Of a DNA stretch of 57,546 nucleotides, positions 1 through 57,546 are shown piece after piece. This stretch comes from Candidatus Limosilactobacillus merdavium (GTDB lineage: Bacteria > Bacillota > Bacilli > Lactobacillales > Lactobacillaceae). Positions within the stretch are counted from its first letter, which is position 1; each line of letters starts with the position of its first letter. A program made the position numbers and the translations under genes. The stretch lies in the NCBI GenBank assembly GCA_018883805.1, contig JAHLFK010000023.1, positions 1 to 57,546 on the forward strand, given 5' to 3'. Below the pieces are notes generated by a model, which was not told the DNA's origin, did no database searches, and worked only from the letters and a program-made list of their open reading frames with translations.

Positions 1-132
1 GCATTGAACTTAACGAAATTGGGTAAAATGATCAACCAATTAAGACCCTTTTTAGTAAATAACCAAAAATGCGAACTACAATTTTTGATTAAATCAAAAA
101 TCATAGTTCGCATTTTCTTAGTTAGAAGCTAA
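1..132 (+). CDS. IS1182-family transposase, C-terminal fragment (5' end outside window)
   Basis: Frame 1 is open from the first base to TAA at 130-132 and encodes the last 43 residues of a transposase. It is the same as the C-terminus of the transposase at 9652-11304 through the residues CELQFLIKSK, then ends IIVRIFLVRS. That is the native tail; in the second copy the tail was replaced when an ISL3-family element landed there. Whether the upstream part is intact cannot be seen. Confidence 0.88.
   Translation, partial: ALNLTKLGKMINQLRPFLVNNQKCELQFLIKSKIIVRIFLVRS
66..116. repeat. Terminal hairpin of the IS1182-like element
   Basis: This is a long imperfect inverted repeat. The left arm starts AATGCGAACTA and the right arm ends TAGTTCGCATT, with inner arms ATTTTTGATT and AATCAAAAAT. 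It spans the end of the transposase gene. The same palindrome in the other copy is split by the ISL3-family element (8157-8180 and 9675-9709). It may act as a terminator or a transposition end structure; this is inferred from shape only. Confidence 0.8.
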
Positions 133-181
133 AAAATAATAGTTAATTCCCAGCCTCTTGTTTCTTATTTAGTGATATTAT

Positions 182-586
182 TTATTCTTTCTTTATGTAT
201 CTAAATCTTTCAAGTAATTCACGAGAACGTTGGTCAGCAGGACGATAACCAATGTTGAAGGAATGCTTGAAGAACATCATGTTATAGAGAATGGCAAACA
301 CGAGTGAAGGCCATGGGAATTGCATTAACCAGTTCAACCCAAAGAACAGGACAACTAACGCATAATCAAGATCGAGCACGATCATTAAAATGAAGTTGTA
401 ATAGTCGCCGCGGAATAATGCAGGCAGCGGGCCAAACCAAAGCGTTGTCCATGAAATACCCACCTTGGCGATCCGGATTTGTCCCTGATCGTTAACAATC
501 TTAGCATAATTAGGTGGTAATGGGAGATTATTCAGATCAAACGGGTTTTGGTTGTTATTATTGTTGTTACCAAATGGGTTTTGCAT
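182..586 (-). CDS. Small membrane protein, DUF2628/HrgC-like
   Basis: The product is a 134-residue protein with an Asn/Gln-rich N-terminus (residues 1-22, including a run of six Asn). A segment around KVGISWTTLWFGPLPALFRGDYYNF follows in two parts: the WTTLWFGPLPALFRGD core, then two hydrophobic stretches at about 62-85 and 88-108. The FGPLPALFRGD pattern resembles DUF2628-type membrane proteins, whose function is not known. The ATG is preceded on the minus strand by GGAAG at good spacing. It is transcribed divergently from gtfA and is not obviously part of an operon. No function is proposed. Confidence 0.7.
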   Translation of the reverse strand: MQNPFGNNNNNNQNPFDLNNLPLPPNYAKIVNDQGQIRIAKVGISWTTLWFGPLPALFRGDYYNFILMIVLDLDYALVVLFFGLNWLMQFPWPSLVFAILYNMMFFKHSFNIGYRPADQRSRELLERFRYIKKE

Positions 587-706
587 TGATCTTCCACTTC
601 TTTCTTATTATAAGTATAAATTTTAACACAAACTATCGGGAAGTCCTAATATCATTGATTTCATTATGTTACACTTAATTTGTTAACGTAGAAAAGGAGA
701 AAAGCG

Positions 707-2251
707 ATGTTATTCTTTCTGAACGATAATATTCAGCATAACAAATCAGGAATTGAACATGCGCAAATTAAGCGTCTACATTTGTTCGAAATGTTTGATG
801 AATCCGCTAAAATCGTTACTCGGAAGTATTCAAATGAACTTCATATGGTAACGAAAGAAGCCGGAATTGCTGATGAAAACTTTGTAAACTTATTTGATTA
901 TTTCCAAGAAGCACGAATCTTCCCTCAGAAGGATGTTACTATCAAGGACATTGATATTGATCCATCTTGGAGTCGCAAGGCTGATGGAATTAACTATAAC
1001 TATTATCGTAATGGCAACCGGATTATGTACATCCGCCGTCGAGACGATAAGGAGAAGCATATCATTAACCTGCAGTATTTCGACCATTTTGGCAAACTGC
1101 TTAAGGTTAGTTGGTATGATAACCGTGGTTTCATCTCGGTTGAACAAGTTTACGACTGGGACGGCAATATTGCAACTGAAAACTACCTCCGTCCAGATGG
1201 CACTGTTGCTATTCAACTAGAACACCAAAAGAATAAACGGAATAAGAATGTTGATACTTACCATCTCTTTAACTACAAGGGTCACGACTACCAATTTGCT
1301 AATTTAGATGAATTAACTCGCTTCTTCTATGATGAACTAGTTACTGATCCTGAAATTACTAAGGGTGAACCAGTAGGATTGGTTGTTGACCGGGCATATG
1401 AGGTTGGCTGGTCAGTGCTTCACATGAAACATCGTGTCTTCCGTGCAATGCAACTGCATAACGATCATGTTAACGACAATAGTGACATGCTTCATTCAAC
1501 TTTAAATTACAACTACACTTGGGGATTAAACCACATCAAAGACTGGGATGGTATTATCACCTTGACGCCTCAACAGCAAAAGGATGTTAAGGATCGGTTC
1601 GATAAGTACGGAACTAAGATTTACCGAATTCCAGGACCAATCGTACCAAAAGCTGTCTTAGAGGCTGATCATATTCCATTCGCTAAGCGGACAAAGGATC
1701 AGGTGGTAATGGTTGCCCGGCTTTCACCAGAAAAGCAACAAGATCAATTACTGAAAGCATGGCCACAAGTCTTGGCAAAAGTTCCAACTGCCAAATTAGA
1801 CTTCTGGGGATACGCTAATGATAACTTTGACAAGACTTTAAAGCAGATAGTAAAGGAAGAAAAGCTAGAAAATACTGTTACCTTCCATGGCTACACCAAT
1901 GATCCTAATGCAGTTTACAACGATGCTCAGTTGCTGATCTTGCCTAGTCGAGCTGAAGGGTTGCCATTGTCATTGGTTGAAGCACAATCCCATGGTTTAC
2001 CAATCATTGCAAATGATATTAAGTATGGACCCGCAGACGTTGTAATTGATGGTCAAGATGGGCTCCTAACAACGAATGGTGATATTGATGGCTTAGCTAA
2101 AGCAATCATTAGCCTTCTGACAGATCAAGAAAAGCTTGCTCAATTCAGTGAGAACGCCTATAAGGATAGTGAACGTTACTCTGAACCAAACGTCATGAAG
2201 CTTTGGAACGAATTAGTTGATGATATGAAAGCAAAGGAGGCCGCTAACTAA
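707..2251 (+). CDS. gtfA: Protein O-glycosyltransferase catalytic subunit, GtfA/TagE-like (GT4)
   Basis: The product is a 514-residue protein with an N-terminal DUF1975-type beta-rich domain (about 1-200) and a C-terminal GT-B glycosyltransferase family 4 domain (about 320-510). The donor-site motif E-x7-E is intact (EGLPLSLVE) and is followed by GLPIIANDIKYGP. Genes of this type were once called poly(glycerol-phosphate) alpha-glucosyltransferase (tagE). In Lactobacillus plantarum the tandem pair gtfA/gtfB is required for O-glycosylation of cell-wall proteins such as the autolysin Acm2. The start is supported by AAAGGAGAAAAG upstream. The gene overlaps gtfB by one base, so the two are translationally coupled. 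Likely substrates are Ser/Thr-rich surface proteins such as the adhesins at 11635 and 27309; this link is inferred. A teichoic acid glucosyltransferase role remains the alternative. Confidence 0.85.
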   Translation: MLFFLNDNIQHNKSGIEHAQIKRLHLFEMFDESAKIVTRKYSNELHMVTKEAGIADENFVNLFDYFQEARIFPQKDVTIKDIDIDPSWSRKADGINYNYYRNGNRIMYIRRRDDKEKHIINLQYFDHFGKLLKVSWYDNRGFISVEQVYDWDGNIATENYLRPDGTVAIQLEHQKNKRNKNVDTYHLFNYKGHDYQFANLDELTRFFYDELVTDPEITKGEPVGLVVDRAYEVGWSVLHMKHRVFRAMQLHNDHVNDNSDMLHSTLNYNYTWGLNHIKDWDGIITLTPQQQKDVKDRFDKYGTKIYRIPGPIVPKAVLEADHIPFAKRTKDQVVMVARLSPEKQQDQLLKAWPQVLAKVPTAKLDFWGYANDNFDKTLKQIVKEEKLENTVTFHGYTNDPNAVYNDAQLLILPSRAEGLPLSLVEAQSHGLPIIANDIKYGPADVVIDGQDGLLTTNGDIDGLAKAIISLLTDQEKLAQFSENAYKDSERYSEPNVMKLWNELVDDMKAKEAAN

Positions 2252-3750
2252 TGTTCTTTTTCGTTAACCAATACTTATTGAGCAACGATTCTAGTATTGA
2301 ACACGCTGAAATGAAGCGGCTGAAGCTCTTTAAGGATCACAATGCAGCAGCTAAATTAGTTACTCGGAATTACGATCAAATTATTCATGCGACCCTACAA
2401 CGGTTTGGCTTAACTGATGATCAACTTGTTAACATGTATGACTTCTTTGCGGGTACGACAGATTACACTGGTGAAGGCCTTCATGTTAGTGATCTTGATT
2501 TACCAATTGAATACCAAGTCGGAACTGGAAATAACTACCAAGAAGTCAGGGATGGGGATCGGCTAATTTGTATCGTTTACTTCACTGGAGGAACGATCGG
2601 TCTTGTTAACCACATTGATTGGTTCGACGTTGCCGGAAATATTACCCTTCGACAACAGTATGATCTACGAGGCTTCAAGTCTGTTGACCAATTCTTTGGT
2701 GAAGATGGCCAGATTAGCTTAGAACGTTATTACCGTCCTGACCAAACCCTCTATATGGAACGATACTATGTTAAGTCTGTTCAAAACACCCCGATTAATT
2801 CGTTGAACGTCTTGAAAGACTATAACGGTAAGGATTACTTCTTTGATAGTGAAGAAGATTTGTTTGCTTTCTTCTTGGATGAATTGAATAAGGCTAATGG
2901 AGAAAACAATGTCTTTATCGCCGACCGTCCAGCAATTGCAATCCAACCAGTAATGAACATGCAGACCGCTGCTAAGAAGTACTTATGGATGGCAATGAAC
3001 CATGTTAATGATGGTGACAACCTAAAGAACGGTCCATTGAATGCAATGCTTCAAGGGCCGTTAACTACGAACTTGAACAAGTGGGATGGCATTATCACCA
3101 TGACAGAAGGTCAGGCTGAAATGATTCGGAAACGGATTAATAATAAGAAGCCTGTTTACGCAATTAATGGGGTTCCGGTTAAGACAAATATTCAACGGGC
3201 TGACATGAAATATCGCCTTGCCGGTCAAATTATCTATGTTGGTCGTCTTGGTGAAGATAAGCAGACGGGTAAGTTGATTGATATCTTCATCAATATTCAT
3301 AAGAAGGTACCAAATGCTAAATTGACCCTCTATGGTTATGGTGCGCCTGATGATGTTAATCGTTACAAAAAGCAAGTTGATGATGCCGGCTTGAATGGTA
3401 TCGTAACCTTTGCAGGGTACCAAGTAAACCTTGAAGCAGCTTATAATACTGCCCAATTATTCATGGATACCAGTCGGATCGATGCCCAACCATTAGCAAT
3501 GGGTGAAGCACTGGCTCATGGTGTTCCTGTGGTTACCTATGATTACATGTACGGCCCAAGTGAAATGGTAAAGTCTGGAGTTAATGGTGAACTGATTCCA
3601 TTGAATAGTGCAAAGAAGATGGAAAAAGCGGCCGTAAATATCCTGACAGATCCAACGCTTCTGCAAAAACTAAGTACTGGTGCCTATGATTCATTGGATG
3701 GTATTAGCAATCTTAATACTTGGAAACAATGGGCAGCATTACAAAACTAA
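2251..3750 (+). CDS. gtfB: Partner glycosyltransferase GtfB/TagE-like, probably non-catalytic
   Basis: The product is a 499-residue paralogue of the preceding protein, beginning with the same FFFVNQYLL / SSIEHAEMKRLKLF pattern and ending in a GT-B fold. At the donor site the E-x7-E motif has become DAQPLAMGE, so the first Glu is replaced by Asp and the Gly/Leu context is lost. This fits a regulatory or substrate-binding subunit rather than a second enzyme, as known for streptococcal GtfA-GtfB complexes. The ATG overlaps the gtfA stop (TAATG), giving one transcription and translation unit that ends at a strong terminator. Reading this as the gtfB of L. plantarum-type O-glycosylation is based on pairing and length; activity is not shown. 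Confidence 0.82.
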   Translation: MFFFVNQYLLSNDSSIEHAEMKRLKLFKDHNAAAKLVTRNYDQIIHATLQRFGLTDDQLVNMYDFFAGTTDYTGEGLHVSDLDLPIEYQVGTGNNYQEVRDGDRLICIVYFTGGTIGLVNHIDWFDVAGNITLRQQYDLRGFKSVDQFFGEDGQISLERYYRPDQTLYMERYYVKSVQNTPINSLNVLKDYNGKDYFFDSEEDLFAFFLDELNKANGENNVFIADRPAIAIQPVMNMQTAAKKYLWMAMNHVNDGDNLKNGPLNAMLQGPLTTNLNKWDGIITMTEGQAEMIRKRINNKKPVYAINGVPVKTNIQRADMKYRLAGQIIYVGRLGEDKQTGKLIDIFINIHKKVPNAKLTLYGYGAPDDVNRYKKQVDDAGLNGIVTFAGYQVNLEAAYNTAQLFMDTSRIDAQPLAMGEALAHGVPVVTYDYMYGPSEMVKSGVNGELIPLNSAKKMEKAAVNILTDPTLLQKLSTGAYDSLDGISNLNTWKQWAALQN

Positions 3751-3753
3751 AGT

Positions 3754-3790
3754 AAAAGAGGAATTCGGAAAATCCAGAATTCCTCTTTTT
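3754..3790. terminator. Bidirectional intrinsic terminator between gtfB and rlmD
   Basis: AAAAGAGGAATTC and GAATTCCTCTTTT form a 12-13 bp stem with an A-rich upstream side and a T-rich downstream side. It therefore suits both convergent genes. The rlmD stop codon lies inside its T tract. Confidence 0.9.
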
Positions 3791-5189
3791 ATTTACGTAA
3801 TGAAAGTTTCACAACCGCTTCACATCGGGTTGTTTGCGGCATCATGTCGACTGGCTGGATGTAGTCAACATGATAGACACTAGTTAAACGACTAAGATTC
3901 CGAGCGAGGGATGCCATGTTACAAGAAACATAGGCAAACTTGGCAGGCCGTTCTTTAATGATCTGTTCAATCAGTTCGTTATCAAGACCCGTACGTGGTG
4001 GATCGACTACTAAAGCGTCAAAATGAAGACCTTCTTTGCGCCATTGGGGGATGACGTCCTCCGCAGCACCGACTTCATAATGAACATTAGAAATACCATT
4101 AAGTTCAGCATTTTGTTTGGCATCTTCCACAGCTTCGGGGATTGTTTCCATCCCACGGACTTCCTTAACTTGTCCCGCAAGCGATAACCCAATTGTTCCA
4201 ATTCCTGCGTAGGCATCAATTAAGGTATCATCTGGTGATAGTTCTAGTGCCTTCGCTGCTTCTTCATACAACGTTTCAGTTTGCTCTGGGTTTAATTGTA
4301 AAAATGAACGGGCAGAAAGTTTGAAGTCAAGGCCCATTAAACTTTCTGTAATGTATTCTTCACCAGCCAAATGAATCATTTTATCGCCCCAAACTAGTGG
4401 GGTGTCACCTGGATTCACGTTTTGCATTACTGAAACGACTTCAGGAAGTTGATCCGCAATTGCTTCTAACAGTTGGTGCTTATGAGGTAACTTTGCCGTA
4501 TTGGTAATGAATGTTAGTTGTAATTCTCCAGTTGCCCGTGACTCGCGGACAACTAGAGTCTTGATGATTCCACTATTATGTTCTTCGTCATAAACAGGGA
4601 TTGCTAACTGTTCGATTAGATTTACAACCGTTCGAACAACGTGCATCGTTGCAGGCATCTGAACGGCACATTCCTTCATATCAACGAGATCGTGACTGTG
4701 CGCTTTGTATAAGCCGGCAGCAACATGGCCGTCAATCATCCGTACCTGGAATGTGGCCTTGTTCCGGTAGCCATATTGGTGAGGTGCGGCGACTGTTGGG
4801 CGAACATCATAGGCCCGGTAGCCATAGGGTTTGAACTTTTCGAGACTATCAAGGACAACTTGGCGCTTGAATTGTAATTGTTGTGGGTAGGCAAGTTTTT
4901 CAAGCTCAAAGCCCCCAGCAATGTCAGCATAAGCATCGCGAGGTTCAACCCGGTCACGGCTGGTTTTGCGCAACCGGTGAACTTTAGCTTCGAGAAAACG
5001 GGGATGGACTGCCGTGACTTCTACGACGGCAACTTCATGGGGAAGGGTGCCGGGAACAAAGCAGACTTTATGCTTAAAATAACCGATCCCTTGACCATTA
5101 ACTCCAAGTCGACGGATGGTAAGCGGGAAACGATCACCAACTGCGACAGTGATATTTTCATGGTGACGATGTGGACGTGATTGAACCAT
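3789..5189 (-). CDS. rlmD: 23S rRNA (uracil-C5)-methyltransferase, RlmD/RlmCD type
   Basis: The product is a 466-residue RNA m5U methyltransferase. It has a TRAM RNA-binding domain at about 10-70, a central domain, and a SAM-dependent methyltransferase domain with DAYAGIGTIGLSLA, DPPRTGL and the catalytic-Cys segment FAYVSCNMASLARNL near the C-terminus. The family methylates 23S rRNA at U1939; in some Firmicutes one enzyme does U747 as well. The cysteine cluster that binds a 4Fe-4S centre in E. coli RlmD is missing: the equivalent stretch reads AYADIAGGFELEKLAYPQ without Cys. The ATG is preceded by GAAAGGAACGG. It is monocistronic and convergent with gtfAB. Confidence 0.88.
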   Translation of the reverse strand: MVQSRPHRHHENITVAVGDRFPLTIRRLGVNGQGIGYFKHKVCFVPGTLPHEVAVVEVTAVHPRFLEAKVHRLRKTSRDRVEPRDAYADIAGGFELEKLAYPQQLQFKRQVVLDSLEKFKPYGYRAYDVRPTVAAPHQYGYRNKATFQVRMIDGHVAAGLYKAHSHDLVDMKECAVQMPATMHVVRTVVNLIEQLAIPVYDEEHNSGIIKTLVVRESRATGELQLTFITNTAKLPHKHQLLEAIADQLPEVVSVMQNVNPGDTPLVWGDKMIHLAGEEYITESLMGLDFKLSARSFLQLNPEQTETLYEEAAKALELSPDDTLIDAYAGIGTIGLSLAGQVKEVRGMETIPEAVEDAKQNAELNGISNVHYEVGAAEDVIPQWRKEGLHFDALVVDPPRTGLDNELIEQIIKERPAKFAYVSCNMASLARNLSRLTSVYHVDYIQPVDMMPQTTRCEAVVKLSLRK

Positions 5190-5288
5190 AATTTTTATCC
5201 GTTCCTTTCAAATAATTGCTGTTCTATTCTAGCATATTTAACAGATCAGGGAATTTTGTAACTATAACTAAATCTTTGTAGTTTTCCG

Positions 5289-5318
5289 TTGTTTTTTTAC
5301 ATCTAATTATAGTAGAAT
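5289..5318 (+). promoter_or_regulatory. Putative promoter of the flavin redox cassette
   Basis: TTGTTT (5289-5294), an 18-base spacer and TAGAAT (5313-5318) lie 40 bases upstream of the first gene of the three-gene cassette. No operator was recognised. Confidence 0.45.
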
Positions 5319-5357
5319 GATTGTGAAATATTAATCAATAATGAGGAAGTGACATAC

Positions 5358-5924
5358 TTGAAAATTGCTGCAATTGCCGGTTCAAACGCTAACCATTCTT
5401 ATAATCGGATGCTACTAGAGTTTATGGCTCAACATTTTAAGGATCAAGATCAAATTGACGTGATCGATATTCGCCAAGTTCCAATGTTCAGTGAAAACTT
5501 TAAGGGTGATGTCCCAGAAGTTATCCAAGACATTGATCAGCGGATTAAGGCTGCTGATGCAGTTATTATTGCTAGCCCAGAATACAACCACTCAATTACT
5601 TCAGCATTGAAGAGTATCGTTGAATGGCTCTCATACAGTGTTCACCCACTTGCTGGCAAGCCTGTTATGACAATCGGTGCTTCAACTCATGATCAGGGTG
5701 CTTCACGGTCACAAGTACAATTACGTGATATCCTGATTTCACCAGGAATCAATGCTTTTGTCTACCAGGGAGACGAATTCTTTATGAGTAATGTTGCCGA
5801 ATTAATGGACAAGGATGGCAATGTCACTGATGAAGGAACAATTAGCTTCCTTGAAAAATGCATGTCTGGTTTCCGCTACTTTGCCCAGGCAATCGATCAA
5901 ATGGAAAAGGAGATGAAGAAGTAA
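5358..5924 (+). CDS. NADPH-dependent FMN reductase family protein
   Basis: The product is a flavodoxin-like reductase of 188 residues. The N-terminal phosphate-loop pattern is AGSNANHSYNR, followed by ASPEYNHSITSALKSIVEWL and GKPVMTIGAS, as in NADPH:FMN reductase/azoreductase proteins. I chose the TTG at 5358 because AGGAAG (5344-5349) is placed 8 bases before it. The in-frame GTG at 5349 overlaps that ribosome binding site. The family moves electrons from NAD(P)H to flavin or quinone-type acceptors in the cytosol. It overlaps the next gene by one base and is followed by a paralogue, so the two may form a heteromer or hand over electrons; this is inference. Confidence 0.85.
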   Translation: MKIAAIAGSNANHSYNRMLLEFMAQHFKDQDQIDVIDIRQVPMFSENFKGDVPEVIQDIDQRIKAADAVIIASPEYNHSITSALKSIVEWLSYSVHPLAGKPVMTIGASTHDQGASRSQVQLRDILISPGINAFVYQGDEFFMSNVAELMDKDGNVTDEGTISFLEKCMSGFRYFAQAIDQMEKEMKK

Positions 5925-7180
5925 TGATGAAAATTCTTGCTTTCGCAGGTACTGACGCAGATTTCTCATATAACCGTTTGCTATTACGGTTCATGAAGAA
6001 GCACTTTAAGCAAATGGCAGATATCGAAATCTACGAAGTCGGTAAGTTACCACCATTTAGTGTTGATACACCTTTATCTGAACAAACAGAAGTCTGGAAA
6101 TTAAAGCAAAAGGTTAAGGAAGCGGACGGGTTAGTCTTTTCTACTCCTGAATACGACCACGGGATTCCTGCTGTTCTTAAATCTGCGATCGAATGGCTTT
6201 CTTATCACACTAATGTTATGTCTAAGAAGCCTGCAATGATCGTTGGGGTTGCTTACGGTCGTCAAGCATCAGCCCGTTCCCAAGTTCAAATGCGGCAAAT
6301 CTTGATTTCACCTGACTGCAATACAAACTTATTGCCAGGTAACGAAGTCTTGATTGGTAATGTTCGGAACACATTTGCTAAGGATGGTCGGTTGATTGAT
6401 CAAGCAGCAATCAATGATCTTGAACAAAGTTTTGAACACTTCATCGAATATATTCAAATTTTCCAAGATGTAGATAAGGAGGGTCTCCAAATGGCCGTTA
6501 AACAACCAACGATCAGTGATGCGTACATTAACTTCCCTACTGGTCGTTTGACATTAAAAGAAGTTCAACAAATTTTCAGCACAATTCCATTTGAAATTGA
6601 TCTGATCGATAATACTGATCACTTTGCATGGTACTCAGACAAGCCAAATCGGGAACACGTTCGGAACACCGCTTCTCTCGGTGAAACTGTCCAAGAATGC
6701 CACCCACCAATGGCTGTTCCTGCTGTAATGAGCATTATCAACAGCTTCCGTGAAGGAAAGAAGGATGTTGTAACCCGTCCATTATGGATGAATGGTCACC
6801 GTTCATTGATTCAATACTATGCATTGCGAGACATTAATGGTCATTACCTTGGTACAATCGAATTCACTGGTAGTGTTGAATACATTTTGAACCTCTTTGA
6901 AAATGGTGCTTGGGGCAAGGATGCCACTACTGGTGCATCAAAGAACACTAACAATGCTCCAGCTACAGAAACAGAAGAGGATACTGCAGTTGATGCTTCA
7001 ACTGGTGCATCAGAAAGTACTAGTGAAGAAGAAACTACTACCAACAACACCGCAGCAGTTGATACTGATAACGTAAGTGAAGATACGGATGCCACTACTG
7101 GCGCCTCTGAAACTGGAAGTGTCGATGCTGAAGACGACACAGCAGATGCATCTACTGGTGCGTCAGAAAATGAAAACTAA
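5924..7180 (+). CDS. FMN reductase-PAS fusion with four C-terminal covalent-FMN (flavinylation) motifs
   Basis: The product has 418 residues in three parts. Residues 1-190 are a second NADPH-dependent FMN reductase domain (AGTDADFSYNR, STPEYDHGIPAVLKSAIEWL). Residues about 205-325 resemble the PAS domain found at the end of DUF438 proteins (PAS_10), with GRLTLKEVQQI and QECHPPMAV. Residues 326-418 are an acidic Thr/Ser-rich tail holding four copies of D-A-[TS]-T-G-A-S at 333-339, 357-363, 389-395 and 408-414. This matches the ApbE target consensus D-x-x-[ST]-G-A-[TS], in which FMN is joined by a phosphoester to the last residue. There is no signal peptide or membrane segment, so the protein should be cytosolic. 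The next gene is apbE, whose start lies inside the last motif. The start ATG overlaps the upstream stop and has AAGGAGA before it. A longer in-frame start at 5858 would lie inside the upstream gene and is not supported. Confidence 0.82.
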   Translation: MMKILAFAGTDADFSYNRLLLRFMKKHFKQMADIEIYEVGKLPPFSVDTPLSEQTEVWKLKQKVKEADGLVFSTPEYDHGIPAVLKSAIEWLSYHTNVMSKKPAMIVGVAYGRQASARSQVQMRQILISPDCNTNLLPGNEVLIGNVRNTFAKDGRLIDQAAINDLEQSFEHFIEYIQIFQDVDKEGLQMAVKQPTISDAYINFPTGRLTLKEVQQIFSTIPFEIDLIDNTDHFAWYSDKPNREHVRNTASLGETVQECHPPMAVPAVMSIINSFREGKKDVVTRPLWMNGHRSLIQYYALRDINGHYLGTIEFTGSVEYILNLFENGAWGKDATTGASKNTNNAPATETEEDTAVDASTGASESTSEEETTTNNTAAVDTDNVSEDTDATTGASETGSVDAEDDTADASTGASENEN

Positions 7181-8096
7181 TAATTTAGTTGGACAACGGC
7201 ATTCCATGGTTCACCATGCCTTGGGAACGCGGATTGTCCTAACTATTTATGGGGATCAATATTACCCAGTACTAGGAGAGTCAATGCGATTAATCGATGA
7301 ATATGAAGATCGACTAACCGTTAATCGTGACGAATCAGAAGTGATGGATATTAATCACGCTGCAGGGCGGATTCCCAAAATTGTCTCACCTTCAACTTAC
7401 GAATTGATTAAGTTAGCGGTCAAATATAGTCGTCAGAATTTTGGCTTTAATGCGCTGATTGGTCCGTTAGTTAAGTTATGGAAAATTGGGTTTAAAGGGG
7501 CAAATGTTCCTACTGATGCCGAGATTCAAGAGCGGTTGAAATTGATTGATCCTTATAAGGTTATCCTGGATGATGATAATCGGACTGTCTTCTTGGAAGA
7601 AGAGGGGATGGAACTTGATCTTGGCGGGATTGCTAAGGGATACATTGCCGATCGGATTCGGGATCGTTGGATAAAAAAAGGTGTCCCTGCAGGAATTATT
7701 AACCTTGGGGGCAACCTCCTGTTTGTCGGTAAGTCGCCGCGGCGTGAAGATGGTCAATGGGTGATTGGAGTTCAGGATCCGCGCCTTAAACGTGGTGAGG
7801 ACGTTGAAACTGTGAGAGAACCCGAATGTTCTGCTGTTACTTCAGGGATCTATGAGCGTTTCCTTGAAGTCAACGGGAAGAAATACCATCACCTGCTAGA
7901 TCCCCGAACCGGTTATCCTCTTCAAACAGATCTATCCAGTGTGACTGTTTTTACAAAGCAGTCTGTGATGGGAGAAATTGAGGCTAAACGACTCTTCTTT
8001 AATGGCACACCAATTAAGGATTGGGATAAGCAGCCAAGTAACCTTGGCGCTGTTTTCATTCGTCAAGATGGAACGGTTGAGAATGTGAGAAATTAA
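7170..8096 (+). CDS. apbE: FAD:protein FMN transferase (ApbE), cytosolic form
   Basis: The product is a 308-residue ApbE family flavin transferase. Family motifs are ALGTRIVLTIYG at the start, DLGGIAKGYIADRI and INLGGNLLFVG in the middle, and HHLLDPRTGYP near residue 240, which takes part in Mg-FAD binding. It uses FAD and Mg2+ to attach FMN covalently to Thr/Ser in short D-x-x-[ST]-G-A-[TS] motifs. Many ApbE proteins are exported lipoproteins; this one has no signal peptide or lipobox. The ATG at 7170 overlaps the end of the upstream gene by 11 bases; a second ATG at 7206 is possible and neither has a strong ribosome binding site. The obvious substrate is the four-motif protein just upstream. 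The IS1182 copy begins 17 bases after the stop. Confidence 0.9.
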   Translation: MKTNNLVGQRHSMVHHALGTRIVLTIYGDQYYPVLGESMRLIDEYEDRLTVNRDESEVMDINHAAGRIPKIVSPSTYELIKLAVKYSRQNFGFNALIGPLVKLWKIGFKGANVPTDAEIQERLKLIDPYKVILDDDNRTVFLEEEGMELDLGGIAKGYIADRIRDRWIKKGVPAGIINLGGNLLFVGKSPRREDGQWVIGVQDPRLKRGEDVETVREPECSAVTSGIYERFLEVNGKKYHHLLDPRTGYPLQTDLSSVTVFTKQSVMGEIEAKRLFFNGTPIKDWDKQPSNLGAVFIRQDGTVENVRN

Positions 8097-8172
8097 TAAG
8101 TTTAATATTATTAAAGAGGCTGGGAATTAACTATTATTTTTTAGCTTCTAACTAAGAAAATGCGAACTATGA

Positions 8173-8180
8173 TTTTTGAT
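8173..8180. repeat. 8-bp target site duplication of the ISL3-family element (left copy)
   Basis: TTTTTGAT directly before the left inverted repeat is repeated at 9675-9682 directly after the right inverted repeat. Eight-base duplications are typical of ISL3-family transposition. Confidence 0.92.
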
Positions 8181-9674
8181 GGTTCTTCGTCAAGAAGTAC
8201 TGACAGAATAATTGAATATTCTTTTTAAGCAGCTCGGGCCATTTTATTGGCACGGGCTGTTTGCTTAGTTTTCCAGTTAATCGCAATATAGGTATTTGGT
8301 AACGAAATAAGAATTCGAACCCTAAAATTAAAGAAGTTTCTAAAACCATAAGCAGTTCGCTTAATGACCTTAATCTTATTGTTAGTTCCCTCAACTGGCC
8401 CATTGGTGTAATGATGGTAGCGGAAACTAGCTATAATTTCTTGTTTATGAGAGCGTAACGTCCTTTGGACCTTTTGGAGTGCTTTTGGTAGTTCTGTTAA
8501 CTTTACAGTTAAAAGCTGTTTTAATTCTTGGTTACTTTTATGGTTAATCGCTAAAATAAGGTCTTGATAGTATGAATATGCTTGTTTGAGTTGATCATCA
8601 AAGTCTAATAGACGATGGACAACTTCAACGTCGGTTAGTTGGGCATAACCAAAGTTACGTCGTGACCAGTAATTGTCGTATTTTAATTGACTAGCGGGAG
8701 TTAAAAGCAGTTTCCAGAAGCGTTTTAAAGCTCGCCATTCATGAGAACCCTTGCCAGCACGATTCATTGCTTTAACCCTAATTTGATTAAGAGCGCGGTA
8801 AGCTTGCGCGACCACATGAAAGTGGTCGGCAATAATTAATGCATTCGGGAAAAGATCATGAATTAGTTGACGGTAAGGAGTATATAGGTCTACTGTAACC
8901 GTCTGAACAGATAATCGCGCGGCACGATCATAACGAAGAAAATAATTTCTGAGGTATGAGTTACGACGAGAGAGAATAATGTCGAGGGTTCGTTTATTTT
9001 CAATATTCATCAAAAGCATACTCATTCCGCTGGGAGCGAAGCGTCCAGACTTGAAATCATCAAAGGCAATATGACGAGGAAGCCAATGGTAATTAGGCTT
9101 AAAGGTTTGATCAAGACAGTTAATAACACGTCTAACCGTACCATCTGAAACGTCAAAGTCTTTAGCTAGGTCTATTTGTGATTGATTCTTAGTCAGTTCC
9201 ATCATTAACCTTTGCTTAATTGCTTTTGAAATATGGTCATGATGTTTAACGTCTTTGACTTCGGCTAATCTAGTTACTGTTTTCGGACATTCTTTTGAAG
9301 GCTTGCAGAGGTATTTTTGTTTTTGAATTGACCAAATAGTTCGCTCGTAATGTAAACTAGGCCCTAAGTAATTAACTTCTTTAAAGCCATTTTTAACCAT
9401 CAAACGCCCACAAATAGGGCAATGCATGGGATAGCTTTGGATTAGGTGGACAACGATTTGCTTCTTTTAATCTTCAATTGCCTCAACATTAAGATTTTGA
9501 TTTAATTCAAGGTGTGGATCTTTAATTCCTAAAGCAGTTCTGATAGACTTATTCATGAAAGATGGTCCTTTCTAAAACGAAGACGGGGTCCAACCATCTT
9601 TCGTTTTTTTGTTTAAATTTTAAAATAAAATAAGCACTGATGTAAAACTCATCAGTACTTAAAATTGTAGAACC
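8181..9674 (-). mobile_element. ISL3-family insertion sequence (1494 bp) with complete ends
   Basis: The left end begins GGTTCTTCGTCAAGAAGTAC and the right end, read inward, begins GGTTCTACAATTTTAAGTAC. The ends share GGTTCT at the tip and AAGTACTGA inside. Both are bordered by the direct repeat TTTTTGAT. A hairpin with arms AACGAA and TTCGTT, containing GACGGGGTCCAACCATC, lies upstream of its transposase at about 9577-9606 and could block incoming transcription. The single transposase gene has a nonsense codon near its 5' end, so the copy may be inactive or depend on a second start. Confidence 0.92.
8225..9556 (-). pseudogene. ISL3-family transposase with in-frame stop at codon 30
   Basis: Reading from the ATG at 9556 gives MNKSIRTALGIKDPHLELN and further residues up to NVEAIED, then TAA at 9469-9467. 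The same frame continues KKQIVVHLIQSYPMHCPICG and stays open to 8225. The main part has a zinc-finger-like CPICG near its start, an HTH (SQIDLAKDFDVSDGTVRR), and the DDE residues in AFDDFKSG, TVDLYTPY, DHFHV and GPVEGTNNKIK. Initiation at the internal ATG (9427) would give a 400-residue protein lacking the first 43 residues of the full frame. I class it as a probable pseudogene caused by a single nonsense change; reinitiation is possible. Confidence 0.8.
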
Positions 9675-11304
9675 TTTTTGATTTAATCAAAAATTGTAGT
9701 TCGCATTTTTGGTTATTTACTAAAAAGGGTCTTAATTGGTTGATCATTTTACCCAATTTCGTTAAGTTCAATGCCATTAAGGTTAATCCGACATCATTTT
9801 CCACAGCCCGTTGGCCGCGCAAATGAGTTCGGCGTACGCCAAAATCCCTCTTCATGCGACCAAAGACTGGTTCAACGTCGAACTTGCGTCGACGATAGAT
9901 CATCTTACCTTCATCGCTTGAGAGGGTCTCTTTGACTTTTGCTTTGTAATAATTCCAAGTTGGATTAACCTGGATGTAGCGCTGACGCTTACCTGGCGTT
10001 TTAGCTAACTGATCTAACTCTTCTGATGATTGATGTGTGTCGGCACGATAGAGTTTAAGATCGCGCTTAAATCCATACTTATCAGTTCGTTTACTGTAGC
10101 GATAAAAACTGAAGCGAACGCCTAAATGATCAATATAGTAGTCATCTTCGGCATTGTACTGCCAATTCTGAGGTTTTGTTGGATCATTTTTGAACTTACG
10201 CTTCTGCTCTTTTTGATAGGTGGTGTATGGAATGAGTGGTTGCTTATCGAATTGGTCAAGCAGTGTTGTGTAATTATATTCACTACCGTAACCAGCATCA
10301 GCTACCACGTGTGTAAAGAAATCCAAGCCATGGAATTGCTTAAGAAATGGCACTAAAGTCCTAGTATCAGTAGGATTGGAAAATAAAGCATAATCAAGGA
10401 CAAACTGATTATGCGTGGCAATCTGAAGATTATATCCGGGTTTGAGTTCTCGGTTCATCATCGGATCTTCTTTCATGCACATAAAAGTTGCGTCGTGGTC
10501 TGTTTTCGAAAAGCTATTTCGTCCTTGAAAAATATCTTCGACACGTTCATATTTTTTAGCCCGTGGAATTAAGTCTTCTCTCAGTTGACGACGAAGCTTC
10601 TTTAGAAAACGTCGCCGACGTTTTCTAACTGAACCACCTTTAATTATTTTCGGCTCCTGTTTAATGGCTTCGTCTAGATTAGTGATTTCTTTTTCCACTT
10701 CTTCAGCCATTAATTCCATACCGTCGATAGATTCAATCATTTCTGGTTTCATCTCTTTGATGACTTGCTTTTCTACTAACTCATCATAAATACTAGCCGT
10801 CTTTTCTCTCAACTTAGCGTGATACTTTTCTATTGCCCGACGCCAAGTAAACGAGTACTTATTAGCATCCGCTTCAACCTTAGTGCCATCAATAAAGACT
10901 GCATCATTTTGAATTAGCCCATGGTCCGTAAGAGCCATAGTAAAGTAAACAAAGGTACGTTTTATTAAGTTCCTGGCGTGCTCACTCCGTCGAAAGTTAT
11001 TGATGGTATGGTAACTGTATGAATGATCACGGGCTAACCATCGCATTGGTAAGTTTTCTTCTAACAAGGTTTCTATTTTCCGGCCAGAATAAGTTTGACG
11101 AGAGTACGCAAACAACAGAATTTTTAACATCAGTGCAGGGTGAGAAAGTGGGCGGCCGGTGACGGCCACGTTCTCTTCTAACAAAACCTCTTGTGGAATG
11201 GAATCGACAAAAGTATCAATTAACCGAACCAGATGATTTTTTGGCACATTGTAGTCATAATTTAGTACGAATTCTGTTTGTCCCGTGATATAATTTTGAT
11301 ACAT
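9652..11304 (-). CDS. IS1182-family transposase with C-terminus altered by ISL3 insertion
   Basis: The product is a 550-residue DDE transposase. The N-terminal domain begins MYQNYITGQTEFVLNYDYNV and includes GRPLSHPALMLKILLFAYSR. The catalytic region includes DAVFIDGTKVEADANKYSF, VADAGYGSEYN and a C-terminal RRKFDVEPVFGRMKRDFG. After CELQFLIKSK the frame runs into the inverted repeat of the ISL3-family element, which supplies RFYNFKY and the TGA stop in place of the native IIVRIFLVRS. The core is intact, so activity may survive, although the transposon end beyond it is split. AAAGGAGCG precedes the ATG. Confidence 0.88.
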   Translation of the reverse strand: MYQNYITGQTEFVLNYDYNVPKNHLVRLIDTFVDSIPQEVLLEENVAVTGRPLSHPALMLKILLFAYSRQTYSGRKIETLLEENLPMRWLARDHSYSYHTINNFRRSEHARNLIKRTFVYFTMALTDHGLIQNDAVFIDGTKVEADANKYSFTWRRAIEKYHAKLREKTASIYDELVEKQVIKEMKPEMIESIDGMELMAEEVEKEITNLDEAIKQEPKIIKGGSVRKRRRRFLKKLRRQLREDLIPRAKKYERVEDIFQGRNSFSKTDHDATFMCMKEDPMMNRELKPGYNLQIATHNQFVLDYALFSNPTDTRTLVPFLKQFHGLDFFTHVVADAGYGSEYNYTTLLDQFDKQPLIPYTTYQKEQKRKFKNDPTKPQNWQYNAEDDYYIDHLGVRFSFYRYSKRTDKYGFKRDLKLYRADTHQSSEELDQLAKTPGKRQRYIQVNPTWNYYKAKVKETLSSDEGKMIYRRRKFDVEPVFGRMKRDFGVRRTHLRGQRAVENDVGLTLMALNLTKLGKMINQLRPFLVNNQKCELQFLIKSKRFYNFKY

Positions 11305-11376
11305 GAAAATCGCTCCTTTATGTTTGTTTTTAGGGGTAATTACATCATATCAGGAACGATTTCCTGTGTACATAAG

Positions 11377-11424
11377 AAGCCGGACGATGAACCAAGATTT
11401 GATTCATCGTCCGGCTTTCATTTT
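11377..11424. terminator. Strong hairpin in the 5' flank of the IS1182 transposase
   Basis: AAGCCGGACGATGAA and TTCATCGTCCGGCTT pair perfectly over 15 bases with a short loop. It lies inside the element between its end and its transposase. Such hairpins can stop transcription reading into the element from outside. Its T tail faces the adhesin side. Confidence 0.75.
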
Positions 11425-11549
11425 GAACTGAGAGTTTTTTCCCAGTCTCTTTTTTACTTATTGCATGATTAATTTTTACACTATTTTAAAATATTTATTT
11501 AATCGTCTTTTCTTACTCCCACAACTGATCCTATCAATTATCGAGAGGC

Positions 11550-11579
11550 TTGCCGTTTGAAAAAAAAAGACGCTATAAT
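11550..11579 (+). promoter_or_regulatory. Promoter of the giant adhesin, with a nine-A tract in the spacer
   Basis: TTGCCG (11550-11555) and a consensus TATAAT (11574-11579) are separated by 18 bases. The spacer contains a run of nine A (11560-11568). Slippage in such a run would change the spacer length and promoter strength. The gene's ribosome binding site AGGAGGAG follows at 11620-11627. Confidence 0.65.
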
Positions 11580-11634
11580 TCAAGGTATAAATTAATAAAT
11601 CAATTTATGTATTATTTTTAGGAGGAGTTGCGGT

Positions 11635-14600
11635 ATATTATCAAGTAATAACCGAAATGAACAGTTTCGCAAGCAAGAACCGAAAAAGCAACGTTTTACA
11701 ATTAAAAAGCTAACGGTCGGGGTTGCCTCTGTTCTTATAGGTTTCACTTTCATGGGAATGAGTGTGTCAGCTGATACCACTACAGGAACTAGTGATGTTA
11801 ATAATCAGACTGAATCAACTCAATCCAATACAGATTCTATTCAAACTGATACTACAACACTGAATAGTAGTAATAAATCTGCTAGTTCAATGCAAAACAC
11901 AGGTGCAACAGCTGCAGAACAGGAAGATCAAAACAGTGCTACTGACAATGCAATTGCAAACCAACAAGCTAATGCTACTGCTTTGCAGACATCACTTGTT
12001 GCTGTACCAAACACTGAAGCTCAAAAGACTTTACGTGGTACTCAGACAGAAGAAGTCAGCGATTGGCAAGGCTTTGTCAATGCAATGAATAACAAGAATG
12101 TTGGTACCATTAACTTGACTGGCGATATTAATGTAACTAACAAGGCCAATGGAACTACTCGGCCAAATCCAGTAGCAAACCCGGGCAAAATTCAGCTTAC
12201 TGGTTCAAATATTTCTGGTGGATTAGATATTGATGGTCAAGGTCACACAATTAATTTTGGTCAGCATTACCTAAGTTTTACTACTAAAAATCAAAAAGAT
12301 TCTAATCCTTGGAATATTGCTTTCAAGAATTTAACTATTAAAGCTGATGGTTACTCTTCTGGCACGTACACTGATGCGTTCAGCCCAATTTATATGGGTG
12401 GAGACGACATCGATACTAAATTACTTGCCCAAAATAAAGTAACATTTGAAAACGTTAATGCAAATATTAAACATGGTGGTTTTTATGTTACTACCATGGC
12501 TCAAGTTACCGGTGATGATCCATACACCACTGTTACCTTTAAGGGTAATAACAATATTACCTGTGAAGAAATTCAAGCTAAGCAATTTATTAGTTCACAA
12601 TATAATTACTCTAGTGCAGTAATGGCTTCACATATTATCTTTGCTAATGGCAATACTACTTTCAATGTAAGTAGCGCAAAGACTAACAATGGTACTAACG
12701 CCGGTGGAAATATTTTACGTGCTAAGATTGAAAATAGTAATGATGCTGATTCGGCAGTTGTTGTAGCAGAAGGTGCTACTGTTAACTTAAACGGTAAGTC
12801 TACTGATGTAAAAGGGATCTTAACTAACAGTGCTATTACTGGTGATGTTGTTGTTGATGGTACCTTAAATGCCAATATGGCTGATGGTCACTCAATGGCT
12901 ATCTGGGCAGGTAACTTAAATATTGGTAAGAATGGTACTGTTGATATCACTACTAGCCAAAATAATGATGGTGGTAGTACAAATGCTACTGGAGACTATA
13001 ATGGTTTCCACTTTGCACCAATTAGTTTGGGTGTTGGATTTGCCCAAAACTTGTCAAACGCTGATTCTAACACATTAACTGTTGATGGTAAATTAATTGT
13101 TAAACGTGTGGGTAATGATAACAAATCTACTTCACCATTGATTTCTTTTGGTTCGGGTGCTTCTGCATTACAAAAGGGTACTTACACATTAAACGTTAAC
13201 GATGGTGCAACATTAGATTTACAAGATGCTGCTCAATCTTCGCGTGCTGGTAAATTCAATAATACCCCATTCGTTGGATTAATTAGTATGTTTGGTGGTG
13301 GTACTAAAGGTGGTAAGACCTCTAACGCACTTAATATTTCCAATCCTGCCTATGTCAACTTACAACGTACAGGTAGTTTAACCGATTCACTACTTCGTCT
13401 TGAAAATATCAACAACTCTGTAAGTATTAATGGTGTCGACGGTAGTGCTGTTCCAGTTGCTCAATGGGATGAAGCTAACTATACCAATACTCCTTCTTAC
13501 TACTGGTACTTGAAGAGTGAAAAAACTCAAAACAACTGGGGTGACAATGCTGTTTCTGGATTTGCTCCTAAGAATGCCACTAGTGGTACAACCAATAAAG
13601 ATGGTCAAAAACTGATCAACTCTAACGGGAATGTTGAGTTGGCAGCCAACCAAGCTGGTGAAGGTGGCTATGCTTACGTTAATGGTGAGATTAGCGAAGG
13701 AACACCAACTGACGGGGTTAAGTACCAAACTCCATATTTGAACCAATTCTTGAATACTTTCAACTACTGGACTCCACAACGGTTGGCAATGGGCTCTAAC
13801 TTGGAAGATGTTGCTAAACCAACTGATGCTGAAAAATACCAACCAACTGTTAAAACAATTAACGGTACCACTAAACAAACTTTAGCTGACTTAACTGCTA
13901 AAGATGGTATTAGTGGATTGATGGATCAAAATGGCAACACTACTGATGATTTATCACCAATCCAAAGTGTAACTTGGTACGATCCATCAACTGATGCTAC
14001 AGATTGGGCTAACACTATGAAGGATAAGGATGGTAACACACTTACTGCTCCTACTAACCCAACAGGTAACTTAAAGACTACTGATACTTCAGCATGGGCA
14101 AAGGTAACATATACTGACGGTACAGTTGATTTTGCAAATATTCCTTTGAAGGTTACCAATAAGACTACGGCTGATGAATACACTCCATCATACAAGCCAG
14201 TCAATGTTGAACAAGGCAAGAGTGCAACTTCAGATCCAAGCTTCACCGATGTAAATAATAAGCCAGCTGCTGCTCCTGCTGGTACTACTTTTGCTAAGGG
14301 AACAGATGCACCAGATTGGGCAATAATTGATCAATCAACAGGTGAAGTAACAGTAGCTCCAGGTACTGATGTAACTCCAAAAGATTACAGTATTCCAGTA
14401 ACTGTAACTTACTCAGACGGCTCAACTGATACAGTTAATGTTCCAGTAACTGTTACTAAGAAAACTCCTGATGCTGATAAGTACACTCCAGAAGGCAAAC
14501 CAGTTTCAACTGAAGTAGGTACTCTTCCAGATGCTAAGGACGGCATTAAGAATCCTGACACCTTACCTGCTACATACACTTGGAAAGAAGAACCAGATGT

Positions 14601-17600
14601 AACTACTCCAGGTAGTAAGCCAGCAACTGTAGTTGTAACTTACCCAGATGGATCAAAGGATGAAGTTCATACTAATGTAATTGTTGATGCAAAACCAGAA
14701 ATTAAGCCAATTACCACTACTGTTAACGGTACTCCAGCAGCAACTGATGGTATTGCTAACTTGAACAACGGTGGTACTACTCCAGTTGATGGTTACCCAT
14801 CAGGTGCAACTTGGACTACTGCTCCAGATACTTCAAAACCTGGTGCTACTACTGGTACTGCTGAAGTAACTTACCCAGATGGCACTAAGCAAACTGTAAC
14901 TATCCCAGTTGCTGTCAACGATGACCATGATGTAACTATCATTGATGACCAAGGTCACACTATTAGTCTTCATGCTAATGATGTAATTACTCACAAGACT
15001 TCAGAAACCAACGTTATTGGCCAACCTGTAGTTCAAAGCTTCAAGTTTAGCTACTACCAAGGTGGTCAAAACTACAGCAAGCCTTACATCTACACTTTGA
15101 ACGCAGCTAAGGGTGTTTATGAACTTACTCAAAAGGGTCAAAACCCAGAAGGTGTAACTGTAAATGTTCCAGAAAGCATTCCAGTAAGTGACATTAAGGT
15201 AAGCTGGGTACCAGCAGGCACTACCTTGTTTGGCGATGTAAAGGGTAATGGTCAACCAACTAGTGTGGCAGGTGCTGACAATGGCGGTACTGAAACAATC
15301 AAGTACACTGGTAACGACAATGCTCAAGCTAACGGCTATCCTAAGTACGTTGCAGTTGTAGACAGCTCAAGCGTTAACTGGCCAATCTTTGGTAAGGGTC
15401 CAGCAGCTATGAACCCATTCCCATCAGTTTACATTTACGGTGCAAAGGCTAATGGTACTATTCCAAGTGTTAACTCTGATACTACTGATGTAAAGAAGGA
15501 CTTAGGGAAAGCTGAGAACTATGTAGATACTAGCGATTTAACCGTTGCTAATAACTCAGCTGTATCATCAGTTGAATGGCAAACAACACCTAATTTGAGT
15601 AAGGCAGATGCTAAGGCTCCAGCAACAGTAAGAATTAACTTTACTGATGGAAGTCACCTTGATATCCCAGTATCTGTAAACGTAATTAAGGTTGATCAAG
15701 GTATTGATAATAAGGATGATCGTGACCTTTACCGTGACATCACTCGTACAATTACTGTTGAAGGTCAAGATCAACCAGTTGTTCAAGACGTAATCTACAG
15801 CCGTGCAAAGAGCACTGATTTATCTAAGCCAGCTGGTTCACAAGTAACTTACACTGACTGGGTAGCTGCTAAGGATAAAGATGGCAATACTGTAACTAAC
15901 TTCCCACAATTAGAAGTAACTAAGCCAGGCTATACTGCTACTGCAACTGGTGCAACTATTGAAACTGTTAATGGTAAGCAATACGTACCAGCTTCAGCAA
16001 CAGTTACACCGGATTCACAAGACGAAACTGTCAACGTAACTTACACTGCTAATGAACATACTCAAGTAATTAATTACGTTGATAAAGATGGTAATAAAGT
16101 AGGCGATCCTTACAATGTTACTGGTAAGACCGGTGAAACTGTTACTGTTGACGTGCCAGGACATGTACCAACTAACTGGACATTAGTTCCAGGACAAAAA
16201 TATGCAAGTTCAGTTACATTCGGTTCAGATAATCCACAACCATTAACTTATACTGTTGAACACAAGACTGAAGTTGTACCTGTTGACAAGAACAACAAGG
16301 ATACCTACCGTGAAATCACTCAAACTATCGAGAAAATTCCAGCAGGCAAGACTGAAGCTGACAAGACTAATGTAAGAACAACTACAGTTACATTCCAACG
16401 TACAGGTACTAAGGACTTAGTAACTAACAAGATTACTTGGAATGCATGGCAAGGGCCAAAAGGATCAGTAGACAAAGATGGTAAGGTAACTTACACTATT
16501 CCTGTTTACGATGTAAAACAAGAAAAAGGCTATGACAGCTATGTAGACGGTACTAAGGCTACACAAGTTCCAACTGAAGATGTAAATGTTGACTCAGCAA
16601 ATACTACTTTCACTATTACTTATGTAAAGCAAGGCTCAACTCCAGTAAATTACGATCCAGCAAGAGATGATATGTCTGTAACTCGTACTATTAATTACGA
16701 CGTCCCAGCAGGACATGATGCTATTGCACCAGTAACTCAAACAGTTGAATACACTCGTAATGTAGATGGTGTTGCAGGTTATCAAGATCCAGTAACAGGT
16801 CACATTACTTGGAACGCATGGCACGTTAAGAGTGGTAATTCCGAATTTGCCTCAACTTCTGTTGAACAAATTAAAGGCTACGACTCATATGTAAATGGAA
16901 CTAAGACAACTGAAGTTCCTTCAGCTGCAGTGACTGAAGAAAACGGTGTTCCACAAAATGGAACAAGCGTAACAGTAAGTTACCAAAAGCAAGATTCAAC
17001 TCCAGTACCATATAAACCAGGTAAAGATGGCGTTAACGACAACATGAATAAGTACGTAACTCGTACTATTACTGCTCACATCCCTAAATCCGATCCACAA
17101 ACCCAAGTACAAATTGTTAAGTTTACACGTGAAGATAAAGATGGCAATGCCGGATACCAAGATCCAGTAACTGGTGATATTACTTGGAACGCATGGCATG
17201 TAGTTAACGGTACTGAAGGAACTGGAACTTGGAGCGAATACACAGCACCAGTTGTCGATGGCTACAAGGCATCTCAAGATAGTGTTGCAGCACAAACTGT
17301 AACTCCAGAAACCAAGAATGCTAATGTGGATATTACTTACACGCAAACTGACGCAGGCAAGTACACACCACAAGGTCAAGATGTCACTACTAAGGTTGGT
17401 GTTGTTCCAGATGCCGAAAAGGGTATTTCTAATACTAAGACTTTACCAGAAGGTACAACATACACCTGGAAGGAAACTCCAGATGTAACAACTGCAGGCG
17501 ACAAGCCAGCTACAGTAGTCGTTACCTACCCAGACGGTTCTAAGGATGAAGTACCAGTAACAGTTCATGTCACGAACCCAAGTACACCAACGAACCCAAC

Positions 17601-18570
17601 TGATGCGGATAAGTACACACCAAAGGGCCAAGATATCACCACTAAGGTTGGTGAAGTACCAGGTGCTGAAAAGGGTATTTCCAACACAAGCGACTTACCA
17701 AAAGGCACAACATACACTTGGAAGGAAACACCAGATGTAACGACACCAGGCGATAAGCCAGCTACAGTAGTGGTAACCTACCCAGATGGTTCCAAGGATG
17801 AAGTTCCGGTAACAGTTCATGTCACGAATCCAACTACTCCAACTAATCCAACGGACGCAGATAAGTACACTCCACAAGGTCAAGATGTCAACACTAAGAC
17901 TGGTGTAGTACCAGATCCAGCAGAAGGCATTAAGAACAAGGGTGACTTACCAAATGGTACAAAGTACACTTGGAAAGAGACTCCAGATGTAACGACACCA
18001 GGCGACAAGCCAGCTACAGTAGTCGTAACTTACCCAGACGGTTCCAAGGATGAAGTTCCGGTAACAGTTCATGTCACGAATCCAACTACTCCAACTAATC
18101 CAACCGATGCGGACAAGAATACACCACAAGGTCAGGATATTCACACTAATACCGGAGTAGTTCCAAACCCAGCGGATGGTATTAAGAACAAGGGTGATTT
18201 ACCAGATGGCACTAAGTACACTTGGAAGGAAACTCCAGATGTAACTACCCCAGGTGAAGTAACTGGTATTATTGTGGTAACCTACCCAGATGGTTCAAAG
18301 GATGAAGTTAGCGTTACTATTATAGTAACTAACCCAACAGAACCAACAAATAATGGTAATTCCACACCACAAGGTCAGAATACCCAGAATACTACGGTTG
18401 TTACAAATGGCGTAAATGGTGTAAGTACCACTTCGGAGAACAATACCAAGAAGGCTAACACGTTGCCACAAACTGGTAATAAGCAAAATTCAGCTGCTAT
18501 CGCTGGACTTGCTCTTACTGGATTCGCTGCAATGTTTGGTCTCGGTGGTTCTAAGAAGAAGGAAAAATAG
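11635..18570 (+). CDS. Giant YSIRK/LPQTG adhesin with Rib and mucin-binding repeats; apparent ATA start codon
   Basis: The frame codes for about 2311 residues. AGGAGGAG is followed nine bases later by ATA at 11635, then the normal start of such proteins (LSSNNRNEQFRKQEPKKQR) and the YSIRK-type signal (FTIKKLTVGVASVLIGF, about 19-36) with cleavage near SVSAD. No ATG, GTG or TTG exists in frame before 11752, which lies after the signal's hydrophobic core. Order of parts: Ser/Thr/Gln-rich segment (40-135); beta-helix adhesive region like the pectate-lyase-like adhesive domain (about 138-610); Rib-like domains (about 720-1090); a unique domain (about 1100-1270); MUB-B2 and MucBP-like domains (about 1350-1905); four near-identical 84-residue Rib repeats (1908-2237); LPQTG and a membrane/charged tail. 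It should be wall-anchored by sortase and bind host glycans or mucus. With ATA as start, expression may be very low; an internal start would not be exported. Confidence 0.85.
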   Translation: MLSSNNRNEQFRKQEPKKQRFTIKKLTVGVASVLIGFTFMGMSVSADTTTGTSDVNNQTESTQSNTDSIQTDTTTLNSSNKSASSMQNTGATAAEQEDQNSATDNAIANQQANATALQTSLVAVPNTEAQKTLRGTQTEEVSDWQGFVNAMNNKNVGTINLTGDINVTNKANGTTRPNPVANPGKIQLTGSNISGGLDIDGQGHTINFGQHYLSFTTKNQKDSNPWNIAFKNLTIKADGYSSGTYTDAFSPIYMGGDDIDTKLLAQNKVTFENVNANIKHGGFYVTTMAQVTGDDPYTTVTFKGNNNITCEEIQAKQFISSQYNYSSAVMASHIIFANGNTTFNVSSAKTNNGTNAGGNILRAKIENSNDADSAVVVAEGATVNLNGKSTDVKGILTNSAITGDVVVDGTLNANMADGHSMAIWAGNLNIGKNGTVDITTSQNNDGGSTNATGDYNGFHFAPISLGVGFAQNLSNADSNTLTVDGKLIVKRVGNDNKSTSPLISFGSGASALQKGTYTLNVNDGATLDLQDAAQSSRAGKFNNTPFVGLISMFGGGTKGGKTSNALNISNPAYVNLQRTGSLTDSLLRLENINNSVSINGVDGSAVPVAQWDEANYTNTPSYYWYLKSEKTQNNWGDNAVSGFAPKNATSGTTNKDGQKLINSNGNVELAANQAGEGGYAYVNGEISEGTPTDGVKYQTPYLNQFLNTFNYWTPQRLAMGSNLEDVAKPTDAEKYQPTVKTINGTTKQTLADLTAKDGISGLMDQNGNTTDDLSPIQSVTWYDPSTDATDWANTMKDKDGNTLTAPTNPTGNLKTTDTSAWAKVTYTDGTVDFANIPLKVTNKTTADEYTPSYKPVNVEQGKSATSDPSFTDVNNKPAAAPAGTTFAKGTDAPDWAIIDQSTGEVTVAPGTDVTPKDYSIPVTVTYSDGSTDTVNVPVTVTKKTPDADKYTPEGKPVSTEVGTLPDAKDGIKNPDTLPATYTWKEEPDVTTPGSKPATVVVTYPDGSKDEVHTNVIVDAKPEIKPITTTVNGTPAATDGIANLNNGGTTPVDGYPSGATWTTAPDTSKPGATTGTAEVTYPDGTKQTVTIPVAVNDDHDVTIIDDQGHTISLHANDVITHKTSETNVIGQPVVQSFKFSYYQGGQNYSKPYIYTLNAAKGVYELTQKGQNPEGVTVNVPESIPVSDIKVSWVPAGTTLFGDVKGNGQPTSVAGADNGGTETIKYTGNDNAQANGYPKYVAVVDSSSVNWPIFGKGPAAMNPFPSVYIYGAKANGTIPSVNSDTTDVKKDLGKAENYVDTSDLTVANNSAVSSVEWQTTPNLSKADAKAPATVRINFTDGSHLDIPVSVNVIKVDQGIDNKDDRDLYRDITRTITVEGQDQPVVQDVIYSRAKSTDLSKPAGSQVTYTDWVAAKDKDGNTVTNFPQLEVTKPGYTATATGATIETVNGKQYVPASATVTPDSQDETVNVTYTANEHTQVINYVDKDGNKVGDPYNVTGKTGETVTVDVPGHVPTNWTLVPGQKYASSVTFGSDNPQPLTYTVEHKTEVVPVDKNNKDTYREITQTIEKIPAGKTEADKTNVRTTTVTFQRTGTKDLVTNKITWNAWQGPKGSVDKDGKVTYTIPVYDVKQEKGYDSYVDGTKATQVPTEDVNVDSANTTFTITYVKQGSTPVNYDPARDDMSVTRTINYDVPAGHDAIAPVTQTVEYTRNVDGVAGYQDPVTGHITWNAWHVKSGNSEFASTSVEQIKGYDSYVNGTKTTEVPSAAVTEENGVPQNGTSVTVSYQKQDSTPVPYKPGKDGVNDNMNKYVTRTITAHIPKSDPQTQVQIVKFTREDKDGNAGYQDPVTGDITWNAWHVVNGTEGTGTWSEYTAPVVDGYKASQDSVAAQTVTPETKNANVDITYTQTDAGKYTPQGQDVTTKVGVVPDAEKGISNTKTLPEGTTYTWKETPDVTTAGDKPATVVVTYPDGSKDEVPVTVHVTNPSTPTNPTDADKYTPKGQDITTKVGEVPGAEKGISNTSDLPKGTTYTWKETPDVTTPGDKPATVVVTYPDGSKDEVPVTVHVTNPTTPTNPTDADKYTPQGQDVNTKTGVVPDPAEGIKNKGDLPNGTKYTWKETPDVTTPGDKPATVVVTYPDGSKDEVPVTVHVTNPTTPTNPTDADKNTPQGQDIHTNTGVVPNPADGIKNKGDLPDGTKYTWKETPDVTTPGEVTGIIVVTYPDGSKDEVSVTIIVTNPTEPTNNGNSTPQGQNTQNTTVVTNGVNGVSTTSENNTKKANTLPQTGNKQNSAAIAGLALTGFAAMFGLGGSKKKEK
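17356..18345 (+). repeat. Four tandem 252-bp Rib-domain repeats
   Basis: Repeat starts at 17356, 17608, 17860 and 18112 are exactly 252 bases apart (84 codons). Each encodes the pattern DKYTPQGQD, then KYTWKETPDVTTPGDKPA and VVVTYPDGSKDEVPV. DNA identity is high over long stretches, so unequal recombination could change the copy number. The last copy is the most diverged (GEVTGIIVVTYPDGSKDEVS). A more distant copy occurs near 14470. Confidence 0.9.
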
Positions 18571-18898
18571 TTTTTAACAGATGCTCCCCCTTTGTTAAAA
18601 AGTAAAGAAAAAATATTTTCAATGACTCAAGATTCAATCTTGGGTCATTTTTTGTTTTAGAAATGACTAATTAACTAAAATCGTCTATAAGAGTTAAATT
18701 TACTAACAATTATCAATGAAAGTTATATTTTCTTGTGACATAAATCATCTATTTTAGAATAATTGCTTATATTTTGATAAATGAACTTTGACAATCACTA
18801 TCCAAGGGATTAAAATAATTTATTAGATGAAGCAAGAATGTTAGCGTAAAATTAGTTAATATTCGATAAATAAGATGAAAAGTGAGGTATGATCCCAT
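18571..18898. other. Gene-free stretch between the adhesin and the MUB fragment
   Basis: This AT-rich stretch holds the adhesin terminator (18621-18656). No ORF with coding character or structured RNA was recognised in the rest. Confidence 0.6.
18621..18656 (+). terminator. Intrinsic terminator of the giant adhesin gene
   Basis: AATGACTCAAGAT and ATCTTGGGTCATT pair around TCA, followed by a run of T. Confidence 0.88.
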
Positions 18899-19369
18899 AT
18901 GGTTACTGCAGAAGAACAAACAATGACTGATGCACTGACTGCTAAGTCAACACGGACGATTGTTCTAGTGAATGTCGATGGTACTCAGCAAGTGATTAAA
19001 CAAACTGTTCGTTTCCAACGGAGTAAGGTTCCCGCAGCTGATGGTAAAGTGACATATAGCCAATGGGTGGTTCAACCAGACTCACCAAAGAAATGGGCTG
19101 AATTTGATGCTCCCGAAATAAAGGGCTGTGCGCCGGACCGGGCAGTTCTTCCAAGTGAAGAAGTTAATGCCTGGACCCCAGACTCAAAGATCGTGATTGT
19201 CTACAATAAGTTCGACAATGAACGGTTAGACAGTCGTTACATTAAGACCCAATCTCGGGCACCATTGATTCACCGTCCAGCTGAGCCAAAGAAGGTTAGT
19301 GCCCTTCATGGTGTTGCTTTACGGGTGGCTGGATTGACTTCACTGTTCGGGCTTCGTCGAGCAAATTAA
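18899..19369 (+). pseudogene. MUB-domain fragment, probably the decayed end of an adhesin
   Basis: The product has 156 residues with no signal peptide. Residues 15-105 fit one MUB B2-like repeat: STRTIVLVNVDGTQQVIKQT, VRFQR, then VTYSQWVVQPDSPKKWAEFD, GCAPDRAVLPSEEVNAW and IVIVYNK. The end GVALRVAGLTSLFGLRRAN resembles the membrane and positive tail of LPXTG proteins, but there is no LPXTG motif. GAGGT ten bases upstream could serve as a ribosome binding site. It may be a remnant of a larger adhesin gene, or a small expressed protein of unknown role. It lies directly upstream of the serS T-box. Confidence 0.6.
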
Positions 19370-19429
19370 ACTTTTTCTTATTTTGCTAAAATAGCGATTG
19401 ATAAATAACGCCAGATGTAATATGATAAT

Positions 19430-19658
19430 GGCGAATATAAAACACGAATGCATTTCAAGTAGATCATTTAGAGAAGCAGCGGTTGGTGAAAGTTGTTGAT
19501 CGAAACTCCGGTGCAGATAAATGTGGGCGGGTAATTCCGCACGGCTGGTGGCCGTTATCCATCACGAGGGTGACATTTATTTGTCAAACTTGGGTGGTAC
19601 CGCGGAACTAAGAGCCATTTCGTCCCAAAATATTTTGAGGATGGAATGGCTCTTTTTG
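19430..19658 (+). promoter_or_regulatory. T-box riboswitch of serS (tRNA-Ser sensing)
   Basis: The leader contains the distal stem I pattern (TTAGAGAAGCAGCGGTTGGTG), a candidate Ser specifier UCC at 19507-19509, and the T-box sequence GGGTGGTACCGCG at 19592-19604. It ends in an intrinsic terminator whose arms are AAGAGCCATT and AATGGCTCTT (19609-19657). Uncharged tRNA-Ser should stabilise the antiterminator and turn on seryl-tRNA synthetase. The specifier is assigned by position and by the downstream gene. Confidence 0.92.
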
Positions 19659-19673
19659 TTAGGAGGAATATTA

Positions 19674-20972
19674 ATGTTAGATATTAAGAAGATTCGTAAG
19701 GATCCCGAATTCTTTAAGCAAAAATTAGCTACACGGGGAATTAAGGCCGAAGAAATTGATGAAGTTCTTGAACTTGATCAAAAGCGGCGTGACTTGCTTC
19801 AAAAGACCGAAGCGTTGAAGGCACAACGGAATGAAGCTTCAAAGAAGATTGGTGAAGCCAAGCGTAATGGTGAATCTGCTGATGAAGCAATTAAAGAAAC
19901 TCGTGACTTGGGTGATGAAATCAAAAAGCTTGATGAACAAGTTGAAGAAAATGATGAAGTCTTCAACGATAAGATGTCACGCTTACCAAACGTCCCTCAT
20001 GATGGTGTTCCTGTAAGTTTGACCGAAGAAGGTTCTGTTGAGTTACGCAAAGTTGGTAAGATTCGTGACTTTGACTTTGAACCAAAGCACCACTGGGATG
20101 TTGGTGAAAACCTCGGTATTTTAGACTTTGATCGTGCACGGAAAGTATCTGGTGCGCGGTTCGTTTACTACCTTGGTATGGGTGCTCAACTTGAACGTGC
20201 CGTTTACAACTTCATGCTTGATGAACACCAAAAGGACGGTTACACCGAAGTATTGCCACCATACATCGTTAACGCTGCTTCAATGTACGGTACTGGTCAA
20301 TTCCCTAAGTTCAAGAAGGGAGTTTACCAAGTTAATGGCGAAGATATGACCTTGATTCCAACTGCCGAAGTTCCATTGACTAACTACTACCGTGGCGACG
20401 TAATTCCAGCTGAAGAATTACCTGTTTATGTTACTGCTTTGACACCTTGCTTCCGTTCTGAAGCCGGTGCCGCAGGACGTGATACTCGTGGTTTGATTCG
20501 GATGCACCAATTTAACAAGGTTGAAATGGTTAAGTACACTAAGCCAGAAGATTCATGGGATGAATTGGAAAAGATGACTGCTAATGCAGAAAACATCTTG
20601 AAGAAGCTTGGTTTGCCATACCACGTTATTACACTGACTACTAGTGACATGAGTTTCACTGCTTCTGAAACCCATGACCTTGAACTCTGGATGCCAGCAC
20701 AAAACAAGTACCGTGAAGTATCAAGTTGTTCTAACTGCTTGGACTTCCAAGCACGGCGGATGCACACTCAATACCGTGACGAAAATGGTAAGTTACAATA
20801 CGTTCACACCTTGAACGGTTCTGGCCTTGCTGTTGGTCGGACTGTTGCCGCTATTTTGGAAAATTACCAAAACGAAGATGGCTCTGTTACTATTCCTGAT
20901 GTTCTTGTTCCTTACATGCATGGTGTAACCAAGATTACTAAGGAAAATGCAGTTCCATTCAGAAATAAATAG
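19674..20972 (+). CDS. serS: Seryl-tRNA synthetase
   Basis: The product is 432 residues, full length for a class II seryl-tRNA synthetase, which charges tRNA-Ser with serine. It begins [20 protein letters not shown], followed by the long antiparallel coiled coil that grips tRNA (about 25-105). Class II motifs follow: [20 protein letters not shown] (motif 2) and the C-terminal [17 protein letters not shown] (motif 3). I chose the ATG at 19674 because AGGAGG lies just before it. The frame is open further upstream to 19521 but that part lies inside the T-box. A strong terminator follows. Confidence 0.97.
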
Positions 20973-21029
20973 GATATAAGTCTAATTTAGCTATCCTAAT
21001 AAAAAATTATTAAAATAAGCTAAAAACTA

Positions 21030-21077
21030 AGCCTGGTAACTTAAGAGGGAGATCTCTTCTGAGTTACTAGGCTTTTT
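21030..21077 (+). terminator. Intrinsic terminator of serS
   Basis: AGCCTGGTAACT and AGTTACTAGGCT form the outer stem, AAGAG and CTCTT form an inner stem, and a T tract follows. Confidence 0.9.
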
Positions 21078-21314
21078 ATTACTTGCAATAAAAAAACTAA
21101 TATTCTAAAATTAGAAAACGCTAAGAAAATATTTAATGCTTTAAAACTAACTTAATAAAATTAATTTAAAACGAACATATTCCTTTAAAAAGTTGCAAAT
21201 TAACCGCTATCATCTTGGATAAACACACGGTTAGCTTAAAAGTGTTCACTTATTATTTTCAAAATGCTAATGTATTATCAACGTTAAAATTTGATTAAAG
21301 AGGAGTCGGTATAG
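21078..21314. other. AT-rich leader upstream of the glutamine-type transporter
   Basis: No ORF or known riboswitch was recognised. A possible weak hairpin has arms TAACCG and CGGTTA near 21200-21232. The promoter of the transporter genes must lie here but no clear consensus pair was found. Confidence 0.4.
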
Positions 21315-22775
21315 ATGCAAAGCAATCATTTGAAAAAATTAATCACTGTTTGTATTGCAATTGTTGCAATTGCAGTTGGGTGGATTTTGGTCGAACCTCA
21401 GCAGGCATCTGCCGACCAAACATACACATTCGCAACCAACAACACTTTCGAACCATTCGAAATTCAGGACAGCAAGGGTGGTTACTCAGGTAAGAATCCT
21501 GGGATTGAAATTGAAATTTTAAGAAAGATTGCCAAGCATGAACACTTTAAGTACCGCTTGAAGCCAATGAGCTTTAACGGTGACTTACAGGCTTTGGAAT
21601 CTGGCCAAGTTGACGCGGTTATTGCTGGGATGAGTGTTACTGATGAGCGGAAAGCCAAGTATGACTTTTCAACCTCATACTACACAGATGGTGTTGTTAT
21701 GGCAGTAGCCAAGGATAGTAATATCAAGTCAATGAAACAATTAAAGGGTAAGACCGTTTCTGCTAAGTCAGGGACTAGTGCCGCACTTTATTTGAAGAAT
21801 AACCAAAAGAAATACGGTTACAAGATTCGTTACTTCGACTCTTCAAACACCATGTGGAACGATGTTAAGAACGGTAATACAGCGGCAACCTTCGATGACG
21901 GACCGGTACTTCAATATGGTATTAAGACCGGTGTTCCACTAAAGATTGTTACGAAGAAGCCAATTGATGCCCAACCAGTTGCCGTTGGATTCCAAAAGGG
22001 TAAGAACCTAGCTTTACAAAAGAAAGTTAATGACGGGATTAAATGGCTGAAGGATACTGGTCAACTAAAGCAAATCATTAATAAGTACACTAAGGGTAAC
22101 GGAACAACCAAGAAGACCGCAGCTGATCGGACAATCTTAGGTTTGTTAAAGACTAACCGGGCAGCATTACTTCGTGGTCTCTGGATGACGATTGAATTAA
22201 CCGTTGTTGGGATTATCTTTGCGATGATTTTCGGGGTAATCCTCGGGGTACTTGGTGTGGTTGAAAACAAGTTTGCCAACGCTATTTCAAGTACATTAAT
22301 TTATATCTTCCGTGGGATCCCAATGATTGTTTTGGCATTCTTTATCTACATGGGATTGCCAAACGTAATTGGTCACAAGGTTCCACTATTCCTTGCCGGG
22401 ATCTTAACCTTGACTCTTGATGAAGGGGCTTATATCGGTGCCATTGTTAAGGGTGGTTTTGAATCAGTTAACCAAGGACAATGGGAAGCTGCACGAAGCT
22501 TAGGATTACCTTATGGCAAGGCTCTGGTTAAGGTTATCGCACCACAAGGGTTTAAGTTAATGGTTCCATCTTTGGTTAACCAATTCATCATTACTTTGAA
22601 GGATACTTCAATCCTTTCCGCAATTGGTGTCATGGAATTAACCCAAACTGGGACAGTAATCATTTCGCAAAACATGGAAGGGTTCAGAATGTGGACAATT
22701 ATTGCGGTTATCTACATTATCATCATTACCCTGCTGACATGGTTATCAAATTACGTACAAAAGAGGATGGCTTAA
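21315..22775 (+). CDS. glnP: Amino acid ABC transporter, substrate-binding/permease fusion (GlnP-like)
   Basis: The product has 486 residues with a signal/anchor helix (about 10-30) and one periplasmic-binding-type domain (about 35-255; motifs [16 protein letters not shown] and [20 protein letters not shown]). The C-terminal integral membrane permease domain (about 285-480) contains the EAA-like loop [17 protein letters not shown]. This is the fused arrangement of GlnPQ-type importers for glutamine, glutamate or related polar amino acids. It carries one binding domain, whereas lactococcal GlnP has two. The ATPase gene follows after one base, so together they form a complete importer. The exact substrate cannot be set from sequence. 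Confidence 0.9.
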
Positions 22776-22776
22776 T

Positions 22777-23520
22777 ATGGATAAAAAATATAAAGTTCAA
22801 ATTAAAGACCTACACAAGAGCTACGGCAGTAACGAAGTGTTGAAGGGAATTAACCTTAATGTTAAGCCGAGTGAAGTGGTATGTATGATTGGCCCTTCTG
22901 GTTCTGGGAAGAGTACTTTCTTGCGGTGCATTAACAAGCTAGAAGAAGCAAATAGCGGCCATATCTACGTCGATGGCTATGATATTGCGGACCCTAAAGT
23001 TAATATCAACAAGGTTCGGCAAAATATTGGAATGGTGTTCCAGCACTTTAACCTTTTCCCTAATATGAATGTGTTGCAAAACATTACTTTGGCACCAACT
23101 GAATTAGGGAAGATGAGTAAGGAAGAAGCGAATAAGGCAGCGATGCATTATCTTGAGTTGGTTGGTCTTGCTGATAAGGCAGATGCTAATCCAACTAAGC
23201 TTTCTGGTGGTCAGCAACAGCGTGTGGCAATTGCTCGTGCTCTAGCAATGAAGCCAGATGTAATGCTATTCGATGAACCTACTAGTGCGCTTGACCCTGA
23301 AATGGTTGGGGATGTTCTAGGCGTTATGAAGCGATTGGCCAAGGAAGGGATGACGATGATTGTCGTTACCCACGAAATGGGATTTGCTAAGCAAGTTGCA
23401 GATCGAGTGGTCTTCTTCCACAATGGTGACATCCGTGAACAAGGTACACCTGACCAAATCTTTGAACATCCACAACATGAAGATACAAAGAACTTCTTGA
23501 ATAAGGTTCTTAATGTCTAG
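22777..23520 (+). CDS. glnQ: Amino acid ABC transporter ATP-binding protein (GlnQ-like)
   Basis: The product is a 247-residue ABC ATPase with Walker [10 protein letters not shown], the Q-loop in [18 protein letters not shown], signature [19 protein letters not shown], Walker B VMLFDEP and the switch His in VVTHEMGFA. It belongs to the polar-amino-acid uptake (PAAT) group and powers the fused receptor-permease encoded just upstream. The ATG follows the glnP stop by one base, giving translational coupling. A terminator lies 32 bases after the stop. Confidence 0.95.
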
Positions 23521-23552
23521 GGATAAATCAATTAGTAATAACTTTTAAAAAG

Positions 23553-23592
23553 TAAGCCTAACTATTCTCATAATAAGAATGGTTAGGCTTTC
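23553..23592 (+). terminator. Intrinsic terminator of glnPQ
   Basis: AAGCCTAACTATTCT and AGAATGGTTAGGCTT pair over about 15 bases around CATAATA, followed by a short T run. Confidence 0.88.
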
Positions 23593-23669
23593 AAAATCCG
23601 AAAGTTTTATTACAAATTTAGAAAATTGTTTGACATTAGCAATAAAATCAGTATAATTATGAGTAATTT

Positions 23670-23857
23670 TTAATGTTAGTAACCAGAGATTCCGATACTT
23701 GCTGAAATTCGGAACTAACAATATGGCATGTACGTTTGAAATGGGTGGTTCCTATATCGACTGAGAGGTAGTTCAATAATTGGACTATAAAGATGGGTGG
23801 AACCGCGTTAAAAGGACGTCCCTGGTATGAAAGCCAGGAACGCCCTTTATTTTTTTG
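23670..23857 (+). promoter_or_regulatory. T-box riboswitch of the amino acid permease, specifier not settled
   Basis: The T-box sequence GGGTGGAACCGCG is at 23795-23807. It is followed by a terminator with arms AAAGGACGTCCTGG-like and CCAGGAACGCCCTTT, then seven T. Stem I is short: GTTAGT and ACTAAC enclose AGAGATTCCGA and TCGGAA with a TTGCTGAAA-type loop. The codon-bearing side reads AACAATATGGCATG, in which AAU, AUA, UAU and AUG are all possible depending on register. It should couple permease expression to the charging of one tRNA. Confidence 0.88.
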
Positions 23858-23897
23858 AAACCGTATATGCGAACTTGAAATTTAAGGAGGCAGAATT

Positions 23898-25247
23898 ATG
23901 GACGAACAACAACATCAAAAGTTACAACGCTCGTTAAAGAGCCGACACGTGACAATGATTGCCATCGGGGGTGCAATTGGTACAGGACTATTCTTGGGAT
24001 CCGGGAGAGCGATCCAACAAGCCGGTCCAGCGATTATCCTTTCGTACTTAATCGTCGGTATCTTTTGCTTCTTTATGATGCGGGCGTTAGGGGAATTAAT
24101 CCTCGCCGACACTACTAAGCACTCATTTATTGATTCAGTTAAAGAATACCTCGGTGACCGAATGGAATTTGTTGCCGGATGGATGTACTGGGCTTGTTGG
24201 TTAACCCTAGCAATGGCTGATTTGACTGCCACAGGGATTTACCTTCGTTACTGGTTCCCTAATCTTCCACAGTGGGTAGGACCGTTATTGATTGTGGTCC
24301 TTCTGATGCTTGTTAACATGGTGAATGTTGGACTGTTTGGTGAACTGGAAAGTTGGTTCTCAATGATTAAAGTCCTGGCAATTATCGTCCTGATTGCAAT
24401 CGGTGCGGTAATGCTGGTGATGCACAGTCACATTAATAACCGGGCTGTTGAATTAAGTAACTTGGTTAACCATGGTGGCTTCTTTGCTACCGGTCCACTG
24501 GGCTTCTTGATGTCCTTCCAAATGGTTGTCTTTGCCTTTGTCGGAATTGAAATGGTTGGTTTGACCGCTGGTGAAACTAAGAATCCACAAAAGGATATCC
24601 CTAAGGCAATCAACACATTGCCGGTTCGGATTGGTCTTTTCTACATTGGTTCAATGATTGCAATGATGGTTATCTACCCATGGACACAAATTAAAACAAC
24701 ATCAAGTCCATTCGTTCAAGTATTTGCTGCAATCGGTATTCCTGGTGCGGCAGGAATCATTAACTTTGTTGTTTTGACTGCTGCAATGTCTGCAACAAAC
24801 AGTGCAATCTTTAGTACTAGTCGTTCACTTTATTCTCTAGCTCGTAGTGGTAACGCACCAAAGCGTTTCGGTGAATTGAGTGCCAAGGCTGTTCCGAACA
24901 ACGCATTAACATTCTCATCACTGATTCTTTTTATCACCGTAATTTTGAACTACATTATGCCTGCCGGAATTTTCGATGTAATTGCCGGAATTTCCACCAT
25001 TACATTCGTCTTTACCTGGATTATTATTCTGGCAGCACATATCAAATACCGGCAAAAGAATCCTCAAGGGGTTAGTTACTTTAAGATGCCAGGATACCCA
25101 ATCACAAGCTGGTTAACAATTATCTTCTTCCTTGCTGTATTGGTAATTCTGTTATTCATCGATTCAACCCGAATCCCGTTAATTCTTTCAATTGTTATTT
25201 TCATTGCTTTGGCATGGGGATACAACTTGAAGAAAACAGATAAGTAA
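23898..25247 (+). CDS. Amino acid permease, APC/AAT family
   Basis: The product has 449 residues with about 12 membrane helices. It carries the AAT-family N-terminal signature (SRHVTMIAIGGAIGTGLFLG), then GPAIILSYLIVGIFCFFMMRALGEL in two parts: the GPAIILSYLI core and the MRALGEL motif. GLTAGETKNPQKDIPKAI forms the conserved loop after helix 6. Relatives include proton symporters for Lys, His, Asp/Asn, Ser/Ala/Gly and others, so the substrate cannot be named. It is monocistronic behind a T-box, so the substrate is probably the amino acid of the sensed tRNA. AAGGAGG precedes the ATG. Confidence 0.9.
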   Translation: MDEQQHQKLQRSLKSRHVTMIAIGGAIGTGLFLGSGRAIQQAGPAIILSYLIVGIFCFFMMRALGELILADTTKHSFIDSVKEYLGDRMEFVAGWMYWACWLTLAMADLTATGIYLRYWFPNLPQWVGPLLIVVLLMLVNMVNVGLFGELESWFSMIKVLAIIVLIAIGAVMLVMHSHINNRAVELSNLVNHGGFFATGPLGFLMSFQMVVFAFVGIEMVGLTAGETKNPQKDIPKAINTLPVRIGLFYIGSMIAMMVIYPWTQIKTTSSPFVQVFAAIGIPGAAGIINFVVLTAAMSATNSAIFSTSRSLYSLARSGNAPKRFGELSAKAVPNNALTFSSLILFITVILNYIMPAGIFDVIAGISTITFVFTWIIILAAHIKYRQKNPQGVSYFKMPGYPITSWLTIIFFLAVLVILLFIDSTRIPLILSIVIFIALAWGYNLKKTDK

Positions 25248-25923
25248 TGAATTGATTTTGCAAAAAAGATTTAAATAAAATCTGCACAGATTTTGACGAC
25301 GAGCAGCAAACAAAAGTAGATTTTGATGGAGCATTTTGGTACAAATCTTACAAAAATGTTCAATTAATAAAAACGCTGCCATTGTTGATGTGACGCGGTT
25401 CTGTTGACCTTTTTGAGTGCTGATTATATACTTAGGGTGTGAAGGGATATTAGGTAATGTTTCATCGAACATCTTCTCATAATAAACTATATTGAAGTAT
25501 GTTAATATTAATGAATCTATAAAAATTAACAAAGACACACCCCACTCCACATGAAACAATTTAGTTTCCTTGAAAAGCACGTTTAGCTAATTACTTAATT
25601 AGAAGGCCATATTATCTACAGAGCCCTTACGATAGAAATCTCAGCTTAGTTCTCTTATGGAAGAACTGCAGAACACAATCTAACGGATCTTGATACAAAT
25701 ATACGCATTACTTAATCCCTTCAGCGGAAGCACGGAGACTTAACATTAAGTCTCCGCTTTTATTTTTAAAAGTTTGAAAGCGCCTTCTGTTTTCTGGCAA
25801 ATTGCTCTAACATTATAATTAAAATTAAATTAGAAAATGATTAGAAAAACATTGATTTTAAATAGTGCCTCCCGTAGAATAACAATCAATCACATTGATT
25901 AAATTTTATTTAAGGAGGCGTTA
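25248..25923. other. Long gene-free stretch with no recognised content except a terminator
   Basis: This 676-base stretch is AT-rich. A minus-strand ORF (25188-25580) overlaps the permease end and has no recognisable domain; I do not believe it. The block 25290-25460 has a higher GC content and might be the trace of an older gene or insertion sequence, but I could not identify it. A terminator-like hairpin is at 25733-25767. The leader of the next gene holds its AAGGAGG. Confidence 0.5.
25733..25767 (+). terminator. Perfect terminator hairpin without an obvious upstream gene
   Basis: CGGAGACTTAA and TTAAGTCTCCG form a perfect 11-bp stem with a two-base loop, followed by a T-rich tract. The nearest upstream gene on this strand ends almost 500 bases earlier, so it may end a long permease transcript or an unrecognised RNA. 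Confidence 0.8.
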
Positions 25924-27036
25924 ATGATGGATAGTCAAGTTAATGCAACAAAAGAAGCAAATGCAACTTATGCCAACTCATCAAAAGTCAAAGAGGCGGC
26001 ATACCGAATTTTTGCGGCGGTGGCTAACGCGATTTTGGTTGTCTTGGGAGGCGGATTATTAGTTCAAACTGTGGGGAACTTGACAGGGATTCATGTTCTG
26101 ACACTTGTCGGTGCTGAAGCTCAGGTCCTCTTAGCGCCTGCTATTGGTGTGGCGGTTGCTTCCCAGATGAATACCAACACTTTAGTTACTTTTGCGGCAA
26201 TGGTTTCTTCAACCGTTGGTGCCAATGCGGTACACTTCACTTCTACCGCAGTTAAGGGAGCTACTGCCACAGGTCAAGCTGCTGTAGCTGCAGTTGGGGC
26301 ACCGGTATTTACTACTGGTCAACCAATTTCCGCTGTTTTGGCAGCAGTCGTTGCCGTTTTAGTTGGTAAATACTTAACTGGTAAGACACCGTTAGATATG
26401 GTTCTGGTTCCATTCGGCGCTTTAGCCGTAGGAATCGGCTTTGGATTAGTAGTTGCTGCAGTTGTTACTCCTGCATTACTTGCTGTTTCAGCTTACATCG
26501 CTAAGACAATGCAAGTTTCACCAGTACTTGGTTCAGTTGTTATCTCAGTTGTCTGGGCACTCTTCCTGATGACACCTGCATCATCAGCTGCCCTAGCCGT
26601 TGCCCTAACACTAGATCCAGTATCTTCGGCCGCAGCATTGATTGGGACTACTGCTCAATTCGTTGCCTTTACTGCCATGTCTTGGCGACAAAATAATTTG
26701 GGAGCAAATATCGCCCAAGGACTTGTTACACCAAAGGTTCAATTCCCGAACCTGTTGATTAACCCATACCTGTTAGTGCCATCAGTCGTTTCAGCCGCTG
26801 TTTGTGCACCACTTGCAACAGTTGTCTTTGGGTTCCGCTCAACTTACACACTCGGTGGATTGGGATTGAACTCACTAATCGCACCAATTGCTTACCTTTC
26901 ACGCGGCTGGGATCAATTTGGTATCTACATGGTTCTTGGCGTTGCTGCACCAGCATTGATGTCCGTTGCTATTTACCTATTCATGAAGCGTGCAGGTCTA
27001 ATCGGTGAACGTCAATTACACCTAGAACTTGTTTAA
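25924..27036 (+). CDS. PTS EIIC-like membrane transporter (PTS_EIIC_2 family)
   Basis: The product has 370 residues and is almost wholly hydrophobic, with about 9-10 membrane segments. It is rich in Ala/Val/Gly and contains VLLAPAIGVAVASQM, TGKTPLDMVLVPFGALAVGIGFG and LGGLGLNSLIAP. The pattern fits the PTS_EIIC_2 (PF13303-type) membrane proteins, which are usually found without linked EIIA or EIIB genes; their substrates are poorly known. No PTS partner is nearby. AAGGAGGCG precedes two consecutive ATG codons at 25924 and 25927. The function as a sugar carrier is assigned by family only. Confidence 0.8.
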   Translation: MMDSQVNATKEANATYANSSKVKEAAYRIFAAVANAILVVLGGGLLVQTVGNLTGIHVLTLVGAEAQVLLAPAIGVAVASQMNTNTLVTFAAMVSSTVGANAVHFTSTAVKGATATGQAAVAAVGAPVFTTGQPISAVLAAVVAVLVGKYLTGKTPLDMVLVPFGALAVGIGFGLVVAAVVTPALLAVSAYIAKTMQVSPVLGSVVISVVWALFLMTPASSAALAVALTLDPVSSAAALIGTTAQFVAFTAMSWRQNNLGANIAQGLVTPKVQFPNLLINPYLLVPSVVSAAVCAPLATVVFGFRSTYTLGGLGLNSLIAPIAYLSRGWDQFGIYMVLGVAAPALMSVAIYLFMKRAGLIGERQLHLELV

Positions 27037-27078
27037 TATTATTATTTAGTAATCCTGCTTTAGATGAATACTCCATTA

Positions 27079-27115
27079 AGAAGACTAGAGAAATTCTTTG
27101 GCCTTCTTTTTTTAA
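27079..27115 (+). terminator. Probable intrinsic terminator of the EIIC-like gene
   Basis: AAGAAGACTAGAGAA and TTCTTTGGCCTTCTT pair imperfectly, followed by a run of T. The stem is weaker than the others in the window. Confidence 0.6.
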
Positions 27116-27308
27116 GTTTAAAAAGCTGCCTCATAAGAAAATCTTTTCATATGTCCATGCTTTAATTAATCCCGTCTTAACTACTGCCGTATCAGCGAAA
27201 GATAACTATTGCTTTAAAAACATTGCAATAATTTTAAAAAATAATTAATAAAGAATATAATTATCACTGAATAAGTAAATGTGGTTAATAATAGGGGGAG
27301 TGTTAAGA

Positions 27309-30300
27309 ATGGTATCTAAAAATAATACTAAATATTTAATAGAAAAGAATGCTAATAAACAGCAACGATTCGGCCTGCGGAAGTTAAGCATTGGTGTTGC
27401 TTCTGTTTTACTAGGAACAACCTTCTTTATTGGCGCTACAACAAACGTTCAAGCTAATACAAATGTTACTAATCAGGTTAAAAACCAATCAGTAGAATTG
27501 AGCAATAATTCTGCAAATCCAATTTCTAATAAAAAAGTGGTACCAAGTTCTACTCTAGCTAACCCACAAAGTTCTACTAGTGCTTCAAGCTCTACACCTG
27601 CTAGCAATGCTAGTTCAGATGGTATGAAATCTGCCCAATCAGATAGTTCAGCAAGTCCTGCAAATGCTAATGGAACACAAACATTAAACACTAGTGATCA
27701 AACGACTGCAAAAGTTCCAGCCAGCCAATTAAAAGCAAATCTTGCAGTAACGAACCCGACGACTTTAACAGATAATGGACAAACCGAAGTAACTTTGACG
27801 CATGGGCAACGGGATATCCATGATTTAAAATTCCATATTACTGCTGATGCTAAGGAGACAATTACAGTTGCGGTTCCATCAATTTTTGAAATAGCATCAG
27901 CAGATGAAGATTCGTTACACAGTGTTAATGTAACTGTTGACAAAACCAATAATGAAGTCATTTATTTCTTCAATAGAACAGGCTCATATGACTTGAATTT
28001 ATATCTTAAACCAACTGTTAGTGATTGGTCTTTCCTAGCTAAAGATTCTAGCTACCCAGTAATTGTTAAGAAGAATGGTACTGAGGAAGCAACAGTAACT
28101 TATACAATTGGAGCTCCTGCTAAAATTACTGCAATGACTGTAAAATTAGATAAATATCAAAAAGGCAATCTCGTTATTGGTCAAAAATACGCTGTTGGAA
28201 TTCAGTTGAACAATGATGGCATTAAGGATGGTGATAACCTTAAAGGAACACTAACTGTTAATGTTCCAGAAGGCTTTCAAGTTGATACTAGTGGTGCATA
28301 CGGATTAAGTAAAACGAAAGAAATCCCTGATACAATGGGCAGTACTGATGTAGTTGATTCAAGTAATATCGAAATAAATCAACCAGGTGGAGCAGGTACG
28401 CCAGTTACGATTAATTTTAATTGTAGTAAAACTGATTTGAATTCTAGTCATATTCTTTTCTGGGGAACATATACTAGGGCATTAACACAGAGTGAGAATA
28501 ACTTTACTGCTAGTGTTACTTATCGCTCTACCGATGGAACGAATGAAAGTGTTAGTCAATTATTAAATAATCAAACTTCAACTCTCACCCTTCCTGTTAA
28601 TAATTTTCAAAGAAATGAATTATTTCCAGAAATGACTATGGCTAATAAAGTTGTAACAGATAATGGTCAAGCCAATGGAGAACATCAATCTCAGCAAATG
28701 GGAGAATCATATCCATCAGATAATTGGAAAATAAACATCCAAAATACTGGAAATATTGCGCAAACTAACGTTAAACTTCACGTTAATGTCGAACCAGGGA
28801 CTGTCTTTAATCCCCAACCAGATAAGTCAGGTGGAATTAATTTTGATACTACTGGTGAGAACAGTGGTATTACAGTAGTTGCAACTCTAACTGATGGCTC
28901 AACTATCACTTTACTTAACCACCATGATGCCGGAATCAATTCAAATGGTGATAACGCATTGTTAAGTAATGATGTCAAAGCAAAAGATGGCTCGAATATT
29001 AAGACACTTGATATTACTTTTGATAAGATTAACGCGGGTTCCGGTGTAAACATTACCTTAAATACGGTAAGCTCCATTTTAAGCTCAGCAACGAATAAAA
29101 AAGCGGGTGATAAGGCTTATTATGGCTATACTATTTCATCTGATCAGGGGATCACTACACCAAGTAATAATAGTAAAGTTTTACCAATCGTTGATCCAAT
29201 CTCATCCTTAGTGTTTAGAGGAAGAAGTAGCGACTTTAATAATGGAATTTATGACAAAAATATTACTAGTGTTGAAAGTAGTGGTGTATACAACACTGGA
29301 CAAATAAGCTATATAATTACTCACAATAAGGAAGAGGATAATCGCCCTAGTTCATACTTTCTCGTTATCCCGGCAGGATTCCATGTTAATTCTGATTCAG
29401 ACATGAAGATAATGTTTCATGGTAAGGTGTTGAGTGATAGTAGTAGAAGTAAGTATAATGGAAAGATAGTTTCCCTTGGATCGCTTGGGCCAGCAGGAGA
29501 ATATATTTATCGACTTGATCTGTCATTTACACCTGGTGATGAAAATAATGCAGTTTATGTCCAGAAGGGAAACTATGTTCCTATTCCGTTAACCATTAAT
29601 GAAAATCAAGCCGCTGCTAGTTATAATTATGGTCATAATTGGGGTAATCCTCAAAATATATCACTGTTGATGGAAATTGGACCTACTAGCGATTTTGAAC
29701 CTCTTGGTGGTAAGGGAGGCAACCAAGATGTGGACTTTAAGACAATTACTTTTGGCAATAAGACATATAATGTAATGCCACAAAGTAATGCCTGGCATGA
29801 TGGTTACACTGATGCTCAATATACTTTCTTGGCACCTTCAATGTATGGTTCTCAGAGTGTACTAAGCAATGAAGCTGATGGAGGCTCAGATTTCCAATAT
29901 AGTGATAATCAAAATGGTGTTGAGAATGTCAATGCTACTAAAGGAAGACTAACACTATCCAATATTCTTACTAGTGGAGGAACGTCAAAGTATTCTTACA
30001 ACGTAATCAACCTGCCGTCAGTCGTCGATGGTCAAGGTGTAACACTTCAATTAACTGGTGCAGGAACGATTAGTAACGATTCAAATAATACTTCTGAATT
30101 ACTCTATTCTTCGACTCCCGTAAATAAGACTGAAAATTTAACAGCTGATGATTTGAAAGACTTTATTCCAGCTTCTCAAGTTACTGATTGGTCAGCGGTC
30201 CGCGCAGTTTTGCTTAAGTCTGGAGAGTTAACTAATGGTTCGATAATTAATGCTACTGTCCCATTTAAGGTTAGTGCAATGAATGAGCATGCGGAAACGG

Positions 30301-32663
30301 AAACTGTTGAGGTTCAAAACATCTTTACTGGTGATCACAATGGTACATCTCTTAACACGTCAAAACCTCTTACACTTAATGTTCAACGTTATGTCCAAGT
30401 AACGACTGAGTGGGTTGATGGTAGTAAGAAGCCACTGAGCGATCCCGTTATTCAGAAGATAGCATCTGGTTCAACTTACAAGAACAAGCCTCTTGAAATT
30501 GAAAAGATTCCAGAAGGTTATAAACTTCAAGCAATCCCTTCAAACGCTAACAAGACTGCAGGCACAAGTAATATTACTGTTACCTATGTTTATGTTCCTG
30601 ACACACAAAACGCTACCTTGAATTTTGTTGATGACGATGCAGAAGGTGATGAGCCAAAGAATCCGGTAGCATCAATCAATGCTTCTGGAAATCCCGGAAG
30701 CACAATCTCATTTAAGGATTCGAAAGGTCAAACAGTGGATCAAATCATCAGTAGCCTTGAAAAAGCTGGCTATAAGGTTAAAAATGTAACCAAAGATTCT
30801 GACACTTCTTCCACTATTGATAATTTGAACTTTGGTAACTATGACAATAATAACCAATCGTTTACTATCCACCTTGGTCATCGAACTCAACCAGTTAGTG
30901 AAACAGCTAATGCAACAGAAACGATTAATTATTACTACGCAGGTACTACTATACGGCCCCAAGAAGCTCCTCAGTATACCAAGACAATTACATACACCCG
31001 TCAAGGAACTGAAGATCTAGTAGCCAAAAATATTATTGGCTGGGGCACTTGGACAAGTGATCAAGGCTTCATCTCCGTTGATTCTCCAACTGTCACAGGC
31101 TACACAGCTGATAAAACAACGGTTGCCGCACCAAGTGTTGATTTAAGCAAACTTGTAAAGCAGCAAACATTATCTATAGCACCGATTACTGTTTACTATA
31201 CGAAGAACGCAACTAATCAAACTGCTATTTTGAACTTTGTTGATCAGGATGGGAACGATAAACCAATTGCTGATTCAATTACAGCAGGTGGGCTTAGTGG
31301 AACACAGATTAAATTTGAAAATGTTGCAACAGTCATTTCTAACCTTGAACAGAAGCATTATGTTCTTAGCGGTATGACAAAGGGAACAGAAAATGTTTCT
31401 AAGACGATGCTCTTAGCGTTACTTCAGGCAGCTAATGATCAAATCACAGTTTCTGATCAAACTAATTGGAGCACTATCTTTGGTAACTTTGATGAAGATG
31501 ACAATACTAACCAAGTATTCACCCTTTACTTTAGCCATGCTCACAGTTCTGTTGCATCTAAGAGTGTCACGGAAACCATTCAATATGTTGGCACTGGTAA
31601 GCAAATCGACGCTCATCAATCGACGCTAACCTTTGAACCTAATGATGGTAGTTATCATGATGAAGTAACCAATAAGGATCATGTCACTGGATGGCATGTT
31701 GCAAATACTACTAATTCAACAGGAACATTTGCTAGCGTTACTAATCCAACAGTAACTGGTTACCACGTTGTTTCAGCAATTGAAAATGGTAATGATGTTC
31801 TAGATCACTCAACAAACAGTGTTAAGGAACAATCAGGAATTACTGAAACTGCTAAGAATATTGAAATTACGGTAACATATGCTAAAGATGAACCAGTTGA
31901 TCCAACTGTTCCGGTAAGCGATACAAAGAATATTACTGAAACTATTCACTATGTTTACAGTGATGGATCAAAAGCACATGATGATAACGTTGCTACACTA
32001 ACCTTTACTCGGACTGGGACTAAGCATACCAAGACTAATACAACTGATTGGAATCCATGGACACCAGTCTCCGCTAACTTTAGCAAGGTTAAGTCACCAA
32101 CGATTGAGGGTTATACAGCTGACTATCCAGAGATTGATTCACAAAAAGTTACTGTTGACAGTGCTGATCCCGTATTTACCGTCACGTACACTAAGAATCA
32201 ATCAACAGGCCAACCGACAACGACACCAACCGAGCAGCCAACGGTTCAACCGACAGTTCAGCCAACAACAGCTCCAACTGAGCAGCCAACGGTTCAACCG
32301 ACAGTTCAGCCAACAACAGCACCAACCGAACAACCAACAGTTCAGCCTACAGTGGCTCCAACTGAGCAACCTACAACTCAGCCGACTGAACAACCATCTG
32401 CTCAACCAACTACGCCACAACAACCTGTTCAACCAACAACTCAAACTCAATCTGCTGGAAGAGAACAACCGGTTCAAAATGAGACACAGACGATCCAATC
32501 TTCTGCAACACCTACACCAGTTGTTCACCCAGTTCACCAACAAGCAGAGCAATTACCACAAACCGGTAATGAACATCATGCATTTGCATTAGTCGGTTTG
32601 GGCCTTGCTTCGTTAATTGGAGCATTGGGTCTGAGTATTCGGCGGAAGAAAGATTTGAAGTAG
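27309..32663 (+). CDS. Giant YSIRK/LPQTG mucus-binding (MUB/MucBP) adhesin
   Basis: The product has 1784 residues. The ATG at 27309 is preceded by GGGGGAG; an in-frame start at 27279 lacks this. YSIRK-type signal: QQRFGLRKLSIGVASVLLG, about 19-37, with cleavage near VQAN. A Ser/Ala-rich stretch (about 75-135; SSTSASSSTPASNASS) could be O-glycosylated. A long beta-rich region (about 140-1025) has no clear family. It is followed by a MucBP-like domain (about 1030-1105), two MUB-like repeats beginning NATLNFVDDD and TAILNFVDQD (about 1105-1535), a B2-like repeat (about 1540-1625), a Pro/Gln/Thr wall-spanning repeat (about 1635-1720), and LPQTG with membrane segment and RRKKDLK tail. It should be sortase-anchored and bind mucin glycans. 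It is monocistronic. Confidence 0.9.
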   Translation: MVSKNNTKYLIEKNANKQQRFGLRKLSIGVASVLLGTTFFIGATTNVQANTNVTNQVKNQSVELSNNSANPISNKKVVPSSTLANPQSSTSASSSTPASNASSDGMKSAQSDSSASPANANGTQTLNTSDQTTAKVPASQLKANLAVTNPTTLTDNGQTEVTLTHGQRDIHDLKFHITADAKETITVAVPSIFEIASADEDSLHSVNVTVDKTNNEVIYFFNRTGSYDLNLYLKPTVSDWSFLAKDSSYPVIVKKNGTEEATVTYTIGAPAKITAMTVKLDKYQKGNLVIGQKYAVGIQLNNDGIKDGDNLKGTLTVNVPEGFQVDTSGAYGLSKTKEIPDTMGSTDVVDSSNIEINQPGGAGTPVTINFNCSKTDLNSSHILFWGTYTRALTQSENNFTASVTYRSTDGTNESVSQLLNNQTSTLTLPVNNFQRNELFPEMTMANKVVTDNGQANGEHQSQQMGESYPSDNWKINIQNTGNIAQTNVKLHVNVEPGTVFNPQPDKSGGINFDTTGENSGITVVATLTDGSTITLLNHHDAGINSNGDNALLSNDVKAKDGSNIKTLDITFDKINAGSGVNITLNTVSSILSSATNKKAGDKAYYGYTISSDQGITTPSNNSKVLPIVDPISSLVFRGRSSDFNNGIYDKNITSVESSGVYNTGQISYIITHNKEEDNRPSSYFLVIPAGFHVNSDSDMKIMFHGKVLSDSSRSKYNGKIVSLGSLGPAGEYIYRLDLSFTPGDENNAVYVQKGNYVPIPLTINENQAAASYNYGHNWGNPQNISLLMEIGPTSDFEPLGGKGGNQDVDFKTITFGNKTYNVMPQSNAWHDGYTDAQYTFLAPSMYGSQSVLSNEADGGSDFQYSDNQNGVENVNATKGRLTLSNILTSGGTSKYSYNVINLPSVVDGQGVTLQLTGAGTISNDSNNTSELLYSSTPVNKTENLTADDLKDFIPASQVTDWSAVRAVLLKSGELTNGSIINATVPFKVSAMNEHAETETVEVQNIFTGDHNGTSLNTSKPLTLNVQRYVQVTTEWVDGSKKPLSDPVIQKIASGSTYKNKPLEIEKIPEGYKLQAIPSNANKTAGTSNITVTYVYVPDTQNATLNFVDDDAEGDEPKNPVASINASGNPGSTISFKDSKGQTVDQIISSLEKAGYKVKNVTKDSDTSSTIDNLNFGNYDNNNQSFTIHLGHRTQPVSETANATETINYYYAGTTIRPQEAPQYTKTITYTRQGTEDLVAKNIIGWGTWTSDQGFISVDSPTVTGYTADKTTVAAPSVDLSKLVKQQTLSIAPITVYYTKNATNQTAILNFVDQDGNDKPIADSITAGGLSGTQIKFENVATVISNLEQKHYVLSGMTKGTENVSKTMLLALLQAANDQITVSDQTNWSTIFGNFDEDDNTNQVFTLYFSHAHSSVASKSVTETIQYVGTGKQIDAHQSTLTFEPNDGSYHDEVTNKDHVTGWHVANTTNSTGTFASVTNPTVTGYHVVSAIENGNDVLDHSTNSVKEQSGITETAKNIEITVTYAKDEPVDPTVPVSDTKNITETIHYVYSDGSKAHDDNVATLTFTRTGTKHTKTNTTDWNPWTPVSANFSKVKSPTIEGYTADYPEIDSQKVTVDSADPVFTVTYTKNQSTGQPTTTPTEQPTVQPTVQPTTAPTEQPTVQPTVQPTTAPTEQPTVQPTVAPTEQPTTQPTEQPSAQPTTPQQPVQPTTQTQSAGREQPVQNETQTIQSSATPTPVVHPVHQQAEQLPQTGNEHHAFALVGLGLASLIGALGLSIRRKKDLK
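32232..32380 (+). repeat. 48-bp tandem repeat coding for a Pro/Thr/Gln wall spacer
   Basis: Units starting at 32232 and 32280 are nearly identical over 48 bases and a partial third unit follows. They encode the 16-residue pattern EQPTVQPTVQPTTAPT. Such repeats span the peptidoglycan before the LPQTG anchor and often differ in number between strains. Confidence 0.85.
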
Positions 32664-32673
32664 GTTAAATTCT

Positions 32674-32706
32674 AGAACCTTCAAGAATTTCTTGGAGGTT
32701 CTTTTT
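32674..32706 (+). terminator. Intrinsic terminator of the second adhesin
   Basis: AGAACCTTCAAGAA and TTCTTGGAGGTTCT form a nearly perfect stem followed by TTTT. Confidence 0.9.
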
Positions 32707-32765
32707 ATGTCTAAAATAGTGATAGAATATACTGGAGCGCAGAAGTTGTGGGGAGGTTAATCACT

Positions 32766-33815
32766 GTGAATAATAACAGTTCAGATAGTGACAACAAAAA
32801 CGCCAAGAAAAAAATTTCATTTGATATCAACAGTGTAAAAGAACAAGCTGCAGACGATAGTGAGAGTTCTGAGACCAAGATGCCGGTCTTTTCAATTAGG
32901 AAGCCACAAGCTAAGTCTGCAGAAGCGGCTGAGAAAAATCCTGAACTAGAAAATAGTCAGGTGCCAACAAGCGAACAGCCAGTATTTGAAATTCATAATG
33001 ATGAACAATCACAAGAAAAAAACAATGCGTCGGTATTGGCATCAAGTTCACCTGCATCGGCTGCTCCAGTAGTAGATGATGATGAGGAAAAACCTCAAAT
33101 TACGGTTCAAAGTAAGATTCCAGCTGCCTCTGATAGTGCTGAATCAAAAAGGCCAAAGAGTGATTTTGGGACAACAATTGATGATGATTTGAAGACCTCT
33201 TGGGAAAAGAAAGGTGAAACTTTCCCAGTATCTTCTGTAGCATCAGAAAGTCCTTCAGCAAACGAAGATCAAACCTCGCTGTCAGAGAGTATCCAAGCAT
33301 CATTTGATTCATTGGATTCGCTGAATCGGGACATTGAAAGACTTCAAAAGGAAATAGATGCTGCATCAGCTTCATCTGTAGCAGAAAGTGAAGTTCCTAG
33401 TGAATTATCAACTAATGATGATCAATCAATGACTCGTGAAGCATACCGTGATTCAATGAACACAGTACAAGACAGTGAAGATGAATCGGTAGAGCAAAAA
33501 GAAGAACAACCTCAACAAAGTAATGTTAGTCGTCCCCGTCCGCCACGTCCGCAGAAAGTGGAAGGAGAAAAAGTAGAGCCGATAATTGTAACTCCTGAAG
33601 AGGAAAAGCAAAGTAAGCCAAAAGTTGAGTGGAATGGTCCAGAAATAAAACGTGAAGAAAAGCAACCTGTAAAGAAAGTAGAACGCCGAGAAACTTCTCA
33701 CCAACAGCCTGTTACTCGTCGCTCTTCTCATCATGCTAAGCAAAAGCCGCAAAAGCAATCAGGTGTGTTAGGTAAAAGCTTTTTGACAATGTTTGGCCTT
33801 GGAAATAAAAGGTAA
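32766..33815 (+). CDS. Acidic, disordered protein of unknown function
   Basis: The product has 349 residues, rich in Ser, Glu, Lys, Gln and Pro, with no membrane segment or signal peptide. A short heptad-like stretch (LDSLNRDIERLQKEIDAA, about 188-205) could form a coiled coil. The C-terminal third is basic and His/Arg-rich and ends GVLGKSFLTMFGLGNKR, a possible amphipathic or binding end. I chose the GTG at 32766 because GGGGAGG lies nine bases before it; the in-frame GTG at 32748 overlaps that site. It is monocistronic between two terminators. I do not recognise a family. The composition suggests a cytoplasmic scaffold or linker, but this is only a guess. Confidence 0.7.
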   Translation: MNNNSSDSDNKNAKKKISFDINSVKEQAADDSESSETKMPVFSIRKPQAKSAEAAEKNPELENSQVPTSEQPVFEIHNDEQSQEKNNASVLASSSPASAAPVVDDDEEKPQITVQSKIPAASDSAESKRPKSDFGTTIDDDLKTSWEKKGETFPVSSVASESPSANEDQTSLSESIQASFDSLDSLNRDIERLQKEIDAASASSVAESEVPSELSTNDDQSMTREAYRDSMNTVQDSEDESVEQKEEQPQQSNVSRPRPPRPQKVEGEKVEPIIVTPEEEKQSKPKVEWNGPEIKREEKQPVKKVERRETSHQQPVTRRSSHHAKQKPQKQSGVLGKSFLTMFGLGNKR

Positions 33816-33822
33816 AGAAAAT

Positions 33823-33863
33823 GAGTGGAACTAAACTCGTTATGAGTTTGGCTCCACTCTTTT
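33823..33863. terminator. Bidirectional terminator between the disordered protein and the aldo/keto reductase
   Basis: GAGTGGAACTAAACTC and GAGTTTGGCTCCACTC pair over about 15 bases around GTTAT, with A-rich and T-rich flanks. Confidence 0.88.
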
Positions 33864-33883
33864 GCATATTAATAAGATTAATT

Positions 33884-34867
33884 TTAGTCTGGATCTTTCA
33901 ATGATTTACCACTCTTAGTGTTCTTGAAAGGTTCGAATGCTTGCTCAATAGTTTGATATTCTGCATCAGTTAATTCGACGTCCATTGCCTTGGCGTTAGC
34001 GATCACTTGATCAGCATGTTTAGCACCAGGAATAACAACGGAAATCAATGGGTTCTTAAGGTACCATGCAAGAACTGTTTGAGCAACGGTTGCGTCATGA
34101 GCATCCGCAATTGGACGAATCTTATCAACTGCATCAAGGATAGCGCTATAACGTGGTTCCTTAAAGTCAGCAATTTGGCTCCGAATGTCATCTTCAGGGA
34201 AAGTAACATCTTTACTGTACTTACCGGTTAAGAGACCTGAAGCGAGTGGGAAGTAAGGAACAAAACTAATTTGGTGATCGTGAAGGTAGTCTAGCATTCC
34301 TTCGTTAAGGTGATCTTGATGGAGAAGGCTAAATTCGTCTTCCACAACATCAACATACCCATCGGCATTAGCTTCTTTGATCTGATCTAAGCTGAAGTTA
34401 GAAATCCCGATTGCACGGATCTTTCCTTCTTCACGAAGCTTTTGAAGGGCCCCAACTGCTTCAGCTTTAGGGGTATCGTGATCTGGGAAGTGAATGTAGT
34501 AAATGTCAATATAATCAGTCCCTAACCGTTCTAGGCTCTTGTTAACTTGGTCAGTTAAGAATTTAGGATCATTGTTAATTACTTCTTCACCGGTTGAAAA
34601 GTCATGAGCACCCTTAGTGGCGAGGACAATTTTATGCCGGTCGTAGTCTTTGATTGCTTGACCAACTAACTCTTCTGAATGGCCAAGTCCGTAAACATAG
34701 GCAGTATCTAAAAGGTTAATTCCGTTATCAAGGCCGGCTTTAACTAACTTGATCCCGTCTTCATCTTTAAGATCTGGGAAAAGGTTATAGCCACCAACGG
34801 CATTTGTACCTAAGCCAAGTGGGTTTGCGATTACGTCTGAATGACCAATTTTAACTGGTTTTACCAT
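33884..34867 (-). CDS. Aldo/keto reductase
   Basis: The product is a 327-residue TIM-barrel oxidoreductase. The catalytic tetrad is visible: Asp and Tyr in LLDTAYVYGLGHSEELVG (about 53-70), Lys in IVLATKGAHD and His in YIHFPDHD. The NADP-binding end includes VVIPGAKHADQV. These enzymes reduce carbonyl compounds with NADPH in the cytosol; the substrate is unknown. It is monocistronic. A cre-like site lies about 28-41 bases upstream of the start, so catabolite control by CcpA is likely. The ATG is preceded on the minus strand by GAAGGGAG. Confidence 0.9.
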   Translation of the reverse strand: MVKPVKIGHSDVIANPLGLGTNAVGGYNLFPDLKDEDGIKLVKAGLDNGINLLDTAYVYGLGHSEELVGQAIKDYDRHKIVLATKGAHDFSTGEEVINNDPKFLTDQVNKSLERLGTDYIDIYYIHFPDHDTPKAEAVGALQKLREEGKIRAIGISNFSLDQIKEANADGYVDVVEDEFSLLHQDHLNEGMLDYLHDHQISFVPYFPLASGLLTGKYSKDVTFPEDDIRSQIADFKEPRYSAILDAVDKIRPIADAHDATVAQTVLAWYLKNPLISVVIPGAKHADQVIANAKAMDVELTDAEYQTIEQAFEPFKNTKSGKSLKDPD

Positions 34868-34894
34868 AATGTTAAGCTCCCTTCAAAACATATT

Positions 34895-34908
34895 TGTAAG
34901 CGAATACA
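34895..34908. promoter_or_regulatory. cre-like CcpA site upstream of the aldo/keto reductase
   Basis: TGTAAGCGAATACA fits the cre consensus TGWAANCGNTNWCA with one mismatch. The same mismatch position occurs in the site before deoC. It lies in the promoter-proximal leader of the minus-strand gene. Confidence 0.65.
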
Positions 34909-34966
34909 TACTATATCTACTATTATATCGTGAATAGCTTTGAATGGCGATTGATTAATAAATTGA

Positions 34967-34995
34967 TTGCGGCAATTTAAGAAAAATTATAAAAT
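34967..34995 (+). promoter_or_regulatory. Putative promoter of the small RNA candidate
   Basis: TTGCGG (34967-34972), a 17-base spacer and TAAAAT (34990-34995) lie just upstream of a structured stretch with its own terminator. Confidence 0.5.
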
Positions 34996-35001
34996 GATGA
35001 T

Positions 35002-35140
35002 CCTTGGCAGGGGCAAAATCGAAGTAGAAAACAATCCCTTGAGATCCTGAATGAATAGTTTGGGACGAAGGTTGGTTTCCACGATTTTATTAAGGAGGTA
35101 TTTAGGACTAATTTTGGTTAGTTGACGATGCCTCCTTTTC
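35002..35140 (+). ncRNA. Structured small RNA candidate of about 140 nt
   Basis: There is no ORF in this more GC-rich stretch. It has a promoter-like sequence before it. AAAATCG near 35016 can pair with CGATTTT near 35082, and TCCC with GGGA further in, giving a long bulged hairpin with an open apical part. A separate hairpin with arms GGAGGTA and TGCCTCC ends in TTTT at about 35138. The shape of a long bulged rod recalls 6S-type RNA, but I could not match it to a named family. It could also be a leader of rsmG, although the terminator lies 120 bases before that gene. Identity is unknown. Confidence 0.5.
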
Positions 35141-35224
35141 CTATTATTAAATAAGAAAAAACTACTATAGAACCCGGCCTTTCCTCTTGAAAATAAGTCC
35201 TGATTAAGTTACAGTAGTAAAAGA

Positions 35225-35246
35225 CGTGAAACATAATTGTTTCACG
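35225..35246. repeat. Inverted repeat before rsmG with parS-like half-sites
   Basis: CGTGAAACA and TGTTTCACG are perfect arms around TAAT. Each arm matches a half of the ParB site parS (TGTTTCAC/GTGAAACA) but in the opposite order. It ends next to the AAAGGAG of rsmG. It might bind a regulator, form an mRNA hairpin, or be chance. Confidence 0.6.
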
Positions 35247-35262
35247 AAAGGAGAAGTTAACA

Positions 35263-35988
35263 ATGAATCCAGAACAATTTCGGCGAGCACTTGCGGATCA
35301 TGGTATTAATTTGACTGATGCGCAAATGACCCAATTTGCTGATTATTACGATTTATTAGTCGCAACTAATGAGCATGTTAATTTGACACGAATTACCGAA
35401 AAAAAAGAAGTTTACTTAAAGCACTTCTTTGATTCCGTTACGGGAGCTTTTGCGGAACCTAAACTGATGACTGATGAGCTAACTTTATGTGATATCGGTG
35501 CAGGAGCTGGTTTCCCATCAATCCCACTAAAGATCGCCTTTCCTCAGTTGAAAGTTACGATCGTGGATTCATTAAATAAGCGGATTGTATTCTTACAAGA
35601 CTTGGTTGCTAAACTGGGGTTAACTAATGTTACGCTGGTCCATGATCGGGCAGAAACATTTAGCGACAAGAAGAGTGATCACCGTGAACAATATGATGTT
35701 GTTACAGCACGAGCAGTGGCACGCTTATCGGTTTTAAGTGAATTGTGTTTGCCTGCAGCGAAGGTCGGCGGTGAATTTATCGCCTACAAAGCCAGTGCGG
35801 CAACGGATGAAATCCAACAAGGTGGGACTGCTATTAAAAAACTTGGTGGTCAAATCCGCAAGACGGTTGAGTTGGAATTGCCAGGAACAGATGAGGAACG
35901 AAACATTATCGTAATTGATAAGGTTGCGGCAACACCGAAGAAGTTCCCCCGGCGTCCTGGATTACCTAACAAGAAACCAATTCAATAA
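35263..35988 (+). CDS. rsmG: 16S rRNA (guanine-N7)-methyltransferase RsmG
   Basis: The product has 241 residues, the usual length of RsmG (GidB), which methylates G527 of 16S rRNA (E. coli numbering) with SAM. Motifs: [19 protein letters not shown] near 40-60, the SAM site [19 protein letters not shown] at about 75-93, [14 protein letters not shown] and VTARAVARL. Loss of the enzyme is known to give low-level streptomycin resistance. It is the first gene of the segregation cluster rsmG-noc-parA-parB, the common Firmicute arrangement near oriC. AAAGGAGAAG precedes the ATG. Confidence 0.95.
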
Positions 35989-36005
35989 AGTGAGGGAGAG
36001 AGAAA

Positions 36006-36974
36006 ATGGCCTTTTCATTATTTGGCATCGGTAAAGATCATTCCGGCGATACAAAGAATAAAGTTGTTGAAATTAAAGTTGATCAGATTATCCCTAACCG
36101 GTATCAACCACGGAAAGTATTTAATCAGGATGCTATTCGTGAATTAGCACAAACAATTGATGAACATGGTTTGCTGCAACCGATCGTTGTCCGAGAATAC
36201 GAATCAGCAAAGTATGAAATTATTGCTGGTGAACGCCGGTACCGGGCAGTCAAACTCTTGAACTGGGATACCGTTCCAGCAATTATTGAAAAGATGAGTG
36301 ATAAGGAAACTGCTTCACTCGCTTTGATTGAAAACCTTCAACGGTCACAATTGAGCTCTGTTGAAGAGGCTCAAGCATATCGGCAATTAATGGACTTGAA
36401 CCACCTGACACAAGCTGCTTTGGCTAAGGGGATGGGAAAGAGTCAGTCCTTTGTTGCTAATAAGTTGCGGCTATTGAAATTAATCAAGCCAGTTCAAACC
36501 GCAATCCTTGATCACCGGATTTCTGAACGTCATGGTCGGGCAATGCTTGATTTGGATGAAAAACAACAGCGTGAAATGTTGATGCGGGTTGTCAATGAAC
36601 GACTAACCGTCCGGCAAACTGAAGATGAAGTTGCTAAAGTTCTTGGTCGGCCATTACCATCTGAAATTGCTAAACAACGGGCTGAAAAGAAACGGCAAGA
36701 ACTTGCTGACCTTGAAGGTTTGCCAGAAGAAGAACCAGCAGCAAGTACAACAGAAAAACCAGCCAAAAAGTCAGCTACAAAGAAGAAACCTGCAAAACGG
36801 CGTCATAAAAAGGCAACAAAGCAACCAGCAATGGCTAACGATGCTCGCCTTGCTTTGAACACAATTAAGAAATCTATCAAGTTGGCAACTGACAATGGCT
36901 TCACCGTTACTACTCACGAACAAGATAATGATGATACTTACCAATTAGTCATTGAGATTCCGAAGAAGCAGTAG
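36006..36974 (+). CDS. noc: Nucleoid occlusion protein Noc (ParB-like)
   Basis: The product is a 322-residue ParB-family protein. The N-terminal CTPase/ParB domain holds IPNRYQPRKVFNQDAIRELA and GERRYRAVKL. The helix-turn-helix is in LTQAALAKGMGKSQSFVANKL. A Lys/Ala-rich linker at about 245-275 (KKSATKKKPAKRRHKKATK) precedes the dimerisation end; in B. subtilis Noc an N-terminal segment binds membrane. Noc binds its own DNA sites and prevents division over the nucleoid. Its position between rsmG and parA, next to a second ParB paralogue, decides Noc over ParB. The basic linker is unusually long and lies outside the conserved domains. Confidence 0.9.
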   Translation: MAFSLFGIGKDHSGDTKNKVVEIKVDQIIPNRYQPRKVFNQDAIRELAQTIDEHGLLQPIVVREYESAKYEIIAGERRYRAVKLLNWDTVPAIIEKMSDKETASLALIENLQRSQLSSVEEAQAYRQLMDLNHLTQAALAKGMGKSQSFVANKLRLLKLIKPVQTAILDHRISERHGRAMLDLDEKQQREMLMRVVNERLTVRQTEDEVAKVLGRPLPSEIAKQRAEKKRQELADLEGLPEEEPAASTTEKPAKKSATKKKPAKRRHKKATKQPAMANDARLALNTIKKSIKLATDNGFTVTTHEQDNDDTYQLVIEIPKKQ

Positions 36975-36985
36975 GAGGTAGAAGT

Positions 36986-37756
36986 ATGGGTTATGTTATT
37001 GCGCTAGCAAACCAAAAAGGTGGCGTTGGTAAGACCACGACTAGTGTTAACTTGGGAGCTTGTTTAGCAGATGACGGTAAAAAAGTTCTGCTAATTGATC
37101 TTGACCCCCAAGGTAACGCGACGAGCGGTTTAGGAATTGATAAGAAGGATATTGAAGAAAGCGTCTATGATGTTTTAATCAATGATGTTGATCTTAAAGA
37201 CGTTATCCTCAAGTCCAGTCATAAGGGCTTAGATATTGTTCCAACAACGATCGCCTTATCTGGTGCAGAAGTTGAATTGACGAATTTAATGGCGCGGGAG
37301 ACCAGGCTGAAAGATGCTTTTGGTGACGTTAAAGATGAATATGACTATATTCTGATTGACTGTCCGCCATCACTTGGCCTACTGACAATCAATGCCTTTA
37401 CTGCCTGTGATTCGATCTTGATTCCAGTCCAAAGTGAATACTACGCCCTTGAAGGTCTAAGCCAGTTACTAAACACTATTAAGCTGGTTCGGAAACACTT
37501 CAATTCCGATTTGAAGATCGAAGGGGTTCTTTTGACCATGTATGACAAACGAACAAACTTGGGTCAACAGGTTAATGCGGAAGTAAAGAAGTACTTTGGC
37601 GATCAAGTATATGACACTATCATCCCACGGAATGTGCGCTTGTCTGAGGCGCCTAGTCATGGACAGGCAATTGTCGATTACGATAAAAGGTCAACTGGAG
37701 CAAAGGTTTACCAACAACTAGCAAAGGAAGTGTTAGCTCGTCATGGCGAAAAGTAA
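36986..37756 (+). CDS. parA: Chromosome partitioning ATPase ParA (Soj)
   Basis: The product is a 256-residue deviant Walker ATPase with KGGVGKTTTSVNLGACLA (residues 10-27), the DLDPQGNATSGLG segment and LIDCPPSLGLLTINA. ParA/Soj works with ParB on parS sites to segregate origins and to control DnaA. GGAGGT precedes the ATG. The gene overlaps parB by 14 bases, so the two are coupled. Confidence 0.96.
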   Translation: MGYVIALANQKGGVGKTTTSVNLGACLADDGKKVLLIDLDPQGNATSGLGIDKKDIEESVYDVLINDVDLKDVILKSSHKGLDIVPTTIALSGAEVELTNLMARETRLKDAFGDVKDEYDYILIDCPPSLGLLTINAFTACDSILIPVQSEYYALEGLSQLLNTIKLVRKHFNSDLKIEGVLLTMYDKRTNLGQQVNAEVKKYFGDQVYDTIIPRNVRLSEAPSHGQAIVDYDKRSTGAKVYQQLAKEVLARHGEK

Positions 37757-38630
37757 GCAAAGCGGACTAGGCCGCGGTATTGAGGCGCTCTTTGAAGAAA
37801 ATGAGTTGAATGAGGTTAGCGATAATGAGACTGTTCAAGATGTGAAGTTATCATTAATTCGCCCTAACCCTTACCAACCACGGCGGACGTTTGATCAAAA
37901 AGCACTACGGGAATTAGCTTCCTCAATTCAGGAATCTGGTGTATTTCAACCGATTATTTTGCGGCAACCAGATCCAAAATTAAAACGGTATGAATTAATT
38001 GCTGGAGAGCGGCGTTTCCGGGCTTCTAAACTAGCCCATCAAGAAACGATTCCGGCAATTATTCGCCAAATGAGCGATGAAAAAATGATGGAAGTCGCCG
38101 TGCTGGAAAACCTTCAACGGGAAGACTTAACACCATTGGAAGAAGCTCAAGCCTACCAAACATTGATGGATAAACTTTCATTAACCCAAGCTCAGGTTGC
38201 TGAACGGCTGGGTAAGAGTCGGCCATATATTGCTAACTACTTGCGGCTCTTAGGTTTACCAAATGAAATTAAGGAATTGGTTTCTGCTGGTAAGTTATCA
38301 ATGGGGCAAGCGCGGACGCTATTAGGCTTGAAGGACCGCAAACAATTAGTTAAACTTGCTAAGCAGGCGGTTGATAAGAACTTAACCGTTCGTCAGCTTG
38401 AAGAGCAAGTTGCACAGATGAACGGAACGGCCGAAAAGAAGAAGGCAAAACGCCGTCAACGCAAGCCAGCCTATGTTCGGGAAGCTGAGTCGCAACTTCA
38501 AAGTAAGTTTGGTACTAAGGTTGCTGTTGCGCCAAGTCGGAAGAAGAATGCAGGGAAAATTGAAATTCCGTATACTTCTGCTGATGACTTCAACCGGATT
38601 ATGGAAGTTCTGAATATTTCATTAGATTAA
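37743..38630 (+). CDS. parB: Chromosome partitioning protein ParB (Spo0J)
   Basis: The product has 295 residues. The N-terminus KQSGLGRGIEALFEENE is typical of ParB and contacts ParA. The CTP-binding domain has RPNPYQPRRTFDQKALRELA and the GERRFRASKL box. The helix-turn-helix is in LTQAQVAERLGKSRPYIANYL, and the C-terminus is a dimerisation domain. ParB loads on parS and spreads as a CTP clamp. No canonical TGTTTCACGTGAAACA was seen in the window, though inverted half-sites lie upstream of rsmG. It overlaps the end of parA. Confidence 0.95.
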   Translation: MAKSKQSGLGRGIEALFEENELNEVSDNETVQDVKLSLIRPNPYQPRRTFDQKALRELASSIQESGVFQPIILRQPDPKLKRYELIAGERRFRASKLAHQETIPAIIRQMSDEKMMEVAVLENLQREDLTPLEEAQAYQTLMDKLSLTQAQVAERLGKSRPYIANYLRLLGLPNEIKELVSAGKLSMGQARTLLGLKDRKQLVKLAKQAVDKNLTVRQLEEQVAQMNGTAEKKKAKRRQRKPAYVREAESQLQSKFGTKVAVAPSRKKNAGKIEIPYTSADDFNRIMEVLNISLD

Positions 38631-38645
38631 GGAGGATGATCACTG

Positions 38646-38846
38646 ATGGCAGCATATGATAAGGGCGATATTGTAATGATGAAGAAGCAACATCCGTGTG
38701 GTACCAATCGGTGGTTGATCACACGTGTTGGTGCAGATATTAAGATCCAATGCACTGGCTGTGGACACATTGTTATGATGACACGGCAAAAGTTTGATAA
38801 GGGCTTTAAGAAGGTCCTAGAAAAAGCCGCTGACACCGAAGATTAA
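38646..38846 (+). CDS. DUF951 family protein
   Basis: The product has 66 residues with a conserved MKKQHPCGTNRWLITRVGAD and two further Cys in CTGCGH, which suggests a small metal-binding or nucleic-acid-binding fold. DUF951 genes sit between parB and ychF throughout lactobacilli and streptococci, and the role is unknown. AAGGAGGATG precedes the start. The context fits a housekeeping protein linked to translation or chromosome biology, with no direct evidence. Confidence 0.88.
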   Translation: MAAYDKGDIVMMKKQHPCGTNRWLITRVGADIKIQCTGCGHIVMMTRQKFDKGFKKVLEKAADTED

Positions 38847-38882
38847 TAAAAAAACTAAATTGAAAAGGAAAGTGAACAACTT

Positions 38883-39980
38883 ATGTCATTAACTGCAGGG
38901 ATTGTTGGTTTGCCAAACGTTGGTAAATCAACCCTATTCAACGCTATTACTAAAGCCGGAGCCGAAATGGCTAACTACCCATTCGCAACGATTGATCCAA
39001 ACGTGGGGATGGTTGAAGTGCCAGACAGTCGTCTTGACCGGATTAACGAAATTATTCCAGCCAAGAAGATCGTCCCAACTACATTCGAATTTACTGATAT
39101 TGCCGGAATCGTTAAGGGTGCCAGCAAGGGTGAAGGTCTTGGTAACAAGTTCTTGGAAAACATTCGTCAAACTGATGCGATTGTTCACGTTGTTCGGGCC
39201 TTTGATGACAACGATATTACTAGTGTTACTGGTAAGGTTGACCCAATTGATGATATTGACACCATTAACTTGGAATTAGTTATGGCTGACTTAGACGCAG
39301 TTAACAAGCGTTTAGCTAAGGTTCAACGGGCTGCTAAGGGTCGCGATAAGGATGCCTTGGCCGAATTAGATGTTTTGAACAAGATTAAGCCAGTTCTCGA
39401 AGATGGTAAGAGTGTTCGTTCAATTGACTTTTCTGATGACGAGAAGAAGATTGTTAAGGGCCTCTTCCTTCTTACCAGCAAGCCAGTTCTTTATGTTGCT
39501 AACATCGCAGAAGATGATATGGCTGATCCTGATGCTAACAAGTACATGGATGAAATTAAGGAACATGTTAAGGGCGACGGTGAAGTTATCGGGGTTGCTG
39601 CTGCTGCCGAAGAACAAATTGCTGAAATGGACGAAGCTGACAAGGCCGACTTCTTGGAAATGGAAGGCGTTAAGGAACCAGGTTTGAACCGTCTTATTCG
39701 TGCTGCTTACAAGCTCTTGGGTCTTGAAACCTTCTTCACTGCTGGTGGCCCAGAAACTCGTGCATGGACCTTTAAGAAGGGTACTAAGGCTCCACAAGCT
39801 GCCGGAATTATTCACTCTGACTTTGAACGTGGATTTATTCGTGCCGAAGTAATGAGCTTTGATGATCTTGATCAATTAGGCTCTGAAGCTGCCGTTAAGG
39901 AAGCAGGTAAGCTTCGTCTTGAAGGTAAAGATTACGTTATGCAAGACGGGGACATTGTTGAATTCCGGTTCAATGTCTAA
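38883..39980 (+). CDS. ychF: Redox-regulated ATPase/GTPase YchF (OLA1-like)
   Basis: The product has 365 residues, full length for YchF. The G domain has [14 protein letters not shown] (residues 7-20) and [20 protein letters not shown] (switch II area). A coiled-coil insert follows at about 130-200 and a C-terminal TGS-like domain contains [15 protein letters not shown] and [15 protein letters not shown]. YchF prefers ATP to GTP and binds ribosomes. The gene follows DUF951 after 36 bases in the conserved order. Confidence 0.96.
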
Positions 39981-40042
39981 TTTTCGGTTGCAGTGAGATC
40001 TTTACAAAATTAATACCATCGCAATAAGAGAGGAGTTTCATC

Positions 40043-40819
40043 GTGAGTGAAAATCAACCACGAAACGCTCAAGCTGGTCAACGACAAAAGGAACATTTGA
40101 AGGAAACCCGGCGAGAAGCAGGCAGTCAAATTAGCAAACACAATCTAACAAAGAAGAACGAAGAGTTTGTTTTCCAATTAAACAAGCAACTTGAACGCCA
40201 AGGAGTTGCTAAAGATAAGCGTCCGGAAATTATTGAGGACACTATTACCCAACTTAAAGAAGGACAAAAGACAGGTAAAACTGCTAAAGCCTTATTTGGA
40301 ACACCAACAGAATACGTTAAGGAATTAAAGAATCCAAAGAAAGAAAAACAAGCCAACCACATGACTAAGCAATCAATTCGGTTGCTTTCCCTGGATAACA
40401 TGATGATCTTCTTTAGTATCTTTACCTTCATGTTTGGTTTGATGTTCTGGATTTCACCAGCCGCAATGAAGATGTCTCACTATGGTAGTAGTGGTTTACT
40501 AGCAATTATTATTGTTGCCGTTACTGGTGGACTTTTGTATGGGTATGTTGCTACACAATTACAACCAGTTAAGAAGAACGGTAAGTGGGTTCAAGCTAAG
40601 CCATTGTGGTTCCGGATTTTGACAATTGCCTTTGGGTTAGTTGTCTGGTTAGCAATCTACATGGCATCTAGCTTATTACCAAATGCCATCAACCCTCGTT
40701 TGAGTGCCTGGGCATACATTATCCTTGGTGTGGTTGCCTTTGCAGGTGACATTGTCTTCCGGCGCCGTTACCACATTACGGGAACGTTCTACGGTAACCG
40801 GAATAACCGGAGAAGATAA
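40043..40819 (+). CDS. DUF1129 family membrane protein
   Basis: The product has 258 residues. A hydrophilic N-terminal part (1-110) has a Lys/Glu-rich segment (NEEFVFQLNKQLERQG). Four membrane segments follow at about 125-142, 150-170, 195-212 and 222-240. The sequence fits DUF1129, a membrane family regularly found after ychF in lactobacilli, with unknown role. The start is GTG at 40043 with AGAGGAG upstream. A terminator lies 29 bases after the stop. Confidence 0.85.
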   Translation: MSENQPRNAQAGQRQKEHLKETRREAGSQISKHNLTKKNEEFVFQLNKQLERQGVAKDKRPEIIEDTITQLKEGQKTGKTAKALFGTPTEYVKELKNPKKEKQANHMTKQSIRLLSLDNMMIFFSIFTFMFGLMFWISPAAMKMSHYGSSGLLAIIIVAVTGGLLYGYVATQLQPVKKNGKWVQAKPLWFRILTIAFGLVVWLAIYMASSLLPNAINPRLSAWAYIILGVVAFAGDIVFRRRYHITGTFYGNRNNRRR

Positions 40820-40847
40820 TATTAGTACTTCAATAAAAATTAAAATT

Positions 40848-40891
40848 AGCGGAAACACGGAGCTAGATCTAGGCGCGTATTTCCGCTTTTT
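40848..40891 (+). terminator. Intrinsic terminator after the DUF1129 gene
   Basis: AGCGGAAA and TTTCCGCT form the outer stem, with inner pairing around CTAGATCTAG, followed by a T run. Confidence 0.85.
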
Positions 40892-40955
40892 AGATCTGAT
40901 TGAAGTTCCTTTAATTTGCCTCTACTGTAGCTTTTTAACTAATAAATTGATAATA

Positions 40956-40969
40956 TGAAAGCGTATACA
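40956..40969. promoter_or_regulatory. cre-like CcpA site upstream of deoCB
   Basis: TGAAAGCGTATACA fits the cre consensus with one mismatch and lies 23 bases before deoC, where it would block transcription. Nucleoside use is commonly under catabolite control. Confidence 0.7.
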
Positions 40970-40992
40970 TAATAAAAGCGAGGCGGATCAAA

Positions 40993-41664
40993 ATGAAACT
41001 GAACCGGAATCAATTAGCAAAATATTTAGATCATACGATGCTTAAACCAGATGCAACTGTAGTAATGATTGATCAAACCGTGGATGAAGCAATTAAATAT
41101 CAAACTGCCTCTGTCTGCATTAATCCATACTGGGTTAAGCGGGTCCACCAAAAACTGGCCGGGACAGGGATCAATACCTGTACAGTAATCGGGTTCCCAT
41201 TGGGTGCAACTTCAACTGCCAGCAAAGTCTTTGAAGCACGTCAGGCAATTGAAGACGGCGCCGATGAACTTGATATGGTGATTAATATTGGTGAACTGAA
41301 GGCCAAGCATGATGATGCGGTAATGGCTGATATCAGGGCAGTCGCTGATGAAGTTCACAGCCACCAGCGAGTATTAAAGGTAATTATTGAAACAGCATTG
41401 TTAGATGAAGAAGAGAAGCAACGTGCTTGTAAGTTAACTGTAGCGGGCCAGGCTGATTTTGTTAAAACGTCAACAGGTTTCTCGACTTCTGGAGCACAAG
41501 TAACGGATGTTGAATTAATGAAACAGACGGTTGGTGATCAGATAAAAATTAAGGCAGCTGGTGGGATCCACAGTTACGATGAAGCAATGGCGATGATCGA
41601 CGCTGGAGCAGATCGGCTAGGCGTTTCTGCCTCTGTCAAGATTCTTCAAGAAGCTGATTTATAA
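40993..41664 (+). CDS. deoC: Deoxyribose-phosphate aldolase
   Basis: The product has 223 residues, normal for DeoC. The Schiff-base Lys lies in [13 protein letters not shown] (about 152-164), the proton-relay Lys in [16 protein letters not shown], and [10 protein letters not shown] forms a core strand. It splits 2-deoxyribose-5-phosphate to glyceraldehyde-3-phosphate and acetaldehyde. It precedes deoB by 16 bases, so together they carry deoxyribose from nucleosides into glycolysis. A cre-like site lies just upstream. Confidence 0.97.
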
Positions 41665-41680
41665 AAGGAGGAGTACGCTA

Positions 41681-42874
41681 ATGGCATATAAGCGAGTATT
41701 TGCGATTGTCCTTGATTCTGTTGGTACTGGGATGGCTCAAGATGCCGTCAAATTTGATGATGTTGGTGCAGATACATTAGGTCATATTGGTGAATACTAC
41801 CAAGGTAAATTACAGTTACCAAATCTTGGTAAGATGGGATTGAGTAACTTACGAGCTACTCCAATTACCGGGGTTCCAGTTGCGATACCAGCAATCGGTG
41901 ATTATGGACGCATGGCTGAGGTTTCTGCCGGTAAAGACAGCATGAATGGTCATTGGGAGATGATGGGATTACCGTTAGAAAAGCCGCTTGATACTTTCCC
42001 AGATGGCTTCCCACAAGAATTGATTGATAAAATCGCCAAGTTTGCTGGTCGAAAAGTGATTGTTAACAAACCTTATTCTGGAACGCAGGTTATCCACGAT
42101 TATGGTGAACGTCAAATGAAAACCGGCGAACTGATCCTCTATACTTCAGGTGATTCAGTAATGCAGATTGCTGCGCACGAAGAAGTAATTCCTGTAGAAG
42201 AACTATATAAGATTTGCGAATATGCGCGAACACTATTAAACGGTCCAGAATACCTGGTTGGTCGGGTGATTGCTCGACCTTACGTTGGCCCAGATCGCGA
42301 TCATTTTGTTCGGACCGCTAACCGCCATGACTTCAGCTTGGCACCAACAGGAGAAACAGATTTAGAACGCCTGCAAGAGGCTGGGTATGAAGTAATTGGC
42401 ATTGGTAAGATTAATGATATTTTCTCCGGTAAAGGGATTGATAAGGGATTCCATAATGAAAGTAACGCTGACGGGATGGATCACCTTGATAAAGTGATGC
42501 AAGAAGATTTTAATGGCTTTTGCTTTACGAACCTGGTTGATTTTGACGCAAAGTATGGTCATCGGAGAAATCCAGAGGGCTTCGGGAAAGAATTAATGGC
42601 ATTTGATCAGCGCTTAGGACGGGTTCTTGATGAAATGCGTCCGAATGACTTACTCATGATCACTGCTGACCACGGGAATGACCCATGCTTCCGGGGGACT
42701 GATCATACGCGAGAAAACGTTCCATTACTTGTTTACTCACCAACCATGAATCAAAATAACCAATCACTAGGAGTTCGTAAAACGTTTGCTGATTTAGGCA
42801 CCACGATCCTTGATAATTTCAATGTAGCAGCTAAAAAGGGCACGAGTTTTTATGATGAAATTCGTAACGACTAA
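41681..42874 (+). CDS. deoB: Phosphopentomutase
   Basis: The product has 397 residues of the alkaline-phosphatase-like superfamily. The metal-site segment [12 protein letters not shown] is near residue 10, the phosphate-accepting Thr region is in [14 protein letters not shown], and later metal ligands are in [12 protein letters not shown] and [14 protein letters not shown]. It interconverts (deoxy)ribose-1-phosphate and -5-phosphate and feeds DeoC. AAAGGAGGAG precedes the ATG. No nucleoside phosphorylase gene follows here, so the rest of the pathway is elsewhere. Confidence 0.97.
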
Positions 42875-43006
42875 AAGGCGGATTTTGCGAAAAATTGGAA
42901 AAATGTAACCACTTAATTAACGAACTTTATTTTTAAAAAGCGGCTATTTTTGAAATAACATTCGGTAATAGTCCGTAAATGTCGAACATTCTTCGGGAAC
43001 TTTTGA

Positions 43007-44233
<1,227 letters not shown>

Positions 44234-44253
44234 TGTAAACAGTCTTTAATATA

Positions 44254-44301
44254 AAAAATGTCCAAAGCATTCGGAAAATCCGAAGCTTTGGACATTTTTT
44301 T
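44254..44301. terminator. Bidirectional terminator between guaB and a small membrane gene
   Basis: AAAAATGTCCAAAGC and GCTTTGGACATTTTT pair perfectly, with a further inner stem TTCGGA/TCCGAA. Confidence 0.9.
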
Positions 44302-44315
44302 GCTTTAGTTACCGT

Positions 44316-44519
44316 TTAATGAAAAGGTGAGTCTTGGAAGCCTTGACCAGCATCAGTAATCCCGGAGAATACTGCTAGGCAGATAAGGATAATTCCTGCA
44401 ATAAGCAGGAGAACAAAACCAACCTTTTGGTAACCCTTCAATACATGCCAAATATTTTTTGGCGTAATGAATAATAGAATGAAACCAATAATAGCAATAA
44501 TATCAAGCAGTGTCTTCAT
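44316..44519 (-). CDS. Small membrane protein of unknown function
   Basis: The product has 67 residues with two hydrophobic helices (about 4-20 and 30-53) separated by NIWHVLKGYQKVG. On the minus strand the ATG is preceded by AGGGAGGAT. It has its own side of a bidirectional terminator, which supports a real gene. No family was recognised. Confidence 0.65.
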   Translation of the reverse strand: MKTLLDIIAIIGFILLFITPKNIWHVLKGYQKVGFVLLLIAGIILICLAVFSGITDAGQGFQDSPFH

Positions 44520-44665
44520 TCGAAAATCCTCCCTGCACTACTAGATATACATATTATCCGATCTAATGAAATCGATTTCAAGACCGAATTTACAAGAACG
44601 ATGTGATTCATTTACCGGAACGTGTTAGAATCAATTTATGATTTATAAATAATAGGGAGAGTAAT

Positions 44666-45706
44666 ATGGATAATCAATCGGATAACGGATTCCCGTTGAC
44701 TCGGGCTGAGTACCAACGGCAAATTCGTGGCGGTAATAACCAGAATAACAATGGACCGCGTCGTCACCGAGGTCGTAAAATTTTTGGAATTGTTATTTTA
44801 ATTCTATTAATTATTGCGGCAATTTTTGGTGGCTTAGCTTGGCACAATGCCAAAAAGACAAGTGATCAGATGTTTACATCATCTGGCGCTAATAAGCAAC
44901 GGGATGCTCAAAAGGTTCTTGCCCAAAAACGGCCAGTTTCAATTCTTTTATTAGGGACAGACACTGGTGATTTAGGACGGACTTACAAGGGGCGGACAGA
45001 TACAATCATGGTAATGACTGTTAACCCGCAGACTAAAAAGACAACCTTAATGAGTATTCCACGGGACATGAAAGTTAACTTACCGGACTATCCTGATGAA
45101 TCGCCTGCCAAAATCAACGCTGCTTACGCGTATGGTGGGACTAAGGAAACAATTAACACTGTTCAAAAGTACTTCAATATTCCAATCGACTTCTATGCCC
45201 TAGTCAATATGGCGGGGATGAAGGAAGCGATCAATCAAGTTGGTGGAGTTACTGTTACCTCACCACTTACCTTTACTTATGAAGGGTACTCATTTACAAA
45301 GGGCGTTCCTGAACACATGAATGGTGCTAAGGCCTTGAAGTTCTGCCGGATGCGGTATGACGATCCGCAAGGTGACTATGGTCGTCAACAGCGGCAAAAG
45401 ATGGTAATCATGGCACTGTTAAAGAAATCAGCATCATACAAGACTGTTCTTAATCAGAAATTCCTTAAGACAATTTCGAAGAACGCTCATACTGATTTGA
45501 CCTTTAATAACATGATGCGTCTAGCTAAGTCTTACCGGAGTGCAACTAAAAATATCCAACAAGGCCACGTTCAAGGGACTGATGATGATTCCGATGGTCA
45601 ATCATTCCAGGATGTTTCTTATAATGAACGGCAACGGGTATCTAATCTTTTGCGGAAGAGTCTTGGTTTGAATGCAGTTGATATCGATTCTGGCAGTGAC
45701 GAATAA
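44666..45706 (+). CDS. LytR-CpsA-Psr (LCP) family cell-wall polymer transferase
   Basis: The product has 346 residues with a cytoplasmic Asn/Arg-rich N-terminus (1-36), one membrane helix (about 38-60) and an extracellular LCP domain (about 90-250). Conserved residues are in LLGTDTG, GRTDTIMVMTVNP, MSIPRDMKV and YDDPQGDYGRQQRQKMVI, which bind the polyprenyl-pyrophosphate substrate. LCP enzymes attach teichoic acids or capsule-like polymers to peptidoglycan. A GGGAGAG ribosome binding site precedes the ATG. It is monocistronic, ending at a terminator. Confidence 0.92.
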   Translation: MDNQSDNGFPLTRAEYQRQIRGGNNQNNNGPRRHRGRKIFGIVILILLIIAAIFGGLAWHNAKKTSDQMFTSSGANKQRDAQKVLAQKRPVSILLLGTDTGDLGRTYKGRTDTIMVMTVNPQTKKTTLMSIPRDMKVNLPDYPDESPAKINAAYAYGGTKETINTVQKYFNIPIDFYALVNMAGMKEAINQVGGVTVTSPLTFTYEGYSFTKGVPEHMNGAKALKFCRMRYDDPQGDYGRQQRQKMVIMALLKKSASYKTVLNQKFLKTISKNAHTDLTFNNMMRLAKSYRSATKNIQQGHVQGTDDDSDGQSFQDVSYNERQRVSNLLRKSLGLNAVDIDSGSDE

Positions 45707-45726
45707 CTTGTCGTGGATTTAAAATC

Positions 45727-45766
45727 AAAAGCTTAGCGATGCTTGAAGGCAGTGGCTAAGCTTTTT
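45727..45766 (+). terminator. Intrinsic terminator of the LCP gene
   Basis: AAAAGCTTAGC and GCTAAGCTTTTT form the outer stem, with a larger loop. Confidence 0.82.
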
Positions 45767-45945
45767 CTTTTTAAAGGATGCGCACCACAAATTGTCATCG
45801 CTATTGATTAAATATTCACTTACCTTAAAATTCCCTAAACTAGTTAGTAGAAATGAATACTTATCGTTGAAAATTGCTTATAATGGTTAGTTAGTAGGTA
45901 AAATCGAGCTAAAACATAAGAGCTGAAAACAAGAGGTGGATAAGG

Positions 45946-46635
45946 ATGAAGATTTTAGTTGTAGATGATGATAAGGAAATCGTTCAATTACTTGAAATTT
46001 ATATTCGAAATGAAGGTTACGAGCCAGTTACAGCTTATGATGGTAAGGAAGCGATAACTAAACTAAACACTAATCCTGATATTGCATTGATCATCCTAGA
46101 CTTGATGATGCCTGAAATGGATGGGATGCAAGTAATCAAACAGGTACGGAAGGATTCAGATATTCCAATTCTTGTTCTTTCTGCAAAGACTGCTGATATG
46201 GATAAAATTCAAGGACTAATTAGTGGTGCAGATGACTATGTTACTAAGCCATTTAACCCGCTTGAAGTTATGGCACGGGTAAAGTCACTCTTACGGCGGA
46301 GTCAGGGTGAAGTTACTAATGATACTCCTGACATCCTGAATGTTGGTCCACTAACAATCAATAAGGATTCTCATGAAGTTAAAACGATCAAGGGAGACAC
46401 AATTCAGCTGACTGCACTGGAATTCGGTATCTTGTATCTCCTTGCTAGCCACCCTAACCGTGTGTTCTCTGCTGATGATATCTTTGAACGTGTATGGCAA
46501 CAAGAAAGTGTTGTTTCAGCTAAAACCGTTATGGTTCACGTTAGCCACTTGCGGGATAAGATTGAAGAAGCAACCAATGGTGAAAAGGTTATCCAAACCG
46601 TTTGGGGCGTTGGTTACAAGGTTGAAGATCACTAG
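45946..46635 (+). CDS. OmpR-family response regulator
   Basis: The product has 229 residues. The receiver domain (1-120) has acidic residues in VVDDDKEI, the phospho-acceptor Asp in LIILDLMMPEMDG (about residue 54), and Lys in YVTKPFNP. The C-terminal winged helix (about 130-229) includes GDTIQLTALEFGILYLL and VHVSHLRDKIE. It is paired with the kinase encoded 27 bases downstream. The pair resembles VanRS-like systems in layout, but the signal and targets are unknown. The neighbouring LCP gene could be a target. Confidence 0.93.
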   Translation: MKILVVDDDKEIVQLLEIYIRNEGYEPVTAYDGKEAITKLNTNPDIALIILDLMMPEMDGMQVIKQVRKDSDIPILVLSAKTADMDKIQGLISGADDYVTKPFNPLEVMARVKSLLRRSQGEVTNDTPDILNVGPLTINKDSHEVKTIKGDTIQLTALEFGILYLLASHPNRVFSADDIFERVWQQESVVSAKTVMVHVSHLRDKIEEATNGEKVIQTVWGVGYKVEDH

Positions 46636-46662
46636 AATTAGCGAGGGTATGGAGGAGACACT

Positions 46663-47805
46663 TTGAAGCTAACTGGACGTGAAAAAAGTTCATTAATCCT
46701 GGAAGGGGTCATTACGGTAATCTTATTGATCCTGCTAAATCTGGCGATTATCACGATTGCTCAAGATATTATCCAGAGCAATCCAGGAATCAATAATGGG
46801 ATCTTTATGATCAAACAATCAATGCGGATTGGCCCAATGCAGACACAGATCTGGAGCTACCAACGGATCTTGATCATTGTGTTAGTGATAATTGATATTT
46901 GGGTTGTTTGGTGGCGTCTGCGTCGGCGGTATCATCTTTATCAAATGAATCATATTATCCGTGAACTACATTATATTGCTCAGGGACACCTCGATCACCG
47001 TATTCCTTTCCGGTTAAAGGGAAGTGAACAACATGTGATTACAAGTGTTAATGCCCTCGTTGATAGTGCTGTTCAATCAATGGATGATGAACGAAAGATT
47101 GAAAAATCTAAGGATGAACTGATCACAAACGTTAGTCATGATCTCCGGACACCGTTAACTAGTATTATTGGTTATTTAGGTTTGATTGAAGATAAGCAGT
47201 ATCGTAGTGAGGAAGATATTCTTAAATACACCCATATTGCTTATGAGAAGGCTAAACAAATGAAGAACCTGGTTGAAGATCTTTTCGAGTATACCAAGGT
47301 TCAACAACATGGTAGTCCTGTCGATATTATGAAGATTGATCTCTACCAGCTACTAGAACAATTAACGGCTAGTTTTGAATTAGACGCACAGCATAAGGGG
47401 ATTGAGATTACTTCCTCTGTTGAGCCTAATCCGTTGATGATTGAAGCAGATCCCGAGAAGCTGGGACGGGTATTTAGTAATTTGGTTGCGAATGCTTTGA
47501 AGTACGGCAACGGAGCCAGTTATATCAAGATTACTGCCCGCCAAGAACGAGACAAAGTAGTCGTTAAGGTTAGCAATGATGGGACGCCAATTCCTGAAAA
47601 GTCGATTGATCACTTGTTTGAACGCTTTTATCGAGCAGAGGGTTCGCGTTCCCGTGCAACTGGTGGGACCGGTCTAGGATTGGCGATTGTAAAAAGTATC
47701 GTTGATCTCCACCATGGGGATGTCAAAGCAACCTCCAATGATGACGAAACCAGCTTTATCGTAACCTTGCCACTGAAACAAGAGCAAAAAGAAAATAAGA
47801 AATGA
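46663..47805 (+). CDS. Sensor histidine kinase
   Basis: The product has 380 residues. Two membrane helices (about 10-32 and 65-87) enclose a short extracellular loop of about 30 residues, so it may sense at the membrane. A HAMP-like linker is followed by the H-box NVSHDLRTPLTSIIGYL (about 163-179), the N-box NLVANALKYG and the G-box GGTGLGLAIVKSIVD. The start is TTG at 46663, placed five bases after GGAGGAG. It is the partner of the upstream response regulator and the last gene before a terminator. Confidence 0.93.
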   Translation: MKLTGREKSSLILEGVITVILLILLNLAIITIAQDIIQSNPGINNGIFMIKQSMRIGPMQTQIWSYQRILIIVLVIIDIWVVWWRLRRRYHLYQMNHIIRELHYIAQGHLDHRIPFRLKGSEQHVITSVNALVDSAVQSMDDERKIEKSKDELITNVSHDLRTPLTSIIGYLGLIEDKQYRSEEDILKYTHIAYEKAKQMKNLVEDLFEYTKVQQHGSPVDIMKIDLYQLLEQLTASFELDAQHKGIEITSSVEPNPLMIEADPEKLGRVFSNLVANALKYGNGASYIKITARQERDKVVVKVSNDGTPIPEKSIDHLFERFYRAEGSRSRATGGTGLGLAIVKSIVDLHHGDVKATSNDDETSFIVTLPLKQEQKENKK

Positions 47806-47811
47806 TAGCGG

Positions 47812-47850
47812 AAACATTAGGACTTAAAAAATTAAATCCTAATGTTTTTA
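47812..47850 (+). terminator. Intrinsic terminator of the two-component operon
   Basis: AAACATTAGGA and TCCTAATGTTT pair, followed by a T-rich tract. Confidence 0.85.
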
Positions 47851-47940
47851 TATTCAGCTGATTTTGAATGTGTTAAACTGAAGATTGGTTATACTGACTT
47901 TATATAAGAGTCAATAACACATTTTATTGGAGGAAATTCT

Positions 47941-48834
47941 GTGGCTAAAGCGCAACAAATTAATCCCGAAAAAGCACGCTGGCTAGAAGTTTTAGGCATT
48001 GCAATGCCACTCTGTTTAAGTTACATCCCTATTGGTGTGGCTTGTGGTATCTTGTTACATGCTGCGGGTTTTAACTTTATTATGACGTTGATCGTCTCAA
48101 TCGTTGTTTTTTCCGGTGGTGCCCAATTTATTTTGGCTTCACTACTGACAATCCATGCGCCATTAAGTTCGATCTTCGTAACCCTTTTCTTTCTTGAATT
48201 GCGGTATGCTTTGCTCGGCTCAAGTCTTTCAAAATATATCAAATCCGAATCGCAGCACTTCATTTGGTTGTTTGCTGTGTCAATGAACGACGAAAACTAT
48301 GCCGTTAACTATTTAAAGTTTGCAACTGATAAGAAATGGAAACCTAAGGATGCATTATTAGTTGAACACTATTCATTGCTTTCCTGGTCAGTTTCAAACA
48401 TGGTGGGTGGATTAATTGGTAGTACGATTTCAATTAACCTTGAGGTGGTTGATTTCGCACTAACTGCACTCTTCATTTACATGATAGTAATGCAAATGCA
48501 GAGTCACCTGAACCTTATCATTTGTTTACTCTCAGCAGTTCTTGCTGTGTTCTTCATGGTAATTACTCATAGTATTATTGGTGTCGTAATTGCCACTTTA
48601 ATTGCGTCATTTGTTGGTTTCTTGATCGAAAACACAGTTCGGAAACACTCAAAGAAGCCAGACAGTAATTGGTTCCTCTCCAAACTCTTCCGTCCACGAG
48701 CTACGCGGATCACGATTGAAGATCAAAAAGCTGAGGAACGGGTTCTTGAAGAAGAACACGAAGAACAAGCAGAAGAAAACGCAAAGGAACAGCCAACTGA
48801 TTCACAGTCATCTGAATCAAAGCAGCATGATTAA
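47941..48834 (+). CDS. azlC: AzlC family branched-chain amino acid exporter subunit
   Basis: The product has 297 residues with about six membrane helices. AzlC family features are ALPLCLSYIPIGVACG-like MPLCLSYIPIGVACGILLH near the start and VVFSGGAQFILASLL. AzlC with AzlD exports branched-chain amino acids and related analogues. The C-terminal 60 residues form a hydrophilic, Glu-rich tail (EERVLEEEHEEQAEEN) beyond the usual family length of about 230-240. The start is GTG with GGAGG upstream. The azlD gene follows directly. Confidence 0.9.
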   Translation: MAKAQQINPEKARWLEVLGIAMPLCLSYIPIGVACGILLHAAGFNFIMTLIVSIVVFSGGAQFILASLLTIHAPLSSIFVTLFFLELRYALLGSSLSKYIKSESQHFIWLFAVSMNDENYAVNYLKFATDKKWKPKDALLVEHYSLLSWSVSNMVGGLIGSTISINLEVVDFALTALFIYMIVMQMQSHLNLIICLLSAVLAVFFMVITHSIIGVVIATLIASFVGFLIENTVRKHSKKPDSNWFLSKLFRPRATRITIEDQKAEERVLEEEHEEQAEENAKEQPTDSQSSESKQHD

Positions 48835-48849
48835 TTGGAGACTAACAAT

Positions 48850-49209
48850 ATGGATTTTTTAGTATCACGAATCGGTAGTAATCAAATTCTTTACCATATC
48901 GTCGTTATTATCTTTGCGGCATTTGCGGCATTTATTCCGCGATACTTTCCAATTCACTTCTTCTCTTCACGGAAGATTCCTGAATGGTTCAACGAGTGGA
49001 TGAAATACGTGCCAATTAGTTTGTTTACTGCTTTAGTAATTAAGAATATCTTCATTACTACTAAGGGCTATCATTTCATTCCCTTTGGACATCCAGATCA
49101 GATGGTCGCAGCGGTCATTGTAATGGTTGTTGCTTACTTTACTCGGTCAATGTCAATCTCAGTTATTGCTGGTCTAGTTAGTGTCTGGCTGTTGAGTATG
49201 GTTATTTAA
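48850..49209 (+). CDS. azlD: AzlD family branched-chain amino acid transport subunit
   Basis: The product has 119 residues with three to four membrane helices and the family pattern AAFAAFIPRYFPIHFFSSRKIPEW-type core (AAFIPRYFP, then FSSRKIPEWFNEWMKYVP). It is the small partner of AzlC. I chose the ATG at 48850 because GGAG lies nine bases before it; an in-frame TTG at 48835 would sit on that site. A terminator follows at 49261. Confidence 0.9.
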   Translation: MDFLVSRIGSNQILYHIVVIIFAAFAAFIPRYFPIHFFSSRKIPEWFNEWMKYVPISLFTALVIKNIFITTKGYHFIPFGHPDQMVAAVIVMVVAYFTRSMSISVIAGLVSVWLLSMVI

Positions 49210-49260
49210 TTATGAAAAATTAAGGCCGTAAGATGAGTTCTCTATTACGGTATCAAATAA

Positions 49261-49299
49261 AAATGACTCTAGCGAATTTAATTGCTAGAGTCATTTTTA
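49261..49299 (+). terminator. Intrinsic terminator of azlCD
   Basis: AAATGACTCTAGC and GCTAGAGTCATTT form a perfect stem followed by T-rich sequence. Confidence 0.9.
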
Positions 49300-49417
49300 T
49301 TATTTGTGGAATGAAATTCAATTATTATTTTGGAGTACTTCGATTGCTTTATTATGTGTGTATTTGAATGGCATTACGATGATGTAATCTAAACAGTTGA
49401 CTTATTTATCTACTGCG

Positions 49418-50074
49418 TTAGTTAGCAGCAATTTGTAATTGGTGGTTGTTGCTCCACTTCATTGGGTCTTCACGCCATTGTTGAAGAGACTTTAAGTGGT
49501 CGGCGCTGATAAGGCCGTTTTCCTTAGCAGTATTGATTAATGTAGTGTAGTTGGTTACTGAGAAGTATTGAAGGTTGTTAGCCATGAAGTTTTGTTCAGC
49601 GGCTTGGAGTTGGTAGGTGAAGATTGAAACAACACCGATAACTTCAGCACCTTCGTTTTCAATCGCGTGAACGGCATTCAAAACGCTGCCACCAGTTGAA
49701 ATCAAGTCATCAACAACAACTACTTTTTCGCCTTCGTGAAGAACACCTTCAACTTGCTTGCCTTCACCGTGATCCTTTGGCTTAGTCCGAACGTAAACCA
49801 TTGGCAGACCCATTTCAGCAGCAACACCAGTAGCGTGAGGAATTCCGGCAGTAGCAGTTCCGGCGATTGCATCAACATCGCCAAAGTGAAGCTTGATTTG
49901 TTCTTCCATGCCGTTAACGATGGCTTGACGAACATCAGGGTATGAAATAGTCAAACGGTTGTCGGTGTAGATTGGTGCCTTCATACCGCTTGCCCAAGTG
50001 AATGGCTTGTCTGGACTTAAGGTAACTGCATTGATGTCTAAAAGAGCCTTTGCGACGCGTTGTGAGTATGTCAT
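49418..50074 (-). CDS. pyrE: Orotate phosphoribosyltransferase
   Basis: The product has 218 residues with the PRPP-binding signature VVVVDDLISTGGSVLNAV (about 117-134) and the OPRT segment FTWASGMKAPIYTDNR near the start. It joins orotate to PRPP to give OMP in pyrimidine synthesis. It stands alone, away from other pyr genes, behind its own PyrR attenuator. TAGGAGGAAAT precedes the ATG on the minus strand. Confidence 0.96.
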   Translation of the reverse strand: MTYSQRVAKALLDINAVTLSPDKPFTWASGMKAPIYTDNRLTISYPDVRQAIVNGMEEQIKLHFGDVDAIAGTATAGIPHATGVAAEMGLPMVYVRTKPKDHGEGKQVEGVLHEGEKVVVVDDLISTGGSVLNAVHAIENEGAEVIGVVSIFTYQLQAAEQNFMANNLQYFSVTNYTTLINTAKENGLISADHLKSLQQWREDPMKWSNNHQLQIAAN

Positions 50075-50167
50075 AAATATTTCCTCCTAGGTGAATTAAA
50101 AGCAACTTAATCAAAAAATACCTAGTTGAAATAATTGACGCTGTTTCTTACTGCCTGTCCATTACCT

Positions 50168-50256
50168 AAAAGAAAAACCTTTCTAGTAATGGACTAGAAA
50201 GGTAGATCGACACTTATCACGTTCAATTAAATCCTTCCTAGCCTCTCTGGACTAAG
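50168..50256 (-). promoter_or_regulatory. PyrR-dependent attenuator of pyrE
   Basis: On the minus strand the leader contains AGTCCAGAGAGGCTAGGAAG (50256-50233 region), which matches the PyrR-binding loop consensus. It is followed by a terminator with arms ACCTTTCTAGT and ACTAGAAAGGT and a T run (50204-50168). PyrR with bound UMP should free the terminator and stop pyrE transcription. Confidence 0.92.
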
Positions 50257-50317
50257 TTAAAGGTATTTCATTGCTGACTATAATAGTCGGCTTAATAAGA
50301 GATGTCAAGATTAATTT

Positions 50318-51373
50318 TTAACTTTCTGAATTTTCCTGACGCTTTGATTTGATTGGCTGGTGATTTTTCTTGATTGACTTTACACCAAGGACATCTAATA
50401 AGAAGGTGAAAATTGGGACCCCAACGATTAATCCCCAGGTACCAAAGAAATGTTCACTGACTAAGAGGACGATGAAAGTATAGAAGATCGGCAACTCAGT
50501 TCTGCTTGACATGAACTTAGGATTTAAGACATAAGCTTCGAGAGCATGAATAACGCAGATCATAATCAGAATGTAGATTACGTCGCGGATCCCACCGACG
50601 GAGTAAGCAACCATTGATAGTGGAATCAATGAAATGATAACCCCGGCAACTGGTACTAAACTGAAAATAAAGACCATCAAACCTAATGCAAAAATTTGTG
50701 GCATGTGCATAAAGATTAGGCAGATTGTTGTGATCACGGTATTGCAAATGGCGATGAAGAATTGTGCTTCCAGGACAACCCCGAAAGTATTAACGAATTT
50801 CTTGCCAAAGTAGTCAATATCGCTAAAGAACCAGCCAAAGTCGCTATCGAGGAACGACCGCGTAAATTCATTCATTTGTTTTAGTTCGAGAGTATAGAAG
50901 AAACTTAGAATGAATGACATCAAGAAGGTTACCGTCATCGTTCCAATACTGGTTAACGTACTGACAGCGATGGTAACCCCGTGCCGAACCTGCGACATAA
51001 TGGTTGACATGCTGATGTAGTGGTTAACGTAGCGCATGATCACAGTTGCTTCGTGTGAACTATAGAACTTCACCACAGAATTGACCATTTTAATGATTTG
51101 ATTAACGAGAACCGGCAAATAACGGGTGACGCCTAAATAAATTGCGACAATCAGAACGATATAAGTCACAATCACAGTTAGCGTTGTGGATATTCGTGGC
51201 AGGTGACGCTGAACCCACCGTACCCAACTGACGACGATAAAAGTGAGAATAAACGTAAAAAGAATTAGGTTCATCATTGAACGGAAAAGCCATAATACAA
51301 AGATAATTAGGGCTAAAACGACAAAGCGTCGTAACCTGACGTTCGCAATGAAACGGTGCCATGCATCGGTCAT
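50318..51373 (-). CDS. AI-2E family transporter (UPF0118)
   Basis: The product has 351 residues with about eight membrane helices. It has the family layout of two N-terminal helix pairs, a middle amphipathic region (about 75-140) and a C-terminal block with MFIFSLVPVAGVIISLIPLSM-type sequence (SLVPVAGVIISLIP). The C-terminal cytoplasmic tail is basic (KKNHQPIKSKRQ). The family was named from a proposed autoinducer-2 exporter, but several members are sodium/proton antiporters or have no known substrate. It reads divergently from cfa. It is probably transcribed upstream of pyrE, with the PyrR leader in between. Confidence 0.88.
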   Translation of the reverse strand: MTDAWHRFIANVRLRRFVVLALIIFVLWLFRSMMNLILFTFILTFIVVSWVRWVQRHLPRISTTLTVIVTYIVLIVAIYLGVTRYLPVLVNQIIKMVNSVVKFYSSHEATVIMRYVNHYISMSTIMSQVRHGVTIAVSTLTSIGTMTVTFLMSFILSFFYTLELKQMNEFTRSFLDSDFGWFFSDIDYFGKKFVNTFGVVLEAQFFIAICNTVITTICLIFMHMPQIFALGLMVFIFSLVPVAGVIISLIPLSMVAYSVGGIRDVIYILIMICVIHALEAYVLNPKFMSSRTELPIFYTFIVLLVSEHFFGTWGLIVGVPIFTFLLDVLGVKSIKKNHQPIKSKRQENSES

Positions 51374-51511
51374 TATTATTCCTCCTCTAATTTGAGAATA
51401 AATTACCCCCTCATCTTAGCAAATAATTAAGGGCCTGAACAATAATATCTCCGTATTCAACAGGTAGTGTTATAATAATCTCATACTTTTTTGAAAGAGG
51501 GATTCGTAGAA

Positions 51512-52690
51512 ATGTTAGAAAAGACGTTCTATAAGTCACTGTTAAGCCACTCATTCAATATTCCGGTTAAGGTTGTTTACTGGGATGGCAAGAGTGCGGT
51601 TTACGGTGACGGTGAACCAGAAGTAACAATCACCTTTAAGGAAAAGATTCCTATTCGTGATGTTACTAAGAACGCCTCCATTGCCCTTGGGGAAGCATAC
51701 ATGGACGGCAAAATTGAAATTGACGGCAGTATTCAAAAGCTAATTACCGCTGCTTATGAAAGTGCCGGTAGCTTTATGCGCAATTCTAAGTTCCGGAAGT
51801 TTCTACCAAAGCAAGGGCACTCTGAAAAGGAAAGTGAAAGCGACGTTCAAAGCCACTATGATGTTGGTAACGACTTCTACAAGTTATGGCTTGATGATAC
51901 TTTGACTTACTCCTGTGCATACTTCGATCATGGTAACCGTGACGATTTGACTAAGGCACAAATTGACAAAGTTCACCACATTTTAAAGAAGCTTGATCCA
52001 AAGCCAGGCAAGACTTTGCTTGATATCGGTTGTGGTTGGGGTACTTTGATGCTTACCGCTGCTAAGGAATATGGCCTACGCGTTACCGGGGTTACCTTGA
52101 GTGAAGAACAATTTAACCTTGTTCAAAAACGGATTAAGGATGAAGGCCTTGAAGACGTTGCTGAAGTATTATTAGTTGATTACCGTGAACTTGGTGACCG
52201 GAAGTGGGACTACATTACTTCTGTAGGGATGTTCGAACACGTTGGTAAGGAAAACCTTGGTTTATACTTCAAGGATATTTACAAGTACCTTACCAGTGAT
52301 GGTGTAGCCTTAATCCACGGGATCACCCGTCAACAAGGCAGTGCATACAATGGTTGGATCAACAAGTACATTTTCCCAGGTGGTTACGTTCCTGGCCTTA
52401 GTGAAATGGTTGATCACATTGTTGAAAACAACATGCAAATCGCTGATGTTGAAATGCTCCGTCGTCACTACCAACGGACTCTTGAAATCTGGGATATGAA
52501 CTTTAATGCTCACCGTTCCCAAATTGAAGATATGATGGGCGATCGCTTCACCCGGATGTGGGATCTCTACCTTCAAGCCTGTGCTGCTTCATTTGAATCA
52601 GGTAACATTGATGTTATCCAATACCTTATTACTAAGGGTGCTTCAGGTAAGGATCTCCCAATGACACGGGATTACGTATACGAAAAATAA
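51512..52690 (+). CDS. cfa: Cyclopropane-fatty-acyl-phospholipid synthase
   Basis: The product has 392 residues. An N-terminal lipid-binding domain (about 1-95) precedes the SAM methyltransferase domain with [20 protein letters not shown] (about 170-189), [25 protein letters not shown] and [12 protein letters not shown]. It adds a methylene bridge to unsaturated fatty acids in membrane lipids, which helps acid and ethanol tolerance. I chose the ATG at 51512 because AAAGAGGGA lies before it; an in-frame start at 51491 lacks a site. It is monocistronic with a terminator. Confidence 0.96.
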
Positions 52691-52710
52691 AGCTTCAACT
52701 GAACTACATA

Positions 52711-52752
52711 AAGCCAGCAACCAGTTCAATAACTCGTTGCTGGCTTTATTTT
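52711..52752 (+). terminator. Intrinsic terminator of cfa
   Basis: AAGCCAGCAACCAGTT and AACTCGTTGCTGGCTT pair with one bulge, followed by T-rich sequence. Confidence 0.9.
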
Positions 52753-52765
52753 GTCCTTAGAACAT

Positions 52766-52801
52766 ACGAACAATTTAAAACTATATATAAATTAAGTTCG
52801 T
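52766..52801. promoter_or_regulatory. Putative PurR operator (PurBox pair) upstream of purEKB
   Basis: ACGAAC (52766-52771) and GTTCGT (52796-52801) are inverted and separated by 24 AT-rich bases, matching the paired CGAA-centred PurBox arrangement of Firmicute PurR. Purine control of the operon is therefore likely. Confidence 0.6.
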
Positions 52802-52864
52802 AAAATGCTTGTATTTTAAAAAATCATTTGGTATCCTTAAAGCAGTTTTTAAGGAGGTCCAATT

Positions 52865-53350
52865 ATGAGTGCAATCAGTATTGTAATGGGTAGTAAATCA
52901 GATTGGCCAACAGTTAAGGAAGGCTGTAAGATTCTTGATCAATTTGGCGTTGACTATGATAAGAACGTTATTTCCGCTCACCGGATGCCAAATGAAATGT
53001 TCGCGTTTGCGCAAAACGCAGTCAAGAATGGGACAAAAGTGATCATCGCTTGTGCTGGTGGTGCTGCACACTTACCAGGAATGGTGGCAGCTAATACTCC
53101 TTTGCCGGTAATCGGTATTCCGGGTCAAACAAAGGCCTTAGGAGGGATGGATTCCCTTTTGTCAATCGTACAAATGCCAGCAGGAATTCCAGTTGCTACT
53201 CAAGCAATTGGGGTTGCTGGAGCAAAGAATGCAGCATTGCTTGCTTTGCAGATTTTAGGGATTAACGATCCTAAGATCCAACAACAAATTGTTGATTACC
53301 GGAAGCAAATGCATGATCAATCCGTAGAAAGCGGTGCTCACCTTGACTAA
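52865..53350 (+). CDS. purE: N5-carboxyaminoimidazole ribonucleotide mutase
   Basis: The product has 161 residues, class I PurE. Active-site segments are MGSKSDWPTVKEG (8-20), ISAHRMPNEM (about 39-48) and ACAGGAAHLPGMVAANTPLP. It converts N5-CAIR to CAIR in purine synthesis. AAGGAGG precedes the ATG. It overlaps purK by a few bases, so the two act together. Confidence 0.97.
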   Translation: MSAISIVMGSKSDWPTVKEGCKILDQFGVDYDKNVISAHRMPNEMFAFAQNAVKNGTKVIIACAGGAAHLPGMVAANTPLPVIGIPGQTKALGGMDSLLSIVQMPAGIPVATQAIGVAGAKNAALLALQILGINDPKIQQQIVDYRKQMHDQSVESGAHLD

Positions 53351-54467
53351 GATGATTCAACAAGGACAAACAATTGGAATTATCGGTGGTGGCCAACTTG
53401 GTCAAATGATGGCATTGGATGCTAAGTATACGGGGATGAAGGTGATTGTCCTTGACCCTACCCCTGCATGTCCAGCTGGTCAGGTTGCTGATGATCAGAT
53501 TGTTGCTGAGTATTCTGATGTAAAAGCAATTGAAGAGCTTGCCCGTCGTTCTGATGTTTTGACCTACGAATTTGAGAACGTTGATTTGAATGCTTTACGG
53601 GATGTTGCTGATAAGGTATACATTCCTCAAGGGACAAACTTGCTTTACACTACCAAGAACCGGATTCGGGAAAAGACCTTTTTGCGGGATGCTGGCTTGA
53701 AGACGGCTCCATTCATGGCAGTTAAGAACAAGGAAGATTTGAAGAATGCTGTCGCTAAGATTGGTTATCCATCAGTTTTGAAGACTTCTGAAGGTGGTTA
53801 TGATGGTCACGGTCAAGAAGTTCTCCATAGTGACGCTGATCTTGCGAAGTGCGATGGGATCCTTTCTACCAAGGATGCGATCCTTGAAGGCTGGGTACCA
53901 TTTAAGCTTGAATGTTCAGTAATGGTAGGACGGAATGAAAATGGTGAAGTAACAGTCTTCCCAGTTTCTGAAAATATCCACCATAACGAAATCCTGCACA
54001 TTAGTATCGTCCCTGCTCGGATTTCTCCTGAATTGCAAGAAAAAGCCAAGAAAATGGCAGTGAAGATTGCTCATGCGATTGACTTGCGCGGTATCCTTGG
54101 TGTTGAAATGTTTGTGGGTAATGATGGTGAAATCTATATTAACGAATTAGCACCACGACCACATAATTCTGGTCACTACTCAATTGAAGCCTGCAACTTC
54201 TCCCAATTTGCGATTCATAATCGGGCAATCTGCAACTGGCCATTACCAAAGATTAAGTTATTGCACAATGTAATTATGGTAAATGTCCTTGGCCAACACG
54301 TTGCGGGAGTCCGGGATGAGATTGCAAAGAAGCCAAATTGGCATTTCCACGATTATGGCAAGGCTGAAATTCGCCATAACCGGAAGATGGGCCACGTTAC
54401 AATTTTGACTGATGATTTCGCAAAGACGTTGAAAGAGATTGATGATACTCATATTTGGGATAAATAA
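53343..54467 (+). CDS. purK: N5-carboxyaminoimidazole ribonucleotide synthase
   Basis: The product has about 374 residues of the ATP-grasp fold. The N-terminus holds TIGIIGGGQLGQMMALDAKY; the ATP-grasp part has YPSVLKTSEGGYDGHGQ, and the Mg/ATP end has INELAPRPHNSGHYSIEAC. It makes N5-CAIR from AIR, ATP and bicarbonate. The start is uncertain: TTG at 53343 overlaps the purE stop, ATG at 53352 and GTG at 53334 are in frame, and none has a strong ribosome binding site. Coupling to purE translation is likely. Confidence 0.95.
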   Translation: MTKMIQQGQTIGIIGGGQLGQMMALDAKYTGMKVIVLDPTPACPAGQVADDQIVAEYSDVKAIEELARRSDVLTYEFENVDLNALRDVADKVYIPQGTNLLYTTKNRIREKTFLRDAGLKTAPFMAVKNKEDLKNAVAKIGYPSVLKTSEGGYDGHGQEVLHSDADLAKCDGILSTKDAILEGWVPFKLECSVMVGRNENGEVTVFPVSENIHHNEILHISIVPARISPELQEKAKKMAVKIAHAIDLRGILGVEMFVGNDGEIYINELAPRPHNSGHYSIEACNFSQFAIHNRAICNWPLPKIKLLHNVIMVNVLGQHVAGVRDEIAKKPNWHFHDYGKAEIRHNRKMGHVTILTDDFAKTLKEIDDTHIWDK

Positions 54468-54525
54468 TATCCAGAACATGGTATATTGTTATTGTGAGAA
54501 ATAATTAGAGAGGATTTTTTAGCTA

Positions 54526-55821
54526 ATGATTGATCGTTATACTAGTCCAGAAATGGCAAAGATTTGGAGTTTGGAAACTCAATACCAATGTTGGTTAGAG
54601 GTTGAAATTGCTGCTGACGAAGCTTGGAGTAAGCTTGGTCACATTCCTGCAGAGGACGTTGAAAAGATTCGGAAGAATGCTAAGTTCTCTGTTGAAGGAA
54701 TTGCAGAAATCGAAGCAGTAACTCACCATGATGTTATTGCATTTACCCGTGATGTTTCTAAGTCTTTGGGTCCTGAACGGAAGTGGGTTCACTACGGGAT
54801 GACCAGTACTGACGTTGTTGATACTGCCCAAGGATTACGTCTGAAGAAGGCTAACGACATTATTCGGAAGGACATTGATGACTTCATGGCCATTCTGAAG
54901 AAGTTGGCTGAAAAGTACAAGTACACTGTCTGCATGGGACGGACTCACGGTATTCACGCCGAACCAACTACTTTTGGTTTAAAGGCTGCCCGCTGGTACT
55001 CAGAAATGAAGCGGAATAAGGAACGTTTCGAACATGCTGCTCGTGGCGTTGAAGCAGGTAAGATTTCAGGGGCTGTTGGTACTTTTGCTGAAGTCGATCC
55101 ATTCGTTGAAAAGTATGTTTGTGAACGCCTTGGATTACGGGCACAAGAAATTTCTACCCAAGTTTTGCCTCGTGATCTTCATGCTGAATACATTTCTGCC
55201 ATTGCCTTAATGGGAACTAGTTTGGAAAACATGGCAACTGAAATTCGGTCATTACAACGGACTGAAATTCATGAAGTCGAAGAACACTTTGCTAAGGGCC
55301 AAAAAGGTTCATCCGCAATGCCACACAAGCGTAACCCAATTGGTTCTGAAAACATTACTGGTTGTGCACGTGTCCTTCGTGGAAATGTCGTTACAGCAAT
55401 GGAAGATGTTACCCTTTGGCATGAACGGGACATCTCTCATTCCAGTGCTGAACGGATGATTTTGCCAGACTCAACTTCATTGATCGACTACATGCTTCGT
55501 CGCTTTGGTCGGATTCTTGATAACCTGGATGTATTTCCAGAAACTATGAAGAAGAACATGAACAAGACTCTTGGCTTAATCTACAGTGGTCGGGTTCTTT
55601 TGAAGCTGGTTAACAGTGGTATGACTCGTGAAGCTGCTTATGATTTGATTCAACCATACACAGCTAAGTGCTGGGCAGAACAAATCCCATTCCGTCCATT
55701 GCTTGAAGCCGATCCAACGATCCAAAAGCAACTTTCTAAGAAAGACCTTGACGATGCCTTCGATTACCATTGGCACCTTCGTCACGTTGATGACATCTTC
55801 AAGCGTGTCGGCTTAGATTAG
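54526..55821 (+). CDS. purB: Adenylosuccinate lyase
   Basis: The product has 431 residues of the fumarase/aspartase superfamily. The signature [19 protein letters not shown] is at about 263-281, the general acid His region is in [17 protein letters not shown], and [14 protein letters not shown] lies near 90. It acts twice in purine synthesis, on SAICAR and on adenylosuccinate. It is the third gene of purE-purK-purB and ends at a terminator, so the other pur genes are not in this transcript. Confidence 0.97.
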
Positions 55822-55839
55822 TTAAAAGTTAAAAATATT

Positions 55840-55878
55840 GCCTCTAGCATCGCAAATTCTGCGAGCTAGAGGCTTTTT
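55840..55878 (+). terminator. Intrinsic terminator of purEKB
   Basis: GCCTCTAGC and GCTAGAGGC form the outer stem, with an inner CGCA/TGCG stem, followed by TTTTT. Confidence 0.9.
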
Positions 55879-55952
55879 GTTATTCATTAATTTTTTCGGA
55901 CTTAAATATAGTAGAATAAGCTAAAAGACATGGTAGCAAAGGGGTTAATAAA

Positions 55953-56699
55953 ATGGATGTAACAATTAAACGAGACGGCTTTACTTTGCGGGGAGTTCTG
56001 GAAGGAACCGATCAACTACAAAATGATCGTGTAGCAATTTTGATGCATGGCTTTCAGGGCGATCGGGGTTATCACTCAGGAAAACTTCTTTATGATTTGT
56101 CCCATAAGCTGAACGAAGCTGGAATTCCAACTTTACGGTTCGACTTTGCCGGATGTGGACAAAGTGACGGAGCGTTTACTGATATGACTGTCTTGAGTGA
56201 ACTCCTTGATGGAATGAAAATAATTGATTATGCTCGGACTACTATCAAGGCTAGTCAAATATACTTGGTTGGTCATTCCCAGGGTGGTGTAGTCGCATCA
56301 ATGTTAGCGGCATATTATCGGGATGTTATTACAAAGCTAGTGTTAATGGCGCCTGCTGCAACATTAAAGGACGATGCACTACAAGGGGTTTGTCAGGGCA
56401 GCCAGTATGATCCTAACCATATTCCATTAACAGTTGATGTCCATGGGGTTGCAGTTAGTGGCGAGTATTTCCGAACAGCTCAGTTACTTCCAATTTATGA
56501 AACAGCCCAACATTTCATGGGACCAGCATTGCTAATTCATGGATTGGATGACCAGATTATTTCACCAGAGGCTTCTCGTAAATATAATGTGATTTTACCT
56601 ACCAGTGAATTGCACCTGATTGAAGGCGAAGGTCACCTGCTGAATGGTGAACATGAACAAGAAATTTTGCAATTGGTTGTGGATTTTTTACAAAAATAA
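55953..56699 (+). CDS. Alpha/beta hydrolase, cinnamoyl/feruloyl esterase-like
   Basis: The product has 248 residues. The oxyanion segment is ILMHGFQGDRGYHSG (about 29-43). The nucleophile Ser is in VGHSQGGVVAS (about residue 110), the acid Asp is in GLDDQIIS (about 199), and the His is in EGEGHLLNGEHE (about 228). The length, HGFQGD segment and C-terminal pattern resemble cinnamoyl esterases of lactobacilli, which free hydroxycinnamic acids from plant esters; general esterase activity is the safe call. It has no signal peptide. AAAGGGG precedes the ATG. Confidence 0.85.
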   Translation: MDVTIKRDGFTLRGVLEGTDQLQNDRVAILMHGFQGDRGYHSGKLLYDLSHKLNEAGIPTLRFDFAGCGQSDGAFTDMTVLSELLDGMKIIDYARTTIKASQIYLVGHSQGGVVASMLAAYYRDVITKLVLMAPAATLKDDALQGVCQGSQYDPNHIPLTVDVHGVAVSGEYFRTAQLLPIYETAQHFMGPALLIHGLDDQIISPEASRKYNVILPTSELHLIEGEGHLLNGEHEQEILQLVVDFLQK

Positions 56700-57118
56700 G
56701 CGAAAGACTTTTCAATTATAACCAAATCATCAAATTTGTTAAAACTATTAACCTATATTGATTGATAATGACACCTTTTATGAAAATGTAAGAGGTGTTT
56801 TTAGTTAAAGATACCTTATTTTTACTATAAATTTACTTATTACTTTGTGAAAATGTAAAGATAATTCCTTTATTAACTTATTTCTTGATTAGCAAATAAA
56901 CATGGAAAATACGCAATGGTTTAATATGATGAAAGTTGAGCATTTATTAGAAATTTAAGATTCATTACAAAAATATAGTAATATTTGTTAGCTTATCGAA
57001 TGGTCAGTTAAAGGGAATAATTATTGCCTTTTATGAACAAATATTTAAATCTAGTTCAATATTCATTTCTATAGTAACCTATTCAATCGCAAAAGAAATT
57101 ACTTGGGGAGTAATACTG
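56700..57118. other. Gene-free stretch before the last surface-protein gene
   Basis: This AT-rich stretch has a terminator at 56771-56803. The rest is presumed promoter and leader of the downstream gene. No RNA gene or clear promoter pair was recognised. Confidence 0.5.
56771..56803 (+). terminator. Intrinsic terminator of the esterase gene
   Basis: ACACCTTTTA and TAAGAGGTGT pair around a short loop, followed by a T run. Confidence 0.8.
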
Positions 57119-57546
57119 TTGAATAAGTTATCTACAAAGAATCATTACAAGCTGTATAAGGCTGGTAAACAGTGGGTTACAGCTTTAGTTATTGCTACTA
57201 CTCTTGGAGTAACTGCGGTAACTACAACTGCACATGCTGAAGATAATCCAGCTACCACAAACGAACAATCTGAATTGGTTAAGAGTGTAACTACTAAAAC
57301 GGACGATGGATCAAAGCCAGATAGTTTGGCTGATCAAACAGAAAATTCCAAACAAGAAAAAGCTGTCGATCAATCATCGATGACAAAAAAGTCAGGACAA
57401 GATATTAAGAATGAGCAACAGCCTGCAAAGGTAACAACTACATTCGATAATGATCAGCAGCTTCATAAATTATTTACCAGTGATACTGATATTAATACTG
57501 TTAAGCAATTACTTGGGCCAGCAACTATTTTCCATATTTTTTCTGA
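57119..57546 (+). CDS. KxYKxGKxW-signal surface/secreted protein, N-terminal part (3' end outside window)
   Basis: The first 142 residues are visible. A TTG start at 57119 lies eight bases after GGGGAG. The N-terminus has the KxYKxGKxW motif (HYKLYKAGKQWVTA, residues 9-22) and a hydrophobic core, with cleavage near TTTAHAED. Such signals mark large, often Ser-rich adhesins or glucansucrases in lactobacilli and streptococci, and some use accessory Sec export with glycosylation. The mature part is Thr/Lys/Gln-rich, then starts a folded domain near residue 105 (FDNDQQLHKLF, LGPATIFHIFS). This may be an adhesive domain, but the class cannot be set from the fragment. Confidence 0.8.
   Translation, partial: MNKLSTKNHYKLYKAGKQWVTALVIATTLGVTAVTTTAHAEDNPATTNEQSELVKSVTTKTDDGSKPDSLADQTENSKQEKAVDQSSMTKKSGQDIKNEQQPAKVTTTFDNDQQLHKLFTSDTDINTVKQLLGPATIFHIFS

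Follow-up and report, generated by a model that had tools for sequence, protein, structure and literature searches.

The window analysed here (57,546 nucleotides of Candidatus Limosilactobacillus merdavium) carries three overlapping genes whose products are predicted to form a cytosolic flavin reductase with a multiply flavinylated tail. The first two genes encode FMN_red proteins, the second of which continues through a PAS_10 domain into a tail of 90 residues with four D-A-[ST]-T-G-A-S motifs, and the third encodes ApbE, the enzyme that would load them. The tail of gene 2 is very probably flavinylated, and closely similar tails are found on reductase fusions and on free PAS proteins, including the LjPAS-type protein of the H2O2-producing system of Lactobacillus johnsonii. 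Both the gene order and the motif positions had been proposed earlier from the letters of this DNA; coordinates and Pfam assignments agree with the former, and all four motifs lie exactly where they had been placed (Table 1).

Table 1. Features of the three-gene locus, in positions of the window.
Feature	Position	Strand	Evidence
Gene 1, stand-alone FMN_red protein, 188 aa	5358..5924	+	TTG start; Pfam FMN_red E 6.9e-34
Gene 2, FMN_red-PAS_10-tail protein, 418 aa	5924..7180	+	ATG start; Pfam FMN_red 1.2e-31, PAS_10 2.6e-14
Gene 2 FMN_red domain	5927..6361	+	Pfam; residues 4-148 of frame begun at 5918
Gene 2 PAS_10 domain	6566..6865	+	Pfam E 2.6e-14
Motif copy 1, DATTGAS, residues 333-339	6920..6940	+	ORF reading
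Motif copy 2, DASTGAS, residues 357-363	6992..7012	+	ORF reading
Motif copy 3, DATTGAS, residues 389-395	7088..7108	+	ORF reading
Motif copy 4, DASTGAS, residues 408-414	7145..7165	+	ORF reading
Gene 3, ApbE (FAD:protein FMN transferase), 308 aa	7170..8096	+	ATG start; Pfam ApbE 1.9e-69

Genes 1 and 2 overlap by one base and genes 2 and 3 by 11 bases. Gene 3 scores 234.6 bits against the Pfam ApbE model (curated cut-off 25.6) and no other ApbE match occurs in the genome assembly, which is 82% complete and 1.36 Mb in size. The nearest solved sequences to the PAS_10 domain of gene 2 are two uncharacterised proteins, 3cax_A (E 5.5e-16) and 2qkp_A (9.7e-12). Pfam finds no FMN_bind domain in gene 2, and the genome contains no match to it. 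No export signal is visible in the ApbE of the window, either by a hydrophobic-stretch and lipobox heuristic or on reading by eye, as the original prediction had maintained. By the same heuristic a lipobox is present in one of 60 related ApbE frames (L102), some of which are truncated at the end of the locus or begin too far upstream. Judged by these features the proteins of the locus look cytosolic; covalent flavins have been studied mostly outside the cytosol. A Rex operator upstream of gene 1 was considered and is not claimed: scored against a consensus, the best site in the window reaches 16/20, a value attained by about 1 in 300 shuffles, and only 12-13 is reached in four of six relatives from the same genus.

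In 200,000 shuffles of the gene 2 tail one motif appeared 2,685 times, two appeared 12 times and three or more never did, and codon choice differs among the four copies. A comparison of seven fused orthologues from the same genus gives identities of 0.871 for the motif columns, 0.298 for the linkers and 0.789 for the folded core, which is contrary to the pattern of poorly conserved motifs that the original prediction had named as evidence against itself. In 127 tails (all those of 20 or more residues from the collected loci) the strict motif occurs 289 times, whereas shuffling gives 0.51 on average and at most 3; this count begins past the end of the PAS model and misses the first motif in some rows, so that three of the four copies in the window are included. 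Deviations from the motif are also unevenly distributed. The 126 distinct tails contain 69 7-mers with a single mismatch. Position 5 accounts for 47 of these mismatches (39 being Gly to Ser; 7.3 in shuffles), position 1 for ten, position 6 for eight, position 4 for four and the acceptor position 7 for none. Chance low complexity as the origin of the tail is set aside in view of the shuffles and the conservation of motifs over linkers, and on these sequence comparisons the tail is under selection as an array of ApbE motifs, not as filler. In 114 of 125 tails no more than 8 residues separate the last copy from the C-terminus, the position best labelled by ApbE according to a review of the enzyme (PMC12052999). 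All four acceptor residues in gene 2 are serine, described there as a less good acceptor than threonine, which counts against the explanation proposed below.

The genome search that the original prediction had suggested, for FMN_red-PAS_10-motif proteins near apbE, yielded 57 fused proteins outside the window, with ApbE within 5 kb of at least 25 of them. Two to seven relaxed copies of the motif (D-x-x-x-[GS]-A-[ST]) are present in 56 of these proteins and a single copy in the remaining one. A further FMN_red gene lies within 5 kb of 55 of the 57, and gene 1 is likely the partner subunit of gene 2. PAS-tail proteins without FMN_red are also common, with 27 in 25 sampled genomes, at least ten of them having ApbE within 5 kb; all neighbour counts given here and below are lower bounds, some loci having a flank of 1.5 kb only. 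A strict motif occurs at least once in 38 of the 39 Lactobacillus-type PAS loci from the genome scan, the exception being a shortened gene; two of these records bear other genus names (L152, L160) and are perhaps mislabelled. In an order-wide draw, all 13 of one set of loci outside the family have three or four relaxed copies and all six further loci have two; the 20 matches at E 1e-100 in a class-wide draw of 299 genomes all come from the same order.

Tails and ApbE travel together. A strong ApbE match was found in all 76 of the 201 family genomes with a PAS-tail protein, against 29 of the 125 others, a comparison uncorrected for kinship in which two genomes absent from the ORF selection (G179, G198) were added by hand and two genomes scored as tail-less (G098, G192) each have a match of PAS-tail length. 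Within the seven genera that include ApbE-less genomes there are no tails without ApbE (exact stratified P 2.9e-5, with strata compiled by hand). Eleven tails lack a strict motif but hold at least two relaxed copies; ApbE is encoded in the genomes of all eleven, and within 5 kb in eight. Some tails have shifted to D-x-x-x-S-A-S together with one ApbE clade: relaxed-motif genomes contribute ten of the 51 ApbE proteins in a tree, all ten fall within one clade of 17 rows (support 100/100), and the relaxed-motif label requires five changes against a shuffle average of 9.3, although kinship alone could produce such clustering. A Gly5 to Ala variant of the motif is reported to keep about half of its flavinylation (PMC12052999).

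The motif is not confined to PAS proteins. A strict-motif scan of the whole assembly containing the window gave 13 DNA matches against 2 in a reversed control, and within open frames the motif is limited to the four sites of gene 2 and to two small proteins (135 and 126 aa) with one site each, which end in ...DASTGASEQWK and ...DATTGASRNFEEFWE. These two proteins resemble HesB/YadR/YfhF, an annotation carried by plasmid relatives; their relatives give weak Fe-S_biosyn scores under the cut-off, and the pair themselves are matched by no Pfam or NCBIfam model. In a sample of 50 HesB-like proteins, in which longer frames were preferred and the counts are thus not rates, a strict motif is found in 9 of 16 from the genus of the window (with a near motif in 5 of the 16), in 3 of 26 from other ApbE-bearing genomes and in none of 8 from genomes without a strong ApbE. 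In two genomes of the L. fermentum group (G005, G154) position 4 is Ala in all tail copies, and a HesB-like protein of each has a lone near-motif (DVNAAAT, DANAGAT) likewise with Ala4; in G154, the fumarase and the FAD_binding_2 protein (FlavC, below) match those of a Limosilactobacillus fermentum record at 100% and 99% identity. It is conceivable, with about as much to be said for it as against it, that one cytosolic ApbE serves unrelated proteins which have only a C-terminal tail in common (reductase-PAS proteins, HesB-like proteins and free PAS proteins, LjPAS among them), that tail and enzyme co-evolve (towards D-x-x-x-S-A-S in some lineages and D-x-x-A-x-A-[ST] in both substrate families of the L. 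fermentum group), and that tail FMNs serve throughout the Lactobacillales as a general plug-in electron carrier, in the H2O2 system of L. johnsonii too.

That system provides the biochemical background. FRedA and FRedB form a heterodimer, and only together do they bind FMN, oxidise NADH and make H2O2 (Valladares 2015, PMC4500961). LjPAS slows assembly of the heterodimer, the starting rate being halved after its preincubation with FRedB; on the already formed heterodimer it had no effect, and none by two-hybrid. The same authors pointed out PAS-FMN_red fusions in other lactobacilli. We find that the LjPAS-type protein of L. johnsonii ATCC 33200 (L128) has the C-terminal motifs DATTGAT, DTATGAS and DTSSGAS. 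In another genome (G037), whose PAS protein is identical to the L. johnsonii protein at 243 of 244 residues, FRedA (178 aa) and FRedB (184 aa), separated by 12 bp, are followed on the same strand by MupG, a tyrosine phosphatase-like protein and ApbE. E. coli is not known to have a cytosolic ApbE. LjPAS was produced in E. coli, and the FRedA obtained together with it lacked a yellow colour (PMC4500961), as would fit a protein without covalent flavin; the published LjPAS was probably unflavinylated.

We propose that genes 1 and 2 encode an NAD(P)H-driven flavin reductase of the cytosol, probably a heterodimer in which the two FMN_red chains would build shared FMN sites. The cytosolic ApbE would attach FMN to the last serine of each of the four motifs, making the tail a flexible arm anchored on the PAS domain. 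At the reductase site the tethered flavins could accept electrons, to be passed on to a soluble flavoenzyme; with oxygen present, the reduced flavins would yield H2O2. A role of the tail as a tethered electron carrier is slightly favoured in our estimate, and for the complete explanation, a cytosolic reductase whose tethered FMNs feed a soluble acceptor, we see an even chance. The reported action of LjPAS is the reverse of what this explanation expects, since it slows the reductase, though the protein assayed was probably unflavinylated.

Gene neighbourhoods offer a candidate for the acceptor. In the genome of the window, fumarase, FlavC (FAD_binding_2, 464 aa, without FMN_bind), a dicarboxylate-type transporter and LysR are encoded together on contig C1, not adjacent to the three genes studied here. 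Of the 57 fused homologues, four (G005, G154, G101, G013) have FlavC and six have fumarase within 5 kb. Two genomes (G138, G056) have a run of an FMN_red protein ending in DATTGAS, ApbE, a PAS protein without motif, LysR, fumarase, FlavC and transporter, and in a third (G087) the same components, with a motif-bearing FMN_red, are found in one run. Going by this arrangement, the FAD-type fumarate reductase FlavC is most likely the acceptor in some relatives, where it is encoded next door. FlavC is present in 56 of the 76 tail genomes and 48 of the 125 others (uncorrected for kinship), and since this co-occurrence is only moderate it is not a general acceptor; as a universal acceptor it is rejected, 20 of the 76 tail genomes being without FlavC at E 1e-100. 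Moreover, in five FlavC operons the FMN_red is plain and no tail is encoded, so FlavC may not need one. Pyruvate oxidase is found near 5 of the 27 free PAS-tail genes and FAD synthetase near six (Pfam), which indicates another acceptor, or oxygen. That a fumarate reductase is the physiological acceptor for the version in the window is possible, but we lean against it.

Oxygen as the destination of the electrons leads to the alternative that survives best. The proteins could be an oxygen-consuming NADH oxidase whose assembly is tuned by the PAS arm, with the tail flavins speeding oxygen reduction or acting in the tuning. Production of H2O2 by FRedA and FRedB, the halved rate after preincubation of LjPAS with FRedB and the proximity of pyruvate oxidase, an oxygen-using flavoenzyme, to free PAS-tail genes all fit with it. 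However, the absence of any effect on the formed heterodimer or by two-hybrid speaks against such tuning, the two to seven covalent sites and the linkage to fumarate operons would be left unexplained, and expression runs opposite, the transcript being 3-fold lower on aeration in the results (PMC4500961), although the abstract of that paper describes repression under anaerobic conditions. We consider this alternative rather unlikely. Flavin fixing, in which one tail motif would anchor FMN in the FMN_red pocket and the extra copies would be spares, has been argued as an origin for such tails on the basis of models that put tail sites near the flavin site of FMN_red (Huang 2024, PMC11334425). It appears improbable here in view of the 27 PAS-tails without FMN_red, the strict motifs of the Lactobacillus PAS loci and the HesB-like proteins, which are motif-ended without an FMN_red domain.

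PAS domains often have sensory functions, and a flavinylated PAS protein might read the redox state and signal it. Beyond this general tendency nothing further was found in its favour, and Pfam detects no output domain in gene 2 or in three free PAS forms, so we regard a sensor as highly improbable. The least credible view, that the acidic low-complexity tail bears look-alike motifs and stays unflavinylated, can appeal to the copies which deviate from the motif, but is opposed by the shuffles, the conservation, the co-occurrence with ApbE and the acceptor position, which is the lone mismatch in 0 of 69 cases.

If the tails are indeed loaded, many lactobacilli and their streptococcus-like and enterococcus-like relatives (labels of kinship) would hold soluble proteins with multiple FMNs, and the well-cited H2O2 system of L. 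johnsonii would have been assayed without a covalent cofactor. ApbE would then have a wider recognition motif and target list, which may be useful for flavin tagging. The interest of the locus lies in the linking of two literatures, in the multi-copy tails and in a possible cytosolic flavinylome.

The original prediction knew of no named system of this form. This does not stand, since Huang 2024 (PMC11334425) and Valladares 2015 (PMC4500961) cover the core: flavinylated FMN_red proteins with C-terminal motifs are already known, as is an FMN_red heterodimer with a free or fused PAS protein. In the open-licence literature we found no paper that joins the two. Three observations are new for the PAS proteins, namely three motifs on that of L. 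johnsonii, the frequency of tails with two to seven copies and the existence of PAS-tails without a reductase; also new are the tails that go with one ApbE clade as D-x-x-x-S-A-S and the motif-ended HesB-like pair in the genome of the window.

Like gene 2, the class described by Huang 2024 combines FMN_red, a motif-bearing C-terminal extension and an apbE gene nearby, mostly in Firmicutes; L. lactis and L. taiwanensis members are flavinylated by their own ApbE in E. coli, with the motif Ser/Thr required (PMC11334425). Those proteins have one to two motifs where gene 2 has four, and the word PAS is absent from that paper, whereas a Lactococcus homologue of this class in our collection has PAS_10, two motifs and an adjoining apbE. 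FRedA/FRedB-LjPAS shares with our locus two adjacent FMN_red chains and a PAS domain, and the 12-bp gap between FRedA and FRedB of L. johnsonii is matched in G037. Valladares 2015 contains neither ApbE nor the word covalent, whereas here the PAS part has motifs and apbE belongs to the FRedA/B gene run. Several covalent FMN sites per chain, as predicted for gene 2, are known from multi-flavinylated FMN-bind proteins (Meheust 2021, PMC8238504), but these use FMN_bind domains, in contrast to the motifs in a disordered tail of gene 2; they are also exported, and in gene 2 no export signal was seen on reading by eye. The cytosolic NADH:fumarate reductase of Klebsiella (PMC12052999) is, as proposed here, a soluble reductase with its own cytosolic ApbE; it unites FMN_bind and FAD_binding_2 in one chain, whereas in the present system covalent FMN would be carried outside any FMN_bind domain, and FAD_binding_2 is a separate protein encoded elsewhere in the genome. 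In the L. plantarum hydroxycinnamate reductase HcrA/HcrB (PMC10295242), a small FMN_red partner stabilises a larger FMN_red-containing chain, similar to the arrangement suggested for genes 1 and 2, although HcrB, unlike gene 2, has its own reductase domain and no PAS-tail.

Judging from their sequences, both HesB-like proteins encoded elsewhere in the window's genome (loci L219 and L212, listed below) are candidates for further cytosolic ApbE substrates. The short PAS_10 protein of the same genome has same-genus relatives whose C-terminal ends read DAITSAS and DGVSSAS. Alanine at motif position 4 is common to two unrelated protein families in both L. fermentum-group genomes (loci L067, L071, L258 and L259).

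Features in the window and on other contigs of its genome
Feature	Location	Strand	Remarks
Short PAS_10 protein, 162 aa	L085:4470-4958, contig C69	-	C-terminal DGVSAAS
HesB-like protein	L219:1488-1892, contig C38	-	one C-terminal ApbE motif; no Pfam match
HesB-like protein	L212:1476-1853, contig C25	-	one C-terminal ApbE motif; no Pfam match
Two glycosyltransferase genes	window 707-3750		
An ISL3-type and a DDE_Tnp_1-type transposase gene	window 8225-11304	-	directly after apbE
Repeat-rich protein, 2272 aa	window 11752-18570		

Upstream of gene 1, a weak palindrome-like site (window 5319-5342) resembles a Rex operator; the likeness is not significant, and no operator is claimed. The second glycosyltransferase gene contains a weak Asp1 match, and the repeat-rich protein terminates in LPQTG followed by a hydrophobic stretch.

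Genes for pyruvate oxidase, ApbE and FAD synthetase lie close to the PAS-tail genes that are free of FMN_red (L042, L096, L097 and L124), the FAD synthetase being a producer of the ApbE substrate. The tail is lost or out of frame in the PAS-tail genes at L089 and L162. At L093 and L094 it is the FMN_red protein that carries the motif, with DATTGAS at its extreme C-terminus, the adjoining PAS protein being devoid of it, and the gene run also holds apbE and the genes for fumarase and FlavC (FAD_binding_2 fumarate reductase). At L120 and L121 (genomes G156 and G011), the fused proteins each carry seven relaxed copies of the motif, of which six are strict.
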